From NCBI RefSeq assembly GCF_004104375.1, contig NZ_QOVM01000004.1, positions 124,001-188,000 of the forward strand: a DNA stretch of 64,000 bases, read 5' to 3'. This document shows, one piece after another, positions 1 through 64,000 of this stretch. The stretch comes from Leeuwenhoekiella aequorea. Its GTDB lineage: Bacteria; Bacteroidota; Bacteroidia; Flavobacteriales; Flavobacteriaceae. Position 1 is the stretch's first letter, and every line of letters begins with the position of its first letter. The position numbers and the translations under genes were made by a program. Under the pieces are notes generated by a model that ran no database searches, had not been told where the DNA came from, and saw nothing but the letters and a program-made list of their open reading frames with translations.

Positions 1-784
1 GGACGCGGCATATCAACCTAAAAACGATGCTTTTCATAAAGCAAACTTACACGGGGAGGAACTCGCCGTATGGAAGGGCCAACGGTATTTACAAGATTAT
101 ATGGCTACAATTGCAGCTGTTGATGAAGGCGTAGGTTCTATTCTCGACTATTTAGAAGCTAATAATCTAGACAAGAATACGATTGTTGTTTATACCTCAG
201 ATCAAGGATTTTATCTTGGAGAAAAGGGCTTTTTTGATAAGCGTTTTATGTACGAAGAATCATACCGAACCCCGCTTTTAATTCAGTATCCAAATTCTAT
301 AAAAGCAGGAACTACCAGCGATGCATTGGTTCAAAATCTGGATTTTGCCCAAACTTTCTTAGATTATGCAAATGGTACTAATCTTACTAAAGATATGCAG
401 GGTCAATCATTGAGACCGGTTCTAGAACAAAAAATAGGAGAGGCAGATTTTAGATCTGTTTTATATTACCATTATTATGATTTTCCGGCATTTCATATGG
501 TTAAGAAGCATTATGGGGTAAGCACAAAGCGCTATAAACTGATGCATTTTTATGATGATATTGATGCTTGGGAATTTTATGACCTTAAAACGGACCCTTC
601 AGAAATTCATAATAAAATTGATGATCCTGCTTACGCTGACGTTATATTACGCTTACATAAACAATTAGACTCTATACAAAACGTCTATGGAGTTACACAA
701 AAAGAATTTGAGCAAGCTCCTAAAGAGCGCGTGGCCAAAGAATATCAGAATTTTAGAAGATTGCGCGGTACACCTATGAAGTAA
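1..784 (+). CDS. Sulfatase family protein, C-terminal part (5' end outside window)
   Basis: The reading frame is open from the first bases of the window, so the gene begins upstream; the internal ATG at 101 is not its start. The visible 260 or so residues are the C-terminal half of an alkaline-phosphatase-superfamily sulfatase: the stretch VDEGVGSILDYLE, then VYTSDQGFYLGEKG (the conserved D-x-G region carrying metal ligands), RFMYEESYRTPLLI, and a DUF4976-like end with the WEFYDLKTDPSEIHN motif. The catalytic Cys/Ser that becomes formylglycine lies upstream and is not visible. Enzymes of this type hydrolyse sulfate esters, often on algal polysaccharides, in the periplasm. The substrate cannot be inferred from this fragment. 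Confidence 0.9.
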   Translation, partial: DAAYQPKNDAFHKANLHGEELAVWKGQRYLQDYMATIAAVDEGVGSILDYLEANNLDKNTIVVYTSDQGFYLGEKGFFDKRFMYEESYRTPLLIQYPNSIKAGTTSDALVQNLDFAQTFLDYANGTNLTKDMQGQSLRPVLEQKIGEADFRSVLYYHYYDFPAFHMVKKHYGVSTKRYKLMHFYDDIDAWEFYDLKTDPSEIHNKIDDPAYADVILRLHKQLDSIQNVYGVTQKEFEQAPKERVAKEYQNFRRLRGTPMK

Positions 785-860
785 CTTAATGTTCAAATAA
801 AGTAAGAGAGTCTAATTTGGCTTTGTATAATCGTACTTTTATAAATTAAATAAATTCAAA

Positions 861-1700
861 ATGAAAACACTTCTCTACACGCTAATCTTCGTTTTTAGTA
901 TTACAGGGCTTTGTGCACAAGAACTAGGACTTATGAGCTACAACATTCGGTTAGCTACAGAGTCTGATGGTGAGAATGCCTGGAGCGAGCGTAAAGAATT
1001 TCTAAAAAACCAGGTGCTCTTCTATGCTCCAGATGTGATGGGAATACAGGAAGCTTTACCAGAGCAAATGCAGTACTTAAATGATAATCTCAAAGACTAT
1101 AAATCACTTGGAGTAGGTCGAGAAGGTGAAAATAAAGGAGAGTTTTCTGCACTTTTCTACAATGCTGCCAAACTAGATGTTTTAAAAAGCGATACATTCT
1201 GGCTTTCTGAAACTCCTGATACCATTTCCACAGGATGGGATGCTGCTTTGCCTCGTATTTGTACCTATGCATTATTTCAAGATAAAAGCTCCAGCGAAAA
1301 ATTCTATGTTTTTAATACACATTTTGACCACGTAGGAGTTGAAGCACGCAAAAAAGCTTCAGAACTTATTCTTGCAAAAATGAACGAATTAAATACTGAA
1401 AATGTTGATGTATTCTTAACTGGAGATTTAAATCTGGAGCCAGACAGTGCGCCTATAGCTGTATTAAAATCAGATTTATTTGACACTTATGACATTGCAC
1501 CTATGGGTCCTTTTGGACCATCAGGAACCTATAATGGATTTAATTTTAACGAGCCTGTAACCCGACGTATAGATTATATTTTTCAAGGAAAATCAAATAC
1601 AAATCTAGTTTTAAAACACGCTGTATTAAGTGATTCTAAGAATTTACGATATGCTTCTGATCATTTACCTATTTATGTTTTAATAAAATTACAACCGTAA
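861..1700 (+). CDS. Secreted endonuclease/exonuclease/phosphatase (EEP) family protein
   Basis: The 279-residue product begins with a signal peptide (MKTLLYTLIFVFSITGLCAQ), so it is exported. The mature part carries the EEP signatures in order: MSYNIR at the start of the fold, GIQEA with the metal-binding Glu, NTHFDHVG, LTGDLNLEP with catalytic Asp/Asn, and a C-terminal SDHLP with the catalytic His. The family includes phosphodiesterases and sugar-phosphate or sphingomyelin phosphodiesterases; the substrate is not determined by sequence. It lies 76 bp after the sulfatase on the same strand and may be cotranscribed with it. Confidence 0.88.
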   Translation: MKTLLYTLIFVFSITGLCAQELGLMSYNIRLATESDGENAWSERKEFLKNQVLFYAPDVMGIQEALPEQMQYLNDNLKDYKSLGVGREGENKGEFSALFYNAAKLDVLKSDTFWLSETPDTISTGWDAALPRICTYALFQDKSSSEKFYVFNTHFDHVGVEARKKASELILAKMNELNTENVDVFLTGDLNLEPDSAPIAVLKSDLFDTYDIAPMGPFGPSGTYNGFNFNEPVTRRIDYIFQGKSNTNLVLKHAVLSDSKNLRYASDHLPIYVLIKLQP

Positions 1701-1746
1701 ATTTTATAAGTATTGTTCAAAATTCAAAAAAGTAATGCTATTTTTG

Positions 1747-1881
1747 TTTTCTTACTAAGATTTAACAGCAGCTTTAAAGCTGCCTCTTTATAACGATGTT
1801 GTGTTGTTTCCAAAGAGATTTGGGAACTGGTTTTGTAGTGAAACCTTTGAGAAGCTTTACCTTAAATGGTGAGGCTTTTTT
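1747..1881 (+). ncRNA. Candidate structured small RNA or leader with four hairpins
   Basis: Seen in the 279-bp gap: a TAttTTTG box (1739-1746) followed by four potential hairpins. These are a perfect 16-bp palindrome GCAGCTTTAAAGCTGC (1768-1783); an 8-bp stem with a GAGA (GNRA) tetraloop (1807-1814 with 1819-1826, one G-U pair); GGTTT/AAACC (1829-1833 with 1841-1845); and a final hairpin with a T tract. The -33 element is poor (TTG at 1713-1715, 23-bp spacer). It could be a stand-alone small RNA of about 130 nt, a 6S-like RNA, or an attenuating leader of the S9 peptidase gene 99 bp downstream. I do not recognise the family. Confidence 0.4.
1852..1881 (+). terminator. Rho-independent terminator
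   Basis: A 10-bp stem (1852-1861 with 1868-1877, two G-U pairs) closes a six-base loop and runs into six T residues (1876-1881). It ends the candidate RNA and may also stop transcription from the upstream EEP gene. Confidence 0.6.
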
Positions 1882-1979
1882 GTTTTAAAATATATTATGC
1901 GGTTTTAAGACGCTGACTAGTTTCACTTTTATAACTATTCTGTAACTTCCCTGCTGTTCTCTAATTTTTATTTACTTGT

Positions 1980-4355
1980 ATGATTAAATTTTACCTTTCT
2001 GCAGTTTTTGCAAGTTTTTTAAGTTTATACGCATCCACTTCTTATGCTCAAACCTCTCCTCTTTCCGTAGAGAAAATAATGAAAGACCCTAAATGGATGG
2101 GGACTTTTCCTGAAAATATAGAATGGGGAACGCAAAGCAATACGATCTATTTTGATTACAATCCTGAAGGAAATTCAACAGACAGCTTGTATAAAGTAAC
2201 GCTTAAAAATCTGGATAAGATTGAGAAAGTGACACTTGCTGAGCGCAAAGCAATGATTAGCAAATACGGAAGCTATAATAATACCAAAACCGAAAAATTA
2301 TATACAAAAGACAATGCGCTATATCTCTATGATTTAGCTAAAAATAAATCTTCGGTACTTATAGATCTGGGAGCGCGCTTAAGTGATATAACCTTTCTTA
2401 AAGATGAAACTAAAATCGCCTTTACACACGAGAACAACGCCTATGTTTTGGATACTAAAAATGGTAGTTTAGAAAAGATTACAGAATTTAAAGAAGGTAA
2501 ATCTAAAGAAGAAAAAGAATCTAAATTATCAGACAAAAATAAATGGATCAAATCTCAAAATTTGAGCCTGCTTGAAGTTGTTAATGAGCGGGAAACACAA
2601 GATTCACTTTCTAAAGCATACCGCAAAATGACTGGTGATAAAGATCCTTATGTATTTTATGCCGGAGATAAATCGATAAGCAGCTTACAAGTTTCACCCA
2701 CAGCAGAATTTGTAACCATTATGTTGATGAAACGGGACCGCGGCGAATCTACAAATGTTCCTAATTATGTAGATGCATCAGGATATACCGAAGAACTACG
2801 CGCCCGCAGTAAAGTGGGTGATGATAAAACTGAAGCTTCTCTGTCTATTTATAATCGTAAAAAGGATACGGCATATGCGGTAATTACCTCCGCATTACCA
2901 GGTATTACAACTTTGCCGGATTACGTTAAAGAATATCCCGCAAGAGAATGGGAAGAAAAAGAACGGGAAGTCATCGTATCGCAAGCTCTATTCTCTGATG
3001 ACGGAAACAAAGCTATTGTTAACGTGCGTTCTAAAGATAATAAAGACCGTTGGATAGCTCTGTTAGATCTTACAGACGGTAGTTTGAAATCTTTAGACCA
3101 CCAGCGTGATGAGGCGTGGATCGCAGGACCAGGAATCGGTTGGTCATTTGGTGGCGGTACATTAGGTTGGCTTCCCGATAACAGAACTATATATTTTCAG
3201 TCTGAAGAAAATGGTTACTCACACTTATACCTATTAGATATTATTACAGGTAAAAAGAATTCATTAACTCAGGGTGAATACGAGGTTTTTGATCCTTTTT
3301 TATCTAATGATAAAAAATCCTGGTTTTTGACAACCTCACAAGTAGATGCCGGAGAACGTCATTTTTATAAAATGCCGGTAAGAGGTGGATCGATGCAACA
3401 GCTTACAGATCTTCAAGGAAATAATGAGGTTACACTCTCCCCTGATGAAAAATATATGGCAATACGCAATTCCTTTAGTAATAGACCTTGGGAATTATAC
3501 ATTAAAAAGACGGGCTCAAAAGATACTGCCAGACAACTCACAAAAGGGCAGTCTCAAGAATTTAAAGATTATGCGTGGCGCATTCCCCAAAATATAAAAT
3601 TCAAAGCTCAGGATGGCGCTATGATCCCTGCGCGTTTATACCTTCCAGAGGAATCAGCAAAAAATGGCGCAGCAGTAGTTTTTGTTCATGGAGCAGGTTA
3701 TTTACAAAATGCCCATAAATGGTGGTCGAGTTACTTTAGAGAGTATATGTTTAATAATATGCTTACCGATTTAGGTTATACAGTTATTGATATTGATTAC
3801 CGCGCTAGTTCTGGGTATGGTAGAGATTGGAGAACAGGTATCTATCGCCATATGGGCGGCAAAGATTTGTCTGACCAAGTTGACGGTGTAAAGTACCTCA
3901 TTGAAAATCACGGTGTGAATCCTAATAAAGTAGGTATTTATGGAGGAAGCTATGGTGGCTTTATAACATTAATGGCTCTCTTTAATGAGCCGGAAACATT
4001 TAAAGCCGGTGCAGCATTACGATCGGTTACAGATTGGGCACATTATAATCATGGCTATACAGCAAATATTTTAAATGAGCCTTCTGAAGATCCTATTGCA
4101 TATAAACGTTCTTCGCCTATTTATTTTGCTGAAGGTTTAGAGGGTGATTTACTAATTCAACACGGTATGGTAGATACAAATGTTCATTTTCAAGATGTTG
4201 TGCGCCTTACACAACGCCTGATTGAGTTAGGAAAAGAAAATTGGAAACTTGCAGTTTACCCAGTTGAAGATCACGGTTTTATTGAACCTAGCAGTTGGAC
4301 CGATGAGTATAAGCGTATTCTAAAATTATTTAATGAAAGTTTACTGAAAGAGTAA
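1980..4355 (+). CDS. S9 family peptidase (prolyl oligopeptidase/DPP-IV type)
   Basis: A 791-residue exported serine peptidase. Residues 1-24 form a signal peptide ending in STSYAQ. The middle section (about 60-560) has the beta-propeller character of DPP-type enzymes, and the C-terminal alpha/beta-hydrolase domain carries the catalytic triad: Ser657 in GGSYGG, Asp732 in HGMVDTN and His765 in EDHGF. The family cleaves short peptides, commonly releasing N-terminal dipeptides, in the periplasm. Length is normal. It converges with the DUF1206 gene with a 1-bp gap. The only upstream signal is the hairpin-rich region before it. Confidence 0.93.
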   Translation: MIKFYLSAVFASFLSLYASTSYAQTSPLSVEKIMKDPKWMGTFPENIEWGTQSNTIYFDYNPEGNSTDSLYKVTLKNLDKIEKVTLAERKAMISKYGSYNNTKTEKLYTKDNALYLYDLAKNKSSVLIDLGARLSDITFLKDETKIAFTHENNAYVLDTKNGSLEKITEFKEGKSKEEKESKLSDKNKWIKSQNLSLLEVVNERETQDSLSKAYRKMTGDKDPYVFYAGDKSISSLQVSPTAEFVTIMLMKRDRGESTNVPNYVDASGYTEELRARSKVGDDKTEASLSIYNRKKDTAYAVITSALPGITTLPDYVKEYPAREWEEKEREVIVSQALFSDDGNKAIVNVRSKDNKDRWIALLDLTDGSLKSLDHQRDEAWIAGPGIGWSFGGGTLGWLPDNRTIYFQSEENGYSHLYLLDIITGKKNSLTQGEYEVFDPFLSNDKKSWFLTTSQVDAGERHFYKMPVRGGSMQQLTDLQGNNEVTLSPDEKYMAIRNSFSNRPWELYIKKTGSKDTARQLTKGQSQEFKDYAWRIPQNIKFKAQDGAMIPARLYLPEESAKNGAAVVFVHGAGYLQNAHKWWSSYFREYMFNNMLTDLGYTVIDIDYRASSGYGRDWRTGIYRHMGGKDLSDQVDGVKYLIENHGVNPNKVGIYGGSYGGFITLMALFNEPETFKAGAALRSVTDWAHYNHGYTANILNEPSEDPIAYKRSSPIYFAEGLEGDLLIQHGMVDTNVHFQDVVRLTQRLIELGKENWKLAVYPVEDHGFIEPSSWTDEYKRILKLFNESLLKE

Positions 4356-4356
4356 T

Positions 4357-5136
4357 TTACATATCAATTTTGCGGTAGTAGGTTTCTACAAAAACGTAAA
4401 AGGAATAAATTATAAAGCCTAGTGCAATGAGACCTAAAATGAAGTTTCCAAAATTATATTGCATAAAAGAAAAGGCTGCCTCCTTGTCTGCGCTAGATAT
4501 ATCTCGTGTAGTAAATGCCGATTGTAATAAAAGATAAGCTGCAATACCTAATGTAAAACCACGACAAGCATACCCAAATTTACCGAAACTCATAACCGCA
4601 TTTTTATATTTTGACGGTACCTCATCAAGGGCTATCGTCTTTTTAAAAATTCCTGAAAAGGCAATATAAAATTCGTTAAGTGCGCCTCCCATCATACCTA
4701 ATGACACGCCAATAACTAATAGCATCCCTAAGTCTGTATGTATAAACTCTTGAATTTTTGATGTAGAGTACGAGCTGTCATCTCCAGAATTAAATACAAT
4801 TTGCAAGGCCTTGAAGGCTAGAAAGCCATATACAACTCCTCCAAAGCCAAAACCTATACGTTGCCCAAGTCCTAATATAGTCGTCCCATATCCCTCGTGG
4901 TCTATAATAGATTCATAGATGCGCCAGAATACATACCCAAACAACCCCGCAGCCCACAAAAAGAGTATTGCCTTTCCCCAGGAGTGGCCTGCTAGCACAT
5001 TCATAATGGTAAAACTTCCCGCTTTAAATCCACCAAGTCCAAAGGCCTCCATAGCCGTAACAATACCAATTGATAAATAAAGTAGGGCTTTTGCAAAGAG
5101 ACCAGACCGCGCGTATATAGTTTTTTTCGATGTCAA
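4357..5136 (-). CDS. DUF1206 family membrane protein
   Basis: The 259-residue product has about six hydrophobic segments in three similar repeats, each starting with an aromatic-rich SGLFAKALLYL-like or GQRIGFGFGGVVYGFLAF-like helix pair. This is the repeat architecture of DUF1206. It is an inner-membrane protein with no known reaction. It ends one base from the S9 peptidase stop on the opposite strand, and 62 bp separate its start from the PAP2 gene that precedes it on the same strand. Confidence 0.8.
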   Translation of the reverse strand: MTSKKTIYARSGLFAKALLYLSIGIVTAMEAFGLGGFKAGSFTIMNVLAGHSWGKAILFLWAAGLFGYVFWRIYESIIDHEGYGTTILGLGQRIGFGFGGVVYGFLAFKALQIVFNSGDDSSYSTSKIQEFIHTDLGMLLVIGVSLGMMGGALNEFYIAFSGIFKKTIALDEVPSKYKNAVMSFGKFGYACRGFTLGIAAYLLLQSAFTTRDISSADKEAAFSFMQYNFGNFILGLIALGFIIYSFYVFVETYYRKIDM

Positions 5137-5198
5137 TTAAGGTGGGATTCTAGAATTTAATAGTAATGATAATGTGAAGAATGTGAGCCAAACTTCTT

Positions 5199-6068
5199 TT
5201 AAAACTGAAGTACAACACCTATTTGATCACCGGTAAATGTGAGATTCCATTCTAAATTAGACTCTTTAGCAGATGAATCCGGGTTATACTTTTTCTCATA
5301 TTTTCTATCAAGATACTTATCAATAGCTTCAACAATGAAAGCACTCATTGCCCAACTCAGCGCAACATCACTGGCCCAGTGTGCTTCTTCATATATTCGA
5401 CTTAATCCCGGGATTAGTCCTACTCCAATTATTCCTCCTTTAATCCACGGATTGTCAAATTGCTTGGCAATTGTATAGGTTGTGGTAAAAGTAAGTACCG
5501 CGTGACCCGAAGGAAATGAACGATAAGCAGCTGTACCACCAAAGGGTTTAAAATGATGATTACCAAAACCTGCTCCAGGACGTGCCCTACCTACCAGCGA
5601 TTTGCTTAATTGTTGTATGAAACCTGCTGCGGTAGCAGATGCAATCATTAAGACACCCGTTCTACGAAGCTTTTCATTCTTTGTAAATAATCCGGTTAAA
5701 TATACCGCACCAGTAATACCATAGTTATTCTGAGGATTTCCCGCGTAACGACCAAATTCCAATAAACCTTGTGGTACATCATCTTTATGGGAAAGAAAAT
5801 TGTGACGTATCTCATCATCAACTAAAAATAAACCCACGGTTCCTGCTGCAACACCACCAAAACGAAGGAAATCATCACCTTGCCAATGTAAAGGTCTGGA
5901 ATATGCAAAACCTACACCCCCTACAACATTACCCATATCATAAGTAAAATCATTCCAAAGCGTGTTTTTCTCCTCGGTATTTAATGCAACAAATAAACTG
6001 TCTTGTGCTTGAATTGATTGTATTCCAAAAAGAATAATGAAAATAGCATACAGGGTAATTTTCGTCAT
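5199..6068 (-). CDS. PAP2 superfamily phosphatase
   Basis: The 289-residue product has a signal peptide (MTKITLYAIFIILFGIQSIQAQ) and the three PAP2 phosphatase signatures: KSLVGRARPG, SFPSGHAVLTF with its catalytic His, and RIYEEAHWASDVALSW with the second His and Asp. Such enzymes remove phosphate from lipid phosphates such as phosphatidate or undecaprenyl pyrophosphate, with the active site on the periplasmic side. Substrate is unknown. The C-terminus (FTGDQIGVVLQF) looks like a beta strand, so an outer-membrane location is possible. Confidence 0.88.
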   Translation of the reverse strand: MTKITLYAIFIILFGIQSIQAQDSLFVALNTEEKNTLWNDFTYDMGNVVGGVGFAYSRPLHWQGDDFLRFGGVAAGTVGLFLVDDEIRHNFLSHKDDVPQGLLEFGRYAGNPQNNYGITGAVYLTGLFTKNEKLRRTGVLMIASATAAGFIQQLSKSLVGRARPGAGFGNHHFKPFGGTAAYRSFPSGHAVLTFTTTYTIAKQFDNPWIKGGIIGVGLIPGLSRIYEEAHWASDVALSWAMSAFIVEAIDKYLDRKYEKKYNPDSSAKESNLEWNLTFTGDQIGVVLQF

Positions 6069-6299
6069 TACGTAGTATATTAAATCTAATAAAATTTGAT
6101 AGATAACATTTAAAAGAGGTAGTCTGCAAAGGTGCTATTTTATTACATTTTAATAACCTAAAATTTACAATCGCGTTAAATAGCCGTTTGTACAAGGCTA
6201 AAATTCTAAGTTTATTCTAAATGTTTTTAATTTTTTTAGAAAAATATTTAACTATACAAGCCTTTGTTTCTGAGGCTTGACAGAATATTCAAAAGTTTT

Positions 6300-6318
6300 A
6301 TTTAAATTAAGTCTAAAT
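6300..6318. promoter_or_regulatory. Fur-like operator, copy 1
   Basis: A 19-bp imperfect inverted repeat, ATTTAAATTAAGTCTAAAT, with 7 of 9 symmetric positions around a central base. It lies just upstream of the -33 element. The 9-1-9 form and the AT-rich ATTTAGA half-site agree with Fur boxes upstream of siderophore receptors; the identity of the regulator is inferred. Confidence 0.5.
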
Positions 6319-6322
6319 AAAT

Positions 6323-6353
6323 TTTGAAAATTGAGATTTCGAAAATACATTTG
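6323..6353 (+). promoter_or_regulatory. Promoter of the iron-uptake operon
   Basis: TTTG (6323-6326), a 19-bp spacer, then TAcaTTTG (6346-6353) match the Bacteroidota housekeeping promoter. Transcription would begin near 6357, giving a leader of about 30 nt. The two Fur-like sites bracket this promoter. Confidence 0.7.
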
Positions 6354-6365
6354 CCGAACAATGTA

Positions 6366-6384
6366 ATTTTAATTTAATCTAAAT
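6366..6384. promoter_or_regulatory. Fur-like operator, copy 2
   Basis: ATTTTAATTTAATCTAAAT is a second 19-bp 9-1-9 inverted repeat (7 of 9 symmetric) sharing the TCTAAAT right arm with copy 1. It sits between the predicted transcription start and the ATG, ending four bases before it, where a bound repressor would block the promoter. Confidence 0.5.
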
Positions 6385-6388
6385 AACG

Positions 6389-8815
6389 ATGCGTACTTTT
6401 CTAAGTGCATTTATACTTGCGCTAATCTCACTTCAAGTATCAGCTCAAAATAGTCAGCTAACCGGTGTGGTACAAACCAATAATCAACAGCCTTTAATGG
6501 GAGCTACTATTGATGTAGGTAAAACAAGTCTAGGAACCACCACCGATTCTAATGGAATTTTCACAATAGAAAAAATCCCTATAGGTACGTATCGCGTTAC
6601 TATTTCCTACATAGGTTTTAAAACGAAATATATAGAAGTTACAATAAACGCAGAATCAAATAAAAATTTAGGGACTATAATTCTTCAAGAGAGCCAGGAA
6701 CAGCTTGATGCTGTAAGTATAAACGGTGTAAAACATAACAAATTTAATAGAGAAATGAGTGTGAGCGTATCAAAAATGCCGCTTGCAGATATAGAAAATC
6801 CGCAAGTATACACGAGCATTTCTTCTGCTTTACTTAAAGAACAAGTAGTTACAAATTTTGATGATGCCTTAAAAAATGCTTCGGGTATAGATAAGCTCTG
6901 GGAATCTACAGGCCGCGGAAGTGATGGTGCCGGATACTTTTCTTTACGTGGTTTTGCAACACAGCCTAATCTTGTTAATAGTCTACCTGCACTCACAAAT
7001 GGGAGTCCAGACCCTGCAAATATAGAGAGCATCGATGTGATTAAAGGCCCTTCAGGAACTCTGTACGGAAGTAGCTTAATTTCTTATGGAGGATTAATTA
7101 ATATAACTACCAAGAAACCATTTTTTGGATTTGGTGGTTCGCTTTCTTACACTGCGGGTAGTTATGGTTTAAACCGGGTTACTGCAGATGTAAACACTTT
7201 ATTAAGTAAAGATAAAGACATTGCTTTACGTGTAAACACAGCATATCATACTCAAAATAGCTATCAAGATGCTGGTTTTAAGAAGTCATTTTTCATAGCT
7301 CCTTCACTGGCCTACCGTGTTAATGACAGATTATCATTCAATATAAATACAGAATTTTATAATGGGAAAAGCACAAACCCTACTATGCTTTTCTTAGATC
7401 GTGCAGCACCTCTTCGCGTAACTAATTTAGAAGAATTAGGTTACGATAATGATAGATCTTACACGGGTAATGATTTATATATAGAGACGCCTACATACAG
7501 CTTACAGGCTCAAATGAATTATAAACTAAGTGACAACTGGACTTCTCAAACCGCTTTTTCTAGTTCGTCTTCAAAATCAGATGGGTACTATTCTTATTTA
7601 TATGAAGGTACACAATACACAACTTTAGATGAGGGGATTTCTCTTTCCAGATATATAAGCAAGCAGAATTCAGAAACAAACGCCACAGATATTCAGCAGA
7701 ATTTCATTGGAGATTTTAATATAGGAAATGTACGTAATAGACTAGTGGTAGGTCTTGATTATTATAAGAATACTGTAATCAATAATAGCTCGAGCTATGT
7801 AGGCAATGGTATTATTTATATAGGAGACAATTTACAAGAGTTTAATGAGGAAGTACTGGGCAGAACAGACGCTGCAAATTTCACAGACGATTCTGGTATA
7901 TTAAATCAGCCGGGAACAGATGCTTTATTAGAAAATTCTCCTATCAATCCCTCTAGATCTGAACAAGAAATTTTTAGTGCTTATGCTTCAGATGTTGTAA
8001 ATATTCTTCCCGAATTATCTGCAATGCTTAGCTTACGTGTAGATCATTTTAGCAATACAGATCATTCACAAACTGCCTTATCTCCTAAGTTTGGTTTAGT
8101 GTATCAGCCAGTTTTGAATAAAGTTTCGATTTTTGCAAACTATATGAATGGTTTCAGTAATACAGCTCCCGTAGAAGAGTTAGCAAATGGGGTAACTACA
8201 ATTCGCACCCTAGATCCAGAACAGGCAAATCAGTTTGAGGTAGGCACAAAATTCAATCTCTATAAAAATAGAATTAGTGCGACATTAAGTTATTACGACA
8301 TTACGGTTAAGGATAAATCGTTACGTATAGATGTAGATGCCAGCAATTATTTTTACACTCAAAATGGAACTCAGGAAAATAAAGGTTTTGAAGCAAGTCT
8401 TATTGCAAATCCTATAGATGGTTTAAATATTGTAGCCGGTTACAGTTTTAATGACAGTAAGCTGGTAGAAGGTGATGCAGACTTTAAAGGGTTACGTCCT
8501 GAGAGTGCAGGTCCAGAAAATCTGGCTAATTTGTGGGCGAGTTATCAAATTTCTTCCGGTAAGTTAGACGGCTTGGGCTTTGGTTTTGGAGGAAACTATG
8601 CAAGTGAGAATAAAATATTCAACAGAAATTTAGGCGGAACATTCACACTTCCTGAGTACACCATACTTAATTCATCACTATTTTATGGGACTTCAGATTA
8701 CCGCATAACACTTAAGTTAGACAATATTGCCAATAAAGAATACTACAAAGGATGGAGCACAATTTCTCCACAAAATCAAAGAACATTGTTAGCCAATTTT
8801 ACCTATAACTTTTAA
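6389..8815 (+). CDS. TonB-dependent siderophore receptor
   Basis: An 808-residue outer-membrane receptor. A signal peptide (to about residue 20, SLQVSAQ) is followed by a carboxypeptidase-regulatory-like beta-sandwich (about 22-110, LTGVVQTNNQQPLMGATIDV), a plug domain (about 130-245, with FSLRGFATQP and IESIDVIKGPSGTLYG) and a 22-strand-type barrel ending in the C-terminal aromatic NFTYNF. The plug motifs are those of siderophore or haem receptors. It heads an operon with DUF4198, two small membrane proteins and a PepSY protein, a combination typical of iron uptake, and is preceded by Fur-like sites, so iron repression is likely. The ligand is unknown. Confidence 0.93.
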   Translation: MRTFLSAFILALISLQVSAQNSQLTGVVQTNNQQPLMGATIDVGKTSLGTTTDSNGIFTIEKIPIGTYRVTISYIGFKTKYIEVTINAESNKNLGTIILQESQEQLDAVSINGVKHNKFNREMSVSVSKMPLADIENPQVYTSISSALLKEQVVTNFDDALKNASGIDKLWESTGRGSDGAGYFSLRGFATQPNLVNSLPALTNGSPDPANIESIDVIKGPSGTLYGSSLISYGGLINITTKKPFFGFGGSLSYTAGSYGLNRVTADVNTLLSKDKDIALRVNTAYHTQNSYQDAGFKKSFFIAPSLAYRVNDRLSFNINTEFYNGKSTNPTMLFLDRAAPLRVTNLEELGYDNDRSYTGNDLYIETPTYSLQAQMNYKLSDNWTSQTAFSSSSSKSDGYYSYLYEGTQYTTLDEGISLSRYISKQNSETNATDIQQNFIGDFNIGNVRNRLVVGLDYYKNTVINNSSSYVGNGIIYIGDNLQEFNEEVLGRTDAANFTDDSGILNQPGTDALLENSPINPSRSEQEIFSAYASDVVNILPELSAMLSLRVDHFSNTDHSQTALSPKFGLVYQPVLNKVSIFANYMNGFSNTAPVEELANGVTTIRTLDPEQANQFEVGTKFNLYKNRISATLSYYDITVKDKSLRIDVDASNYFYTQNGTQENKGFEASLIANPIDGLNIVAGYSFNDSKLVEGDADFKGLRPESAGPENLANLWASYQISSGKLDGLGFGFGGNYASENKIFNRNLGGTFTLPEYTILNSSLFYGTSDYRITLKLDNIANKEYYKGWSTISPQNQRTLLANFTYNF

Positions 8816-8825
8816 AAAAAATAAG

Positions 8826-9548
8826 ATGAAAAAAATAATATTATTACTTGCTATTGCTTTTTTAAGCGGGTCAAATTCTGCTTTCGCACATTACTTATGG
8901 GTGGAGACCAGCGCCAAAGGTAATTTAAACGAGCCACAAGAAGTTCGCGTTTACTATGGTGAATACGCATATGGTGTTGTTGAAGAAGTTGCTGGAGATG
9001 CTTTTAAAGGGGTGAGCGATTTTAAGTTATGGCTTATAGACCCTGCAGGAAAGAAACATTCATTAGAAACTAAAGCCGGTACAGACCATTATTCAGCAGA
9101 ATTCACTCCTACTCAAGATGGTGTATATCTGGTTTATCTTGAAAATCAAAATATTGAAGTTCTTGATTATACAGAATATGACTTCGGAATTTTTAAGCCT
9201 GTTTATAAAACATTTAAGCAAGTAAATGTAAACGCAGAACAAACTGCAGACAGCTCTAAATTCACTGAAGGACTGGTAATAAATCAAATCGAAAATACAC
9301 CAGATAGTGTAAAACTACAAGTGCTCTATAATGGCGCTCCATTAGAAAAAGCAGAAGCTACGATCTCGATGCTGGATTTATGGACTAAGAAAGTAACTAC
9401 AGATGAAAATGGAATGATTAGCTATTCAAAGCCTTTTGAAACAAAATATATTGTTGAAGTAACCCATAATGAAAATACGCCGGGGAGCTATAATGATGTA
9501 GATTATCAATTTATCTGGCATTGTGCAACCTACACAAGTTTGCCGTAA
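8826..9548 (+). CDS. DUF4198 domain-containing periplasmic protein
   Basis: The 240-residue product has a signal peptide (MKKIILLLAIAFLSGSNSAFA) directly followed by HYLWVE, the conserved start of DUF4198 proteins, then beta-rich sequence with LWLIDPAGKKH and a second sandwich-like half (about 150-240). The family is found with TonB receptors and metal-uptake systems and is thought to act in the periplasm. It starts 10 bp after the receptor stop and overlaps the next start by one base, so it belongs to the iron operon. Confidence 0.82.
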   Translation: MKKIILLLAIAFLSGSNSAFAHYLWVETSAKGNLNEPQEVRVYYGEYAYGVVEEVAGDAFKGVSDFKLWLIDPAGKKHSLETKAGTDHYSAEFTPTQDGVYLVYLENQNIEVLDYTEYDFGIFKPVYKTFKQVNVNAEQTADSSKFTEGLVINQIENTPDSVKLQVLYNGAPLEKAEATISMLDLWTKKVTTDENGMISYSKPFETKYIVEVTHNENTPGSYNDVDYQFIWHCATYTSLP

Positions 9549-9829
9549 TGCTGTATTTGGCTTGTTTATTACTTGCGGTAGGCTTTTATGCAATGTATAA
9601 GGCATCTGCAAAAATGTCTTCCAAAAAAGTAATATCAAATAAAAACAAAACCCGAAAGAATAAGTGGATACTTAATTCTCTCGGGTTTTACCTGCTTTGT
9701 TTTGGCTATGGCCTATTTATAAATCAAATGAGTTGGGCCGCAGGGATTTTTACAGCTAGTGTTATCCTAATGACTTTTAGCAGTTTAATAATCATTCTTG
9801 CTCCATTAAACCTATTTAAATTTAATTGA
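9548..9829 (+). CDS. Small membrane protein, DUF3325-like
   Basis: I place the start at ATG 9548, which shares its A with the TAA of the upstream gene; an in-frame ATG at 9521 lies inside that gene and is less likely. The 93-residue product has a first helix (YLACLLLAVGFYAMYKA), a basic loop, and two further helices. Length, helix pattern and position between DUF4198 and a DUF3649-like gene in front of a PepSY gene match DUF3325 in iron-uptake operons of other bacteria. The assignment rests on context and hydrophobicity rather than strong motifs. Confidence 0.65.
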   Translation: MLYLACLLLAVGFYAMYKASAKMSSKKVISNKNKTRKNKWILNSLGFYLLCFGYGLFINQMSWAAGIFTASVILMTFSSLIIILAPLNLFKFN

Positions 9830-9830
9830 T

Positions 9831-10133
9831 TTGCCTGCAAATTCTAAATACTTAACCTCCTCACCCGTACAACGGGCAATTCGACTATTAACCGGGTTTG
9901 TAGGGGGTTACCTGGTAACAACATTGTTGCATCTAATTGCTGCAGCTTACATTTCTAAAAGCGTAATTTTAATAACCTTTACTTTTAGTGGATTTATAAT
10001 TTGGGCGGTTCTATTTATAGTCGCCTACATCCCAAAAAAAGCTTGGCAAGCAAGCTTGACCTATTTTGGAGTAACAGGTGTTTTGGCGCTTATCTTGTTT
10101 TTTACAAATACCTATAACTCCGTACTTTCCTAA
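9831..10133 (+). CDS. Small membrane protein, DUF3649-like iron-uptake protein
   Basis: A 100-residue product starting at TTG 9831, two bases after the previous stop. Three helices are visible: GGYLVTTLLHLIAAAYI, ILITFTFSGFIIWAVLFIVAYI and LTYFGVTGVLALILFF. The order RaIRLLtGFvGGY..., acidic-poor loops and a KKAW motif before the last helix resemble DUF3649 proteins, which sit beside PepSY proteins in siderophore-uptake operons. The ATG of the next gene follows its stop by one base, indicating translational coupling. Confidence 0.62.
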   Translation: MPANSKYLTSSPVQRAIRLLTGFVGGYLVTTLLHLIAAAYISKSVILITFTFSGFIIWAVLFIVAYIPKKAWQASLTYFGVTGVLALILFFTNTYNSVLS

Positions 10134-10134
10134 T

Positions 10135-11682
10135 ATGAATAACCGGCTTTATAATTTATTTTTCAACCTGCATACAGTAAGTGGTATTGTAATAAGTGTT
10201 GCGTTATATATCATCTTTTTTGCAGGCTCCTTTTCATTTTTCAGAGATGACATTATCGCCTGGGAAAGAAATCAGAATGAATTATCAGCAGACAATCTAC
10301 CTGCACAAATAAATCCTGTTTTAGATAGTATACATGAACGCTATAATTTAAACAGCAGAGATATTACTCTTAAAACCTACTATGAAGAACGCCGTATAGC
10401 TGTAAGTCTGGGTGCACTAAAAGATTCTCTAATTACAAATGATAACCCCAGAGCACAGTTTTTTTACATAGACCCATTAACCTATAAACAACAGTCTTAT
10501 GCTGAGTCTTATACTCTGGGGGAGTTTTTATACAGACTGCATTTTCTAACACAATTTTTCTATCCTGTAGGCTATTACATCTCAGGCTTTGTAGCGTTCT
10601 TTTTTCTATTTGCAATTCTCACCGGCTTACTTATACATTGGAAAAAAATACTTTCTAATTTTTATACATTTCGCCCATTGGCAAAGTTAAAAACGATGTG
10701 GACAGATGCACATACCGCTTTAGGTATGATAGGACTTCCATTTCAATTTGTTTTAGCTGTTTCCGGAGCATTTTTTATGCTTAAAGTATTATTACTTACT
10801 CCCGCAGCTGTCTCCTTGTATGGAGGTAATGAAGCTGCCGTATATCAAGATCTAGAATTTGATGTCCCTTCTTATAATTTTGAAAATAAAAGATTAGAAC
10901 AGACTCCTAAACTCGACTCTTATCTTTTAAAAGTTAGAGATGACTGGCCGGGTTTTAATGTCAACGAACTTGTAATTAATAATTATGGTGATCAAAATAT
11001 GCATATCACTTTAAAGGGACATCAAAATTATACCGAAAAGTTTAATGCTCCCGGAACAAGCATATTTGCTGTTGCCAGCGGAGAAAATACAATCGTTAAA
11101 AATCCGTATTCAGATGCTTCTTATTTAGATAGTGTGAAAAATGTAATGTACCGCTTACATTTTGGTGATTATGGAGGCTATCTCTTGCGCATAATTTCTT
11201 TTTTATTGGGAATTATCACGTGTGTAGTAATTATTTCCGGAGTATTGATTTGGTTACTGTCCCGTGATAAAAAAAATGTTCCTCTTAAAAAACAAAAGTT
11301 TTACAGGAGAGTTGCACTTACTTATTTAGCCATATGCTTAAGTATGTATCCCGTAACGGCACTTAGCTTTGTCGTTGTAAAACTGGCATATCCCCTAACT
11401 GAAAATTCTATTTACTGGTTCTACCTCATTACTTGGGCTCTTGCAAGTGCATACCTAATCTTCAAAAAAGACAGAGGAAACTGCATTCGATTTAGCTTGC
11501 TTTGGGGAAGTATTTTTGGTTTTATAGTTCCGATTGCAAATTATAGTATTACAAAAACAACTTTCTGGGAGAACTTATCAATGGGTAACTATCAGATTGC
11601 CTTTGTTGATGTATTCTGGATAGCTCTCGCTCTTTGTACCTTATTTGCCTATTTGAAAGTAAGAAAAAAGACTAATAATTAA
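10135..11682 (+). CDS. PepSY-associated membrane protein (putative ferric reductase-like)
   Basis: Start chosen at ATG 10135, immediately after the upstream stop, giving 515 residues (MNNRLYNLFFNLHTVSGIV). The product has an N-terminal helix with LHTVSG, a periplasmic PepSY-type region, a central helix pair with a TDAHTALGMIGLPFQ motif, further periplasmic sequence and several C-terminal helices. This is the PepSY_TM family, whose conserved His residues (LHT, IHWKK, DAHT, LHFGDYGG) may bind haem and which is linked to reduction of ferric siderophores in the periplasm. It is the last gene of the iron operon and overlaps the convergent lipoprotein gene by 11 bp. Confidence 0.85.
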   Translation: MNNRLYNLFFNLHTVSGIVISVALYIIFFAGSFSFFRDDIIAWERNQNELSADNLPAQINPVLDSIHERYNLNSRDITLKTYYEERRIAVSLGALKDSLITNDNPRAQFFYIDPLTYKQQSYAESYTLGEFLYRLHFLTQFFYPVGYYISGFVAFFFLFAILTGLLIHWKKILSNFYTFRPLAKLKTMWTDAHTALGMIGLPFQFVLAVSGAFFMLKVLLLTPAAVSLYGGNEAAVYQDLEFDVPSYNFENKRLEQTPKLDSYLLKVRDDWPGFNVNELVINNYGDQNMHITLKGHQNYTEKFNAPGTSIFAVASGENTIVKNPYSDASYLDSVKNVMYRLHFGDYGGYLLRIISFLLGIITCVVIISGVLIWLLSRDKKNVPLKKQKFYRRVALTYLAICLSMYPVTALSFVVVKLAYPLTENSIYWFYLITWALASAYLIFKKDRGNCIRFSLLWGSIFGFIVPIANYSITKTTFWENLSMGNYQIAFVDVFWIALALCTLFAYLKVRKKTNN

Positions 11683-12529
11683 ATCCAAATTTCCCGTCAG
11701 TAATATTAATTGTACTTGCTCCTTTAGCTACAAAAGAAAACGTTCCCCCTATAGATTTCTCGTCTTTATTATGTGAAATAATGGTAACTGTGCCACTTTG
11801 AACTATAGGTTCAAAAATGCCCGATTTGTAAGATGCCCTATATTCACTGTCTACACTAAAATCTGTTAGCGGATAAGTTCCCGGCTCAATATTTAATGGT
11901 AAAATAAGGCGTATAATTACAGAGTTTGTACTTCCTACTCCTAAAAGACTAGTCGATCCTGAAGAAGCATTTACACTTAAAGGATTAAAAGTAACTCCGT
12001 TTATCCTACACGTAAAAAAAGTACTTACAACAGGAATTTCTTCTTCTATAGGGGGGCGCTTATAAAAAGGAACCTCATAAAAATAACCTTTAGTAAAATA
12101 AACCTCGGTACTATCTGTAGCAGAACGTGCTCTAAATCTAAAAGATCCGGTATATGTACTATCTTCTATACGCTCAACGACTACAGATCCTTCCCCATCA
12201 AAACGTGTAGAAAACTCTTTTCCTAAAGTGTTGCTATAACTTGCATAAGCATCATCTTCAGGATTAAGATCAAAAACCCCTTCACCGTAGTAGGGTAATG
12301 TAAAACTTACCACTTCATCATTTAAAATACCTGACAAGCGTACCGCATAAACAAAATTTGAAGAGTTTGCAGTGTCTGAGGAATCATTTACAAGCTCTGC
12401 CCTTGATACAGCTGCCTTGAAAAAAACAGTGTCTCGAATTCCCTGAAAAGCGGGCGAGTTAAAACTCACATCATCAGAACAAGAAAATATCAAAAGCACA
12501 CCTAAAAAAGCAACAAGGTACTTTACCAT
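11672..12529 (-). CDS. Putative lipoprotein, DUF6252-like
   Basis: The 285-residue product starts with a lipoprotein signal (VAFLGVLLIFSC, Cys17 as lipidation site). The rest is beta-rich. The C-terminal half has FFTCRINGVTFNPLSV, EPGTYPLTDF and GGTFSFVA, the pattern of the small secreted DUF6252-type domain of Bacteroidota, in which a metal-free beta-sandwich is expected. Function unknown. It is a single gene, convergent with the iron operon. Confidence 0.6.
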   Translation of the reverse strand: MVKYLVAFLGVLLIFSCSDDVSFNSPAFQGIRDTVFFKAAVSRAELVNDSSDTANSSNFVYAVRLSGILNDEVVSFTLPYYGEGVFDLNPEDDAYASYSNTLGKEFSTRFDGEGSVVVERIEDSTYTGSFRFRARSATDSTEVYFTKGYFYEVPFYKRPPIEEEIPVVSTFFTCRINGVTFNPLSVNASSGSTSLLGVGSTNSVIIRLILPLNIEPGTYPLTDFSVDSEYRASYKSGIFEPIVQSGTVTIISHNKDEKSIGGTFSFVAKGASTINITDGKFGFNY

Positions 12530-12578
12530 AACACATTAAGTCTAAGTTCAAAATTAAGATTTTATAAAATAAAAACAT

Positions 12579-12608
12579 ATTGATAGCCAGAAAATTGTAG
12601 TATATTTG
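12579..12608 (+). promoter_or_regulatory. Promoter of rpsP
   Basis: ATTG (12579-12582), an 18-bp spacer and TAtaTTTG (12601-12608) match the Bacteroidota consensus. A leader of about 90 nt follows, containing a short CCTA/TAGG hairpin, but no recognised riboswitch or ribosomal-protein site. Confidence 0.6.
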
Positions 12609-12702
12609 CGCCTTCATTTAGAGAACCTATTTATAGGCCTGTGCTTATAGATAGAATTCAACAAATTATAATCGGGGTCGGGTACCTCAAAAATTAATTT
12701 TT

Positions 12703-13227
12703 ATGCCAGTAAAAATCAGATTACAAAGACACGGTAAAAAAGGAAAACCTTTTTATTGGGTAGTAGCCGCAGATACGCGCGCTAAACGTGATGGTAAATT
12801 CTTAGAAAAACTAGGAACTTACAATCCAAACACAAATCCTGCGACTATTGACCTAGACGTAGATTCATCAGTAAAATGGTTGCAAAACGGGGCTCAGCCT
12901 ACTGAAACTGCAAAACGTTTACTTTCTTACAAAGGTGTTTTATTGAAAAATCATTTAGCCGGTGGAGTACGTAAAGGTGCACTTACTGAAGAGCAAATGG
13001 AAGAAAAATTCAACGCATGGTTAGAGGATAAGTCTTCTAAAGTTGAATCTAAAAAAGACACACTTTCTAAAGAACAGGAAAAAGCTAAGAAAGAGGCTTT
13101 AGCTGCTGAAACAGCTGCTAACGAAGCTCGTATCGCTGCTGCACAACCTGAAGAAGTAGCTGAAGAGGCTGCTCCTGAAGCAGAAGCTCCTGCTACTGAA
13201 GAAAACAACGAAGAAGAAGCTAAATAA
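12703..13227 (+). CDS. rpsP: 30S ribosomal protein S16
   Basis: Residues 1-80 are a clear S16 (MPVKIRLQRHGKKGKPFYWVVAAD...). The chain then extends to 174 residues with a basic segment rich in Lys and a C-terminal Ala/Glu-rich tail (EEVAEEAAPEAEAPATEE), whereas S16 is usually about 80-90 residues. Extended forms are common in Bacteroidota. It is followed after 12 bp by rimM, the classic partner needed for 30S maturation, so the two are one operon. Confidence 0.97.
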   Translation: MPVKIRLQRHGKKGKPFYWVVAADTRAKRDGKFLEKLGTYNPNTNPATIDLDVDSSVKWLQNGAQPTETAKRLLSYKGVLLKNHLAGGVRKGALTEEQMEEKFNAWLEDKSSKVESKKDTLSKEQEKAKKEALAAETAANEARIAAAQPEEVAEEAAPEAEAPATEENNEEEAK

Positions 13228-13239
13228 ATAAAACTCACG

Positions 13240-13764
13240 ATGCGCAAAGAAGAATGTTTCTATCTAGGCAAAATCGTGCGAAAATTTAGCTTTAAAGGCG
13301 AGTTACTAGCTAAGCTAGATACTGATGAGCCTGAAATGTATGAAAATTTGGAATCAGTCTTTGTCGATTTTAACGGCAATCTGGTTCCATTTTTTATTCA
13401 TTCTTGCCAGCTCCATAAATCTACATTACTTCGTATCGATTTTGAAGACGTCAATAATGAGGAAGATGCAGAAGATCTCATCAATGCAGAGCTCTTCTTA
13501 CCACTTTCTACATTACCTCAACTCAAAGGCAATCAATTTTATTACCACGAGATTATAGGCTTTACAGTAAACGATATCCACTTTGGAGAAGTAGGTACGA
13601 TTACCGGAGTAAACGATAATACCGCACAAGCACTTTTTGAGATAGATCACAACGGTAAAGAGGTTCTTATACCTATAAACGATGACTTTATCAAAAAAGT
13701 AGATCGATCTACAAAAACCATAACACTAGATACACCAGAGGGGTTAATAGCTATTTATATCTAG
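13240..13764 (+). CDS. rimM: Ribosome maturation factor RimM
   Basis: A 174-residue product with an N-terminal RimM beta-barrel (YLGKIVRKFSFKGELLAKL) and a C-terminal PRC barrel (GNQFYYHEIIGFTV...EVLIPINDDFIKKVD). RimM binds S19 in the 30S head and assists late maturation of the small subunit. Length and both domains are complete. It lies 12 bp after rpsP. Confidence 0.96.
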   Translation: MRKEECFYLGKIVRKFSFKGELLAKLDTDEPEMYENLESVFVDFNGNLVPFFIHSCQLHKSTLLRIDFEDVNNEEDAEDLINAELFLPLSTLPQLKGNQFYYHEIIGFTVNDIHFGEVGTITGVNDNTAQALFEIDHNGKEVLIPINDDFIKKVDRSTKTITLDTPEGLIAIYI

Positions 13765-13800
13765 CTTCTTCTATATCTAAAAATACTCAATTCATAATCT

Positions 13801-14523
13801 GTGTCTAAGCCATTTAAATTTAAAGAATTTACTATTGCTCAAGATCAGTGTGCGATGAAAATAGGTACTGACGGTGTATTACTGGGCGCTTGGGCACCTA
13901 TTGCTAATTTCCCTAATTCTATACTGGATATAGGTACAGGCACAGGAGTTATTGCCCTTATGCTGGCACAACGCTGTGATGCTGAAATTATAGATGCTTT
14001 AGAACTCGATGATAACGCTTACGAGCAGGCTGTTGCTAATTTTGAAAATTCACCGTGGGGAGATCGTTTATTTTGTTATCACGCTCACTTATACGAGTTT
14101 GCAACAGAAATTGAAGACAAATATGATCTCATTGTTTGCAATCCGCCATTTTTTGAAGGCGGTTCAAATCCTGATGATGAAAAAAATACAGCTCGAGAAA
14201 AGGCTCGCTTTGAAGAATCTATGCCTTTTGAACTTTTAGCTGCTTCAGCAAGCCACCTATTAAATCCTGAGGGATTGTTTTGCGTCATAATCCCTAAACT
14301 GCGCGAAACCGAATTCTTAGAATATGCAAACCAAGCTGGATTACACCCTACTCAGATTACATCTGTAAAAGGTAACGCTAATGTATCTGCAAAGCGTTCT
14401 TTAATTACATTAACCAAAACGACTACAGAATGTCTTCATACTACCCTTACAATAGAAATTGAACGACATATTTATACAAAAGAATATCAGGATCTTGTAA
14501 AAGATTTTTACCTCAAAATGTAG
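13801..14523 (+). CDS. trmN6: tRNA1(Val) (adenine(37)-N6)-methyltransferase
   Basis: The 240-residue class I methyltransferase begins with a GTG codon at 13801 (MSKPFKFKEFTIAQDQCAMKIGTDGVLLGAW). It shows the SAM-binding motif LDIGTGTGVIALMLAQR and the catalytic NPPF at residues 114-117, characteristic of adenine-N6 methyltransferases. The N-terminal DQCAMKIGTDGVLLGAW matches E. coli YfiC/TrmN6, which modifies A37 of tRNA-Val. It follows rimM by 36 bp and is probably cotranscribed. Confidence 0.88.
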   Translation: MSKPFKFKEFTIAQDQCAMKIGTDGVLLGAWAPIANFPNSILDIGTGTGVIALMLAQRCDAEIIDALELDDNAYEQAVANFENSPWGDRLFCYHAHLYEFATEIEDKYDLIVCNPPFFEGGSNPDDEKNTAREKARFEESMPFELLAASASHLLNPEGLFCVIIPKLRETEFLEYANQAGLHPTQITSVKGNANVSAKRSLITLTKTTTECLHTTLTIEIERHIYTKEYQDLVKDFYLKM

Positions 14524-14574
14524 AACAAATCAAAGAATTTTTAGTTTAAAAATTGTAATATAGTTATACGCTAA

Positions 14575-14590
14575 TTATCAAATTTGATAA
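14575..14590. promoter_or_regulatory. 16-bp perfect palindrome upstream of acyl-CoA dehydrogenase gene
   Basis: TTATCAAATTTGATAA is a perfect dyad 73 bp upstream of the dehydrogenase start. It has the size of a dimeric repressor site. No regulator is encoded beside it and chance occurrence is possible in AT-rich DNA. Confidence 0.35.
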
Positions 14591-14662
14591 AATAGCTGCA
14601 AGTAACTGTCATAAATTCAACCATTCTTAACTTAATTGATTTAGAATGAAAATATTACAATT

Positions 14663-15841
14663 ATGAAACCAGATCTTTTTGAGTCTCCAGATTATTATAA
14701 CATCGATGACCTTTTAACAGAAGAGCAAAAATTAGTTCGTTCTGCAGCAAGAGATTGGGTAAAACGCGACATATCGCCCATAATTGAAGAGGCGGCTCAA
14801 GAAGCAAAATTTCCGAAGCAAATAATTGAAGGTCTTGCAGGTATAGGTGCCTTTGGACCCTATATTCCTGAAGCGTATGGCGGAGCAGGTTTAGATCAAA
14901 TTTCATATGGTTTAATCATGCAGGAAATAGAACGTGGTGACAGTGGCGTACGTTCTACCGCATCAGTACAATCATCACTCGTAATGTATCCTATTTTTAA
15001 ATTTGGAAATGAGGAGCAGCGAAACAAATACCTTCCTAAATTGGCTAGTGGCGAATTCATGGGATGTTTTGGCCTTACAGAACCTGATCACGGCTCTAAC
15101 CCTGGCGGAATGGTTACCCATTTTAAAGACAAAGGAGATCATTATCTACTGAATGGTGCTAAAATGTGGATTTCAAATTCGCCTTTTGCAGACATTGCAA
15201 TAGTCTGGGCTAAAAGTGAAGAAGGCCGTATACACGGTTTAATTGTAGAGCGGGGAATGGAAGGTTTTTCTACTCCTGAAACTCATAATAAATGGTCTCT
15301 GCGTGCAAGTGCAACCGGCGAACTTATTTTTGATAATGTTAAAGTGCCTAAAGAAAATATACTGCCCAATAAATCGGGATTGGGCGCACCTCTCATGTGC
15401 CTTGATTCTGCACGATTTGGGATTGCCTGGGGAGTTATTGGCGCGGCGATGGATTGTTATGACACAGCATTGAGGTATTCTAAAGAGCGCCATCAGTTTG
15501 GGAAACCTATAGGATCATTTCAGCTTCAGCAAAAAAAACTTGCAGAAATGATTACAGAAATTACTAAAGCGCAATTACTCGCCTGGCGTCTGGGAACTTT
15601 ACGAAATGAAGGAAGAGCTACTTCTGCACAAATATCTATGGCAAAGCGAAACAACGTCGATATGGCTCTCAAAATAGCCCGTGATGCACGACAAATTTTA
15701 GGAGGAATGGGTATTTCCGGTGAATATAGTATTATGCGCCATATGATGAATTTAGAGAGTGTAGTTACTTATGAAGGAACTCACGATATTCACCTTTTGA
15801 TAACAGGAATGGATGTTACCGGTCTAAATGCATTTAAATAA
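14663..15841 (+). CDS. gcdH: Glutaryl-CoA dehydrogenase (acyl-CoA dehydrogenase family)
   Basis: A complete 392-residue FAD-dependent acyl-CoA dehydrogenase. Family landmarks are YGGAGLDQISYGLIMQEIERGDSG, VQSSLVMYPIF, GCFGLTEPDHGSNP and the catalytic base Glu371 in YEGTHDIH. The SVQSSLVMYPI and LTEPDHGSNP segments are closer to glutaryl-CoA dehydrogenase, which oxidises and decarboxylates glutaryl-CoA to crotonyl-CoA in lysine and tryptophan breakdown, than to straight-chain dehydrogenases. A palindrome lies in its upstream region. A saccharopine dehydrogenase 12 kb away fits a lysine-degradation role. Confidence 0.85.
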   Translation: MKPDLFESPDYYNIDDLLTEEQKLVRSAARDWVKRDISPIIEEAAQEAKFPKQIIEGLAGIGAFGPYIPEAYGGAGLDQISYGLIMQEIERGDSGVRSTASVQSSLVMYPIFKFGNEEQRNKYLPKLASGEFMGCFGLTEPDHGSNPGGMVTHFKDKGDHYLLNGAKMWISNSPFADIAIVWAKSEEGRIHGLIVERGMEGFSTPETHNKWSLRASATGELIFDNVKVPKENILPNKSGLGAPLMCLDSARFGIAWGVIGAAMDCYDTALRYSKERHQFGKPIGSFQLQQKKLAEMITEITKAQLLAWRLGTLRNEGRATSAQISMAKRNNVDMALKIARDARQILGGMGISGEYSIMRHMMNLESVVTYEGTHDIHLLITGMDVTGLNAFK

Positions 15842-15919
15842 TAGTAGTATAAATAATATCAAGCTTTAAAATAGATTATACTCTTATTTGTTTATTAGTT
15901 TTGCCGAAAAACAAATACT

Positions 15920-16696
15920 ATGATTGACGAAGTTAAGAAGGCTATTGCCCCATATCAAGATCAGTTATTGAGTCATCAGTTATATAAAAAATTACGCACT
16001 CCTGCAGACCTACAAATCTTTATGCAGCATCATGTTTTTGCTGTGTGGGATTTTATGTCATTATTAAAAGCATTACAGTACGATCTTACAAAAGTTTCTA
16101 CGCCTTGGTATCCTTTGGGAAATCCTGAAATCAGGTACTTAATTAATGAAATTGTACTTGCCGAAGAAACAGATATTAATCTAGAGGGCAAGCGCCAAAG
16201 CCATTTTGAAATGTATCTGGATGCTATGGCAAATTCAAACGCAGGTACTCAGGAAATAAATTCTTTTTTAAGCCATATCACACATGGTACAGATATATTT
16301 TTAGTGATTGCAGTAAGTGAAATCCCAGAGTCAGTTAAGGAGTTTTTACGTTTCACTTTTGAAATTATTTCTGAAGGAAAAGCACATAAGATTGCAGCTG
16401 CATTCACATTTGGCAGAGAAGATCTTATTCCGAGTATGTTTACTCAAATTATAGGAAACATTCAACAGAATTTCCCGATGGAGGATCTCACGTTATTTAA
16501 ATATTACTTTGATCGTCATATTGAATTAGATGGTGATGAACATGGACCGATGGCTTTACAAATGGTTTCTGAATTATGTGGTAACGATGCGGTAAAATGG
16601 GAAGAAGTAAAAGAAACTGCGATTACTGCTCTTAAAAAAAGAGCAACTCTATGGAATGGCATTGAACAAGAAATAACATCAAATATTTCGGTTTAA
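15920..16696 (+). CDS. DUF3050 domain-containing protein
   Basis: A 258-residue soluble, mostly helical protein with LQIFMQHHVFAVWDFMSLLKALQ near the N-terminus, EIVLAEETD, FEIISEGKAHKIAAAFTFGRE and FDRHIELDGDEHG near the end. This His/Glu-rich pattern is that of DUF3050, a family with a haem-oxygenase-like helical fold; the conserved HH, E and H residues could hold a di-metal centre (inference). A TAgtTTTG box at 15896-15903 is a likely -7 element. Function unknown. Confidence 0.8.
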   Translation: MIDEVKKAIAPYQDQLLSHQLYKKLRTPADLQIFMQHHVFAVWDFMSLLKALQYDLTKVSTPWYPLGNPEIRYLINEIVLAEETDINLEGKRQSHFEMYLDAMANSNAGTQEINSFLSHITHGTDIFLVIAVSEIPESVKEFLRFTFEIISEGKAHKIAAAFTFGREDLIPSMFTQIIGNIQQNFPMEDLTLFKYYFDRHIELDGDEHGPMALQMVSELCGNDAVKWEEVKETAITALKKRATLWNGIEQEITSNISV

Positions 16697-16817
16697 AGAG
16701 AAGCACTAGAGCGGCTTGATATCTTTGATAAGATGGCAAGCTACCACTTGAAATGATATTTGCACAACTAAAAGAAACTTAGAAACCGCATTGTTTATTA
16801 AACCGATTGTGTGAAAT

Positions 16818-17567
16818 ATGCGTAGCTATTTTATGAATTACACACTGCTACGCATAACATTAATAAATATATTTTGCCTTTTTATAATTAGCTGCAACAA
16901 CTCTAAGGCAACTATAGCTGAAAGTAAAACCACTGATACAGCAAAGAGGTACAATTATCTTGCATTAGGTGACAGTTATACTATAGGAGAGCGGGTATGC
17001 GAATCTTGCAGGTTTCCCAATCAGCTAAAAACTAGAATCGAAAGCTCCCAAAATAGTATTTTAAATACAACTGTAATTGCAGAAACGGGTTGGCGTACAG
17101 ACAATTTAATTAATGCGTTAGCAGCTAAAAATCTCAAATCTGATTACGACCTCGTAACAATTCTAATTGGTGTTAATAACCAATATCAAAGAATTGTGTT
17201 TTCTGAATATAAAAAAGACTTCAACGTTCTTTTAGAAACTGCAATTCAATTAGCCGGCGGAAACGAAAAGCGTGTTATCGTAATTTCAATACCTGATTAT
17301 GCTTACACAGCATTTGGTCAAAACAATGGCAATCAGGAAGAAATTTCTTCAGAAATAGATAAATACAACGCGTTTGCAAAAGAAGTTACTATCAATAATG
17401 GAGTTACCTATTTGAATATTACAGATATCACAAGAAAAGGAATCTCCCAGCCTAAGCTAGTTGCTGCCGATGGTTTACACCCATCAAAGGAAGCTTACTC
17501 CCTATTTGTAGATCGCCTCTTTCCACTAGCTATAGGTATTTTAAATAAAAAAAGCCTCAGTAACTAA
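16818..17567 (+). CDS. SGNH/GDSL hydrolase family lipoprotein
   Basis: A 249-residue product; an alternative ATG at 16833 (MNYTLLRIT) is equally plausible. A lipoprotein signal ends in FCLFIISC, followed by an SGNH hydrolase domain with block I ALGDSYT (nucleophile Ser), block III ILIGVNNQY and block V DGLHPS (catalytic Asp and His). Such enzymes are esterases or lipases acting on acetylated sugars or lipids. Its last codons form one arm of the terminator hairpin for the opposite-strand ferredoxin gene. Confidence 0.85.
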   Translation: MRSYFMNYTLLRITLINIFCLFIISCNNSKATIAESKTTDTAKRYNYLALGDSYTIGERVCESCRFPNQLKTRIESSQNSILNTTVIAETGWRTDNLINALAAKNLKSDYDLVTILIGVNNQYQRIVFSEYKKDFNVLLETAIQLAGGNEKRVIVISIPDYAYTAFGQNNGNQEEISSEIDKYNAFAKEVTINNGVTYLNITDITRKGISQPKLVAADGLHPSKEAYSLFVDRLFPLAIGILNKKSLSN

Positions 17568-17578
17568 GTTATTGAGGC
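17545..17578 (-). terminator. Terminator of the ferredoxin gene
   Basis: An 11-bp stem (17554-17564 with 17568-17578, one G-U pair) with a three-base loop. On the minus strand it is followed by a run of T residues (17553 downward). Half of the stem lies in the last codons of the SGNH hydrolase gene. Confidence 0.75.
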
Positions 17579-17599
17579 AGTATTATAAGTTCTGTAAAA

Positions 17600-17920
17600 T
17601 TAACTTTCGGGAGCTAATTTAACTTCTAACCCATTTAAATCTGGTGTGATAGGTATTTGACACCCTAACCGACTGTTATTCTCAACATAAAATGCTTCAG
17701 ACAGCATAGCTTCCTCATCATACCCCATTTCATTTAATTTGTGATCAGATACCACATAACACTGGCACGAGGCACACATTGCCATACCGCCACAAGTACC
17801 TTCAACCGGAAGTTCATACATCTTAAAAACTTCCATTAGATTAAGATTCATATCTGTAGGTGCTTCAAGGGCGTGAGCCACACCTTCCCGGTCAATTACT
17901 GTAATTGTTATGTCCTGCAT
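17600..17920 (-). CDS. 2Fe-2S ferredoxin (adrenodoxin type)
   Basis: A 106-residue cytoplasmic electron carrier. The cluster ligands are Cys43, Cys49, Cys52 and Cys87 in the pattern C-x5-C-x2-C-x34-C, with the motifs EGTCGGMAMCASCQCYV and RLGCQI, as in adrenodoxin/Isc-type ferredoxins. It lies in a minus-strand region with NifU and Mrp genes for Fe-S assembly about 1.1 kb upstream, which fits a role in Fe-S biogenesis or in feeding an oxygenase. Confidence 0.92.
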   Translation of the reverse strand: MQDITITVIDREGVAHALEAPTDMNLNLMEVFKMYELPVEGTCGGMAMCASCQCYVVSDHKLNEMGYDEEAMLSEAFYVENNSRLGCQIPITPDLNGLEVKLAPES

Positions 17921-18008
17921 ATCTGCTTTTCTTAAGAGCGTGCTAAATTAATAAAAAACGCTGTTGCACCGTCTTAAAACCTATTCAAATAATAGGATTT
18001 TAAAACAG

Positions 18009-18917
18009 CTATACGTCACAAATTTTTACGCCTTCCCGAAGAGCAGCAACTTTATCAGGATATGTAGGAATGAATTCCTGTGCAACATATCCCGTAAATC
18101 CAGTATCTAAAATGGCTTTGATTATTGCAGGATAATTAAGCTCTTGGGCATCATTAATTTCATGACGTCCCGGGACACCACCGGTATGGTAATGAGCAAT
18201 ATATTTGTGATGTTCATTAATAGTACGTATTACATCGCCTTCCATAATTTGCATATGATAGATATCGTAAAGCAATTTAAAATTTTCAGAATCTAGTAAT
18301 TTACAGAGATCAACACCCCACCGTGTGTGATCACATTGATAATCTTTATGATCTATTTTGCTATTAAGCAATTCCATTATCAAGACAACATTCTTCTCTT
18401 GAGCTTTTTTGACAAGTGGCGTAAGACCATCTGCACAATTTTGAAGCCCATCCTCTCTTGACAACAACCTCCTATTTCCTGAAAAAACAATAACATTTTT
18501 AATTCCCTGAGCAGCAGCTTTATCGATTAATAATGAATATTGTTCCTGCAGACTTGCGTGATTAGCTCTATCATTAAAACCATTTTCAATATTTGCAAAG
18601 CTATCTGTCGCCACTGCGCATTTGAGACCGTATTTCTCAGCTGTCTCCCATTCTTCAGGCTTCAATAAATCAATTCCTTTTAATCCTAGCTCTGCTGCAC
18701 TTTGTGCAAAATCATCAAGCGGCATTCCACTATAGCACCAGTAACACGCTGAATGATTAATGTTTCCTTTTAAGGCAATCTCTCTTTGATCGCTATCGTC
18801 CAGATTATCTTTGTTAGATTCATCTTTACAACTTAATGTTGCTAAACCTAAACTTAATCCAGAAGTTGTAAGCGCAATATTTTTTAAAGCCTTTCTGCGA
18901 CTATTAGCGTGACTCAT
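18009..18917 (-). CDS. TIM-barrel protein, hydroxypyruvate isomerase/xylose isomerase-like
   Basis: I choose the ATG at 18917 (MSHANSRRKALKNIALTTSG); a longer frame to 18953 adds 12 residues without known signal features. The SRRKALK plus hydrophobic stretch ending in LATLSC resembles a Tat-type lipoprotein leader. The remaining sequence is an AP-endonuclease-2-like TIM barrel with metal-ligand candidates in LIMELLNSK, LLYDIYHMQ, HYHTGGVPGRHE and YVAQEFIP, the set found in hydroxypyruvate isomerases. Exported Hyi-like proteins are common in Bacteroidota sugar-catabolic loci. The reaction is not certain. Confidence 0.8.
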   Translation of the reverse strand: MSHANSRRKALKNIALTTSGLSLGLATLSCKDESNKDNLDDSDQREIALKGNINHSACYWCYSGMPLDDFAQSAAELGLKGIDLLKPEEWETAEKYGLKCAVATDSFANIENGFNDRANHASLQEQYSLLIDKAAAQGIKNVIVFSGNRRLLSREDGLQNCADGLTPLVKKAQEKNVVLIMELLNSKIDHKDYQCDHTRWGVDLCKLLDSENFKLLYDIYHMQIMEGDVIRTINEHHKYIAHYHTGGVPGRHEINDAQELNYPAIIKAILDTGFTGYVAQEFIPTYPDKVAALREGVKICDV

Positions 18918-19000
18918 AAGAAGATATTTGTGATTTAAAATAAAACTAATCAATTACTTTAAATAATTGTAAATATTACGCTTATTATTTTTTTGAAATA

Positions 19001-19032
19001 AAAAAAGCAGCTTTGATAAGATCAAAGCTGCT
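19001..19032 (-). terminator. Bidirectional-looking terminator after the NifU gene
   Basis: A 12-bp perfect stem AGCAGCTTTGAT/ATCAAAGCTGCT (19006-19017 with 19021-19032) with a three-base loop, followed by T residues on the minus strand (19001-19006). A T run also follows on the plus strand after 19037. It separates mrp-nifU from the TIM-barrel gene. Confidence 0.85.
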
Positions 19033-19057
19033 TGTCATTTTTTTTATAATGTAATAC

Positions 19058-19300
19058 TTATGCAACTACATTAATCACATTTTGTATTTGTGGGGCGTGT
19101 TTTTTTATAGTCATTTCAACGCCACTTTTAAGAGTCATCTGGTTCACGCTGCATCCTACACAAGCACCCTCCAGCTGAACTTTAACTGTGGTACCATCTT
19201 CGATACCTAGTAACGCAATATCGCCACCATCACTTTGCAAAAAAGGTCTGATTTCTTCTAATGCATCTTCAACTTTCCCCTTTAATTCTAAATCTGTCAT
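19058..19300 (-). CDS. NifU-like Fe-S scaffold (NifU C-terminal domain)
   Basis: An 80-residue protein made only of the NifU C-terminal domain, with the cluster-binding Cys47-x2-Cys50 in GACVGCSVNQMTLKSGVE. Such stand-alone domains carry or transfer Fe-S clusters. It starts three bases after the stop of the Mrp ATPase gene, so the two form an operon, and the pair is a common Fe-S assembly unit in Bacteroidota. Confidence 0.93.
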   Translation of the reverse strand: MTDLELKGKVEDALEEIRPFLQSDGGDIALLGIEDGTTVKVQLEGACVGCSVNQMTLKSGVEMTIKKHAPQIQNVINVVA

Positions 19301-19303
19301 AGT

Positions 19304-20440
19304 TTATTTTTTAACGGCTGAGCAACCTGCCATAGTAGTAATCTTCACAGCTTCTGTAGGCGGTAAATCATCATTACGTTTTACTAATTCTTCAACTGTA
19401 TTACGCGTCATTTCCTGAAAAGCTTCAGAGAGCATAGTATCATCTTGCAATGCAGCAGGATGTCCTACATCACCAGCTTCACGAATACTTTGAACCAGCG
19501 GGATTTGCGCTAGTAAACGCACACCTAAATCGTCTGCAAGATTTTTTGCGCCCTCTTTTCCAAATATATAATATTTATTCTCTGGCAACTCTTCTGGAGT
19601 AAACCAAGCCATATTTTCTACAATACCTAGAACGGGTACATTTATACTTTCTTGTTGAAACATTGCAACCCCTTTCTTAGCATCTGCAAGAGCTACATTT
19701 TGAGGCGTACTCACAACTACTGCTCCGGTAAGTGGCATAGCTTGCACAATACTTAAATGAATATCACCTGTTCCCGGAGGAAGATCTACTAACAGAAAAT
19801 CTAATTCTCCCCAGGCAGCATCAAAAATCATTTGATTTAATGCTTTTGAAGCCATTGGCCCACGCCAAACAACTGCCTGATCTGGTTTTGTAAAGAATCC
19901 AATTGAAAGTATATTAACCCCGTAACTTTCTACAGGTTTCATTTTTTGCTTTCCGTCTACTTTTACAGACAGTGGCTTAGAATCCTGAACATCAAACATT
20001 ATAGGCACAGAAGGGCCGTAAATATCTGCATCTAAAATTCCCACTTTAAAGCCCATTTTTGACAGACTCACAGCAAGGTTTGCGGTAATTGTAGATTTTC
20101 CAACACCACCTTTACCAGATGCAACTGCTATAATATTTTGAATGCCCGGTATTGGCTTTCCTTTTATCTCGTTCTTAGTTTGCTTTTCTGGAGCATCTAC
20201 ACGTACATTAACTTTAACCTGAGCTTTTTGATGCACCTCAGCGTGAATCACTTTCATGATTTCTACTTCAGTTTTCTTTTTTGCTTGCAGGCTTGGGTTA
20301 TTTATAGTGATATCTACGATAACCTCGTCACCAAAGGTCACTACATTAGTCACCGCACCACTCGTTACCATATCTTCTCCTTCACCAGGCGCACTTATGG
20401 TTTTTAGTGCATTGTATATTGCTTGTTTCTCTAACTTCAC
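19304..20440 (-). CDS. Mrp/ApbC family Fe-S carrier ATPase
   Basis: A 378-residue protein with an N-terminal MIP18/DUF59 domain (about 1-90, with MVTSGAVTNV and VDITINNPS) and a ParA/MinD-type P-loop domain (deviant Walker A in GKGGVGKST, DADIYGPSVP, LLVDLPPGTGD). Mrp proteins bind and deliver Fe-S clusters in an ATP-dependent way. It is the first gene of the pair with the NifU-like gene 3 bp downstream. Length and domain order are normal. Confidence 0.93.
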   Translation of the reverse strand: MKLEKQAIYNALKTISAPGEGEDMVTSGAVTNVVTFGDEVIVDITINNPSLQAKKKTEVEIMKVIHAEVHQKAQVKVNVRVDAPEKQTKNEIKGKPIPGIQNIIAVASGKGGVGKSTITANLAVSLSKMGFKVGILDADIYGPSVPIMFDVQDSKPLSVKVDGKQKMKPVESYGVNILSIGFFTKPDQAVVWRGPMASKALNQMIFDAAWGELDFLLVDLPPGTGDIHLSIVQAMPLTGAVVVSTPQNVALADAKKGVAMFQQESINVPVLGIVENMAWFTPEELPENKYYIFGKEGAKNLADDLGVRLLAQIPLVQSIREAGDVGHPAALQDDTMLSEAFQEMTRNTVEELVKRNDDLPPTEAVKITTMAGCSAVKK

Positions 20441-20588
20441 GATATCTTACTTAGATTGATTCTAAAACTACAAATATAGGCTGAAAACTTCAGAAATCGA
20501 AAGAGTTATTGCCTATCCATGTATTGACGGTTTCTATGTCTGAAGATTAGTTTAAACCGATACTGAAACAAAAAAATAATGGCTTATT

Positions 20589-20936
20589 TTAGGTTTTAAA
20601 TCCTACCATTTCTACGGGATCCCAAAATTTATCTTCGAAGTTCTGTAGCTTATCCTCTTTAACCGTGTGACCCTCACTTTCTAGGAGCTGTTGCATGAGA
20701 TGCGTCCCTTTAAAATGGTGCTTTCCGGTAAGGAGTCCGTTTCTATTAAGTACACGGTGCGCAGGCACATCTTCAAGATTGGAAGCACCATTCATAGCAT
20801 AACCCACCATACGTGCACTGCCTGCAGCTCCCAGACATTTTGCTATTGCCCCGTAAGAAGTTACTTTCCCATACGGTATCATTCTAGTAACCTCATAAAC
20901 GCGCTCATAAAAATTAAGCGTTTCAGGTTTTGCCAT
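20589..20936 (-). CDS. Alkyltransferase-like protein (MGMT family without active-site Cys)
   Basis: The 115-residue product matches the DNA-binding domain of O6-alkylguanine-DNA alkyltransferases (NFYERVYEVTRMIPYGKVTSYGAIAK, VGYAMNG, HRVLNRNG). The catalytic PCHR motif is changed to PAHRV, so it cannot accept an alkyl group. Such alkyltransferase-like proteins bind damaged guanine and direct it to nucleotide excision repair. It overlaps the upstream LysE-family gene by 14 bp. Confidence 0.88.
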   Translation of the reverse strand: MAKPETLNFYERVYEVTRMIPYGKVTSYGAIAKCLGAAGSARMVGYAMNGASNLEDVPAHRVLNRNGLLTGKHHFKGTHLMQQLLESEGHTVKEDKLQNFEDKFWDPVEMVGFKT

Positions 20937-21555
20937 AAAGCATTCGGATTAGCGTAATAGCGACCAGAACAACCATTAAGGCAGCCATAAAATAATTTGA
21001 ATATTTAGCAAAATTACGCGGTTCATTCTGAATGCGATCAAAACCCACTACATAGATGTACAAAGCGGTAAAAGTTCCAGAGGCTGCAGCTAAAATAAAG
21101 AGAGAAACCTCCACCCAACCGTTCGTATTAGATCCAGAAACATTAAATGCTGCACTCAGCGCGCAGAAATACGGTATAGGCAACACGTTGATTAAAGCAA
21201 CTAGCATGCCTTTAGCAAAACTTTTTCTACCCGAGTGCTTTGGGATTTCTACTTCTTTCACTTTATTCTTTTTTGCGGCTATAAAAAAATATACCGCAAG
21301 AATACCAAATATTACAATACCGGTACGTAGTAAAGTATTGCGCACAATAGGATGACTAAATATATAGCGCGCAAGTAGAATTGCCACAAAAGCCTGTAGT
21401 AATACTATTATTGACGCACCTAAAGCAACCAGCATACCATTACGCCTCCCTCTGTGTACACAGGTTTTTGCAACAGACATATTTACCAATCCCGGAGGTA
21501 ATACTCCAAGAAAAGCAGCAAAATAAGTAATGAAGAAAAGTTTTGTTATTTCCAA
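20923..21555 (-). CDS. LysE family transporter
   Basis: A 210-residue inner-membrane protein with about six helices. The N-terminal FFITYFAAFLGVLPPGLVNMSVAKT has the conserved PPG and the start of the LysE/RhtB fold, though the protein is a divergent member. The family exports amino acids or other small solutes. It lies 6 bp after trmB and overlaps the alkyltransferase-like gene, forming a three-gene minus-strand unit. Confidence 0.78.
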   Translation of the reverse strand: MEITKLFFITYFAAFLGVLPPGLVNMSVAKTCVHRGRRNGMLVALGASIIVLLQAFVAILLARYIFSHPIVRNTLLRTGIVIFGILAVYFFIAAKKNKVKEVEIPKHSGRKSFAKGMLVALINVLPIPYFCALSAAFNVSGSNTNGWVEVSLFILAAASGTFTALYIYVVGFDRIQNEPRNFAKYSNYFMAALMVVLVAITLIRMLYGKT

Positions 21556-21561
21556 ATGCTT

Positions 21562-22272
21562 CTAGTTGATCCTAAATTTGATATAGGTAATAGGTTTTCC
21601 TATTTCAAGATACTGTTTTTCATAAAAAGTTTGTATCCCTACTACTTCTTTTGGAGCATCGTGGTTAATATAAATATTGTGGTGTGCATACAAAATCTCG
21701 TGACCCAGGCCTTCTAGCAAACCTAAAGTATACCCGTGCATATATTCACTGTCTGTTTTAAGATGCATTATCCCATTGGGTTTTAGTACCGTTTTGTAAC
21801 GTTCTAAAAAATGCGGATTAGTCATACGGTGTTTTGTACGCTTATATTTTATTTGAGGGTCTGGAAACGTAATCCAGATTTCTGAAACTTCATTCTCTGC
21901 AAATGCTTTATCGACAAGTTCGATCTGCGTACGCATAAATCCGGCATTATCAATGTTTTCTTCCAATGCCGTTTTTGCTCCTCGCCAGAAGCGCGCACCT
22001 TTAATATCAATCCCTAGAAAGTTTTTATCGGGAAAACGCTTTGCGAGACCTACAGTGTATTCTCCTTTTCCGCAGCCAAGCTCTAATACAATAGGCTTGT
22101 CATTTTTGAAAAAATCACGATTCCAGTTGCCTTTTAAAGGAAACTCCTGATCAGTAAGGTCTTTTCGCTCAGGCTGTACGACATTACTAAAGGTTTCATT
22201 TTCGCGAAAGCGTCTCAATTTATTTTTACTTCCCAATGCAGGTATGTATTTAATTAAAAATTTACGCGCCAA
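21562..22272 (-). CDS. trmB: tRNA (guanine(46)-N7)-methyltransferase
   Basis: A 236-residue SAM-dependent methyltransferase with VLELGCGKGEYTVGLA (SAM binding), FLGIDIKGARFW, WITFPDPQIKYKRTKHRMT and HLKTDSEYMHGYT, the TrmB signatures. It forms m7G46 in the tRNA variable loop. The length is usual. It is the first gene of the trmB-lysE-alkyltransferase-like unit and is divergent from the glycosyltransferase gene at 22484. Confidence 0.95.
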   Translation of the reverse strand: MARKFLIKYIPALGSKNKLRRFRENETFSNVVQPERKDLTDQEFPLKGNWNRDFFKNDKPIVLELGCGKGEYTVGLAKRFPDKNFLGIDIKGARFWRGAKTALEENIDNAGFMRTQIELVDKAFAENEVSEIWITFPDPQIKYKRTKHRMTNPHFLERYKTVLKPNGIMHLKTDSEYMHGYTLGLLEGLGHEILYAHHNIYINHDAPKEVVGIQTFYEKQYLEIGKPITYIKFRIN

Positions 22273-22483
22273 AGATACGAGTACTGCTTTGAAAGTGACT
22301 CCATTATTGAGATCGAAATACCAGATAACATAGTATTAACTCAAACTTTTTAATCTAATTAATTGTTTATCAGAATATTAAAATCTATGTGAAAATACTT
22401 TCTATGTGAAAAATTTTACAGTTTTAATAGTTTAATAATCTATTGGAAACATTTACGTTTAAGAGATATATCAACTTTGTAAA

Positions 22484-23647
22484 GTGCAAAAGCAAAAAAC
22501 CATACTCGTAGCTCCATTAAATTGGGGACTCGGTCACGCCACTAGATGCGTGCCACTCATACGCGAGCTTCTAAGTGAAGGCTTTGAGGTTATACTTGGA
22601 AGTGATGGTCAAGCATTAGATCTATTAAAAAAAGAATTTCCACAGCTTCAAGCTCTAGAATTACCTTCCTATAAAATAGAATACGCTAAAAACGGCAAAC
22701 GTTTTAAATGGAAAATGCTGTTGCGCAGCCCCAAAGTTCTAAAAGCTATACGCAAAGAACGCGAACAACTCAAAGAGCTTGTAAAGGCAAAAACTATCGA
22801 TGGCGTTCTATCTGATAATAGATTAGGCTTGTACCATGCAGATATCCCCACCGTATTTGTCACACATCAATTACAAGTTTTAAGCGGAAAAACCACAAAA
22901 TTAACTTCAGCAATGCATCGCAATTACATCAAACGATTTGATGAATGCTGGGTACCTGATTTTGAAGGAAAAAGCAATTTGAGTGGAAAACTTGGGCATC
23001 CTAAAAGTTTTGATATTCCGGTTAAATATATAGGTGCCCTTTCTCGATTGGAAGCTGAAGAGACAAAATCAGTTTACGATGTTATGGTGCTGCTAAGTGG
23101 CCCAGAACCTCAACGCACAGAGCTTGAAGAAATTTTAATGCACGAGTTAAAGCATTATAAGGGACAGGTTTTATTTGTAAGAGGTGTAATTGAAGCAGAA
23201 CAGACCAGTACAATTAAAGACCATATAAAGGTTGTAAATTATATGGAAACTGCAGATTTACAGCGCGCTCTATGTTCTAGTGATTTAATTATAAGTCGCT
23301 CGGGATACACTACAGTTATGGATTTGGTGAAGCTGAGTAAAAAAGCATTTTTTATTCCTACTCCCGGACAAACTGAACAAGAATATTTGGCAAAACGCTT
23401 TCAGAAGGCAGGGATTGTACCATTTGCTGAACAAGAAAAATTTAAAATTAAAGACCTTAGTAAGGTAAAAGTGTATAGTGGCTTTGAAAAATTACTAAGT
23501 GAGGGGGCCTTCAAAAACAACGGTTTTAGGGAGCTCTTCGGCTTTTTCGAGGGTAAACGAAAACTCAGAACCCACTCCAAAATCGCTTTCTATATAAATC
23601 TTTTCATCATGGGCTTCAATGATGTGCTTGACGATGGAAAGTCCTAA
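22484..23647 (+). CDS. GT28/MurG-like glycosyltransferase
   Basis: A 387-residue GT-B enzyme starting at GTG 22484. The N-terminal half has VAPLNWGLGHATRCVPLIREL, and the C-terminal half the nucleotide-sugar-binding LIISRSGYTTVMDLVKLSKKAFFIPTPGQTEQEYLAKR, as in MurG-like and macrolide glycosyltransferases. Acceptor unknown. The last 50 codons (23495-23647) run antisense through the 3' end of the histidine kinase gene, and this part looks like a non-conserved tail, as if an earlier stop was lost. Confidence 0.82.
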   Translation: MQKQKTILVAPLNWGLGHATRCVPLIRELLSEGFEVILGSDGQALDLLKKEFPQLQALELPSYKIEYAKNGKRFKWKMLLRSPKVLKAIRKEREQLKELVKAKTIDGVLSDNRLGLYHADIPTVFVTHQLQVLSGKTTKLTSAMHRNYIKRFDECWVPDFEGKSNLSGKLGHPKSFDIPVKYIGALSRLEAEETKSVYDVMVLLSGPEPQRTELEEILMHELKHYKGQVLFVRGVIEAEQTSTIKDHIKVVNYMETADLQRALCSSDLIISRSGYTTVMDLVKLSKKAFFIPTPGQTEQEYLAKRFQKAGIVPFAEQEKFKIKDLSKVKVYSGFEKLLSEGAFKNNGFRELFGFFEGKRKLRTHSKIAFYINLFIMGFNDVLDDGKS

Positions 23648-24577
23648 ACCAGAACCTCCTTCTCTTCTCGACCCACTTTTATCTACCCGATAAAAACGCT
23701 CAAATAAGCGAGGTATATGCTCTGTGGAGATCCCCTCTCCATTATCTGTAACGCGTACAATAACTTTATTCTGAATTAGATTTTCAATCGAAACTTCTGT
23801 GGTACCGTCCTGTTTGCCGTATTTAATCGAATTTACAATCAGGTTCGTTAATAATTGCTGTATACGTTCTCGATCTGCATTAACCATAATGGGTCCATTA
23901 TATGGCATATCGTAAGCAAGCGTAATATTTTTCTTAGCAGCTTTCATTTCTAAGAGATCAAAAGTTCCCTTAACCAGCTCTACCATATCAAAATACTCAT
24001 ATCTTAAATTGAGATCCCCCACTTCTAGCTTTGAGATCATATCCAGATCACTTACCAGATAAACCAAACGTTCTACTGCAGCAGCTGCACGTTTTAAGTA
24101 TTTTTTTCTAACGCTTTTATCTTTCATCGCCCCATCAAGAAGCGTATGAATATAACCTTGCGTTGTAAACAATGGCGTTTTGAGTTCGTGCGCCACATTA
24201 CCCATAAACTCCTTTCTGTATTCTTCTCTAATTTTGAGAGATTCTATTTCAAGTTTTTTACTAGCCGCAAACCGTTCTACCTCTTTGGTTAGCGTTCCCA
24301 TATCTGTAGTAACCTGACCTCGTTTTAAAGTAGTGACATCAAGAAGAGAAACATCATCGTAGATTTTTTTTACGCGCTTGTAAATAAACTTTTCTACTCG
24401 TATTTGTAAAACAGTAAATGAGAAGCAAAAGCAGATAACTGCAAAGCTCAATATCCATAAAAAATTAAAACGATCTTCTGTAAAGAAAAAAACGCTCACA
24501 AAGAGCGTTAGAAATAATGTGATATACATTGCAGAAAAGCCTGCAAAACGATATGATTTTTTAAAACTAGCAGACAT
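23495..24577 (-). CDS. Sensor histidine kinase, PhoR-like
   Basis: A 360-residue kinase. Two helices near the N-terminus (about 12-50) anchor it with almost no periplasmic loop. The HisKA motif NVAHELKTPLF carries the phospho-acceptor His130; the ATPase domain has the N box LLTNLIVNSIKYGK, G1 DNGEGIS and G2 GSGLGLSIVKH. It overlaps its response regulator gene by one base and is translated after it. The short sensor region suggests sensing inside the membrane or through a partner such as a phosphate transporter complex. Its 3' end overlaps the glycosyltransferase gene. Confidence 0.94.
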   Translation of the reverse strand: MSASFKKSYRFAGFSAMYITLFLTLFVSVFFFTEDRFNFLWILSFAVICFCFSFTVLQIRVEKFIYKRVKKIYDDVSLLDVTTLKRGQVTTDMGTLTKEVERFAASKKLEIESLKIREEYRKEFMGNVAHELKTPLFTTQGYIHTLLDGAMKDKSVRKKYLKRAAAAVERLVYLVSDLDMISKLEVGDLNLRYEYFDMVELVKGTFDLLEMKAAKKNITLAYDMPYNGPIMVNADRERIQQLLTNLIVNSIKYGKQDGTTEVSIENLIQNKVIVRVTDNGEGISTEHIPRLFERFYRVDKSGSRREGGSGLGLSIVKHIIEAHDEKIYIESDFGVGSEFSFTLEKAEELPKTVVFEGPLT

Positions 24578-25260
24578 TAAACAACAAATTTATACCCTAC
24601 CCCTTTAATTGTCTTAAATCGCTTATCTCCTATCTTTTCGCGTAGCTTTCTAATATGAACATCTATAGTCCTACCACCTACTACAACCTCATTGCCCCAG
24701 ACTTTATCTAAAATATCTTCGCGTTTAAAAACTTTTCCCGGTTTTGACGCAAGAAGTGACAACAGCTCAAATTCCTTACGAGGAAGCACAAGTTCTTTTT
24801 TATCTTTTATGATTTTATATTCTTCCCGATTAATTACTAAGTCGCCTACTTTAACCAGCGAATCCCCTTCTTCCTCCTCTTTAAGTCTGCGTAATAATGC
24901 TTTTACTTTACTCACCAAAACCTTTGGCTTTATTGGTTTTGTAATGTAATCATCTGCACCTGCATCATAGCCGGCAACTTGAGAATAATCTTCTCCACGT
25001 GCAGTTAAAAAGGTAATTATTGTTTCTGCGTGTTCCGGGAGTTTACGTATTTGCTCACAAGCTTCAATCCCATCCATCTCTGGCATCATCACATCAAGAA
25101 TAATCAAATGTGGATTGTGCTTTTTTGCCATTTTCACACCTTCTTTACCATTCTCAGCAGTAACGACTTGGTATCCTTCGTTACTAAGATTATAACCTAC
25201 AATTTCTAGGATATCTGGCTCATCATCAACAAGCAGAATTTTAATTTCCTTTTTTTTCAT
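24577..25260 (-). CDS. Response regulator, PhoB/OmpR type
   Basis: A 227-residue two-domain regulator: receiver with acidic pair D12-D13, phospho-acceptor Asp56 in LIILDVMMPEMDG and Lys in DYITKPIKP, then a winged-helix DNA-binding domain (about 130-227, REDILDKVWGNEVVVGGRTIDVHIRKLREKIG). The N-terminus and the pairing with a short-sensor kinase resemble PhoBR. It is the first gene of the pair and shares one base with the kinase start. Confidence 0.94.
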   Translation of the reverse strand: MKKKEIKILLVDDEPDILEIVGYNLSNEGYQVVTAENGKEGVKMAKKHNPHLIILDVMMPEMDGIEACEQIRKLPEHAETIITFLTARGEDYSQVAGYDAGADDYITKPIKPKVLVSKVKALLRRLKEEEEGDSLVKVGDLVINREEYKIIKDKKELVLPRKEFELLSLLASKPGKVFKREDILDKVWGNEVVVGGRTIDVHIRKLREKIGDKRFKTIKGVGYKFVV

Positions 25261-25418
25261 TCGTGTAAAGATTTAATGTAATCGTAAAGATAAGGTTTAA
25301 ATCGTGGCATAGCATTGCTATTTACATTGGTAACATTTAGATAAAGTTGAGCAGCTTATAACTAATAATTAGAGCAATCACTTGCATTTTAAATACCTTT
25401 ACGATTCTAAATATATGT

Positions 25419-26396
25419 ATGCAGTCTAACGCCATTTTTAATATTAAAACCAGTGCTGAGTTTGAAGATTTAGCTCTTCAGTCGTTCAAGCATCAATGGG
25501 AGTTTAATGCAATTTACAAAAGGTTTTGTAATCACCTGGGCATTGATCCTTCGGGCATAAATACTGTTGAGAAAATCCCGTTTCTGCCTATTCAGTTTTT
25601 TAAACAATTTGATGTACTAGCCTCTCAAAACCCCGTGCAAACTATATTTACCAGTAGTGGAACAACAGGCAGTGTAACTAGTAAGCATCTTGTAACTGAT
25701 CTAGATTTGTATGTAAAAAGTTTTCGCGAAGGCTTTAAACTACATTACGGTAATATTGAAGAATACACCGTACTGGCACTCTTACCTTCTTATCTCGAGC
25801 GCGACGGATCTTCTCTAATTGTTATGGTCGATCAATTAATTAAAGACAGTAAAAAAGAGGAAAGTGGTTTTTATCTCAACGATTATCCTGGTTTGAGTGA
25901 AAAATTAAAAAGGCTTGATGCGGAAGGTGAAAAGATTCTGCTTATAGGAGTTTCTTTCGCTCTTTTAGATCTTACTGAAGCTTTTCAGTTTAATTTAAAT
26001 AATACTATCGTTATGGAAACCGGCGGTATGAAAGGCAGACGTAAAGAGCTCATACGCGATGAGCTTCACCAGCTATTAAAAAACGGATTTGGTGTTGACA
26101 AAATTCATAGTGAATACGGGATGACCGAGTTACTCTCTCAGGGATATTCAAAAGGCGACGGCATTTTTACAACTCCTCCCTGGCTGCGTGTTTATATGAG
26201 AGATACTGAAGATGCTCTGCAACTTGTTCCTGAAGGTGTTACGGGTGGAATAAATGTCATTGATCTGGCAAATCATAATTCGTGTCCCTTTATAGCCACT
26301 CAGGATTTGGGTAAAAAGTTAGATGGAAATCGCTTTGAAATTTTAGGACGTTTTGATACTTCAGATATACGGGGTTGCAATCTAATGGTTTTTTAA
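25419..26396 (+). CDS. LuxE-like acyl-protein synthetase
   Basis: A 325-residue adenylate-forming enzyme of the LuxE group: FKQFDVLASQ, the AMP-binding TIFTSSGTTGSVTSKH, IVMETGGMKGRRKEL and HSEYGMTELLSQGY. LuxE activates fatty acids to acyl-AMP and passes them to a reductase in light-emitting bacteria, but no lux genes are here. In Bacteroidota the family is linked to acyl or phenazine-like activation in surface polysaccharide or lipid synthesis (inference). It stands alone, followed by a strong terminator. Confidence 0.82.
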   Translation: MQSNAIFNIKTSAEFEDLALQSFKHQWEFNAIYKRFCNHLGIDPSGINTVEKIPFLPIQFFKQFDVLASQNPVQTIFTSSGTTGSVTSKHLVTDLDLYVKSFREGFKLHYGNIEEYTVLALLPSYLERDGSSLIVMVDQLIKDSKKEESGFYLNDYPGLSEKLKRLDAEGEKILLIGVSFALLDLTEAFQFNLNNTIVMETGGMKGRRKELIRDELHQLLKNGFGVDKIHSEYGMTELLSQGYSKGDGIFTTPPWLRVYMRDTEDALQLVPEGVTGGINVIDLANHNSCPFIATQDLGKKLDGNRFEILGRFDTSDIRGCNLMVF

Positions 26397-26477
26397 AAAA
26401 ATATTAATATGCTTTGTAAGCTAACTAAGTAACAAGCGACTATATAACCGTTCATAATTGATTGGTTAGTTAAGTTG

Positions 26478-26517
26478 AAAAACCCGGATACTTTAGTATT
26501 AAAGTGCCGGGTTTTTT
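26478..26517. terminator. Bidirectional terminator
   Basis: A 10-bp outer stem AAAAACCCGG/CCGGGTTTTT (26478-26487 with 26507-26516) plus an inner CTTT/AAAG pair. It lies between the convergent LuxE-like and Lrp genes and has T runs on both strands. Confidence 0.85.
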
Positions 26518-26521
26518 ATGT

Positions 26522-26992
26522 TTAAATCTGAATCTGCCGTTCTATCTGTTGATTAAGAGAAATAAAGGTTTCCGTACGGGAAACGCCTTCAATAGCCTGT
26601 ATTTTTTTGTTGAGCAAATGCATTAAATGCTCATTATTTTTACATAGTATTTTTATAAATATCGACCAGTTTCCGGTAGTATAATGACATTCTAATACCT
26701 CCGGAATTTCTTCAAGCTGCTTTACCGCTTTTGGGTTACTCATCGCGCGGTCGAGATAAATACCTACAAATGCCATTGTATTATAGCCTAAAATCTTAGG
26801 ATCTACAATAAACTTACTGCCAGAAATTAAACCCGATTTTTCTAATTTTCTTAAACGTTGATGTATGGCAGCACCAGAAATACCTACTTGTCTGGCGATT
26901 TCCAAAATAGGCTTTCGGGCGTCGTCCATTAATTGGCGAAGGATAATTTTATCTATTCCGTCTATAGCTATCTGCTCGTTTACAATTTTCAT
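26522..26992 (-). CDS. Lrp/AsnC family transcriptional regulator
   Basis: A 156-residue regulator with an N-terminal winged helix (IDKIILRQLMDDARKPILEIARQVGISGAAIHQRLRKLEKSGLISG) and a C-terminal RAM (ACT-like) domain for amino-acid binding. It lies 105 bp downstream of a saccharopine dehydrogenase gene on the same strand, which suggests control of amino-acid, possibly lysine, metabolism. The full family length is present. Confidence 0.94.
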   Translation of the reverse strand: MKIVNEQIAIDGIDKIILRQLMDDARKPILEIARQVGISGAAIHQRLRKLEKSGLISGSKFIVDPKILGYNTMAFVGIYLDRAMSNPKAVKQLEEIPEVLECHYTTGNWSIFIKILCKNNEHLMHLLNKKIQAIEGVSRTETFISLNQQIERQIQI

Positions 26993-27097
26993 AACACATA
27001 TTTATAATTAAAAATACCTGTTTTGCTTATACATTTTTAGCTTTTGGCAGGTATTATTTTAATCAAACAACTAAAACCTGTAATCAGGCACACAAAT

Positions 27098-28462
27098 TTA
27101 TAGATGATGCGGGTTGTATCCTAAGTAGGGCATATCATGTTCCTTAAAGACTATCCCATAATCTTCTAGTTCTTTTAAAATAGGCTCATACACCTCCCGA
27201 GCTATAGGTAATTGCACACCCGGTTGAGTGATTTCTTTATTTAAAATTTTGAGCGCTGCTATAGCTACAGGCAATCCTACAGTTTTTGCCATTGCAGTGT
27301 AGGTTTGATTTTCTCCAATGATTACCATAGTAGAATCTATCTGTTTCTGCTCTCCGTTTAACAGAAATCCAAACTTATGATACATTACAATCATATCTTT
27401 ATCTGTTTCTTCTAGCGTCCATTTATTTTCTAAGATATGCTGAAGACATTGCGCCGGTGTAGCCTCTCTGAGATTTAAAATTTTATCCGGATTAAAAAGA
27501 TCAAGTTCCAGTAATTTATCCCACAACAGATCGTCTTGATCAATTCGTAGCATATGCCGCAGTTTTAACTCTACAGAATCGTTGGGAGAATAAGGCAAAA
27601 AGAGGTTAGTAAACTCCCTATAACTCATCGTTTCTGTGTGTTGCAAATTATAGCTGTCATCGGTCATGCCTAGTTGCACAAATAAATTCCACGCTCTTGA
27701 AAATCCTACACGACGCATTGTCCCTCGATATAAGGTAAGTACATCATCGAGTCCATAGATACTCCTATATTTTAAAGAATTACGATTAGCATAGGCTTCA
27801 AATCTGCCATGATTTTCGACATCCAGAAATTCGGTGCGTCTAAATAGACGGTGATACGGAATATATTTATAAGTACCTTCCTGAATAAATTCGGCTGCAC
27901 CTCCTTGTCCTGCTAATACAACATTACGTGGATTCCAGGTGAATTTGTAATTCCATAAATTGGTATCACTTTCAGGAGCCAATAAACCTCCGCAAAACGA
28001 TTCAAACAATATTATTTTTCCGCCTTCATCCCGAATGCGATCTATAATACGCATCGCACTCATATGATCTATACCAGGATCAAGACCTACTTCATTCATA
28101 AAAACCAAGCCCTTTTTCTTGACCTCGGCATCCATTTTAAGCATTTCGTCACTTATATAAGAAGCCGTAACCAGATTTTTAGCGAGCTCTAGACAATCCT
28201 CAGCGACAATATTATGCAAAAATGCAGGTAACATACTTATAACAATATCTGCTTCGGCAATTTGTTTTCTCCTGTCTTCAATTTTGTTGATGTTGAGCTC
28301 CACGGCTTTTGCTCTTGATGTATTACGCACTAAACGCTCGGCATTACTCAAAACTTGATCTGCGATTATTAAATATAAATCTTCTTTTTCAGCTTTTTCT
28401 AGAAGATACTTAACCAATTGCGCGGTAGATTTTCCGGCACCTATTATTAATATGTTTCGCAT
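27098..28462 (-). CDS. Saccharopine dehydrogenase family protein (LYS9-like)
   Basis: A 454-residue oxidoreductase with a Rossmann start (RNILIIGAGKSTAQLVKYLLEKA), ADIVISMLPAFLHNIVAEDCLE, NEVGLDPGIDHMSAMRIIDRI and SFCGGLLAPESDTNLWNYKFTWNPRNVVLAGQGGAA. These are hallmarks of the LYS9/AASS C-terminal half, which converts saccharopine to 2-aminoadipate semialdehyde and glutamate in lysine breakdown. An Lrp-type regulator lies downstream. A bacterial role in lysine degradation is inferred. Confidence 0.9.
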   Translation of the reverse strand: MRNILIIGAGKSTAQLVKYLLEKAEKEDLYLIIADQVLSNAERLVRNTSRAKAVELNINKIEDRRKQIAEADIVISMLPAFLHNIVAEDCLELAKNLVTASYISDEMLKMDAEVKKKGLVFMNEVGLDPGIDHMSAMRIIDRIRDEGGKIILFESFCGGLLAPESDTNLWNYKFTWNPRNVVLAGQGGAAEFIQEGTYKYIPYHRLFRRTEFLDVENHGRFEAYANRNSLKYRSIYGLDDVLTLYRGTMRRVGFSRAWNLFVQLGMTDDSYNLQHTETMSYREFTNLFLPYSPNDSVELKLRHMLRIDQDDLLWDKLLELDLFNPDKILNLREATPAQCLQHILENKWTLEETDKDMIVMYHKFGFLLNGEQKQIDSTMVIIGENQTYTAMAKTVGLPVAIAALKILNKEITQPGVQLPIAREVYEPILKELEDYGIVFKEHDMPYLGYNPHHL

Positions 28463-28535
28463 AATTATGTATTATTTTTGCACTGCTGAAATCAGCAAAA
28501 TTTACTGAAACAGTAGCTTTATAAAAATAGTTCTT

Positions 28536-28922
28536 ATGAAAAGAAAAATCCTTATAACAGGTTCTATATTAGGTCTTACGGCAGTAATTCTAGGAGCTTT
28601 TGGAGCGCACGGTCTTAAAGACAGTTTAACTGTAGAAGCTGTAAATTCATTTGAAACTGGTGTTCGTTATCAAATGTATCACTCTTTTTTATTATTAATT
28701 GTTTCCAGCATTTTACCGCTGAATACTAAATCGCTAAACACAATTTTTTATTTAGTGATAAGTGGCATTATACTTTTTAGTGGTTCTATTTATTTACTTT
28801 CTACTAAAGCATTAACTGGAATGGATATTAGTGCCTTTGCCTGGATCACCCCAATTGGCGGTGCATTGCTAATTTCTGCCTGGATAAGTATCACCTACTC
28901 TCTTATCAAATCTGCAAAATAA
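28536..28922 (+). CDS. DUF423 family membrane protein
   Basis: A 128-residue membrane protein with four helices and the family signature ILGAFGAHGLKDSL followed by FETGVRYQMYHSFLLL. The C-terminal helix starts after FAWITPIGGALLI. DUF423 proteins (YgdD-like) have unknown function. A TAttTTTG box at 28473-28480 is a likely -7 element, giving a leader of about 50 nt. Confidence 0.9.
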   Translation: MKRKILITGSILGLTAVILGAFGAHGLKDSLTVEAVNSFETGVRYQMYHSFLLLIVSSILPLNTKSLNTIFYLVISGIILFSGSIYLLSTKALTGMDISAFAWITPIGGALLISAWISITYSLIKSAK

Positions 28923-28994
28923 TTAGTTAAAATTAAATTATTAGCCAAAATAAAGCATTAATTTTGGCTCGTATTTACTAAAAATTCAATTTAT

Positions 28995-30605
28995 ATGGCT
29001 ACAAGCGCCTTATCTACGAAAACGATTTCGTTAACTCCATACGGAATTAAAAATGCCACAACTCATTATCAATTAGAACCCGAAGACCTGCAAGCTATTA
29101 GCCTAGATCTTGGTCAAGGTAGAGAAACATCTACCGGTGCTTTAGCGATAGACACCGGCACGTTTACAGGTAGATCTCCTAAAGACCGCTTCATTGTAAT
29201 TGATGAATTAACACGTGATGATGTCTGGTGGGGAGATATAAACATCCCCTTTGACAGTCAGAAATTTACGCGTCTTAAAAACAAAATGATCACCTATTTA
29301 TCTGATCGCAGTCTGTACGTACGTGATGCTTTTGCTTGTGCAGACTCCCGCTTTAAGCTGGGTATACGTGTAGTTAACGAATATGCCTGGTCTAATTTGT
29401 TTGCTTACAATATGTTTCTGCGTCCTGATGAGAATGAGCTGGAAAATTTTAAAGAAGACTGGTTAATTTTAAATGCACCGGGTTTCAAAGCTAATCCAGA
29501 ATTAGATGGTACCAGACAAGAGAACTTTGCAATTGTAAATTTTACTGAAAAAACCATACTTATAGGTGGAACCGGTTATACAGGTGAGATCAAAAAAGGC
29601 ATTTTCTCTGTGCTTAATTTTTTATTACCTACCGAAAAAAACACACTCCCTATGCACTGCTCTGCAAATGTGGGTGAGAATGGTGAAACTGCTTTATTCT
29701 TTGGACTATCTGGAACCGGAAAAACGACCTTAAGTGCAGATCCTAATAGGAAACTAATAGGTGATGATGAGCACGGCTGGTCTGAAGACAACTCAATATT
29801 TAATTTTGAAGGTGGCTGTTATGCTAAAGTTATTAATCTATCACAAGAGCAAGAGCCAGATATTTTTAATGCGATTAAAAAAGGAGCACTTCTAGAAAAT
29901 GTCGTTCTTAATGATGATAACACTGTGGACTATGAAGATACTTCTGTCACACAAAACACACGTGTAAGTTATCCCATACATCACATAAAAAATATACAAA
30001 AGCCTTCTACAGGAAGTACACCTAAGAATATATTTTTCTTAACCGCGGATGCTTTTGGGGTATTACCTCCTATTTCAAGATTAACTCCAGGTCAAGCTGC
30101 TTATCATTTTATAAGCGGTTATACTGCTAAAGTTGCCGGCACAGAAGCGGGAGTAAAAGAACCTATACCTTCATTCTCTGCTTGTTTTGGAGCGCCATTT
30201 ATGCCTTTGCATCCTACCCGCTATGCAGAAATGCTAAGTGAAAAGATGAAAGCTGCTAACGTAAATGTATGGTTAGTAAACACAGGATGGACTGGTGGAT
30301 CGTATGGTGTAGGAGAGCGTATGCCGTTAAAATATACACGCAGAATGATAAACGCTGCTTTAAATGGAGAACTTGGTGCTTTAAATTATGAAAATTACCA
30401 CATACATTCAGTATTTGGACTTGCTCAGCCACGCACGTGCCCGGGTATTCCTAATTATATTTTAAGTCCGCGACAGTCTTGGGATAATGAAGATGCATAT
30501 TACAAGACAGCATTTAAACTTGCCGCAGCATTTAAGGAGAACTTCAAGAAATTTGAGGCTTTTGCAAGTGAAGAAATTATGTCTGGGCAGCCTCCATTAG
30601 GCTAG
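28995..30605 (+). CDS. pckA: Phosphoenolpyruvate carboxykinase (ATP)
   Basis: A 536-residue cytoplasmic enzyme converting oxaloacetate and ATP to PEP, the entry step of gluconeogenesis. Seen are GRSPKDRFIV, the kinase P-loop GLSGTGKTTL (Lys243), IGDDEHGW (metal binding) and the ATP-PEPCK end VNTGWTGGSYGVGERM. Length is typical. A TAatTTTG box at 28959-28966 probably serves as -7 element. A strong terminator follows. Confidence 0.97.
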   Translation: MATSALSTKTISLTPYGIKNATTHYQLEPEDLQAISLDLGQGRETSTGALAIDTGTFTGRSPKDRFIVIDELTRDDVWWGDINIPFDSQKFTRLKNKMITYLSDRSLYVRDAFACADSRFKLGIRVVNEYAWSNLFAYNMFLRPDENELENFKEDWLILNAPGFKANPELDGTRQENFAIVNFTEKTILIGGTGYTGEIKKGIFSVLNFLLPTEKNTLPMHCSANVGENGETALFFGLSGTGKTTLSADPNRKLIGDDEHGWSEDNSIFNFEGGCYAKVINLSQEQEPDIFNAIKKGALLENVVLNDDNTVDYEDTSVTQNTRVSYPIHHIKNIQKPSTGSTPKNIFFLTADAFGVLPPISRLTPGQAAYHFISGYTAKVAGTEAGVKEPIPSFSACFGAPFMPLHPTRYAEMLSEKMKAANVNVWLVNTGWTGGSYGVGERMPLKYTRRMINAALNGELGALNYENYHIHSVFGLAQPRTCPGIPNYILSPRQSWDNEDAYYKTAFKLAAAFKENFKKFEAFASEEIMSGQPPLG

Positions 30606-30627
30606 TTCTAAAAACTATTAAAAAAGA

Positions 30628-30656
30628 AAAAGGCTCCTTAGTTTAAGGAGCCTTTT
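30628..30656. terminator. Bidirectional terminator between pckA and hemD
   Basis: A 13-bp perfect stem AAAAGGCTCCTTA/TAAGGAGCCTTTT (30628-30640 with 30644-30656) and a three-base loop. T residues follow on both strands. Confidence 0.88.
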
Positions 30657-30682
30657 CTATTTGAATTGAGAAGTGATCGTGT

Positions 30683-31438
30683 TTACTTCTTACTATTTAC
30701 ATTATCTATGTATTTCTCCAGAGCCATTGTCATAGATGGAGTTTCTGGAGTAGGAGCCATAATGTCTACCTTAAGTCCCGCATCTTCTACAGCTTTAACA
30801 GTAGAGTTTCCAAATACAGCAATACGTGTATTATTTTGTTTAAAATCTGGAAAATTTTCAAAAAGAGATTTTATTCCGCTTGGGCTAAAAAACACCAGTA
30901 CATCATAAGTCACATCTTTTAAATGAGAAAGATCACTTACTACCGTACGATAAAAAATACCTCTATCCCAGTTCAACTTAAGATCATTAAGTACATTAGG
31001 AACTTCTGGTTTTAGTACATCAGAAGAAGGAAGTAAAAACTTTTCAGTCTTATATTTTTTAAGGATAGAAGACATTTCGGTAAATGTGCGCTGCCCTACA
31101 TAAATCTTCCGCTTGCGGTAAACTACATACTTCTGTAGGTAGTAAGCCACTGCCTCACTTTGACAAAAATATTTTAAAGAATCTGGCACTTTGAAACGCA
31201 TTTCATCTGCAATTCTAAAAAAATTGTCAACGGCATTACGGCTGGTTAAAATAATCGCTGTATATTTATTCAGATCGATTTTTTGATGCCTAACTTCCTT
31301 TCCTGAAACACCCTCGACATGTATGAAGGGAATGAAATCAACTTTAACTTTTTTCTTCTCTTGCAGTTCAAAATAGGGGGAATTCTCAACTTTTGGCTCT
31401 GGTTGTGATACCAAAATAGTCTTCACTTTCATAGACAT
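30683..31438 (-). CDS. hemD: Uroporphyrinogen-III synthase
   Basis: A 251-residue HemD-family protein. The fold is recognisable from TAIILTSRNAVDNFFRIADEM, the linker FLLPSSDVLKPEVPNVL and VLVFFSPSGIKSLFENFPDF with a final IAVFGNSTVKAVEDAGLKVDIMAPTPETPSM, the most conserved part of this divergent family. It cyclises hydroxymethylbilane in haem synthesis. It follows a DUF4271 gene by 10 bp; this gene pair is common in Flavobacteriia. Confidence 0.88.
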   Translation of the reverse strand: MSMKVKTILVSQPEPKVENSPYFELQEKKKVKVDFIPFIHVEGVSGKEVRHQKIDLNKYTAIILTSRNAVDNFFRIADEMRFKVPDSLKYFCQSEAVAYYLQKYVVYRKRKIYVGQRTFTEMSSILKKYKTEKFLLPSSDVLKPEVPNVLNDLKLNWDRGIFYRTVVSDLSHLKDVTYDVLVFFSPSGIKSLFENFPDFKQNNTRIAVFGNSTVKAVEDAGLKVDIMAPTPETPSMTMALEKYIDNVNSKK

Positions 31439-31448
31439 TCAAATTTGT

Positions 31449-32153
31449 TTAATTCACACTCTTACTAAACACCTTATATAAAATGAAGTAGGGTGCGATT
31501 TCAAGAGCGCAAAGGTACAAAATAAAATAAAAAAGATTATAATAAATTAGATTTTCATATCGTCTTAATGTATTGATAAGACTGATTAAATTAAAGATTA
31601 CAAATACACCTATAATAATCTGAATGAGCAGCAAACTTGGCTGTAAACCATAGATAAACAACGCATTAACTGGTAATAAAATCAAGGCGAAAAAACTTCT
31701 GTAGCTTAACTTCTGAAATTGGTATGAACTCAAAATATGTTCGCCATCAAATAGAACTCCCATCATGCGTTCTATAAAAAATTTTAAAGCCACAAAAACG
31801 ACATAAACTAAAGCTATTCGTATATAAAGTAAAACCGGCGCTAATGTTACTGAAACTCCAAATTGAACAAAAGCAATATAGATGAAAAGAGAGACAGATA
31901 ATAACTGGGCGGCAAATAGAATAATATTAAAGGGATCTTGAAATTTGATCTCTTTATTCGCTTTTAAAAGATATTTCTCATTAACCAGCAGCTCTGTAAA
32001 ATCTATAAATCGCGCTTCGTAAGCCACCTTCACTAATACTACCAGAGCTACGCATGCAACTATTACAATTGTAATCCAGTCATTACTAATAAAACTGCGT
32101 TCTAGGGCTTGCACGATAGCTATAATTGAGAGGTTAAAATTAATATAATTCAT
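31449..32153 (-). CDS. DUF4271 family membrane protein
   Basis: A 234-residue protein with about six helices (first WITIVIVACVALVVLVKVAY) and the conserved motif RYENLIYYNLFYFILYLCALEIAPYFILYK at the end. This pattern is DUF4271, a Bacteroidota-only membrane family of unknown function encoded directly upstream of hemD. It is divergent from the mannosyltransferase gene. Confidence 0.85.
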   Translation of the reverse strand: MNYINFNLSIIAIVQALERSFISNDWITIVIVACVALVVLVKVAYEARFIDFTELLVNEKYLLKANKEIKFQDPFNIILFAAQLLSVSLFIYIAFVQFGVSVTLAPVLLYIRIALVYVVFVALKFFIERMMGVLFDGEHILSSYQFQKLSYRSFFALILLPVNALFIYGLQPSLLLIQIIIGVFVIFNLISLINTLRRYENLIYYNLFYFILYLCALEIAPYFILYKVFSKSVN

Positions 32154-32221
32154 AGAGTTTACTAGAATGCAGAAGACAATTAACGTTCAAAATAATTACA
32201 TTTGCGTTTAAATTTCATACA

Positions 32222-32953
32222 ATGGCAGGTTCGCTCGTCATAATCCCAACCTATAACGAAGCAGAGAATATTGAAAAGTTAGTGCGCAATATTTTTGCGC
32301 AGCAGCGAGCATTTGAAGTGCTTATTGTTGATGACAATTCGCCCGATGGCACAGCATCTCTGGTTTCTACTTTACAATTAGAATTTGCGGATAAACTCCA
32401 TTTAATTGAAAGACCCGGTAAAAACGGACTTGGAACAGCATATATAGCGGGTTTTAAATGGGCCTTAGAGCGGGATTACAGTTATATTTTTGAGATGGAT
32501 GCAGATTTTTCGCATTCTCCTAATGATTTAATACGCCTTTATAATGCCTGTGCACGTGGTGGCGCAGATTTAGCAATAGGCTCTAGATATAAAACCGGAG
32601 TAAATGTTGTTAATTGGCCTATGGGTCGAGTACTCTTATCATATGGGGCTTCAAAATATGTGCGATTTATTACCGGACTTGATATTGCCGATACAACTGC
32701 CGGATTCATCTGTTATAAACGTGAAGTTTTAGAGCAGATTACACTTGATAAAATTAAATTTGTAGGATACGCTTTTCAGATTGAAATGAAGTTTAAAGCA
32801 CACCTTCTAGGCTTTACAATTTTTGAAGTTCCTGTAATTTTTGTTGACCGCACACGTGGCGCAAGTAAGATGAGTACAGGTATTTTTAGTGAAGCTGTTT
32901 TTGGAGTAATAGGAATGAAGATAAAAAGTCTTTTTAAAGGATACGCTATTTAA
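32222..32953 (+). CDS. Polyprenol monophosphomannose synthase (GT2)
   Basis: A 243-residue GT2 enzyme: VIIPTYNEAENIEKLV, IVDDNSPDGTA, EMDADFSHSPNDL (DxD metal site) and DTTAGFICYKREVL, as in dolichol-phosphate mannose synthases. It would transfer mannose from GDP-mannose to a polyprenyl phosphate at the inner face of the membrane. It has no membrane anchor. A TAcaTTTG box at 32197-32204 is a likely -7 element. pyrC starts 2 bp after its stop. Confidence 0.92.
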   Translation: MAGSLVIIPTYNEAENIEKLVRNIFAQQRAFEVLIVDDNSPDGTASLVSTLQLEFADKLHLIERPGKNGLGTAYIAGFKWALERDYSYIFEMDADFSHSPNDLIRLYNACARGGADLAIGSRYKTGVNVVNWPMGRVLLSYGASKYVRFITGLDIADTTAGFICYKREVLEQITLDKIKFVGYAFQIEMKFKAHLLGFTIFEVPVIFVDRTRGASKMSTGIFSEAVFGVIGMKIKSLFKGYAI

Positions 32954-32954
32954 G

Positions 32955-34295
32955 ATGGAAAAAGTACTAATAAAGGATGCAAACATTGTAAACGAAGGTT
33001 CTATTGTACGTGGGGACGTGTACATTGAGAACGGGATTATCATTGAGGTGAGTCAAAACCTTAGCGTTAAGAGTCCTGATGTTCACGTGTTTGATGCAGA
33101 AGGAAAACATTTACTCCCGGGTGTAATTGATGATCAGGTACATTTTAGAGAACCCGGTCTCACGCATAAAGCATCGATTGCTACAGAATCTGCAGCTGCC
33201 ATTGCCGGTGGCATCACTTCTTTTATAGAAATGCCAAATACCATCCCTCAAACCACCACAATTGAAAAGCTGGAAGAGAAATTTAGCATTGCCGCAGAGA
33301 CTTCTTATGCCAACTATTCTTTTATGTTTGGCGGTACAAATGACAATCTTTCAGAAATAAAAAAAGTAGACAAAAAAACGGTTGCAGGTCTAAAGTTATT
33401 TCTTGGAAGTTCTACAGGGAATATGCTTGTAGATAATGAAGATGTAATACGTGAAATTTTCAAAAGTACAGACTTTCTTATTTCTGTTCATTGTGAGGAT
33501 GAAGCTACTATAAAAGAAAATTTAGCGATTTATACAGAAAGATATGGTGATGATATCCCTATAAATATGCACCCTATTATACGTAGTGCAGATGCGTGCT
33601 ACATATCTTCATCCAGAGCGATTGCCCTTGCAAAAGAAACAGGTGCCAGACTTCATGTGTTCCATTTGTCTACCGCTAAGGAGATGGACCTTTTTGATAA
33701 TAAAATTCCTCTAAAAGATAAAAAGATCACTGCAGAGGTTTGTATTCACCACTTGTGGTTTAGTGATGCTGATTATGATGAAAAAGGAACGCTTATAAAA
33801 TGGAATCCCGCCGTAAAAACGCAGGCAGATCAAGATGCGCTCTGGGAAGCACTACTAGATGACAGGTTAGATGTTATCGCTACAGATCACGCTCCGCATA
33901 CCCTAGACGAAAAGCAAAACGTATATACTAAAGCACCAAGCGGAGGTCCGCTGGTACAGCATGCACTGCCTGCAATGCTAGAAATGTATCACGAAGAAAA
34001 GATAAGTCTTGAAAAAATTGTAGAAAAGATGTGCCATAATCCGGCAATCTTATTTGAAGTTGAGAAACGCGGATTTATCAAACCTGGATATTACGCAGAT
34101 CTAGTTTTAGTAGATCTTAATAATCCGTGGACAGTAACTACAGACAACATTTTATACAAATGCAAATGGTCTCCTTTTGAAGGAAGCACCTTTAAGTCAC
34201 GTATCACTCATACTTTTGTAAATGGCCGTTTAGCTTACAAAAATTTTAAAGTATATGATGAGAAATTTGCGCAGCGCTTAACCTTCAACCGATGA
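32955..34295 (+). CDS. pyrC: Dihydroorotase, class I
   Basis: A 446-residue amidohydrolase with the metal site DDQVHFREPGLTHK, the LKLFLGSSTG region, catalytic and metal-binding segments FLISVHCEDE and LHVFHLSTA, and VIATDHAPH with the catalytic Asp. It closes N-carbamoylaspartate to dihydroorotate in pyrimidine synthesis. It is translated in a unit with the mannosyltransferase (2-bp gap) and the DUF4296 gene (4-bp overlap). Confidence 0.93.
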   Translation: MEKVLIKDANIVNEGSIVRGDVYIENGIIIEVSQNLSVKSPDVHVFDAEGKHLLPGVIDDQVHFREPGLTHKASIATESAAAIAGGITSFIEMPNTIPQTTTIEKLEEKFSIAAETSYANYSFMFGGTNDNLSEIKKVDKKTVAGLKLFLGSSTGNMLVDNEDVIREIFKSTDFLISVHCEDEATIKENLAIYTERYGDDIPINMHPIIRSADACYISSSRAIALAKETGARLHVFHLSTAKEMDLFDNKIPLKDKKITAEVCIHHLWFSDADYDEKGTLIKWNPAVKTQADQDALWEALLDDRLDVIATDHAPHTLDEKQNVYTKAPSGGPLVQHALPAMLEMYHEEKISLEKIVEKMCHNPAILFEVEKRGFIKPGYYADLVLVDLNNPWTVTTDNILYKCKWSPFEGSTFKSRITHTFVNGRLAYKNFKVYDEKFAQRLTFNR

Positions 34296-34771
34296 GATTA
34301 AAAGGTTTTTTAATTGTTTTAATACTGTTTGTATTTGTGGGCTGCAATGAGATACAGCGTCCTAAAAAACCAGATAATTTCATTAAAGAAGATCTTATGG
34401 TAGATGTTCTTTATGACATTTCATTAATGCGTACGTTAAGAACCTACAATATGAATGAAATGCGCAGTCTGGGCATTGTACCCGACTCATTAATTTATAA
34501 GAAATACAATATCGATAGTCTACAGTTTGCAGAAAGCATAAATTACTACAGCGTTAATTTTAATGATTATGCTGCATTATGGGAAGAAGTTAATAAGCGA
34601 CTTATCGCTCAGCGTGACAAACTACAATTCAATCAGAATGACGAGGATAGCATTCGCAATGCTGCTGAAAAAATAAAGGGAGATTCTATTAATCGACAAG
34701 CAAAGAGTAAAGACAGCCTTTTGATGCTTGAAGAAGCTCAAGATTCTATCTTGGCTCCTATTGGGAATTAA
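34292..34771 (+). CDS. DUF4296 family lipoprotein
   Basis: A 159-residue product with a lipoprotein signal (LKGFLIVLILFVFVGC, Cys18) and the DUF4296 pattern RPKKPDNFIKEDLMVDVLYDISLMRTL followed by LQFAESINYYS. The C-terminus is charged. The family is Bacteroidota-specific with no known role. It starts in the stop of pyrC (ATGA) and its end overlaps the convergent epimerase gene by 14 bp. Confidence 0.88.
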   Translation: MRLKGFLIVLILFVFVGCNEIQRPKKPDNFIKEDLMVDVLYDISLMRTLRTYNMNEMRSLGIVPDSLIYKKYNIDSLQFAESINYYSVNFNDYAALWEEVNKRLIAQRDKLQFNQNDEDSIRNAAEKIKGDSINRQAKSKDSLLMLEEAQDSILAPIGN

Positions 34772-35768
34772 AATGTTTTGAGATTCTTTGTATTGTATCG
34801 TTTAATGGCGTGTAGGTGAAATTTAAATCCTGTTTTAACTTAGAAGAATCATAGGATACCTGCGCATATGCAGATCGTGCGGTGCTTCTAAATAAACGTC
34901 TTTTATTTCCGAAGATCCCTGCAAACCAATCAAGGCGCCAAGCCAATTCTAATTGCCATATCTTAATTTTTTTTAAAGGCACTGTGCTTTTGAGAGCAAC
35001 TGCAATTTTTTCAAAGAGTGTACTAAACTTTATATTGTGTCCCACCAGGATGTAACGTTCATTTGTTATGCTGTGTTTCATAAGTAATACCATCGCCTCA
35101 ACTACATCCACAACATCTACAAAACCAGAAGATCCCGGTACAATATATTTGAGACCTTTACTTAATTTTCTAAAAAAAACACCGCTTCCCTGACTATAAA
35201 ACCCTTCTCCAAGAATAACGCCCGGATTCACAATCACCACATCTAGACCTTCTTGAGTTCCGCGCCATACCTCCATTTCTGAAGCGAACTTAGAAATGCT
35301 ATACACACTGTTTTCTTTATTTGCTTCCCAATGTGTGTCTTCAGTAATTTGCTTCTTAGAATCTCCTAAAGCCGCTACTGAACTAACATAGCACAACTTT
35401 CTTATCTTATTCTTAATACTCAGATTAACAATATTTGCAGTTCCCTCTACATTAATTTTCTGAAGACTTTCAAAATCTTTAGGATTAAAGGAGATTAGTG
35501 CAGCACAGTGATATACTTCGACAATATTCTCAAAAGCTTCAGTCAAAGCTGGAATATCATTAACGGTCGCCTGTATCCATTCGATCTTATCAAAGAGATC
35601 TTCAACGATTTCTGGCCGTTGTGCTGTTTTCCATTTAAATAAAGCATGTACCCGCTCCTGACTTTCTAAGGTTCTATACGTAGCGCGTATTTTTTCGTCT
35701 CCGCTTTCAGCTAAAGCAAATAGCAAATGTGACCCTACTAAACCTGTTCCTCCAGTGACTAAAATCAT
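34758..35768 (-). CDS. NAD-dependent epimerase/dehydratase family protein (extended SDR)
   Basis: A 336-residue extended short-chain dehydrogenase: nucleotide-binding [32 protein letters not shown], the catalytic [11 protein letters not shown] (YxxxK) and [12 protein letters not shown]. The set resembles dihydroflavonol 4-reductase-like or 3-beta-hydroxysteroid dehydrogenase-like proteins rather than a defined sugar epimerase. Substrate unknown. A single gene, divergent from tyrS. Confidence 0.88.
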
Positions 35769-35841
35769 AGTTACGAAGTTAATTATATTCTTCTATTCTA
35801 CCCGCGGTGCTTAAACCAATATCTTTATATTTACAGGCTTA

Positions 35842-35849
35842 TAAATTTG
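35842..35849 (+). promoter_or_regulatory. -7 element of tyrS
   Basis: TAaaTTTG fits the -7 consensus; no clear TTTG was found at the -33 distance. It covers an in-frame TTG at 35847, so that TTG cannot be the start if this promoter is used. The leader to the ATG at 35865 would be about 12 nt. Confidence 0.4.
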
Positions 35850-35864
35850 CAGAAAACAGCACTT

Positions 35865-37163
35865 ATGATTACTAATTTTGTAGAAGAACTTACCTGGAGA
35901 GGAATGATTCACGATGTGATGCCAGGAACCGAGGAACACCTTATGGAGCAAATGCGCTCTGCATATGTAGGGATTGATCCTACTGCAGACTCACTTCATA
36001 TAGGACATCTTGTAGGCGTAATGATGCTCAAACATTTTCAACAATGTGGGCATAAACCTATTGCACTTGTAGGTGGTGCGACCGGGATGATAGGTGACCC
36101 TTCTGGCAAATCAGACGAACGCAATTTACTTGATGAAGAGACTTTACGTCACAATCAACAGGCTATCAAAAACCAATTATCTCGTTTTCTAGATTTTGAT
36201 TCTAGTGAAGAAAATGCTGCTCAGCTAGTTAATAACTATGACTGGATGAAGGATTTTAGCTTCTTAGACTTTATACGTGATGTGGGTAAACACATTACAG
36301 TAAACTATATGATGGCGAAAGATTCGGTAAAAAAGCGCTTATCATCAGATTCTGCTGAAGGTATGAGTTTTACAGAATTTACCTATCAGCTGGTACAGGG
36401 CTATGACTTTCTGCACTTATACAGAGAAAAACAATTGACGCTGCAGATGGGTGGTAGCGATCAATGGGGAAATATTACTACTGGTACAGAACTCGTACGT
36501 AGAATAGGTGGCGGTAAGGCATATGCTATGACTTGCCCTCTTATTACAAAGGCTGATGGTACTAAATTTGGAAAAACGGCTGGCGGCAATATTTGGCTTG
36601 ATGCAGAACGCACCTCTCCATATAAATTTTACCAATACTGGTTAAATACCAGTGATGAGGACGCAGCTAAGTATATAAAAATATTTACCTTCTTAGGACG
36701 CGAAGAAATCGAAGATTTAATTGAAAAACATCAGGAAGCTCCACACCTGCGCGCCCTGCAGAAACGTCTTGCAGAAGAAGTAACCACCAGTACTCACGGT
36801 GCTGAAGATTTAGAAAATGCCGTACGCGCATCAGAAATTTTATTCGGAAAATCTACAGCAGCCAACTTAAAAGCACTTAATGAAAAAACATTCTTAGATG
36901 TCTTTGAGGGGGTTCCGCAAGCAGAAATAAGCCGCGGGGAAGTTGAAGCAGGATTAGATATGGTAAGTGCATTATCAGAAAAAACCGGATTCTTAAAATC
37001 AAATGGTGAAGCAAAACGCGCACTAAAGCAAAATTCTATTTCTGTAAATCAAGAAAAGATTGCAGATGATTACACGATAACTTCAGAAGATTTAATCAAC
37101 AACCGCTTTATCTTATTACAAAGCGGTAAGAAAAATTACTTTGTGATTCGCGTGATGGATTAA
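35865..37163 (+). CDS. tyrS: Tyrosyl-tRNA synthetase
   Basis: Start placed at ATG 35865 ([24 protein letters not shown]), because an in-frame TTG 18 bases upstream lies in the likely promoter. The 432-residue class I synthetase has HIGH at residues 45-48, [14 protein letters not shown], the tyrosine site QGYDFLHLY and [14 protein letters not shown] in place of KMSKS, and a C-terminal S4 domain (about 365-430). A strong terminator follows. Confidence 0.96.
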
Positions 37164-37181
37164 ATCCTATATATATCAATA

Positions 37182-37219
37182 AAAAAGCCGCAAGCAGAAC
37201 AATCTGCTTGCGGCTTTTT
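37182..37219. terminator. Terminator after tyrS
   Basis: A 16-bp perfect stem (37182-37197 with 37204-37219) around AACAAT, with A residues before and T residues after, so it can serve tyrS and the convergent metallopeptidase gene. Confidence 0.92.
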
Positions 37220-37252
37220 AATAGCCTTACCTTTATTAAGGTACGCTAAGCA

Positions 37253-37948
37253 CTATCTTCTTCCGCCAAAAACTTGTAGTGCGAAATACAATAGAGTTGC
37301 TAACGATCCTATTGCTGCCACCACATAGGTGCGTGCAGCCCACTTCAAAGAATCTTCAGCCCCTGCATGTTCCTGACTTGTCAACATATTAGATGATTCT
37401 AACCATGCTAACGCACGATTACTTGCATCGTATTCTACCGGTAATGTGATGAAAGCAAATAAAGTTCCCATTGCAAATAACCCTAGACCTATTACAGCAA
37501 CTGTAAAGCCCACTCCGCTACTTATAATCGACATCAACACAAAACCTCCTATAATTACAAACATAGACATACGAGAAGCTACACTTACAACCGGCACTAA
37601 TGTGGATCGCATCGTTAACCAACTGTAAGCTTGTGCGTGTTGCAGCGCGTGACCACACTCGTGCGCCGCTACGGCCGCTGCCGCTGCATTGCGTTGATTA
37701 TAAACTGCTTCACTTAAGTTAACCGTTTTATTTGCAGGATTGTAATGATCTGTTAGCTGTCCCTGCACAGAAATAACTTTCACATCGTGAATCCCATTAT
37801 CGCTAAGCATTTTACGAGCAATCTCTGCTCCACTCATCCCATTTTGTAAATGTATCTTCGAGTATTCTTTAAACTTGCTCTTTAATTTATTACTCACTAA
37901 CCAACTCACCAATGCAATTGCACCAATGAGAATATAATATCCCATCAT
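37253..37948 (-). CDS. Membrane zinc metallopeptidase (YugP family)
   Basis: A 231-residue inner-membrane protein with an N-terminal helix, the zinc motif HECGH at residues 96-100 (HExxH) followed by ALQHAQAYSW, and three more helices, including SMFVIIGGFVLMSIISSG. DASNRALAWL after the third helix is the conserved DxSxRA motif. The family is a putative membrane protease; substrates are unknown. Confidence 0.9.
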   Translation of the reverse strand: MMGYYILIGAIALVSWLVSNKLKSKFKEYSKIHLQNGMSGAEIARKMLSDNGIHDVKVISVQGQLTDHYNPANKTVNLSEAVYNQRNAAAAAVAAHECGHALQHAQAYSWLTMRSTLVPVVSVASRMSMFVIIGGFVLMSIISSGVGFTVAVIGLGLFAMGTLFAFITLPVEYDASNRALAWLESSNMLTSQEHAGAEDSLKWAARTYVVAAIGSLATLLYFALQVFGGRR

Positions 37949-37990
37949 AACTTTAAATTTTAAGTAGTATAAAACTACTGATTAATTAGC

Positions 37991-38030
37991 AAAAAATAAG
38001 CCAAAACGAAAGCTGTCGTTTTGGCTTATT
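37991..38030 (-). terminator. Terminator of leuS
   Basis: A 15-bp perfect stem AATAAGCCAAAACGA/TCGTTTTGGCTTATT (37995-38009 with 38016-38030) and a six-base loop, followed on the minus strand by T residues. It lies about 140 bp after the leuS stop; nothing else was seen in that gap. Confidence 0.85.
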
Positions 38031-38172
38031 AATACTTAAAATGTAATTAAGTTAATAGTAATTCTAACAAAATATATCCACTACACTTGATTTGACACCA
38101 TAAAGTACCAAATGTTTGACTTGATGTACTGCAGACTATATCTTCTAATTACTACTCTCATTCCTATAAAAT

Positions 38173-41100
38173 CTATCCTACAAAGTTGATGATCTTACCG
38201 GGTACGATAATTACCTTTTTAGGTTCGCGACCACCTAGATACTCTTCAGTTTTCTCGTGTGCTCGCACTGCCTTTTCAATTTCTTCATTAGAAAGGTCTA
38301 GCGGAAGTTCCATTGTAAAACGCATTTTCCCGTTAAATGAAATAGGATATTCTTTACTACTTTCTACTAAATGTTTTGCGTCAAATTCAGGAAATGCTGC
38401 TGTAGCGATCGACTTATTATGGCCTAACAAACTCCATAACTCTTCTGCGATATGTGGCGCATAAGGCGAAATCAAAATGGCCAGCGGCTCCAGCACATCT
38501 CTATTATTGCATTTTAAAGTGGAAAGTTCGTTTACTGCAATCATAAATGTAGAAACAGATGTATTAAAACTGAAGTTCTCAATATCTTCCTGCGTCTTTT
38601 TTATGGTCTTGTGTAGAACTTTCATCGCCTCTTTAGAAGCAGATTCTTCTGAAACTACAAAATCCCCTAAATTACCCGAGGCATCAACTTTGTGATATAG
38701 CTTCCATAGTTTTTTAAGGAAATTATGCACTCCGGTGATTCCGGCAGTGTTCCAGGGTTTTGCCTGTTCTAATGGACCTAAAAACATCTCATACATACGC
38801 AGCGTATCTGCGCCATACTCCTCACAAATAGTATCGGGATTCACCACGTTATATTTGGATTTCGACATTTTTTCTACTTCGCGACCTACTTTATATACTC
38901 CGTTTTCTAGAATAAATTCGGCATCTTGAAATTCGGGTCTCCAACTTTTAAAAGCTTCAACATCTAACTCATCTGAAGCATTCACAAACTCTACAGGAGC
39001 GTGAATAGGCTGAACGTTAAATGAATTTTTATTTGTACTTGACACAAATTTATTTTCTCCATCTACACGATACACAAAAGCACTGGTTCCTAAAATCATC
39101 CCCTGATTAATAAGCTTTTTAAAAGGCTCTTCAACCGATGCAAATCCTCGATCTTTTAAAAACTTAACCCAGAAGCGACTGTATAATAAATGACCGGTTG
39201 CGTGTTCGCTTCCGCCAATGTACAAGTCTACATTCTGCCAATAGTCCATCGCTTCTTTTGAAGCAAAAGCTTCATCGCGCAAAGCTTTCTCCATATACCT
39301 GAAGAAATACCAGCTCGATCCCGCCCAACCTGGCATGGTGTTGAGTTCTAAAGGAAAAACAGTTTTATGATCAATTTTCTCATTGCCAACTACCTTATTT
39401 TCGGTAGTATCCCATGCCCAAATATCTGCACGACCTAATGGCGGCTCACCTTCTTCGGTAGGTAAGTATTTTTCGACTTCAGGTAAGCGAATAGGTAAAT
39501 GCTCAGCAGCGATCATTTGTGGCATTCCGTCAACATAATATGTTGGGAACGGTTCTCCCCAATAGCGCTGGCGGCTAAATACCGCATCACGTAAACGATA
39601 GTTAATCTTACCTTGACCTTGCTCTAATTCTTCGAGTGCTTCAATCGCCTTAGGAAGCGCTTGTTTGTAAGACAGCCCGTTTAAGAAATCAGAATCTTTA
39701 AGCGGCGTATTATCTTTTTCCGCGTATGCCCGATCACTAATATCAACCCCATCAAATATATTTTTAATAGGAATATTAAAATGCTTTGCAAAATCCCAAT
39801 CCCGCTGATCCCCGCAAGGAACCGCCATCACGGCTCCTGTACCATAACCTGCAAGCACATAGTCTCCTATCCAGATTGGAATAGGCTCTTTGGTAAAGGG
39901 GTGTTCTGCATATGCTCCGGTAAATGCTCCCGAAATGGTTTTTACATCTGCCATACGTTCGCGCTCACTGCGCTTTGCAGTTGCTGCTATATACGCATCA
40001 ACTTCCGCTTTTTGCTCTGGAGTGGTAATCTCATTAACCAAATCTAGTTCTGGAGCAAGTGTCATAAACGTAACCCCAAAAATAGTATCAGGACGAGTTG
40101 TGAACACAGATATACGCTCCCCACCTAAATCCTCCCCCAAGGTGAGGACTTTCTCACGACGCTCTATTTCACTGGTAATCGTTTCAACTACCTTTTCAAC
40201 ATTATTCAGCACCTCATCGTTAGAGAATCTTAGAACTTTGTACCCTTTTTTCTGTTCCAATAACAATTGACGTTCTGCATCTTTATCCATTTGATATTGA
40301 TGCACATCCCCATCTACCTCAACAATGAGTTGAGCTGAAAGACACACAAAATCAACAATATATTGATCAATTGGATGTTGCTGTCTAAATTTAAATCCGG
40401 TTTTTTTACCGCGCAATTTGCTCCACAGTAGGGCCTCGGCTTTTGTAGGTTTATCACGCATTTCCTGAGCGCGTTCTAAAAGAACCGAGATTAGTTCGGG
40501 CTTTCCGGTCATAAAACCGGCGTGGCTTGCGCCCCCTCCATGGGAGGGGGTTGGGGGGAGGATTCTGAATTCTACCGAAGCTCCTTTACTTCTCCCGATC
40601 CAATTGGTTTGTGAATCCTTAAGCGGTTGTGGCCAATCTATATCTTGCAATCCATCTAGTAAACGCTGGGCATATGCACTGATGCGCATACTCCATTGCG
40701 TCATTTTTTTTCGTACCACAGGATGCCCGCCACGTTCTGAAACGCCGTTTACAATCTCATCGTTTGCTAAAACCGTTCCCAATGCTGGACACCAGTTTAC
40801 TTCGGTTTCTGCAAGGTAGGTTAAGCGGTATTTTAAAAGGATTTCTTGTTTCGCTATTGCAGAAGCATTTTTCCACTCTTCAGCAGTAAATACTTCAATA
40901 TTTTCATCACAAACCGCATTAACTGAAGCATTTCCTTCAACTTCAAATTTTGCAATAAGGATGTCTACGTGTTCTGCTTTGTTGCTGTCTTTATTATACC
41001 AACTTTCAAAAAGCTGAATAAAAATCCATTGCGTCCAGCGGTAATACTCAGGTTCTGATGTACGTACTTCCCGACTCCAGTCAAATGAAAAACCGATTTT

Positions 41101-41436
41101 ATCAAGTTGCTCACGGTAGCGTGCAATGTTGGTTTCAGTCGTAATAGCAGGGTGTTGCCCGGTTTGAATGGCATACTGTTCTGCAGGCAAACCAAACGAA
41201 TCATAACCCTGAGGATGCAACACATTAAAACCTTGATGGCGCTTATAACGCGCATAAATATCACTGGCGATATACCCTAATGGGTGCCCCACGTGTAATC
41301 CTGCTCCCGAAGGATAGGGAAACATATCAAGCACATAATATTTAGGCTTGTCGCTGTTATTTTGAGCTTCAAAAGTACCGTTATCTTTCCAGTGCTTTTG
41401 CCATTTTTCTTCAATCGCGTTAAAATCGTAGTTCAT
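38173..41436 (-). CDS. leuS: Leucyl-tRNA synthetase with an inserted DUF559 endonuclease domain
   Basis: A 1087-residue class I synthetase, about 150 longer than usual. Normal parts are FPYPSGAGLHVGH (HIGH-type, 48-51), the CP1 editing domain with the threonine-rich TTRPDTIFG (446-454), RQRYWGEPFP, LYIGGSEHATGHLLYSRFW, KMSKS at 856-860 and the anticodon-binding and C-terminal domains. Between VEFRI (to 292) and ISVFTTRPD (from 442), in the first beta hairpin of CP1, lie 149 in-frame residues that match DUF559. The synthetase should still work because the insertion is in a surface turn and all catalytic motifs are present; effect on editing is unknown. No second leuS is in the window. Confidence 0.95.
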   Translation of the reverse strand: MNYDFNAIEEKWQKHWKDNGTFEAQNNSDKPKYYVLDMFPYPSGAGLHVGHPLGYIASDIYARYKRHQGFNVLHPQGYDSFGLPAEQYAIQTGQHPAITTETNIARYREQLDKIGFSFDWSREVRTSEPEYYRWTQWIFIQLFESWYNKDSNKAEHVDILIAKFEVEGNASVNAVCDENIEVFTAEEWKNASAIAKQEILLKYRLTYLAETEVNWCPALGTVLANDEIVNGVSERGGHPVVRKKMTQWSMRISAYAQRLLDGLQDIDWPQPLKDSQTNWIGRSKGASVEFRILPPTPSHGGGASHAGFMTGKPELISVLLERAQEMRDKPTKAEALLWSKLRGKKTGFKFRQQHPIDQYIVDFVCLSAQLIVEVDGDVHQYQMDKDAERQLLLEQKKGYKVLRFSNDEVLNNVEKVVETITSEIERREKVLTLGEDLGGERISVFTTRPDTIFGVTFMTLAPELDLVNEITTPEQKAEVDAYIAATAKRSERERMADVKTISGAFTGAYAEHPFTKEPIPIWIGDYVLAGYGTGAVMAVPCGDQRDWDFAKHFNIPIKNIFDGVDISDRAYAEKDNTPLKDSDFLNGLSYKQALPKAIEALEELEQGQGKINYRLRDAVFSRQRYWGEPFPTYYVDGMPQMIAAEHLPIRLPEVEKYLPTEEGEPPLGRADIWAWDTTENKVVGNEKIDHKTVFPLELNTMPGWAGSSWYFFRYMEKALRDEAFASKEAMDYWQNVDLYIGGSEHATGHLLYSRFWVKFLKDRGFASVEEPFKKLINQGMILGTSAFVYRVDGENKFVSSTNKNSFNVQPIHAPVEFVNASDELDVEAFKSWRPEFQDAEFILENGVYKVGREVEKMSKSKYNVVNPDTICEEYGADTLRMYEMFLGPLEQAKPWNTAGITGVHNFLKKLWKLYHKVDASGNLGDFVVSEESASKEAMKVLHKTIKKTQEDIENFSFNTSVSTFMIAVNELSTLKCNNRDVLEPLAILISPYAPHIAEELWSLLGHNKSIATAAFPEFDAKHLVESSKEYPISFNGKMRFTMELPLDLSNEEIEKAVRAHEKTEEYLGGREPKKVIIVPGKIINFVG
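40128..40140. repeat. Inverted repeat, 3' end of the leuS insertion
   Basis: AATCCTCCCCCAA. It matches the reverse complement of 40551-40564 except for one missing C. About 14 more inserted bases lie between it and the resumed synthetase sequence. No target duplication was recognised. Confidence 0.7.
40532..40550. repeat. GC-rich hairpin in the leuS insertion
   Basis: CCCCCTCC/GGAGGGGG, an 8-bp perfect stem with a three-base loop, in AT-rich surroundings. It adjoins the inverted repeat at 40551-40564 and encodes the TPSHGGG segment. Confidence 0.75.
40551..40564. repeat. Inverted repeat, 5' end of the leuS insertion
   Basis: TTGGGGGGAGGATT, the inverted partner of 40128-40140 with one extra G. 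The junction with normal leuS sequence is at the codon for Ile292. Confidence 0.7.
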
Positions 41437-41533
41437 TGCCGTGTGTTACGTTGCGCACTTAGCGCGTTATAATAGGCGGCAAATTTACAATTTTAAAGGG
41501 ATTTGAAGTTTTGCTTTCGCGAAAGCTATAAAG

Positions 41534-42460
41534 CTAGGATCGTGCTTCTATTTCCATAGGTTTAAGGCATTCATAAATGAGCTCATTTATAGGAACCGGA
41601 ACCCCAAGACGTTTCCCTTCCCTCACAATATAACCGTTAAAATTATCGAGTTCGCTAGGCTTGCCCTCCATAATATCGCGCTGTGTAGAAGCAGTAACAT
41701 CTGCTCCCTGATTTTGAATCGCTTCAAAAACAGCATCCATATGCGCTTCGGTAAGCTTGATGCCCTTAGCTTTTGCTACTTTAAAAATCTCTTGAGCCGT
41801 ATCTCTCATCATATTAAAAAGATAATCACTAGATCTAATTTTTCCCATAGGTACACGCACCAAACCACCAAGACCACTAATGGTACAGATGAATAAAAAC
41901 TTTTTCCAAATCTCTACTTGAATATTATCTACTAAGTGAACTGTAACGTGCCCTACCTCTTCAAACATTTCTTTGATTCTTTTTGCTCGATCTGTAAGAC
42001 TGCCATCAAGCTCTCCCAGAGTAATACTGGGTTCAAAATGCGGATGTTTTATTTTGCCAGCGCCATCTACAAAACTCACGATGCGGCACAATCCACCTAA
42101 AACCTGTGCATCTGGAAGCACTTCAAGAATCATTTCGGCATTTGCCGCTCCGTTTTGCAGAGGCAAAAAAAATGTTTCCGGCTTTATGTAAGGCTTCAGG
42201 TTTTTTACCGTATCATTTACCTGCCAAGATTTTACACCTAAAATTACAAGATCTGGAGTAGGTATTTTACTCAAATCATCTGTGGCAAGATCTGGAGTCG
42301 CTTTAAAATCACCTTTATAACTGGTAACATCTAACCCATTATCCTGTATCGCTTTGAGATGTTCACCGCGAGCGATAAAGGTTACATTATGTTTTGTCTG
42401 TGTGAGTTTTCCGCCAAAATAGCCACCTACACCACCTATACCATATATAAGAATATTCAT
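41534..42460 (-). CDS. panE: 2-dehydropantoate 2-reductase (ketopantoate reductase)
   Basis: A 308-residue NADPH-dependent oxidoreductase: MNILIYGIGGVGGYFGGKL (Rossmann), VKSWQVNDTVKNLKPYI, PLQNGAANAEMI, IWKKFLFICTISGLGGLVR with the catalytic Lys, and the C-terminal KPSELDNFNGYIVREGKRLGVPVPINELIYECLK. It makes pantoate for coenzyme A synthesis. It lies 97 bp downstream of nothing on its own strand and upstream of leuS; separate promoters are likely. Confidence 0.9.
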   Translation of the reverse strand: MNILIYGIGGVGGYFGGKLTQTKHNVTFIARGEHLKAIQDNGLDVTSYKGDFKATPDLATDDLSKIPTPDLVILGVKSWQVNDTVKNLKPYIKPETFFLPLQNGAANAEMILEVLPDAQVLGGLCRIVSFVDGAGKIKHPHFEPSITLGELDGSLTDRAKRIKEMFEEVGHVTVHLVDNIQVEIWKKFLFICTISGLGGLVRVPMGKIRSSDYLFNMMRDTAQEIFKVAKAKGIKLTEAHMDAVFEAIQNQGADVTASTQRDIMEGKPSELDNFNGYIVREGKRLGVPVPINELIYECLKPMEIEARS

Positions 42461-42593
42461 CGTTTTCTATTTATATTTTAAGTTTAAGAACACTGTTATT
42501 CTGAAAAAGACAAACTAAAAATACAAAATGCAGAAAGGGTGCGTTTAAGAAGCACGAACTTTAGTATTTTTACGCAAAATTTTAGTAAGCCTC

Positions 42594-43472
42594 ATGTCGT
42601 CATCTTTTGAAAAGTTTCAGCGCCGCAGATTGATCTCATCGTATTTCTCGGTGGTTTTAAGTATTGCTTTGGTGCTTTTTTTATTGGGTTTATTAGGTCT
42701 TTTAGTGCTCAACTCTAAGAAAGTTGCAGATCACTTTAAAGAGCAAATTGCACTTACCGTATATTTAAAAGACGACGCTAAGGATGTTGAAATGAAGCAG
42801 CTCGAAAAGACATTAGCACTTGCAGACTACACAAAATCTACTCAATTTGTTTCTAAAGAAGAAGCTGCAGAAGAACATAGCAAAGAGATAGGTGAGAATT
42901 TTATGGATTTTCTAGGTTACAACCCGCTTCAAAATTCTATTGATGTGTATATGAAAGCAGACTTTGTTTCTGCCGCTCAGGTAAAAGAAATCGCTGATGA
43001 ATTGATGACTAAAGATTTTGTGGAAGAGGTGAATTATGACCAGCCATTAATCTCATTACTCAATGACAATATCAAAAAAATTAGCCTCTGGATAATAATC
43101 ATAAGTGGCGTTTTTACGCTAATTGCCGTTTTGCTTATAAATAGTGCTATTAGACTATCCGTTTATTCTAAACGATTTACAATTAAAACCATGCAAATGG
43201 TAGGAGCAACAAAAGGCTTTATACGCAGACCTTTTATCTGGCTAAGTATGAAACTGGGAATGGTAGGCGCTATAATTGCATTAGCGGGAATGGCCGCTGT
43301 TTTGTATTATCTAAATGAAACATTCCCCGAACTTGAACTACTACGCGATAAAATGATTTTAGCTATTCTATTTGTAGGGGTATTTGTCGCCAGCGTAGTT
43401 ATTACGTGGTTTAGTACTTTTTTAGCTACACAGCGCTTCTTGAATTTAAGAACAGACGAACTGTATTATTAA
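42594..43472 (+). CDS. ftsX: Cell division protein FtsX
   Basis: A 292-residue permease-like protein with four helices, an extracellular loop between helices 1 and 2 (IALTVYLKDDAKDVEMKQLEKTL..), and the FtsX domain SAIRLSVYSKRFTIKTMQMVGATKGFIRRPFIW. FtsX works with FtsE to activate peptidoglycan hydrolysis at the septum; FtsE is not in the window. It leads a plus-strand cluster with DUF3098, uppP and truB, an order conserved in Flavobacteriia. Confidence 0.93.
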   Translation: MSSSFEKFQRRRLISSYFSVVLSIALVLFLLGLLGLLVLNSKKVADHFKEQIALTVYLKDDAKDVEMKQLEKTLALADYTKSTQFVSKEEAAEEHSKEIGENFMDFLGYNPLQNSIDVYMKADFVSAAQVKEIADELMTKDFVEEVNYDQPLISLLNDNIKKISLWIIIISGVFTLIAVLLINSAIRLSVYSKRFTIKTMQMVGATKGFIRRPFIWLSMKLGMVGAIIALAGMAAVLYYLNETFPELELLRDKMILAILFVGVFVASVVITWFSTFLATQRFLNLRTDELYY

Positions 43473-43530
43473 AATTTGATTAGGGAGAGATTAATCTCTT
43501 TTAACATATAACATTAACTCTTTACGAGAA

Positions 43531-43851
43531 ATGGGAGAACAAAAACGAAAAAAAAGAAACGAACTGCACCGCAGTAGCTTTATATTTAAGAAAAAAAATT
43601 ATCAGGTTATGCTTATAGGACTTGGTGTTATTGCACTAGGTTTTATCCTAATGTCTGGTGGAGGAAGTGACGACCCTAACGTTTTTAACCCTGAAATTTA
43701 TAACTGGAGACGTATACGTCTGGCTCCAGCCTTAGTACTTATAGGTTTTGGTATTGAGGTTTATGCCATATTACTCAACCCGGATGCCTCTTCATCAACT
43801 ACACAAGATGAAGTCTCAGAAACTTTTCCTAAGGACAAGCATACAAAGTAA
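43531..43851 (+). CDS. DUF3098 family membrane protein
   Basis: A 106-residue protein with a basic N-terminus (MGEQKRKKRNELHRSSFIFKK), two helices (VMLIGLGVIALGFILMSGG and LAPALVLIGFGIEVYAILL) and the signature DDPNVFNPEIYNWRRIRLAP, diagnostic of DUF3098. Function unknown, but the constant location between ftsX and uppP suggests a role in envelope biogenesis. Its stop directly adjoins the uppP start. Confidence 0.9.
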   Translation: MGEQKRKKRNELHRSSFIFKKKNYQVMLIGLGVIALGFILMSGGGSDDPNVFNPEIYNWRRIRLAPALVLIGFGIEVYAILLNPDASSSTTQDEVSETFPKDKHTK

Positions 43852-44649
43852 ATGGATATAATAGACGCTATAATACTTGGTATAATTCAAGGACTTACCG
43901 AATTTTTACCGGTATCATCAAGTGGTCATCTCGAACTGGGTAAGGCTATTTTAGGAGACAGTACATTACCCGAAGAAAGTCTTTTATTTACCGTAGTACT
44001 TCATTTTGCAACTGCATTAAGTACACTTGTCGTTTTTAGAAAAGATATTTTTGACATTGTAAAAGGCCTATTTCAATTTAAATGGAATGAGGAATCGCAA
44101 TTTGCCGTAAAGATTATATTATCAATGATTCCGGCCGTTGTAATAGGTTTGTTTTTTGAAGAACAATTAGAATCTTTATTTAACGGGAATATATTCCTAG
44201 TAGGGATGATGCTTATTGTTACTGCTCTACTTTTATGGCTTGCAGATAAAGCAAAAGACACTCAAAAACCAGTGAGTTTTAGTAACGCATTTACGATAGG
44301 TGTAGCACAAGCTATAGCTATGCTACCTGGTATTTCTCGTAGCGGAGCTACTATTTCAACTTCGGTATTATTAGGAAATGATAAAAGCAAAGCGGCACGA
44401 TTTTCTTTTTTAATGGTGGTTCCTTTAATTTTTGGAAAAATAGCCAAAGATCTTTTAGGTGGTGAAATTACTACTACATCCGGTAATTTCACGCCTCTTT
44501 TAATAGGCTTTATTGCTGCATTTATAAGTGGTTTAATTGCTTGTACCTGGATGATAAAACTTGTAAAAAAGAGCAAACTCTCTTGGTTTGCTATCTACTG
44601 TCTACTGGTAGGAATTATCGCTGTAGGTTTTGGATGTTATAATCTATAA
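43852..44649 (+). CDS. uppP: Undecaprenyl-diphosphatase
   Basis: A 265-residue polytopic membrane protein with the BacA/UppP motifs GLTEFLPVSSSGHLEL and LPGISRSGATISTSVLLG. It dephosphorylates undecaprenyl pyrophosphate on the periplasmic side to recycle the lipid carrier of peptidoglycan and confers bacitracin resistance when abundant. It starts at the base after the DUF3098 stop. Confidence 0.96.
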   Translation: MDIIDAIILGIIQGLTEFLPVSSSGHLELGKAILGDSTLPEESLLFTVVLHFATALSTLVVFRKDIFDIVKGLFQFKWNEESQFAVKIILSMIPAVVIGLFFEEQLESLFNGNIFLVGMMLIVTALLLWLADKAKDTQKPVSFSNAFTIGVAQAIAMLPGISRSGATISTSVLLGNDKSKAARFSFLMVVPLIFGKIAKDLLGGEITTTSGNFTPLLIGFIAAFISGLIACTWMIKLVKKSKLSWFAIYCLLVGIIAVGFGCYNL

Positions 44650-44680
44650 AAATTAGTTCCTACAACAACAGTAACTTAGT

Positions 44681-45388
44681 ATGCACACAGAAGAAGAGTT
44701 TAAAGAAGGGCAGGTTTTACTTTTTGACAAACCACTTAACTGGACCTCGTTTCAGCTGGTAAATAAGGCACGCTGGCTCATACGGAAAACTTACAACATT
44801 AAAAAAATAAAGGTAGGTCACGCGGGTACTTTAGATCCGCTTGCTACAGGCTTACTTATAATTTGCACCGGTAAATTCACAAAACGTATTGAAGAATTTA
44901 TGGGGCAGGAAAAGGAATATACAGGAACTTTTGTGCTGGGCAGTACGACTCCTTCTTATGACTTGGAAACTTCAGTAGACGCGACCTTTTCTACTTCACA
45001 TATTACTGAAGATTTAATTCACAAAACTACCGAAAAATTTACAGGAAGCATTCAGCAAAAACCGCCAGTTTTTTCAGCTTTAAAAAAAGAAGGTAAACGC
45101 CTTTATGAATTTGCCCGGGCCGGAGAAGAAGTAGAAATACCTACACGTGAAGTACATATTTCTTCATTCAAAATAACACGTATTGCACTCCCTGAAGTAG
45201 ATTTTGAAGTACGTTGCAGTAAAGGTACCTACATACGATCTCTAGCAAATGATTTTGGAAAAGCGCTAGATAGCGGAGCGCATTTATCTGCTCTACGCCG
45301 TACACAAATAGGTGATTATAAAGTGGATGATGCGATTACACTTGAAGAATTTGAGTCTGCATTAAGTAGCCACATAAAACACAATTAG
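44681..45388 (+). CDS. truB: tRNA pseudouridine(55) synthase TruB
   Basis: A 235-residue pseudouridine synthase: FDKPLNWTSFQLVNK, KVGHAGTLDPLATGLL with the catalytic Asp, the motif YDLETSVDA, QKPPVFSALKKEGKRLYEFAR and CSKGTYIRSLANDFG. It forms pseudouridine 55 in the T loop of tRNAs. It follows uppP by 31 bp in the ftsX cluster. The C-terminal PUA domain is not obvious, which is usual in short bacterial forms. Confidence 0.95.
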   Translation: MHTEEEFKEGQVLLFDKPLNWTSFQLVNKARWLIRKTYNIKKIKVGHAGTLDPLATGLLIICTGKFTKRIEEFMGQEKEYTGTFVLGSTTPSYDLETSVDATFSTSHITEDLIHKTTEKFTGSIQQKPPVFSALKKEGKRLYEFARAGEEVEIPTREVHISSFKITRIALPEVDFEVRCSKGTYIRSLANDFGKALDSGAHLSALRRTQIGDYKVDDAITLEEFESALSSHIKHN

Positions 45389-45440
45389 TAGCTAGTTCTA
45401 TCGTTCTGTTTAACAGCACTGAAATTGTATTTTTATATTT

Positions 45441-46175
45441 ATGAGACTATCCCCAGAAGATAAAGCTATGTTAATCACCTTCACAGGTGCTAGTATCTTT
45501 GTTTTGGTGTTTTTCTTTTTGAGTGTTAAGCCTTATGATTCTTCACAAATTGAAGAGTTTATTCCTATTCCTATTATTGAAGAATTACCTTTAGAAGCAG
45601 AAGAACTTCAAGAGCTCGAAGAAGCCGAGCAGCTAAATCAAAAAATGACTAATCAAGCACAGAGCAGCAACCGATTAGTACGTGAGGCAAACCGGTTTTT
45701 TAGTCAGCAGAATCAAGTTGACAATGCACTAAAAACCGATTCTCAAACAGCAGGTCCTTCAGAAGATAATGATGGTGATGATGAAGCTTTTCCTGATTAT
45801 CAACAACGTATCGCCTTATTAAAACAGAGAAGAAAAGAAAAACAGTCTGCAGGAGAAAGTATGACCTCAAAACAAGTTTCTAAAGTAAATACATCAAGCT
45901 ATAGAAGAAGCACAGTCTCCTATAACCTGAATGAGCGAAATGCTATAAAAATACCTAATCCGGTATATACGTGTGATGCAACCGGAAAAGTTGTCATAAA
46001 TATCGAAGTATCAAATCTAGGCAGTGTTACCAGAGCTTACTATAACAAAGCAGCCTCAACTACCACTAACGGTTGTCTACTGGATCAAGCTTTAGAATAT
46101 GCGCAGCAAGCTTTGTTTAACGACAGTAAGCGCACTTCGCAATTAGGTACAATTACCTTTGAGTTTCAAGGTTAA
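45441..46175 (+). CDS. TonB-like single-helix protein
   Basis: A 244-residue protein with one N-terminal helix (AMLITFTGASIFVLVFFFLSV), an acidic linker rich in Glu/Pro, a charged middle with RIALLKQRRKEKQ, and a C-terminal domain IPNPVYTCDATGKVVINIEVSNLGSVTRAYYNKAAST that resembles the TonB C-terminal fold. It may carry energy to outer-membrane receptors or be a TonB-derived envelope protein. There is no ExbB/ExbD here. Its end overlaps the convergent thioredoxin-like gene by 23 bp. Confidence 0.72.
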   Translation: MRLSPEDKAMLITFTGASIFVLVFFFLSVKPYDSSQIEEFIPIPIIEELPLEAEELQELEEAEQLNQKMTNQAQSSNRLVREANRFFSQQNQVDNALKTDSQTAGPSEDNDGDDEAFPDYQQRIALLKQRRKEKQSAGESMTSKQVSKVNTSSYRRSTVSYNLNERNAIKIPNPVYTCDATGKVVINIEVSNLGSVTRAYYNKAASTTTNGCLLDQALEYAQQALFNDSKRTSQLGTITFEFQG

Positions 46176-46794
46176 GAGCTTTCAATAAAATAAGTAGTTC
46201 TGCAACTACAGATTTTCCCTTATCGTTGTTATACCACATTTGTAATTCTTCTTTAAAAGAAGGCTTGATTTCACCATATTGAGCTTTGTGATCATCAACT
46301 AGTTGTTGAGCGGCTGCAGATCGCGAACCCCAGGAGGTAAGAATTTCCTGAGTAATCGAATCCTGAATAATAAGTTTAGGAATTGATTTAGAGCCATTAG
46401 TTAAAAAAGCATCCATTAATTGCGGATTATCATCTCTCAAAATAATCTTCAATGTGATAGCAGGTTGCAATTCGGCAATACGATTCATAACAGCAACTGC
46501 TGGAGGTGCATCTCCACACCAACTTTCAGTAAGTAATAACCAGTTTAAAGGCCTGTCGAGATTTTTAATTTCGACTTCCTGTTCTTCGGTAAACCGAAGG
46601 GTTTTATCCCACCGTTTCATACGTTTATCATTAAGAACGGTATAATTAGATAAAGCCTCTGTTTGTGTATGGCCAGTACTTGTAAATGAGGCTGCATGTT
46701 TTGCAACGAGCACTCGATAATCTGCATACGTCATCGCATTATCGAAGGCCTGTTTTGCAAATTCCTGAATTTCAATAGCTGTGGATTTCATCAA
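46153..46794 (-). CDS. Thioredoxin-family protein with a single-Cys WCGDA motif
   Basis: A 213-residue thioredoxin-fold protein. The active-site region is LTESWCGDAPPAVAVMNRIAEL, so the usual CxxC is CGDA with one Cys. Further on, ILRDDNPQLMDAFLTNGSKSIPKLII contains the cis-Pro loop. Proteins with WCGDA are common in Bacteroidota and are annotated as thioredoxin family; a two-Cys disulfide reaction is unlikely. There is no signal peptide. Confidence 0.85.
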   Translation of the reverse strand: MMKSTAIEIQEFAKQAFDNAMTYADYRVLVAKHAASFTSTGHTQTEALSNYTVLNDKRMKRWDKTLRFTEEQEVEIKNLDRPLNWLLLTESWCGDAPPAVAVMNRIAELQPAITLKIILRDDNPQLMDAFLTNGSKSIPKLIIQDSITQEILTSWGSRSAAAQQLVDDHKAQYGEIKPSFKEELQMWYNNDKGKSVVAELLILLKALNLETQR

Positions 46795-46884
46795 TAAAAA
46801 GTCGGTAAAAATTATTTTTACTTACACCTTACCACTGCGCCAGATTTCTAATAATCCCTATCTTTAAAACACAAAATATTAGTT

Positions 46885-47463
46885 ATGGCTATTCATAAAT
46901 GTGGCTGGTGTGTAGGAGATACTTTATATGAACATTATCACGATACCGAGTGGGGAGTACCTGTTTATAATGATGCTACTCTATTTGAATTCTTAATATT
47001 AGAAACTTTTCAGGCAGGTTTAAGTTGGATTACGATATTACGCAAGCGCGAAAACTTCCGAGAAGCATTTGATAACTTTGATTATAAAATAATTTCAAAT
47101 TATAAAGAGGATAAGTTAGAATCATTGCGGGCCAACCCCGGAATTATCAGAAATAGATTAAAAATAATGGCTACTGTAACTAATGCACAGTCGTTTATTA
47201 AAATTCAAAAAGAATTTGGTTCGTTCTCTACATATATTTGGAACTTTGTAGGCGGTACTCCTATTCAAAATGCAATAGAAAATTATAAACAATCTCCAGC
47301 TACCACACCTATGAGCGATGCTTTATCTAAAGACTTAAAAAAGCGAGGGTTTAAATTTACCGGTTCAACGGTTATTTATGCTTTTATGCAGGCTACGGGT
47401 ATGGTAAATGATCACGAGGTAAACTGTTTTAGATATGATGAAATTAAAACTTCGACACCTTGA
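46885..47463 (+). CDS. tag: DNA-3-methyladenine glycosylase I
   Basis: A 192-residue base-excision enzyme: CGWCVGDTLYEHYHDTEWGVP, LFEFLILETFQAGLSWITILRKRENFREAFDNFD, RNRLKI and the C-terminal MVNDHEVNCFRY. The N-terminal Cys and His with the C-terminal H-x3-C form the Zn snap of Tag. It removes 3-methyladenine from DNA. The stop overlaps the TTG start of the next gene. Confidence 0.95.
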   Translation: MAIHKCGWCVGDTLYEHYHDTEWGVPVYNDATLFEFLILETFQAGLSWITILRKRENFREAFDNFDYKIISNYKEDKLESLRANPGIIRNRLKIMATVTNAQSFIKIQKEFGSFSTYIWNFVGGTPIQNAIENYKQSPATTPMSDALSKDLKKRGFKFTGSTVIYAFMQATGMVNDHEVNCFRYDEIKTSTP

Positions 47464-48014
47464 AATCGAAACTTCTTATAATCGCAATTTGTTTTTGTAT
47501 CTCTCTCCAAGCACAAGAAAAAAAAAGAGAATATGAAGAACGGATAAATGAAAGTCAAATGCCTAAAGAGGCATTGTCAATTTTAAAAAAAATACCTGTA
47601 GCTAAAAAACGATTAAAGCATTATCTAGAAAACGACGGATCAAAAACGAGTTTTGAATCAAAATTCAAATTCGGAAAAAATAAATACAGTGTAGAATTTT
47701 CTGAGGAAGGAAAACTACAAGATATAGAAGTTGAAATTCGTAAGATAAAATCTAAGGAGGTAATGACCGTTATAGAAAATCACTTGACCGCAAATTACGA
47801 GCATTTTAAAATCGAAAAAATTCAAGCTCAATATCAGAAATTAAATTCATTAGAAACAAAACCTTATCAAAATCCAGACGCCTGGGAACTTATAGTTGCC
47901 ACAAAAAACAAGACGAATAAACTAGAGCGCTTTGAAATGACGTTTGATACAAAAGGGGAGTTTTTAAACCTACGCATTGCAGTTAGACAATCTTATGACT
48001 TTTTATTATTTTAG
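47460..48014 (+). CDS. Exported protein of unknown function, PepSY-like pattern
   Basis: A 184-residue product starting at TTG 47460 in a TTGA overlap with the tag stop. A signal peptide (MKSKLLIIAICFCISLQAQ) precedes charged sequence with two similar halves, each ending in a strand-rich motif (KYSVEFSEEGKLQDIEVEI and RFEMTFDTKGEFLNLRIAV) like PepSY-like proteins. No firm family. The downstream beta-barrel gene overlaps its end by about 20 bp, so the two are likely coupled. Confidence 0.7.
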   Translation: MKSKLLIIAICFCISLQAQEKKREYEERINESQMPKEALSILKKIPVAKKRLKHYLENDGSKTSFESKFKFGKNKYSVEFSEEGKLQDIEVEIRKIKSKEVMTVIENHLTANYEHFKIEKIQAQYQKLNSLETKPYQNPDAWELIVATKNKTNKLERFEMTFDTKGEFLNLRIAVRQSYDFLLF

Positions 48015-48669
48015 ATACTTACTACTTACATTACTCTTTCCGTTAAACTTATTTGCACAAGACACACAGTATTTAAGTCAGCATGAAGTTTCTTTGAATT
48101 TCAAGAATGAAACTCGATGGAGTTATAATTTTGAAGTTACAAACCGAAACTATTTACCTATTAAAAATTCGTTGAAAGCAGATCATGTAGAGCTAACTCA
48201 CTTTACAACGTATCAAAGCGGTTTTTATGGAAATCTAAGTTTAGGGCTCCGGTACAGATCGAGAGAATTATTTGATGAGCAACGTAGTGATGAAATACGC
48301 CTTACCCAACAATATGCTTATGCTAAATCTTACAACCAGTATCGCTTAGGACATCGTTTACGCGTAGAAGAACGATTTTTCTCAAAAGAAACGGCTTATA
48401 GGTTACGCTATAGATTGGGACTCGATTTCCCGCTTCAAGGTTTAACATTAGATGAAGGCGAATTTTATTCTGCGTTATCGATAGAAACACTCTACACACT
48501 AAATAAACTAGAATCTCCAGAATTTAATCAGCGTTTGATGGCTACTATAGGGACAAAATTAAATTCGGCTTTAAAAATTCAGCTTTCTTTAGAATATAGA
48601 AAAGAAGATTACACTTCAGAAGCCTCAAACAGAGTGTTTATTTATACTGCTGCTAAAATAGATTTATAG
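47995..48669 (+). CDS. DUF2490 family outer-membrane beta-barrel protein
   Basis: Start at ATG 47995 (MTFYYFRYLLLTLLFPLNLFAQ), which gives a proper signal peptide; an in-frame ATG at 47977 adds six residues. The 224-residue product has alternating strands typical of DUF2490 (RLGHRLRVEERFF, YRLRYRLGLDFPL) and ends in an aromatic-poor VFIYTAAKIDL strand. Outer-membrane role unknown. It overlaps the upstream exported protein gene by 20 bp. Confidence 0.8.
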   Translation: MTFYYFRYLLLTLLFPLNLFAQDTQYLSQHEVSLNFKNETRWSYNFEVTNRNYLPIKNSLKADHVELTHFTTYQSGFYGNLSLGLRYRSRELFDEQRSDEIRLTQQYAYAKSYNQYRLGHRLRVEERFFSKETAYRLRYRLGLDFPLQGLTLDEGEFYSALSIETLYTLNKLESPEFNQRLMATIGTKLNSALKIQLSLEYRKEDYTSEASNRVFIYTAAKIDL

Positions 48670-48670
48670 A

Positions 48671-49249
48671 TTATTGTAGATAGCTAAGAAATTCTGCTCT
48701 ACTTATTTCTAATGCGCCCATACTATCCAGATGTTCTGTATAAACCTGACAGTCGATTAATTTATAATTGAGCAATTCTAATTTTTGAGCAAGACTGATA
48801 AGTGCAATTTTGCTAGCATTACTCACTTTAGCAAACATACTCTCTCCACAAAAAACGCGCTTATCTTTAAGATTTAAACCATATAAACCACCTACTAATT
48901 GACCATTCTGCCAGACCTCAATAGACTCTGCAACACCTAATAGATGAAGTTTTTGATAGGCCTCTAACATTTCATTAGTTATCCAGGTACCTACTTGCCC
49001 CTCACGTTTAATACGTTTACAGTTAAGCATGACATCTATAAATGCTGTATTATACGTAACCTCAAATAAATTAGATCTTAAAACCTTACGCATAGATTTT
49101 GAGATGTAAATCTGTTGGGGCTTAAGAACCATTCGAGGATCTGGTGACCACCACAAAACAGGCTGCCCATCATTATACCATGGAAAAATTCCTTTAGAAT
49201 AGGCATCTAACAGTCGGTTTACAGAGAGGTCTGCTCCTACTGCCAGCAA
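48671..49249 (-). CDS. aat: Leucyl/phenylalanyl-tRNA-protein transferase (start uncertain)
   Basis: 192 residues from a TTG at 49249. Signatures are LLDAYSKGIFPWYNDGQPVLWWSPDPRMVL, GTWITNEMLEAYQKLH, GGLYG, FCGESMFAKVSNASKIAL and IDCQVYTEHLDSMGALEISR. The enzyme adds Leu or Phe to N-terminal Arg/Lys for the N-end rule. Conserved codons continue upstream in the same frame (QPFPDYSYADDDG to about 49312), matching the usual Aat start, but no ATG, GTG or TTG exists there before the in-frame stop. It starts at TTG 49249, at an unusual ATT/ATC codon, or the gene carries a frameshift. Confidence 0.88.
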   Translation of the reverse strand: MLAVGADLSVNRLLDAYSKGIFPWYNDGQPVLWWSPDPRMVLKPQQIYISKSMRKVLRSNLFEVTYNTAFIDVMLNCKRIKREGQVGTWITNEMLEAYQKLHLLGVAESIEVWQNGQLVGGLYGLNLKDKRVFCGESMFAKVSNASKIALISLAQKLELLNYKLIDCQVYTEHLDSMGALEISRAEFLSYLQ

Positions 49250-49345
49250 CCCGTCATCATCGGCATACGAGTAATCTGGAAACGGCTGATGTTCATTAAT
49301 ATAAACGATGATGCTAAGTATTAAATTTGAAAGAAGTTATACGTT

Positions 49346-49388
49346 AAAAAAAACACCCCCTGCAATTTTAAAATTGCAGGGGGTGTTT
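49346..49388 (-). terminator. Terminator of the DUF3127 gene
   Basis: A perfect dyad, 49351-49369 with 49370-49388, rich in C/G in the centre of the stem, followed on the minus strand by a run of T residues. It sits between the DUF3127 gene and aat. Confidence 0.88.
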
Positions 49389-49404
49389 AAAATTTTAAAA
49401 TCTA

Positions 49405-49785
49405 TTAAAATGGTAAATCATCGTGATCGTCATCATCAAAATTAGATGCCGGTTCAAATTGATCTGCCGGTGGTACAGGAGGCATTCCTGCTCCACTAGG
49501 AGAAGAACCTTCAAGATTTTCGATTCTCCATCCTTGTATACTATTAAAGTATTTTGTTTCACCTTGTGGGTTTACCCATTCACGACCACGTAGGTTAATG
49601 CTTATTTTCACATTTTGACCCGGTTTGTAGCTATCAAGTAAGTCTGTCTTGTCTTGAACAAACTCAACCATAATATGTTGTGGATATTGCTCTTCTGTGG
49701 TTACTACAATTTCACGCTTTCTAAAGCCATTGCTTCCAAACGTTTGCGTATCGCCTACCATTTTTACTTTTCCCTGTACTTCCAT
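49405..49785 (-). CDS. DUF3127 protein with SSB-like acidic tail
   Basis: A 126-residue protein. Residues 1-95 form an OB-fold-type DUF3127 domain (KVKMVGDTQTFGSNGFRKREIVV, NVKISINLRGREWVNPQGETKYFNSIQGWRIE). After a Pro/Gly linker, the chain ends with FDDDDHDDLPF, very like the C-terminal tip (DDDIPF) that SSB uses to recruit repair and replication proteins. Known as a conserved Bacteroidota family of unknown role; partner recruitment is inferred. Confidence 0.85.
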   Translation of the reverse strand: MEVQGKVKMVGDTQTFGSNGFRKREIVVTTEEQYPQHIMVEFVQDKTDLLDSYKPGQNVKISINLRGREWVNPQGETKYFNSIQGWRIENLEGSSPSGAGMPPVPPADQFEPASNFDDDDHDDLPF

Positions 49786-49819
49786 CGTTGTTATTTAGTA
49801 TTATAAAAGCCTCTACAAT

Positions 49820-50701
49820 TTAGGCTAAAATTAATTTCCAGGCATCACCTGTATTATCTTGATTAATTAAATCTTGTATTTTTGAATGTAGTGCATTTGT
49901 GTCTTTATGCTCTACAAGCAGTTTTAATGCATCATCTTGTTCTAAAAATGCACTAATTTCCTCTTTAGAAGGAACACGCTCAATATTTCCCAGTTTTCCG
50001 AGGTCATTACCCGTAAGAATAGTACTTAAACGAAACTCTTCTGGTATTTGATCTACACCCACACCTAAATTACGCAAAGGTTTTGGCACTTCAAACATAC
50101 CATCAATTGCTCGGGTGTACCAGTTGCTTCCCATACGGGCAACAAGATCTAATTTATGTTCATTTATAGAATTGTCTGCATTTAAAATCGCCTTCTGCAA
50201 ATGTATTTTTACAATTTCACAAATCACTAAATTTCCTGCGCCTCCTGCTGTACCCAAGGCAACAACATCCTTTACCTTACATTCAAACTGAACCGGAGCC
50301 TCTTTGACTCTGTACGGCTTTACTAATTCAGAGGCTTCCTTTGTAAAACCACCTTTAACAAACTCATCTACACCTGCATCATAATCTGTGCTGGTAAGCG
50401 ACATTTGTTGCACCATCGCATAGCTCACACTGTTAATTACAACCTCACCCGTAGCTATGATATTTTCTAATGTATGCTTAGTAGTGTTATCTCTGCCTCT
50501 TCGCACTGGCGAAAACACGACCACAGGAGGATTAGAACTAAATACATTAAAAAAACTATACGGGGCCAGATTAGGCCTTCCCTCTGCGTCGAGAGTACTT
50601 GCAAATGCTATAGGGCGCGGACCTATTGCTCCAGATAAAATACCATAAACGCTGGCATTATCTGTCTCTGCAGGATCAATTGTAACAAATTCTTTGCTCA
50701 T
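49820..50701 (-). CDS. Flavin reductase family protein
   Basis: A 293-residue protein. Residues 15-200 are a split-barrel FMN-binding domain (GAIGPRPIAFASTLDAEGRPNLAPYSFFNVFSSNPPVVVFSP). The extra C-terminal 90 residues are helical. Members bind FMN and reduce flavin or act as conserved oxidoreductases. A TAccTTTG box at 50706-50713 on its strand lies five bases from the ATG. Confidence 0.88.
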   Translation of the reverse strand: MSKEFVTIDPAETDNASVYGILSGAIGPRPIAFASTLDAEGRPNLAPYSFFNVFSSNPPVVVFSPVRRGRDNTTKHTLENIIATGEVVINSVSYAMVQQMSLTSTDYDAGVDEFVKGGFTKEASELVKPYRVKEAPVQFECKVKDVVALGTAGGAGNLVICEIVKIHLQKAILNADNSINEHKLDLVARMGSNWYTRAIDGMFEVPKPLRNLGVGVDQIPEEFRLSTILTGNDLGKLGNIERVPSKEEISAFLEQDDALKLLVEHKDTNALHSKIQDLINQDNTGDAWKLILA

Positions 50702-50705
50702 TTTG

Positions 50706-50713
50706 CAAAGGTA
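50706..50713 (-). promoter_or_regulatory. -7 element giving a nearly leaderless flavin reductase mRNA
   Basis: TAccTTTG on the minus strand ends five bases before the ATG at 50701. With a start a few bases downstream the mRNA would begin at or next to the AUG. The -33 region is only partly matched (TTTT near 50735). Confidence 0.35.
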
Positions 50714-50882
50714 GGCATACAGCCGTATACTTAAAACCGTTTTGATTACAATAATTGCGTTAGAAATGCATTATATTTAATTAAGTCTATTAGTTAAAGA
50801 CTAATGATAATTGGTTAAAAAATCTAAGATTTGCAGATGGCCGTTGCGTATAATTTTTTACCCTTTTTAAGACAATAATAGT

Positions 50883-52034
50883 ATGACCTTTAATCCAGAT
50901 CAGCGCTTTTCACGCTGGTTTATCATATTTGCTGCGGTTGTCATAACCGCCCTTATTTTGTGGAATGTTTCTTTGTTTTTTGATCAGCTTAAGCAATCAG
51001 AACGAGATCGTATGCAAATCTGGGCCTCTTCTATGGAAGCTTTTAATACTGAAGATATAAATCAGTATTATGCGCTTAGTCAAAAAATTAATTCTAAGAA
51101 TCAATACATTCCTATAATTATAACCGATGATCAGGACAGTATTGTAAACAGCATTAATATCGCAGAGTCGGTTTTAAAAGATGCTGTAAAGTCTCAAGAG
51201 TTGTTGATGGAAATGGCTGCTGAAAATGAACCTATACGTATTGATATTACAGGCGGGGATTTGCAATATGCCTATTATGGCCATTCTCCAGTTATAAACC
51301 AATTGAAATACTTCCCCATTGTTTTGGTAATTATCGTTATTCTCTTTATTGCCTTAATTTATTTCTTCTACGCAACTTCAAAGGCTTCAGAACAAAATTT
51401 AGTATGGGCAGGAATGGCTAAAGAAACGGCTCATCAAATAGGAACTCCCTTATCATCCCTAGTAGGATGGACAGAGATTTTAAAGAGTGAAAATGTAAAT
51501 CCAGAATACCTTGTAGAAATAAATAAAGACATCTCGCGACTGGAGACGATTACCGGTAGATTTTCTAAAATAGGGAGTATTCCAAAATTAGAGCGCACCA
51601 ATATCATTTTAGAAACACAGGAGGCATTTGAATACTTGTCAAAACGCAGTTCAAAACTTATCGATTTTGACATAGATGTGCCACAAGGAGAGCTGTATGT
51701 TATGCTTAATAAAGAACTTTTTGCCTGGAGTATAGAAAACCTTGTCAAAAATGCTATCGATGCCATGAAAGGAAAAGGAGCTTTGAAACTCACGTTAAAA
51801 AGAGATACGCGCTATGCTAAAATCCTAATTAAAGATACTGGAAAAGGAATACCTAAAATGAATTTCTCAACCATATTTGAACCCGGCTATACTACAAAAA
51901 AACGAGGCTGGGGTCTTGGCTTATCGCTCACAAAACGTATTATTGAAGAATATCACGATGGGCAAGTACGCGTTTTACATAGTGAGATAAATAAAGGAAC
52001 GACATTTCAAATAGCTCTCAAACTAGTAGATTAA
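50883..52034 (+). CDS. Sensor histidine kinase
   Basis: A 383-residue membrane kinase: helices at about 12-32 and 142-164 flank a periplasmic domain of about 110 residues. The HisKA-type segment GMAKETAHQIGTPLSSLVGWTEIL carries His184. The ATPase domain has NLVKNAIDAMKGKG, KDTGKGIPKMN and KRGWGLGLSLTKRIIEEYHDG. ETAHQIGTPLSSL is characteristic of a Bacteroidota kinase group. No response regulator is adjacent; it shares one base with the NUDIX gene start. Confidence 0.93.
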   Translation: MTFNPDQRFSRWFIIFAAVVITALILWNVSLFFDQLKQSERDRMQIWASSMEAFNTEDINQYYALSQKINSKNQYIPIIITDDQDSIVNSINIAESVLKDAVKSQELLMEMAAENEPIRIDITGGDLQYAYYGHSPVINQLKYFPIVLVIIVILFIALIYFFYATSKASEQNLVWAGMAKETAHQIGTPLSSLVGWTEILKSENVNPEYLVEINKDISRLETITGRFSKIGSIPKLERTNIILETQEAFEYLSKRSSKLIDFDIDVPQGELYVMLNKELFAWSIENLVKNAIDAMKGKGALKLTLKRDTRYAKILIKDTGKGIPKMNFSTIFEPGYTTKKRGWGLGLSLTKRIIEEYHDGQVRVLHSEINKGTTFQIALKLVD

Positions 52035-52621
52035 TGAATGATCGCATAAGAAATATGAAAGTTTCTGTATTATCAGACAACTGGTATACCCTTCATAAAG
52101 TAGATTTTGAATACCTCAGCAATGATCAAGTATGGGAAAAACAATCTCGGGAAGCTTACGACCGAGGAAATGGAGCGGTAGTACTACTTTATAATTTACA
52201 GCGAAAGTCTATAATTCTTACGCGTCAATTTAGAATGCCCACATATCTAAATAAAAATAAGGACGGAATGATGATAGAGGCTTGCGCAGGCCTGCTCGAT
52301 GAAAATGATCCTGAAACTGCTATTCTTAAAGAAATAGAAGAAGAAACCGGTTATAAACTAGCTAACGCTACAAAAATATTTGAATCCTATATGTCTCCAG
52401 GATCTGTGACCGAAATTTTGCACTTCTTTATAGCTGAATATTCTGAAAAACAAAAAGTATCGGAAGGCGGCGGCGCTTCTGATGAAACTGAAAATATAGA
52501 AGTTCTTGAATACCAGTTTCAAGACGCTCTTAAACTATTAAAAACAGGAGCCATTAAAGATGCTAAAACTATTATGCTCCTTCAATATGCACAAATTAAT
52601 CTGGTGGATCTAGCTAAATAA
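52034..52621 (+). CDS. NUDIX hydrolase, NudK-like (GDP-mannose pyrophosphatase)
   Basis: A 195-residue protein with the NUDIX box GLLDENDPETAILKEIEEETGY (KE replacing the usual RE) and MSPGSVTEILHFFIAEY after it. The N-terminal LSDNWYTLHKVDFEYLS and TRQFRMPTYLNKNKDGMMIEACAG are those of NudK, which cleaves GDP-mannose to GMP and mannose 1-phosphate. It shares a base with the stop of the kinase gene, so it is coupled with it. Confidence 0.9.
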   Translation: MNDRIRNMKVSVLSDNWYTLHKVDFEYLSNDQVWEKQSREAYDRGNGAVVLLYNLQRKSIILTRQFRMPTYLNKNKDGMMIEACAGLLDENDPETAILKEIEEETGYKLANATKIFESYMSPGSVTEILHFFIAEYSEKQKVSEGGGASDETENIEVLEYQFQDALKLLKTGAIKDAKTIMLLQYAQINLVDLAK

Positions 52622-52655
52622 TTTAATTTAGCGGCATCAATCAACAGATGGAATT

Positions 52656-53009
52656 ATGCCTACTTCGTACGTTAAATTTGGGGAGTCCAAAATACGTAAC
52701 AATTGTCCTAAATGTTTTGCCCAAGATGGCCTTGTGTTTAGTTTTTCTAACAAAATTGTAGAAACTAAAATGGTAAGCAAAGCCACAAAGGAGATTAAAG
52801 GAGAACTTAATTGCAGTCACTGCGAGACTGTTATCTATCCTGCACTCTGGACAGATGAGATTGATCGGGTTTATTTGTACAATCTAAAACGAATGGGAAG
52901 CCCGCAAACTTATACTCGTTTTAAACCACTTGCAGTAGGTCTTTTTGTAGGTATTACTCTTGCTATTGCAGGTGCCGCTTTTGCTATTTATAGTTTACAA
53001 CAACAATAA
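52656..53009 (+). CDS. Zinc-ribbon protein with C-terminal membrane anchor
   Basis: A 117-residue protein of no recognised family. Two CxxC pairs (NNCPKC near residue 17 and LNCSHC near 53) suggest a zinc ribbon, and the C-terminus is one helix (AVGLFVGITLAIAGAAFAIYSL), so the ribbon faces the cytoplasm if the protein is tail-anchored. It follows the NUDIX gene by 34 bp. The stop overlaps the terminator for the HIT gene. Confidence 0.72.
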   Translation: MPTSYVKFGESKIRNNCPKCFAQDGLVFSFSNKIVETKMVSKATKEIKGELNCSHCETVIYPALWTDEIDRVYLYNLKRMGSPQTYTRFKPLAVGLFVGITLAIAGAAFAIYSLQQQ

Positions 53010-53036
53010 AAAAGCCCCGAAGTAAATTCGAGGCTT
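53008..53036 (-). terminator. Terminator of the HIT gene
   Basis: AAGCCCCGAA/TTCGAGGCTT stem (53012-53021 with 53027-53036, one mismatch) with a five-base loop, followed on the minus strand by T residues (53008-53013). Confidence 0.78.
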
Positions 53037-53063
53037 AAATAACTTTATTGGATCAATATTTAA

Positions 53064-53453
53064 CTATAGAGCGGCATTTATTTTAGCAGCCAATTCTTTA
53101 AACTCATCCGTGGTAAATGATTTTTTCTCTATAAATCGGGCATCATCCATAGTTGTTAGCGGTATTAAATGCACGTGAACATGTGGCACTTCAAGGCCTA
53201 TTACTGATACCCCTATACGCTTGCAGTCAATAACTTTCTCGAGTGCGATTGCCACTTTTCTACTAAAACTCATTAGCTGTAGATAATCATCCTGATCAAG
53301 ATCAAATAGTTTGTTTACTTCTTTCTTAGGAATGCAAAGTGTGTGACCTTTTGCATTAGGATTAACATCTAGAATTGCTATGTGCTTATCGTCTTCTGCT
53401 ACGATATGACCAGGAATTTCGCGATTTATTATTTTAGTGAAAACAGATGCCAT
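53064..53453 (-). CDS. HIT family protein
   Basis: A 129-residue histidine-triad hydrolase: FTKIINREIPGHIVAEDD at the start, ILDVNPNAKGHTLCIPKKEV, and the catalytic triad HVHVHLIPL. It is of the Hint/HinT branch, which splits adenosine phosphoramidates and acyl-adenylates. It lies 51 bp downstream of greA on the same strand. Confidence 0.94.
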   Translation of the reverse strand: MASVFTKIINREIPGHIVAEDDKHIAILDVNPNAKGHTLCIPKKEVNKLFDLDQDDYLQLMSFSRKVAIALEKVIDCKRIGVSVIGLEVPHVHVHLIPLTTMDDARFIEKKSFTTDEFKELAAKINAAL

Positions 53454-53504
53454 CGTTGTTATTTAAATTACTTTTTCAATTTTATTAAAGCCTTAAAATG
53501 GAAT

Positions 53505-53981
53505 TTAGTCTCTTGTAATTTCAACAATATCAAACTTAACCGTTCCGTTAGGAACGCTTATTTCTGCAACATCCCCTACTTTTTTACCTAATAAACCTTT
53601 ACCAATAGGAGAATCAACCGAAATTTTCCCGGTTTTTAAGTCGGCTTCACTTTGAGCTACAAGTTTATATTTCATTTCACTGCCGTTAACCTGGTTTTTG
53701 ATTTTAACCGTAGAATGAACGAGCACTTTAGAAGTATCTAACTGAGATTCATCTATAATACGTGCATTAGCAACTATTTCTTCCATTTTAGAAATACGCA
53801 TTTCTAACATTCCTTGTGCTTCTTTAGCTGCATCATATTCTGCATTCTCACTTAAATCACCCTTATCTCTTGCCTCGGCAATAGCTTGAGAAGATTTAGG
53901 ACGCTCAACATCTTTTAACTGGTTAAGTTCGTCTCTTAATTTCTTTAATCCTTCTGCTGTATAGTATGCTACCTTACTCAT
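53505..53981 (-). CDS. greA: Transcription elongation factor GreA
   Basis: Start taken at ATG 53981 (MSKVAYYTAEGLKKLRDELNQL); an in-frame ATG at 54002 adds seven atypical residues. The 158-residue product has the coiled-coil N-terminus (RPKSSQAIAEARDKGDLSENAEYDAAKEAQGMLEMRI) with the acidic tip DLSENAEYD, and the C-terminal globular FKBP-like domain (PIGKGLLGKKVGDVAEISVPNG). It restarts backtracked RNA polymerase by stimulating transcript cleavage. Confidence 0.96.
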   Translation of the reverse strand: MSKVAYYTAEGLKKLRDELNQLKDVERPKSSQAIAEARDKGDLSENAEYDAAKEAQGMLEMRISKMEEIVANARIIDESQLDTSKVLVHSTVKIKNQVNGSEMKYKLVAQSEADLKTGKISVDSPIGKGLLGKKVGDVAEISVPNGTVKFDIVEITRD

Positions 53982-54068
53982 AACTTCATTTATTAAATAC
54001 AATGTAATCTGCGTATCTTCGTTTTATCATTAGCCTTTTGCAGCCTTAATTCGTTCGCAGAGCTATAA

Positions 54069-54104
54069 ACACAAAAAATCCCATCAAAAACGGGATTATG
54101 TGTT
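54069..54104. repeat. Hairpin in the divergent greA region
   Basis: AATCCC/GGGATT (54077-54082 with 54092-54097) inside ACACA/TGTGT (54069-54073 with 54099-54103, offset). It lies between the divergent greA and lipoprotein genes. It has no T tract and no clear role. Confidence 0.35.
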
Positions 54105-54149
54105 GCTAATATACGAATTTATTAATTCTTACTTTTAAAATCTTATAAA

Positions 54150-54599
54150 TTGACAATTACTCATTCACTAAAATTAACAGGAAATTGTATTGCTGCATAT
54201 ATCTTCTGCGCACTTTTATTTTCTTGTAGTACAGACGACAATCGAACTACAAATCCTAATGTCAATCCTATCTCTTTTTCAATTAATCTAAACACGAATT
54301 TCCCAGAGTATAGTGTTTTACAATTTCCGGGAAATGCGATTTACGTATCTAATGCCGGCGTACGTGGTATTTTTGTAATTAATACCGGTGCAGGAATACG
54401 TGCCTGGGAAGCTACAGATCCCAATCACGTACCTAATTATTGCTCGGCAATGGCGTTGAATGGAGTAGAAGCAGCATGTTCATGCGAAGGAAATGAGTAT
54501 ACATTATATACAGGTCAGGATTTAAGTAAGCAATTACCCTATACTCTAGTAGAATACCGTATTTCGCAAAGCGGAAATAACATTATTGTCTCTAATTAA
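54150..54599 (+). CDS. Rieske-like lipoprotein with degenerate cluster site
   Basis: A 149-residue product starting at TTG 54150; a lipoprotein signal ends in ALLFSC. The beta-rich rest includes FPGNAIYVSNAGVRGIFVIN, NYCSAMALNGVEAACSCEGNEYTLYTGQ and PYTLVEYRI. The spacing of strand, Cys and CxC-x-G-x-x-Y segments is like the Rieske fold, but the His ligands of a 2Fe-2S site are missing, so the cluster is probably lost. Function unknown. A terminator on the other strand follows. Confidence 0.68.
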   Translation: MTITHSLKLTGNCIAAYIFCALLFSCSTDDNRTTNPNVNPISFSINLNTNFPEYSVLQFPGNAIYVSNAGVRGIFVINTGAGIRAWEATDPNHVPNYCSAMALNGVEAACSCEGNEYTLYTGQDLSKQLPYTLVEYRISQSGNNIIVSN

Positions 54600-54601
54600 A
54601 A

Positions 54602-54628
54602 TAAAAACAGCCGGCAGATGCCGGCTGT
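54602..54628 (-). terminator. Terminator of the thiamine-type TonB receptor gene
   Basis: ACAGCCGGCA/TGCCGGCTGT (54607-54616 with 54619-54628) with a very short loop; on the minus strand it is followed by T residues (54602-54606). Confidence 0.82.
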
Positions 54629-54648
54629 ATAGCAACGCTATAAGTCCC

Positions 54649-56868
54649 CTAAAATCTCACAGTCGCTCCCACTAAGAAATTAATTTTTGCCTGCGGATAA
54701 TAACCGGCACCTTCAATAGTAGTTACTGTACCTGGATTTGTAAAGTCATCATCATAGGTAAAGAAATATCCGTTTGAAACATACTCTTCACTAAAAATAT
54801 TATTCACTAATGCTGTTAATGTAATTGATTTTGCAAATCCTATATTTTGCAGGTCATATTGTATATTGAAGTCATTTATAAAATAGCTATCAAGTTTAGA
54901 ACTTGCTGCATCAATATTTCCCAAATACTGTTCTCCTACAAATTTTGAAAGAAGGGATAATCTTAAATTTTGGATAGGATAATAGTCTAATCGATTTCCT
55001 GCAACGATTTCTGGAGAGAAAGAAATTGTTGTATTACCTAAATTTTGTAAAACTCCATCTCTCTCAAAAACAAAATCTCTGTTTTTATTTGTGCTTAAAG
55101 CAATATTTGGAGACATCGCCAGCATACCTGGCATAAGCTCTACAGCAGCTTCCACCTCTAATCCCAGTCGATAACTTGACCCACTGTTTTGACGTATAGG
55201 AGCGCCCACATCATCAATCGCTCCTGTTAATACTAGCTGATCACGATAATCCATATAATACAGGTTTGCATAAATACGAGCTCGCTCCTTAGTAAATCGA
55301 TAGCCTAATTCAAAATCATTGAGGCTTTCTGCAACTGGATTTCCGTTTTCAAAATCGGTACGATTAGGTTCCCGGTTTGCCCGCGCATAAGAGGCATAAA
55401 CCTTATTTGAGGCATCAAGAGTAACAGTTAACCCTGCTTTAGGATTAAAAAATGAATAATTTTTATCAATTACAAAATCCTCCCGATCGTCATTGAGACC
55501 AGATGTTTCATAACCTACAAAACGACCTTGTAAATCTCCAAAAACACTCCAGGTATCGTTTATTCGCCACGTAGCCTTAGCAAATGTGGTAAACTCATTC
55601 TTATCTGCTGTCCCAAAATAATAACGGTAACCCGGTTCTTCAGTTTGTGAAAAATATCGAGCCCACGTGATTTCGCCATAGTGATCACCGCTGTATATAC
55701 TACCGAAAACCCCGGCATCAAAATCGATGTTTTCGTCTGAATAATTAGTAGTTAAATTAGCTACATAATAACGATTATCTAACCAGCGACGACGTACTAA
55801 ATCGGTATCAGTTTGTAAAGAACCCTCAACTTGATACGGCTCCCAGCCTATAAAGTCAAAAGTAGCATCATCACTAAAATTGACATTCGCGTAATACCAC
55901 GAATCCACATATTCTTCAAAAAAGCCACGTCCCATTGTATAGTTTAAACTGAGGTTAGTAGACCAGCCGCCGCTGTATTTTTGATTCCATAAAATTTGTA
56001 AATGGTCTTGCTTATAATTATCTACTTGATTGTCATAAAAACCTTGCAGGTTTCCGGCATCATCGTATTGAAAGCCTATAGGGTTAAAGGTTCTGTCTGT
56101 TGCCAGTGTTTCGGCATCTATACCATTCCACGATTGATAAGTAACCTCAGCACCTCCAAAACCTATAACCTTAATCAAGGTATTCTCATCGCGATATCCT
56201 CCTTGCAAATAATAGGATTTTAAATCAGAGCTGGCGCGATCAACGTACCCATCAGACTTTATCGTTGATAATCTTCCTGAAAAACTATAGTGTTCATTAA
56301 TTAATCCTGTCCCAAATTTCACATTGGCTCTACGAGTATTAAATGATCCTCCTGAAGCACTAACTTCGGCGTATGCTTTGTTGTCTATTGCTTCAGTAAG
56401 TATATTTAAACTTGCTCCAAAAGCACCGGCACCATTTGTAGAAGTTCCCACACCACGCTGCAATTGTAAACTCTGCACAGAGCTGCTAAAATCCTGAAGA
56501 TTAACAAAGAATGTTGTCAAGCTTTCAGAATCATTATAAGGAATTCCATTTATAGTAACGTTGATACCTTGATTTCCAGTTCCCCGAACACGAAAACCGG
56601 TATAACCCACACCGGCACCCGCATCTGATGTTGTAACTACACTAGGCAAATAATTAAGTAAAATAGGAAGATCCTGACCTAAATTTCGCTCGTTAATTTC
56701 GGCTTTAGAAAGGTTGCTGAAGGTAATAGGAGAATCTGCGTTTACACGCACAGATTTTACCAGTACTTCATTTAAGGTATTGACACTTGTAGTGTCTGAT
56801 GGTGTTTTTTGTGCAAATGTTCCTAAAGTTGTTACGGAAGCAATGCACGCAAATAAAAGAGTTTTCAT
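54649..56868 (-). CDS. TonB-dependent receptor under TPP riboswitch control
   Basis: A 739-residue outer-membrane receptor. A signal peptide (to about residue 19, GTFAQ) is followed by a plug domain (about 40-160, INERNLGQDLPILLNYLPSVVTTSDAGAGVGYTGFRVRGTGNQGINVTINGIPYND and LQLQRGVGTSTNGAGAFGASLNI) and a barrel ending in KINFLVGATVRF. It lacks the carboxypeptidase-like domain of the siderophore receptor at 6.4 kb. A TPP riboswitch lies in its leader, so it most likely imports thiamine or a precursor and is shut off when TPP is high, as proposed for the omr1 receptors of Bacteroidota. Confidence 0.93.
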   Translation of the reverse strand: MKTLLFACIASVTTLGTFAQKTPSDTTSVNTLNEVLVKSVRVNADSPITFSNLSKAEINERNLGQDLPILLNYLPSVVTTSDAGAGVGYTGFRVRGTGNQGINVTINGIPYNDSESLTTFFVNLQDFSSSVQSLQLQRGVGTSTNGAGAFGASLNILTEAIDNKAYAEVSASGGSFNTRRANVKFGTGLINEHYSFSGRLSTIKSDGYVDRASSDLKSYYLQGGYRDENTLIKVIGFGGAEVTYQSWNGIDAETLATDRTFNPIGFQYDDAGNLQGFYDNQVDNYKQDHLQILWNQKYSGGWSTNLSLNYTMGRGFFEEYVDSWYYANVNFSDDATFDFIGWEPYQVEGSLQTDTDLVRRRWLDNRYYVANLTTNYSDENIDFDAGVFGSIYSGDHYGEITWARYFSQTEEPGYRYYFGTADKNEFTTFAKATWRINDTWSVFGDLQGRFVGYETSGLNDDREDFVIDKNYSFFNPKAGLTVTLDASNKVYASYARANREPNRTDFENGNPVAESLNDFELGYRFTKERARIYANLYYMDYRDQLVLTGAIDDVGAPIRQNSGSSYRLGLEVEAAVELMPGMLAMSPNIALSTNKNRDFVFERDGVLQNLGNTTISFSPEIVAGNRLDYYPIQNLRLSLLSKFVGEQYLGNIDAASSKLDSYFINDFNIQYDLQNIGFAKSITLTALVNNIFSEEYVSNGYFFTYDDDFTNPGTVTTIEGAGYYPQAKINFLVGATVRF

Positions 56869-56924
56869 TCGTAAAATTTATTACGAATAAAAGGGGCGAT
56901 TATTCTTTAAAATTATTAAATAAA

Positions 56925-56975
56925 AAAAGCAATGTTGTTTAAAAGCAATGTTGAATACATCTATACTTTTTAAAC
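56925..56975 (-). promoter_or_regulatory. Probable expression platform of the TPP riboswitch
   Basis: Between aptamer and start, CTTTTTAAAC (56966-56975) can pair with GTTTAAAAG (56937-56945), and a 13-bp direct repeat AAAAGCAATGTTG occurs at 56925-56937 and 56941-56953. A T-rich run follows on the minus strand. The switching mechanism is inferred. Confidence 0.4.
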
Positions 56976-57062
56976 GTTTCCCTTGGCAGCATTACCTGCC
57001 CAGGTTCATTGGGTGTGATCTCAGCTTGCATTTCTAAATAGAAAGTTTAAGCACCCCTTTGA
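56976..57062 (-). promoter_or_regulatory. TPP riboswitch (THI element)
   Basis: Read on the minus strand from 57062: AGGGGTGC (start of P2), a variable P3 hairpin with TTTCT/AGAAA, GCTGAGATCACACCC, then TGAACCTG, CAGGTAATGCTG and AAGGGAAACG. These are the conserved cores of both the pyrimidine and the pyrophosphate arms. About 107 nt separate it from the receptor ATG. Confidence 0.95.
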
Positions 57063-57072
57063 GATTGAGCGG

Positions 57073-57080
57073 CAAATGTA
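57073..57080 (-). promoter_or_regulatory. -7 element of the TPP-controlled receptor gene
   Basis: TAcaTTTG on the minus strand ends about ten bases before the riboswitch core, placing the transcript start close to the aptamer. No good -33 TTTG was found. Confidence 0.55.
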
Positions 57081-57158
57081 GTACAATAGTTCTGCTTTTA
57101 TAAAAAAATTAAGGGCTTTTATGTTACATAAGATTATTTTTAAATTGAATATGTACCT

Positions 57159-59555
57159 ATGAAAAATACAAAGCGATCTATTACTTTAAAAGTGCTGGCG
57201 GGATATCTGCTTATTGCACTTTTAATAATTGTGGGAGTTTGGTTTATTTATCCTCAGATCAAAACGTTTATCTATCCAGAAAAAGAAAACGGGACTACAA
57301 ATAAGAAGCTTACCTACACAAGCAACGCGCTTAGTTACCTCTATGAGGCAGAAACTATAGGCAGAACTGCGATGGCAACCGGGTCTCAGGATCAATTTAA
57401 ACAGTATCGTGTTATCGTAGACAGTATATCGCCGCAACTCGATTCTTTGCGAGCACTTACCACTACAAAAATGCTCATACAGCAACTCGATAGTATTCAA
57501 ATATTATTACGAACAAAAACCCAGAATATAAGCACTATGGTGCAATTGCGTAGAGAGCAGTACTCGCGTAATTATTATGATGAAGCTTTATCTGAACTTA
57601 CCAAAGAGGATATTTATTTTGAGGATTATAAAAATGATCCGCGCTTAGATTCTGTAGACGCATATACTAAGAAAGTGATTGTAGATTATCTAGAATATCT
57701 GAGAAAAGATAATGCAGATCCAGATCAAAATCTTACTTCGATGGCAAAAACGGTTAGAGAAACGCTTGCTAAAATTGAAGACCGAAAAAAACAGCTGGAA
57801 ATAGACATTATAAATAAAGAGAACAACTTACTTAAAAATGATCGAGAGATCAACTTAAAAATCAGAACACTCTTGAGTTCGTTTGAACAAGAAGGTATGC
57901 TATCTGCTAAACAGCGGGAAGATCTTCTTAATTCACGTATCGAAGAGATTTCTCAAACCTTAAAAATCATCGGGATTATAAGTATTATACTGGCCTTAGG
58001 ATTTGTCATAATGATTTTTAAAGATGCTTCAAGAAGTCAGCAATACAATTCCGAATTACAAAAAAGCAATCAAGTAGCACAAAACTTGCTCAAAAGTCGG
58101 GAACAATTGATGGCTACGATTACGCATGATATGCGCTCCCCTCTAAATACAGTTTTAGGGTTTACAGATCTACTTCAAAAAACAGCAGTAAACGATACAC
58201 AAAATCGGTATTTACAGACAATAGGAAAATCTGGTGAGTACATGCTTCAGTTAGTAAATGACTTACTGGATTTCTCGAAATTAGAAGCTGGAAAAATTAA
58301 AATTGAGAAGATACCTTTCAATCCTAAAAATCTTATCGAAGATGTAATTACGGTGGCTGTTCCTGCTAAAGGTAAACCCGATGTCACACTTAATGTGGCT
58401 ATACCGCAAACACTGGATAATCTCTATTTAAGCGATCCTTTTCGTATTAAACAGATACTTTCGAATTTAATTACTAACGCGTATAAGTTCACAGATGCAG
58501 GATCAATTACTGTTACTGCAGCACTGGATAAGAAAGATCTAAAAATTTCTATTAAAGATACAGGGATCGGAATCGCTAAACACAAGCAGAAACTTATTTT
58601 TCAAGAATTTTCGCAGGCTGAAGATCATATTTCACAGAAATATGGAGGATTTGGACTTGGCCTTTCGATCTCTCAGAAGTTGGCAGATTTATTAAATGGT
58701 AAACTTCTTTTAGAAAGCGATCTTGGCAAAGGGAGTTCGTTTACGTTGATTATTCCTATTGAGAAGAGTACTCAAAGTACAAATCAAATAAATACTTTAC
58801 CTTCAGACAACAAGAAAGATTTGACTCCAAAACAAATTCTACTAGTTGATGATGAACCTATGCAAATTAAACTTGCTCAGGAGACATTAAAAAAATTCCC
58901 TTACAGTATACGCACCGCAAAAAACGGACTCGAAGCACTTGATTTACTTCAAGAAGAAAATTTTGATTTAGTGCTTACAGATATACAAATGCCTGTTCTT
59001 GATGGGATCGAACTCATTAAAAAGATTAGAGCTTTAAAAAAGTTTGAAACTATTCCGGTCATTGCATTATCTGGAAATGGGAAATTGGAAGATTCAGATT
59101 ATAAGAATCTAGGCTTTACAGGAAACCTAAAAAAACCCTATAAACCAGATCATTTAATTGCTATAATTAACGACATTGATTTTTCAATAGATACTGAAGA
59201 TCGTAAATCTGATACATCCGAATCATTATACAATTTAGAAACCTTATCTGTTTTTGCCGATGGTGACCCAGAATCCTTAAAGTCTATTATTTTAGTATTT
59301 ATAGAAACCGCTGAAGAAAATCTCAAAGCACTCAATACATACGCCCAGGACCCCGAAAGATTAAAAGAAGTCGCTCATAAAATGCTTCCGATGATGCGGC
59401 AATTAGAAGCAGGACAAATAATAAAAATACTGGAGAAATTAGAAAATCCTGAAGGCACATTACTCTCTAAAAAGGTGTTGAAATCTTTAATTACAATTGT
59501 AGATAACACTACACAAGAAATGCTGGCAGATTTACGTGAAAAATTTACAGCTTAA
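57159..59555 (+). CDS. Hybrid sensor histidine kinase/response regulator with HPt domain
   Basis: A 798-residue sensor. N-terminal helix (about 11-32), a largely helical periplasmic domain (about 33-268), second helix (LKIIGIISIILALGFVIMIF), HisKA with His323 in ITHDMRSPLN, ATPase (NLITNAYKFTD, DTGIGIA, GGFGLGLSIS), receiver with Asp608 in LVLTDIQMPVLDG, and an HPt domain with His740 in VAHKMLPMM. This is a complete phosphorelay in one chain. It converges with the NtrC-type regulator gene with an 11-bp overlap; the regulator is a likely partner by location. Confidence 0.93.
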   Translation: MKNTKRSITLKVLAGYLLIALLIIVGVWFIYPQIKTFIYPEKENGTTNKKLTYTSNALSYLYEAETIGRTAMATGSQDQFKQYRVIVDSISPQLDSLRALTTTKMLIQQLDSIQILLRTKTQNISTMVQLRREQYSRNYYDEALSELTKEDIYFEDYKNDPRLDSVDAYTKKVIVDYLEYLRKDNADPDQNLTSMAKTVRETLAKIEDRKKQLEIDIINKENNLLKNDREINLKIRTLLSSFEQEGMLSAKQREDLLNSRIEEISQTLKIIGIISIILALGFVIMIFKDASRSQQYNSELQKSNQVAQNLLKSREQLMATITHDMRSPLNTVLGFTDLLQKTAVNDTQNRYLQTIGKSGEYMLQLVNDLLDFSKLEAGKIKIEKIPFNPKNLIEDVITVAVPAKGKPDVTLNVAIPQTLDNLYLSDPFRIKQILSNLITNAYKFTDAGSITVTAALDKKDLKISIKDTGIGIAKHKQKLIFQEFSQAEDHISQKYGGFGLGLSISQKLADLLNGKLLLESDLGKGSSFTLIIPIEKSTQSTNQINTLPSDNKKDLTPKQILLVDDEPMQIKLAQETLKKFPYSIRTAKNGLEALDLLQEENFDLVLTDIQMPVLDGIELIKKIRALKKFETIPVIALSGNGKLEDSDYKNLGFTGNLKKPYKPDHLIAIINDIDFSIDTEDRKSDTSESLYNLETLSVFADGDPESLKSIILVFIETAEENLKALNTYAQDPERLKEVAHKMLPMMRQLEAGQIIKILEKLENPEGTLLSKKVLKSLITIVDNTTQEMLADLREKFTA

Positions 59556-60909
59556 TATCGTATTGCTTTAGTTTATTATAAAGCGTCTTACGATCTACGT
59601 TGAGAATTCGTGCTGCTTTACTCTTATTACCATTAGCCTCTTCTAATGCATCCAGAATGAGTTCCTGTTCATTAGCATTTTTAAACAGACTGAAATCCTG
59701 TTTAGAATCTTCACCTTTAAATGCAGTGATTTCTACTGGCAACAAGTCTATATTAATTGTGCTTTCTTGACTTAGTAATACAGTACGCTTAACAATATTT
59801 TGTAATTCTCTAAGATTTCCGGGCCAGTCATAGTTTTCCATGGCTCGCATAGCCTCTTCACTAAAACCAGTAACATCCTTTTCTAATTCTTTATTTGCTC
59901 GTTCAAGAAACGAACTTACAAACAACCGTAAATCTTCTTTACGCTTACTCAATCGAGGTACTTTAATAGAGAACTCATTGAGTCTGTGATATAAATCTTC
60001 TCTAAAATCACCTTTTTTTACCGCTTCGGAAAGGTCTTCATTTGTAGCTGCAACAACTCGTATATCTACCGGAATTTCTGTATTTGCGCCTACTGGCTTT
60101 ACTTTACGTTCTTGCAAAGCACGTAAAAGCTGTACTTGCAATTCATAAGAAAGGTTTCCTATTTCGTCTAAAAACAAAGTACCTCCGTTTGCGGCCTCAA
60201 AATGTCCGGTTTTATCGGACAAAGCACCTGTAAATGATCCTTTTTTATGACCAAAAAATTCGCTGCTAGCTAATTCTTTTGGGATTGCTCCACAATCAAC
60301 TGCTATAAACGGATTTTGACTGCGTTTACTTCTATCATGAATGTTTTTTGCAACATATTCTTTCCCTGTACCACTATCTCCAATAACTAATACAGACATA
60401 TTTGTAGGCGCTACTAAGTCTACATATTGATTGAGTTTTGCAGAGGCATCACTTATACCCTTAATGTATTTTGAGTTTAAACTTTCCTTCTTATCCAGAG
60501 GTGCTACATATCCTTTTTTCTCGGGCTTTTTTGCTGCCGAAGGTGTAGTATCCGTCTGAAGCGCTTTCTCTATAATTTGAAGTAATTCATCTGGCCGTAC
60601 CGGTTTTGAAATATAATCAAAAGCCCCTTCTTTCATAGCTTGCACAGCTTTGTTGACTTCTGCATAGCCTGTCATAAGAATTACCGGAATTTCTTTAGGA
60701 AGCGTAGTAACATATTTTAATATGCTTAAGCCATCATCATCTGGCAAACGCACATCAGTCAACACTAAATCTATAGTAGATGATTTGAGAGTTTTTAAAG
60801 CCTCTTCTGCAGTAAATGCGCTTGTGATTTTAAAATTGCGCCTGCCTAAAAAGGTTTCTAGCATTTTGCAAAATGCCACATCATCTTCAATAATAAGAAT
60901 ACTAGTCAA
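59545..60909 (-). CDS. Sigma-54-dependent response regulator (NtrC family)
   Basis: A 454-residue activator: receiver (LVLTDVRLPDDDG with phospho-Asp), AAA+ domain with Walker A GDSGTGKE, the sigma-54 contact loop KGSFTGAL (Ser in place of the Ala of GAFTGA), Walker B GGTLFLDEIGN and R-finger region, and a Fis-type HTH (EANGNKSKAARILNVDRKTLYNKLKQYDI). It would open sigma-54 promoters when phosphorylated. It lies tail to tail with the hybrid kinase gene. Confidence 0.95.
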   Translation of the reverse strand: MTSILIIEDDVAFCKMLETFLGRRNFKITSAFTAEEALKTLKSSTIDLVLTDVRLPDDDGLSILKYVTTLPKEIPVILMTGYAEVNKAVQAMKEGAFDYISKPVRPDELLQIIEKALQTDTTPSAAKKPEKKGYVAPLDKKESLNSKYIKGISDASAKLNQYVDLVAPTNMSVLVIGDSGTGKEYVAKNIHDRSKRSQNPFIAVDCGAIPKELASSEFFGHKKGSFTGALSDKTGHFEAANGGTLFLDEIGNLSYELQVQLLRALQERKVKPVGANTEIPVDIRVVAATNEDLSEAVKKGDFREDLYHRLNEFSIKVPRLSKRKEDLRLFVSSFLERANKELEKDVTGFSEEAMRAMENYDWPGNLRELQNIVKRTVLLSQESTINIDLLPVEITAFKGEDSKQDFSLFKNANEQELILDALEEANGNKSKAARILNVDRKTLYNKLKQYDIKL

Positions 60910-61023
60910 CTGCTTTTATTTTATAAATTTAAAAGTACTAAACCTAAAGTAGGGCTATGGTCAAATAAATCATAAATAATAACGGAATTAAAGATTCAAT
61001 ATTTTAAAAACAATTCTTTTTAC

Positions 61024-61056
61024 ACATAAAAAAACCCCGACTAACGTTGGGGTTTT
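61024..61056 (-). terminator. Terminator of the tandem paralogue operon
   Basis: An 11-bp stem (61031-61041 with 61046-61056, one G-U pair) and TAAC loop, with a run of T residues on the minus strand. It lies about 50 bp after the last gene of the array. Confidence 0.88.
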
Positions 61057-61104
61057 CTCTGAATTTTAAACCATTCTATAGATTAAAAATTCAAGGGAAT
61101 TAAA

Positions 61105-61431
61105 CTACTCTTTTGGTTCAACCCATTCTCCTGCAGCATTGATATAAGCTGTTTCAGCTTCTTGACCTTCTGCTACCAGAATAAGTTTAAACGTTTTTTT
61201 CTCATTATCTACCCAAGCTTCTGTTACTTCTGCTCCAGCTTTATCTGCTTCAATAGCATCTGTAACTGTTACCGGCAATTCTGAAACTTCAATCTGCTCA
61301 AATCCTTCTACTGGCGCTTGAACCTCTGTTTCATTCATTGCTACATCTTGTGTAGTTTCCTGAGCTGTCATATTTTGAGCGGCAAATAACATTGTTGTTG
61401 CTGCTGCTACTGTCATTACTAACTTTTTCAT
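61105..61431 (-). CDS. Small secreted PepSY-like protein, copy 5
   Basis: 108 residues. The first 41 residues (signal peptide ending in TAQ, then TTQDVAMNETEVQAPV) are identical to copies 2-4, but from residue 42 the domain differs (EGFEQIEVSELPVTVTDAIEADKAGAEVTEAWVDNEKKTFKLILVAEGQEAETAYINAAGEWVEPKE in short pieces: FEQIEVSELP, VTEAWVDNE, AYINAAGEW). This looks like a 5' segment copied by gene conversion onto an older, diverged copy. Last gene before the terminator. Confidence 0.82.
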   Translation of the reverse strand: MKKLVMTVAAATTMLFAAQNMTAQETTQDVAMNETEVQAPVEGFEQIEVSELPVTVTDAIEADKAGAEVTEAWVDNEKKTFKLILVAEGQEAETAYINAAGEWVEPKE

Positions 61432-61492
61432 AATTGTATATTTTGAGTGACCTAATGGTCGTGATTTGTATTATTTACTTTTGAAAAACTGA

Positions 61493-61819
61493 TTACTCAA
61501 CAGTAACCCATTTTCCTTCTGCATTAATAAATGCTGTTTCTACTTCTGATCCTTCTGCTTGTAGCATTAATTTGTAAACTCCTAATTCTTCATTTACATA
61601 TGCCTCAATTACTGTGGAACCGGCCTTATCAGCTTCGATTGCATTGGTAACTACTTCTGGTAACGCAGATGCTTCAATTTTTTCAAAGCCATCTTGTACC
61701 GGTGCTTGTACTTCTGTCTCATTCATTGCTACATCTTGTGTAGTTTCTTGAGCTATCATATTTTGAGCGGCAAATAACATTGTTGTTGCGGCTGCTACTG
61801 TCATTACTAACTTTTTCAT
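61493..61819 (-). CDS. Small secreted PepSY-like protein, copy 4
   Basis: 108 residues, differing from copy 2 at two positions (Met-Ile-Ala in place of Met-Thr-Ala just before the signal cleavage site, and VIEAYV for VTEAYV). The domain after the signal has FEKIEASALPEVV, AGSTVIEAYVNEELGVYKLML and AFINAEGKWVTVE, a helix plus four-strand pattern like PepSY-like proteins. Confidence 0.82.
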   Translation of the reverse strand: MKKLVMTVAAATTMLFAAQNMIAQETTQDVAMNETEVQAPVQDGFEKIEASALPEVVTNAIEADKAGSTVIEAYVNEELGVYKLMLQAEGSEVETAFINAEGKWVTVE

Positions 61820-61879
61820 AATTGTATATTTTGAGTGACCTAATGGTCGTGGTTTATAATATTTATTTTTGAAAACTGA

Positions 61880-62206
61880 TTACTCAACAGTAACCCATTT
61901 TCCTTCTGCATTAATAAATGCTGTTTCTATTTCTGATCCTTCTGCTTGTAGCATTAATTTGTAAACTCCTAATTCTTCATTTACATATGCTTCAGTTACT
62001 GTAGATCCTGCTTTGTCAGCTTCGATTGCATTGGTAACTACTTCTGGTAACGCAGATGCTTCAATTTTTTCAAACCCATCTTGTACCGGTGCTTGTACTT
62101 CTGTCTCATTCATAGCTACATCTTGCGTAGTTTCTTGAGCTGTCATATTTTGAGCGGCAAATAACATTGTTGTTGCGGCTGCTACTGTCATTACTAACTT
62201 TTTCAT
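61880..62206 (-). CDS. Small secreted PepSY-like protein, copy 3
   Basis: 108 residues, one substitution from copy 2 (SEIETAF for SEVETAF). Signal peptide residues 1-23 or so, a short acidic linker, then the PepSY-like fold with ALPEVVTNAIEADKAGS as the helix. Together with copies 2 and 4 it is the most recent part of the array. Confidence 0.82.
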   Translation of the reverse strand: MKKLVMTVAAATTMLFAAQNMTAQETTQDVAMNETEVQAPVQDGFEKIEASALPEVVTNAIEADKAGSTVTEAYVNEELGVYKLMLQAEGSEIETAFINAEGKWVTVE

Positions 62207-62266
62207 AATTGTATATTTTGAATGACCTAATGGTCGTGGTTTGTAATATTTATTTTTGAAAACTGA

Positions 62267-62593
62267 TTACTCAACAGTAACCCATTTTCCTTCTGCATTA
62301 ATAAATGCTGTTTCTACTTCTGATCCTTCTGCTTGTAGCATTAATTTGTAAACTCCTAATTCTTCATTTACATATGCTTCAGTTACTGTAGATCCTGCTT
62401 TGTCAGCTTCGATTGCATTGGTAACTACTTCTGGTAACGCAGATGCTTCTATTTTTTCAAAGCCATCTTGTACTGGTGCTTGTACTTCTGTCTCATTCAT
62501 TGCTACATCTTGTGTAGTTTCTTGAGCTGTCATATTTTGAGCGGCAAATAACATTGTTGTTGCGGCTGCTACTGTCATTACTAACTTTTTCAT
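62267..62593 (-). CDS. Small secreted PepSY-like protein, copy 2
   Basis: 108 residues: signal peptide MKKLVMTVAAATTMLFAAQ.., acidic linker TTQDVAMNETEVQAP, and a C-terminal domain with EASALPEVVTNAIEADKAGS, TEAYVNEELGVYKLMLQ and TAFINAEGKWVTVE. Proteins of this fold are periplasmic or secreted and of unknown function. It follows copy 1 by 61 bp. Confidence 0.82.
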   Translation of the reverse strand: MKKLVMTVAAATTMLFAAQNMTAQETTQDVAMNETEVQAPVQDGFEKIEASALPEVVTNAIEADKAGSTVTEAYVNEELGVYKLMLQAEGSEVETAFINAEGKWVTVE

Positions 62594-62654
62594 AATTTTT
62601 GAATTATATAAGTACGTTTGTACTTTGGTTTATATTGATAGTTAATTTGAATTC

Positions 62655-62984
62655 TTATTTAATCTCAACCCATCTTCCAACTTCATTAATGAAAGCTGTT
62701 TGAGGGTCCTGACCTTCTATTTGAAGTTCCAGTTTGTATACTTTTAAATTTTCATTTATATAAGCTTCCCTTACTTTCGCACCAGCTTTATCTACTAATA
62801 CGGCATCAGTAATAATTTTTGGTAATGCTGAAGTTTCAACTTTTTCAAAGCCATCTTGTATTGGCGCCTGAACCTCCGTACTGTTCACGGCTACATCTGT
62901 ATTTTCAGTTTCTTGAGCTGTTGCACATTGCGTAGAAAAAAGCAAAGTTGCTGCGGCTGCTACTGTCATTATTAGATTCTTCAT
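62655..62984 (-). CDS. Small secreted PepSY-like protein, copy 1 (founder-like)
   Basis: 109 residues; the most diverged member (MKNLIMTVAAAATLLFSTQC.., FEKVETSALPKIITDAVLVDKAGAKVREAYINENLKVYKLEL). First gene of the operon. Its signal peptide has a Cys (TQCATAQ), but the context is not a good lipobox. A 5' region of about 240 bp to the arfB gene holds the array promoter, which I could not place with confidence. Confidence 0.82.
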   Translation of the reverse strand: MKNLIMTVAAAATLLFSTQCATAQETENTDVAVNSTEVQAPIQDGFEKVETSALPKIITDAVLVDKAGAKVREAYINENLKVYKLELQIEGQDPQTAFINEVGRWVEIK

Positions 62985-63173
62985 TATTCAGTGTTTGTAG
63001 TTTATTTCAATTGTGAGCCTAATTACAATCAAACTCATAATAGTATATAGCAAAACCGTACCATTACACAGTACTCCTAACTTAATAGCTATACAAATCT
63101 GTAATACAGTGATTTATGAAAATTAGTGGGGTTTTACTAATGTGTAGAATTTGTGGAATCTGAGTTTATTCCA

Positions 63174-63203
63174 CAAAAAAAGTGTGGAATTTCTCCACAC
63201 TTT
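63174..63203 (-). terminator. Terminator of arfB
   Basis: A 10-bp perfect stem AAAGTGTGGA/TCCACACTTT (63179-63188 with 63194-63203) with a five-base loop, followed on the minus strand by T residues. Confidence 0.88.
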
Positions 63204-63225
63204 ACGTTTTGTAACTTCAAAGACT

Positions 63226-63627
63226 TTATAATTTAGGAGGCCTTCTGTTGTTTTTCTTTTCTGAAGTTCTTTTTTTACTATCAAGCCTTTTTCGTTTAGA
63301 AGTAAATGTGGGCTTGGTCTTTTTTCTATGCTTTGGAACTCGAAGTCCCTTTTCAAGCAGTTTGATAAAGTTAGTAAAAACCGTCTCTTTATTCTTATGC
63401 TGGCTACGACTTTGATCATAGGATAAAACAATCATCCTATCTTTAGTAAGTTTTGTAGCTAAGTATTTCTCCAATCGTACTTTCTGAAACTCGTCAAAAG
63501 CAGTTGTTAATTCTAAACTCCAACTTAGAACAACCTTTGTAGAAGTTTTATTTACATGTTGCCCACCCGGACCACTACTGCGTACTGCTTTAAAATTACA
63601 TTCAGTATAGAGTAGATCTTTGTTCAT
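63226..63627 (-). CDS. arfB: Alternative ribosome-rescue factor ArfB (YaeJ-like)
   Basis: A 133-residue class-I release-factor-like protein: AVRSSGPGGQHVNKTSTKVVL with the peptidyl-hydrolase GGQ, ending in a Lys/Arg-rich tail (KHRKKTKPTFTSKRKRLDSKKRTSEKKNNRRPPKL in pieces KHRKKTKPTF, SKRKRLDSKK), which binds the mRNA channel of stalled ribosomes. No codon-recognition domain is present, as in E. coli ArfB. It shares one base with the stop of the upstream DUF4301 gene. Confidence 0.93.
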   Translation of the reverse strand: MNKDLLYTECNFKAVRSSGPGGQHVNKTSTKVVLSWSLELTTAFDEFQKVRLEKYLATKLTKDRMIVLSYDQSRSQHKNKETVFTNFIKLLEKGLRVPKHRKKTKPTFTSKRKRLDSKKRTSEKKNNRRPPKL

Positions 63628-64000
63628 TACGCCTGATGCGATGGTTTTAAAAGATCGTTGACTGTTTTAACCGGATTAAATGTTTCAAGAGGTACCTCAA
63701 CAAATAATGTATTCCACAAGGCCATAGCTCCGTTCCACAATCCTGGAAGTTCAAGTGCCTTTATTTCATTACCACCATCGGTCTTATTAGCAATAAAAGC
63801 CAGATCAGGGTTCACAAAATCTAGTAGATTGTATTTTTCTCCTTTATAATTACGTACCCCTGCTACGATATCTACCGGATTAAAGTGTGTCGAATTTTTA
63901 AATATTTCTTCCTGCTTAGGGTCTTTTGTATTTACTTGAGCGCTTTCTATAATTTGTAGAGCAACTTCTCCCTCTTTATCGGCAACCCAAAAAGGACCGC
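63627..64000 (-). CDS. DUF4301 protein, C-terminal part (5' end outside window)
   Basis: The frame is open to the window end, so this is the last 123 or so residues: GPFWVADKEGEVALQIIESAQVN, STHFNPVDIVAGVRNYKGEKYNLLDFVNPDLAFIANKTDGG and LPGLWNGAMALWNTLFVEVPLETFNPVKTVNDLL. These are strongly conserved in DUF4301, a Bacteroidota family resembling nucleotidyltransferases. It is translated directly before arfB (one shared base). Confidence 0.88.
   Translation of the reverse strand, partial: GPFWVADKEGEVALQIIESAQVNTKDPKQEEIFKNSTHFNPVDIVAGVRNYKGEKYNLLDFVNPDLAFIANKTDGGNEIKALELPGLWNGAMALWNTLFVEVPLETFNPVKTVNDLLKPSHQA

Follow-up and report, generated by a model that had tools for sequence, protein, structure and literature searches.

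Results

A DUF559 domain lies inside the editing domain of LeuS

The window, the whole 64-kb stretch of DNA analysed here, contains leuS, the gene for leucyl-tRNA synthetase, and the editing domain of this LeuS carries an extra segment of 146 aa whose position and parts are as follows.

38173..41436, minus strand: leuS, leucyl-tRNA synthetase, the host gene (ORF of 1087 aa)
40126..40563, minus strand: inserted element as translated, LeuS residues 292-437 (comparison with leuS without the insert)
40165..40479, minus strand: DUF559 nuclease domain, residues 320-424 (Pfam; E334, D362, E373, D375 and H379 conserved)
39634..40122, minus strand: continuation of the CP1 editing domain of LeuS, PF13603, residues 439-601 (Pfam)

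Pfam analysis of the window's LeuS recovered the catalytic domain, DUF559 at residues 320-424 (PF04480; E 2.2e-34, 118 bits against a curated cut-off of 20.6), the editing domain again from residue 439, and the anticodon domain. The reading frame stays open across the whole insert, which is coding throughout, and the length found is close to the 149 extra codons of the original prediction. Among the matches listed, the best named match of the insert came from Leeuwenhoekiella marinoflava (91%), and relatives such as this one place the window in the genome of a marine member of the Flavobacteriaceae. The original prediction had also held that the domain is not an intein and stays in the protein, and the absence of both an intein family from the Pfam result and a splicing sign from the sequence is consistent with its retention. 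An intein would have a precedent, as a DUF559-like domain can sit in one: a Mu gpF-like gene elsewhere (L041:1986-4136) contains, as judged by eye, an apparent intein carrying a DUF559-type nuclease. Against an intein in the window stands the Pfam result, and against an assembly artefact the fact that the same place in leuS is filled in 63 of the best 80 relatives, from many assemblies; on these two grounds both explanations were ruled out, and we rate their probability as close to negligible.

The model of full-length LeuS (mean pLDDT 84.3) places the DUF559 domain between the editing-domain strands at residues 282-293 and 441-446, joined to them through two disordered linkers (residues 296-309 and 429-439, pLDDT under 50), in agreement with the proposed insertion between adjacent strands of this domain. 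For the DUF559 domain itself (mean pLDDT 80.7), the closest solved structure was 3hrl, a Neisseria endonuclease-like DUF559 protein (profile E 1.6e-30; TM 0.90 of target), and the homing endonuclease I-Bth0305I (3r3p) was matched at a Foldseek E of 3.4e-4 and a profile E of 1.5e-6. The Vsr-like nuclease fold suggested earlier is therefore upheld through 3hrl and the I-Bth0305I catalytic domain, Vsr itself giving a weak structural match (E 0.07). The predicted core residues D362, E373 and D375 fall within the Pfam match and are, together with E334 and H379, invariant in 38 aligned LeuS sequences, all of which were picked for carrying the insert. By its modelled fold and its conserved acidic and histidine residues, the domain is classed as a putative nuclease of the Vsr/EDxHD type, that is, PD-(D/E)XK/Vsr-like.

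The dN/dS of the DUF559 core was 0.04-0.31 in 14 of 15 pairs, the remaining pair not being computable, and that of the host leuS was 0.02-0.11 in the same set. The low values in the core, taken with the invariant residues, indicate that purifying selection acts to keep the predicted nuclease. Degenerate in-frame DUF559 domains, with the second acidic residue and the histidine gone, were seen in two other LeuS (L040:4430-4882 and L042:4486-4923); their sequences mark them as decay in place after invasion, and the nuclease evidently can decay there.

Inverted repeats and hairpins form the ends of the insert

The two ends of the window copy contain the following features.

40552..40564, minus strand: left terminal repeat AATCCTCCCCCCA (pattern search of the window)
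40532..40550, minus strand: left GC hairpin, 8-bp stem and 3-base loop, CCCCCTCC-CAT-GGAGGGGG (read from the sequence)
40128..40140, plus strand: right terminal repeat AATCCTCCCCCAA, in the opposite orientation to the left repeat (pattern search of the window)
40130..40148, minus strand: right hairpin TCCTCACC-TTG-GGGGAGGA, one mismatch (sequence; relatives L052 and L063)

The inverted repeat AATCCTCCCCC(C)AA opens and closes the inserted segment. A search of the 64-kb window for AATCCTCCCCCNA gave six matches, of which the two without mismatch are the two element ends (40128-40140, plus; 40552-40564, minus) and the other four have two mismatches each, so that the proposed terminal inverted repeats were recovered along with the GC-rich 8-bp hairpin at 40532-40550. 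The right-hand hairpin, with its one mismatch in the window copy, is perfect in L052 and L063. By coordinate the two hairpins encode residues 296-302 and 430-436, which lie inside the disordered linkers. Relatives of the insert in other genes have like ends, and hairpins are enriched over controls around DUF559 genes (see below); these comparisons indicate that the ends are more than chance, and they agree with the view that GC-rich ends are part of the element.

Searches of the window's own genome found no second DUF559 domain, no second copy of the insert ends with the patterns tried, and no other close match to the left-hairpin palindrome, and no target-site duplication was identified by eye. 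The further repeats or hairpins and the free DUF559 copy for which the original prediction had called for a search thus did not turn up in that genome, where the insert is single-copy. Jumping within the window's genome was accordingly not seen, and the case for mobility is drawn from relatives.

The leuS site is filled, empty or differently occupied in relatives

Each of 13 genomes from the window's genus (Leeuwenhoekiella or near) yielded a leuS gene, and the loop at the insertion site differs sharply among them: in five it has 18-22 residues and no DUF559, and in eight it has 149-220 residues. Short repeat-like DNA of a different sort occurs in all of the short loops except that of L054. 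Five of the eight inserts are of the window's type, and three (L058, L060 and L062) are of another type that is 50-56% identical to the window's; L057 and L060, for example, share 95% identity in the LeuS parts compared and 53% in the insert. The original prediction had set against a mobile element an insert shared by all relatives, bare of repeats at its ends and with no copies elsewhere. What emerged instead were the empty sites it had expected in close relatives, and the five empty genes together with two divergent insert types led us to reject a fixed LeuS domain.

Across 52 LeuS genes of the genus and family there were 20 with DUF559, 2 with degenerate DUF559, 22 empty and 8 with other short inserts, counts that are not frequencies because the set was hand-chosen and long ORFs were favoured. 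On the tree of these 52 genes the presence or absence of DUF559 switches at least 12 times. Other short in-frame inserts in the same loop (L080, L086, L099, L083, L084 and L088) resemble dispersed palindromic repeats of the MLKQVQHD..SELDSESH, VIASEAKQS and LSAVEGS types; in a dispersal test, the MLKQVQHD-type leuS insert matched one place per genome, taken as leuS itself, in four of five genomes. The LeuS loop may be a general landing place for inserts, and its permissiveness may explain part of the recurrence in leuS.

The insert has spread laterally between leuS genes

The window and L052 differ at 3 of 69 four-fold sites in the insert and at 93 of 241 in the surrounding leuS (p 2.5e-9), with DNA identities of 98% in the insert and 90% and 89% in the flanking leuS stretches. 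Similar contrasts were observed between the Dokdonia loci L178 and L195 (6/56 in the insert vs 108/246 in the host) and between L058 and L060 (5/57 vs 92/245). That the insert is far less diverged than the leuS around it argues that the insert itself spread laterally. Constraint on its silent sites is not the cause, because the window and L057 diverge equally, at 0.48 of four-fold sites, in insert and host. Among the pairs listed, several (L152-L153, L051-L057, L052-L057, L167-L033 and L192-L208) show this vertical-looking pattern of equal divergence.

We also scanned 392 pairs, selected by a host divergence filter from 2145 examined with 4 repeat genomes left out. In 222 pairs the inserts were less than 60% similar. 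Among the 170 pairs with inserts at least 60% identical, the insert was less diverged than the host in 128, of which 17 reached p<0.05, and more diverged at p<0.05 in one; the pairs share loci and so are not independent, and host divergence near 0.6 is near saturation. Constraining the eight genus inserts to one clade was rejected (p-AU 5e-5, with one set of identical rows, present on both sides, left free), as was a single clade for the inserts of Maribacter (p-AU 4e-7) and of Aequorivita (6e-40), and the inferred insert tree thus differs from the host tree.

A further explanation is exchange of whole leuS alleles between species, with the insert as a passenger. The identity profiles speak against it in two pairs: between the window and L052 and between L178 and L195, DNA identity is 98% across the insert and only 85-90% to either side of it, and both leuS flanks are as diverged as stretches further off. 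This step at the insert edges contradicts whole-gene transfer for these pairs, and we consider the explanation very unlikely in general. A comparison of the leuS DNA beside the site among filled alleles, made for signs of co-conversion, gave no raised identity, so that any repair tract was short or is old. Taken together, these sequence comparisons indicate lateral spread at one fixed site in several pairs and vertical descent in some others.

A vertical history with frequent loss, in which the domain has been domesticated by LeuS for tRNA editing or a stress response, would accommodate the purifying selection on the catalytic core, the several pairs that diverge at the host's pace and the in-frame degenerate copies in L040 and L042. 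It is contradicted by sharp-edged lateral spread, the rejected single clades, the two divergent types in one genus and the occurrence of DUF559 in metH, ileS, recG, tgt and other genes described below, and we hold it to be quite improbable.

Relatives of the insert occupy other housekeeping genes

A profile search of GTDB genomes, with a query drawn mainly from leuS inserts, gave at least 542 confirmed relatives, of which the best 80 were examined; this choice of query biases the proportion of leuS among them. All 80 are situated in long housekeeping ORFs or pieces of such ORFs, and they represent seven kinds of host gene, with the nature of the ends read by eye: leuS (63), metH (6), ileS (6, at two sites), a UvrD/RecB-like helicase (2), and one each of a family III CoA-transferase, methylmalonyl-CoA mutase and queuine tRNA-ribosyltransferase (tgt). 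Among the 63 leuS cases the frame is broken inside the insert in L216, and several are cut by contig ends. Pfam supports the host in L198, L211, L213, L221 and L223, though for L223 it goes no further than class I synthetase (I, L, M, V type); the other hosts among the best 80 were assigned by motif or by eye. Assignments made by eye or short motif include ileS in L197, L201, L203, L212 and L226, leuS in L182, L186, L191, L200 and L216, the helicase of L227, hisD, hemD, metH and threonine dehydratase. Candidate-phyla bacteria contributed two leuS cases at the same loop, one metH case and the tgt case to the best 80. In a survey of the family, 72 of 149 genomes had a DUF559 match, weak ones counted, and in-frame or fused DUF559 also occurred in recG, metH, hisD, hemD and a dehydratase gene. 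The hemD copies (L004, L009, L011, L017, L018 and L028) lie in frame with and ahead of hemD and form a clade from six genomes of different genera (support 100/99).

In a 130-row DUF559 tree, built without L040 and L042 and with SH-aLRT support only (53 of 123 inner branches unresolved), there were 13 changes of host label against a mean of 45.6 for shuffled labels. This order by host gene suggests that most spread was between copies of the same site, in a homing-like or vertical manner, with rare jumps. The exceptions are two RecB-like copies nested within leuS copies, and a group in which the CoA-transferase and tgt copies join leuS copies from two candidate phyla and one of Bacteroidota; their placement suggests jumps between genes. 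The idea of a mobile element that enters genes in frame thus gains from the relatives in other genes and the empty alleles and finds no jump in the window's own genome to support it, and its mode of spread has to be revised, mostly to movement between copies of the same site and rarely to new genes.

Hairpins flank DUF559 genes and also occur without them

Of 118 DUF559 loci, 27 had GC hairpins on both flanks and 64 on at least one; among 1107 control windows the numbers were 0 and 82. A few genomes entered this test twice (e.g. L039 and L216), and some loci (5 of 80 named, 7 of 50 from the family) were excluded for want of a core motif, for short flanks, or as weak, degenerate or intein matches. 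Terminal inverted repeats exceeded the 99th percentile of controls at 34 of 131 loci. For 12 plasmid loci (fetched from 38 records with a match, in Pseudomonadota, Cyanobacteriota and Deinococcota) and E. coli ycjD, 11 of these 13 had a hairpin on any flank and 6 on both, compared with 23 and 3 of 117 controls, the hairpin background being higher in these hosts, some of which are GC-rich. The E. coli ycjD and Synechocystis loci had no hairpin by the strict test, and like motifs are visible there by eye. Free-standing DUF559 genes in three other phyla thus often appear between similar hairpins.

Two Deinococcus plasmid genes are bounded by terminal inverted repeats that are nearly perfect over about 55 bases. 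In Deinococcus sp. QL22 the spacer between paaD and paaZ is without the element and too diverged to place the junction. On Sinorhizobium meliloti pSymB (L253:1900-3049), DUF559 lies between long inverted repeats, which may be the known RIME repeats, and short pieces of the locus occur in mostly rhizobial plasmids: a query of this DUF559 with its flanks matched 139 plasmid records at no fewer than 441 places, with four records holding most of the query and most of the 40 matches listed covering just 40-50 bases of the flanking repeats. In E. coli K-12 (L247:4200-4420), GC palindromes that we take to be BoxC-type were seen by eye near the DUF559 gene ycjD. On a Synechocystis sp. B12 plasmid (L256:1671-5078), DUF559 follows short ORFs and stands just before pglX, which it has perhaps split by insertion.

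Copies without the nuclease were found among relatives. The leuS insert of L063 consists of a short unit with the same ends, DUF559 and a second short unit, all in frame, and the Mucilaginibacter protein of L213 has two copies with the same ends in one reading frame, one with DUF559 and the other without it. The L213 genome has 11 further places with one right-end sequence, GGGGAGGATTTAGG[AT]GGGG; in nine of these an inverted left end lies 71-146 bases away, of the two remaining places one is truncated at a contig start, and no frame of more than 87 codons crosses any of them. A looser right-end pattern matched in four of nine genomes, with 11 matches vs 8 for a backward control in the L213 genome and 3 vs 4 in G313, so that the count alone proves nothing; it is the identical right end and the inverted left ends that suggest the L213-genome places are copies.

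Dispersed DUF559-less pairs of inverted hairpins were also found in genomes G096 and G310. In G096, 13 of 13 fetched palindromes have the same extended end (with CGGAGGG), and a second, different hairpin lies at most 140 bases away in 9 of the 13 (10 counting an imperfect one in L130). The DUF559 genes of G027 and G129 lie inside tandem arrays of hairpin units; such arrays, with a period of about 111-200 bp, were seen at L145 and L149. Five or more CTCCCTT-type palindromes occur in 5 of 149 family genomes, and all five have a strong DUF559 (E <1e-20), as do 51 of the 149, giving by our own arithmetic a chance of about 0.004. The palindrome CCCCTTTN{2,9}AAAGGGG gave background only in the 149 genomes, at most 4 matches in each, and the right-end pattern GGGGAGGAYTTAGGNGGGG matched in 2.

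These patterns raise the alternative that the element is transposon-like, its DUF559 protein acting on its own hairpin ends as RAYT does on REP sequences and copying the complete element to other sites, with recurrence in leuS reflecting no more than a loop that tolerates insertion. Such a mode would account for the ends shared by unrelated host genes, the dispersed hairpin pairs of G096 and G310, the arrays around DUF559 in G027 and G129, the strong DUF559 in every genome rich in CTCCCTT-type palindromes, the long Deinococcus terminal repeats and the other repeat-like inserts in the same leuS loop. Free transposition fits less well with an insert tree ordered largely by host gene, with a single copy in the window's own genome, with the lack of amplification of the second palindrome pattern, with a right end confined to 2 of 149 family genomes and with no target duplication seen. 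We give this alternative an even chance.

Discussion

The fixed site with its empty alleles, the lateral spread, the shared ends, the other host genes and the selection on the nuclease, all read from sequence, provide a framework for understanding how this insert may persist. We regard as probable a model in which it is a selfish, hairpin-ended element that spreads between leuS alleles through its nuclease, jumps rarely to new genes and is not spliced. The element of about 440 bp would encode only the DUF559 nuclease domain, in the frame of the host gene, and its GC-rich ends would double as code for flexible Pro/Gly-rich linkers. With such linkers the nuclease could fold as a separate domain between the editing-domain strands, leaving LeuS presumably working and unharmed. 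The LeuS-borne nuclease may recognise and cut a leuS allele that lacks the element and has come in by DNA transfer; repair would then copy the element into the cut allele in the manner of a homing endonuclease. Rarely, the hairpin ends, if they are recognised, could let the element into a new gene. Insertions that disable an essential enzyme would be lost, and in-frame ones in permissive loops would remain.

Self-removal after transcription or translation, as in introns and inteins, is the usual way for mobile elements to survive in essential genes. The leuS element appears to persist without splicing, its own ends coding for harmless linkers, and it also shows a way for new domains to come into tRNA synthetases. 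More broadly, and tentatively at a little under an even chance, GC-rich hairpin repeats of BoxC/PIT-like and RPE-like kinds could form one superfamily spanning the bacteria, with DUF559 proteins as the mobility enzymes that it has lacked. Its members would make up a novel class of mobile elements: two inverted hairpins would enclose a Vsr-fold nuclease gene or else a short spacer, the ends could be read as linkers, and essential genes would be colonised without splicing, so that the nuclease settles permanently as a domain in tRNA synthetases and other housekeeping enzymes. DUF559 is a candidate enzyme for the movement of GC-rich hairpin repeats, and with its roughly 150 residues the protein opens that question to experiment. 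The original prediction knew of no description of this class; a full-text search of open-licence papers found no description of a leuS-type hairpin-ended DUF559 element, a result that agrees with this and is weak as evidence.

Several known systems share parts of this architecture. The structure 3hrl has the same DUF559 fold, but as a separate 104-residue chain in the PDB, outside any larger enzyme. REP/REPIN sequences with their RAYT comprise inverted hairpin pairs and short nuclease-less copies, with the nuclease gene elsewhere in the genome. The dispersed gene-less inverted hairpin pairs are common to both systems, here in the relatives' genomes G096 and G310 and not in the window's. RAYT is a HuH enzyme (PMC6006769) with an HUH (Y1) nuclease, whereas the leuS element carries the PD-(D/E)XK/Vsr-like DUF559, and REPs are by name extragenic.

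The BoxC/PIT/triplex motif repeats resemble the GC-rich hairpins of the CCCTCACCC..CCTCTCC..GGAGAGG type seen by eye beside DUF559 genes. A BoxC/PIT-like hairpin lies about 200 bp from E. coli ycjD, a gene that fails the strict hairpin test, and like motifs were recognised by eye at Azospirillum, Sinorhizobium and Synechocystis DUF559 loci; these hairpins may be of the BoxC/PIT type. A 2015 paper on the E. coli triplex motifs reports no transposase or integrase remnants near them (PMC4666352), whereas here a DUF559 gene stands beside like hairpins.

A DUF559 gene has been assigned to the EDxHD homing family (PMC9403480), and a DUF559 protein is tied to mismatch repair in Caulobacter (PMC12907096). 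EDxHD homing endonucleases such as I-Bth0305I (3r3p) are alike in catalytic-domain fold and conserved residues, and spread between alleles of one site is indicated here too by sequence comparison. I-Bth0305I is a mobile-intron protein, whereas the leuS nuclease, with no intein family, apparently stays in its host protein; and the leuS element has the catalytic domain only and lacks the long DNA-binding region that PMC3943268 describes. Rickettsia palindromic elements (RPE), described in PMC10969869 as palindromic, about 150 bp long and in frame in many unrelated genes, are like the leuS element in being palindromic and in frame in several unrelated genes. That description names no mobility gene for RPE, whereas in the present system nuclease-bearing and nuclease-less copies share the same ends.
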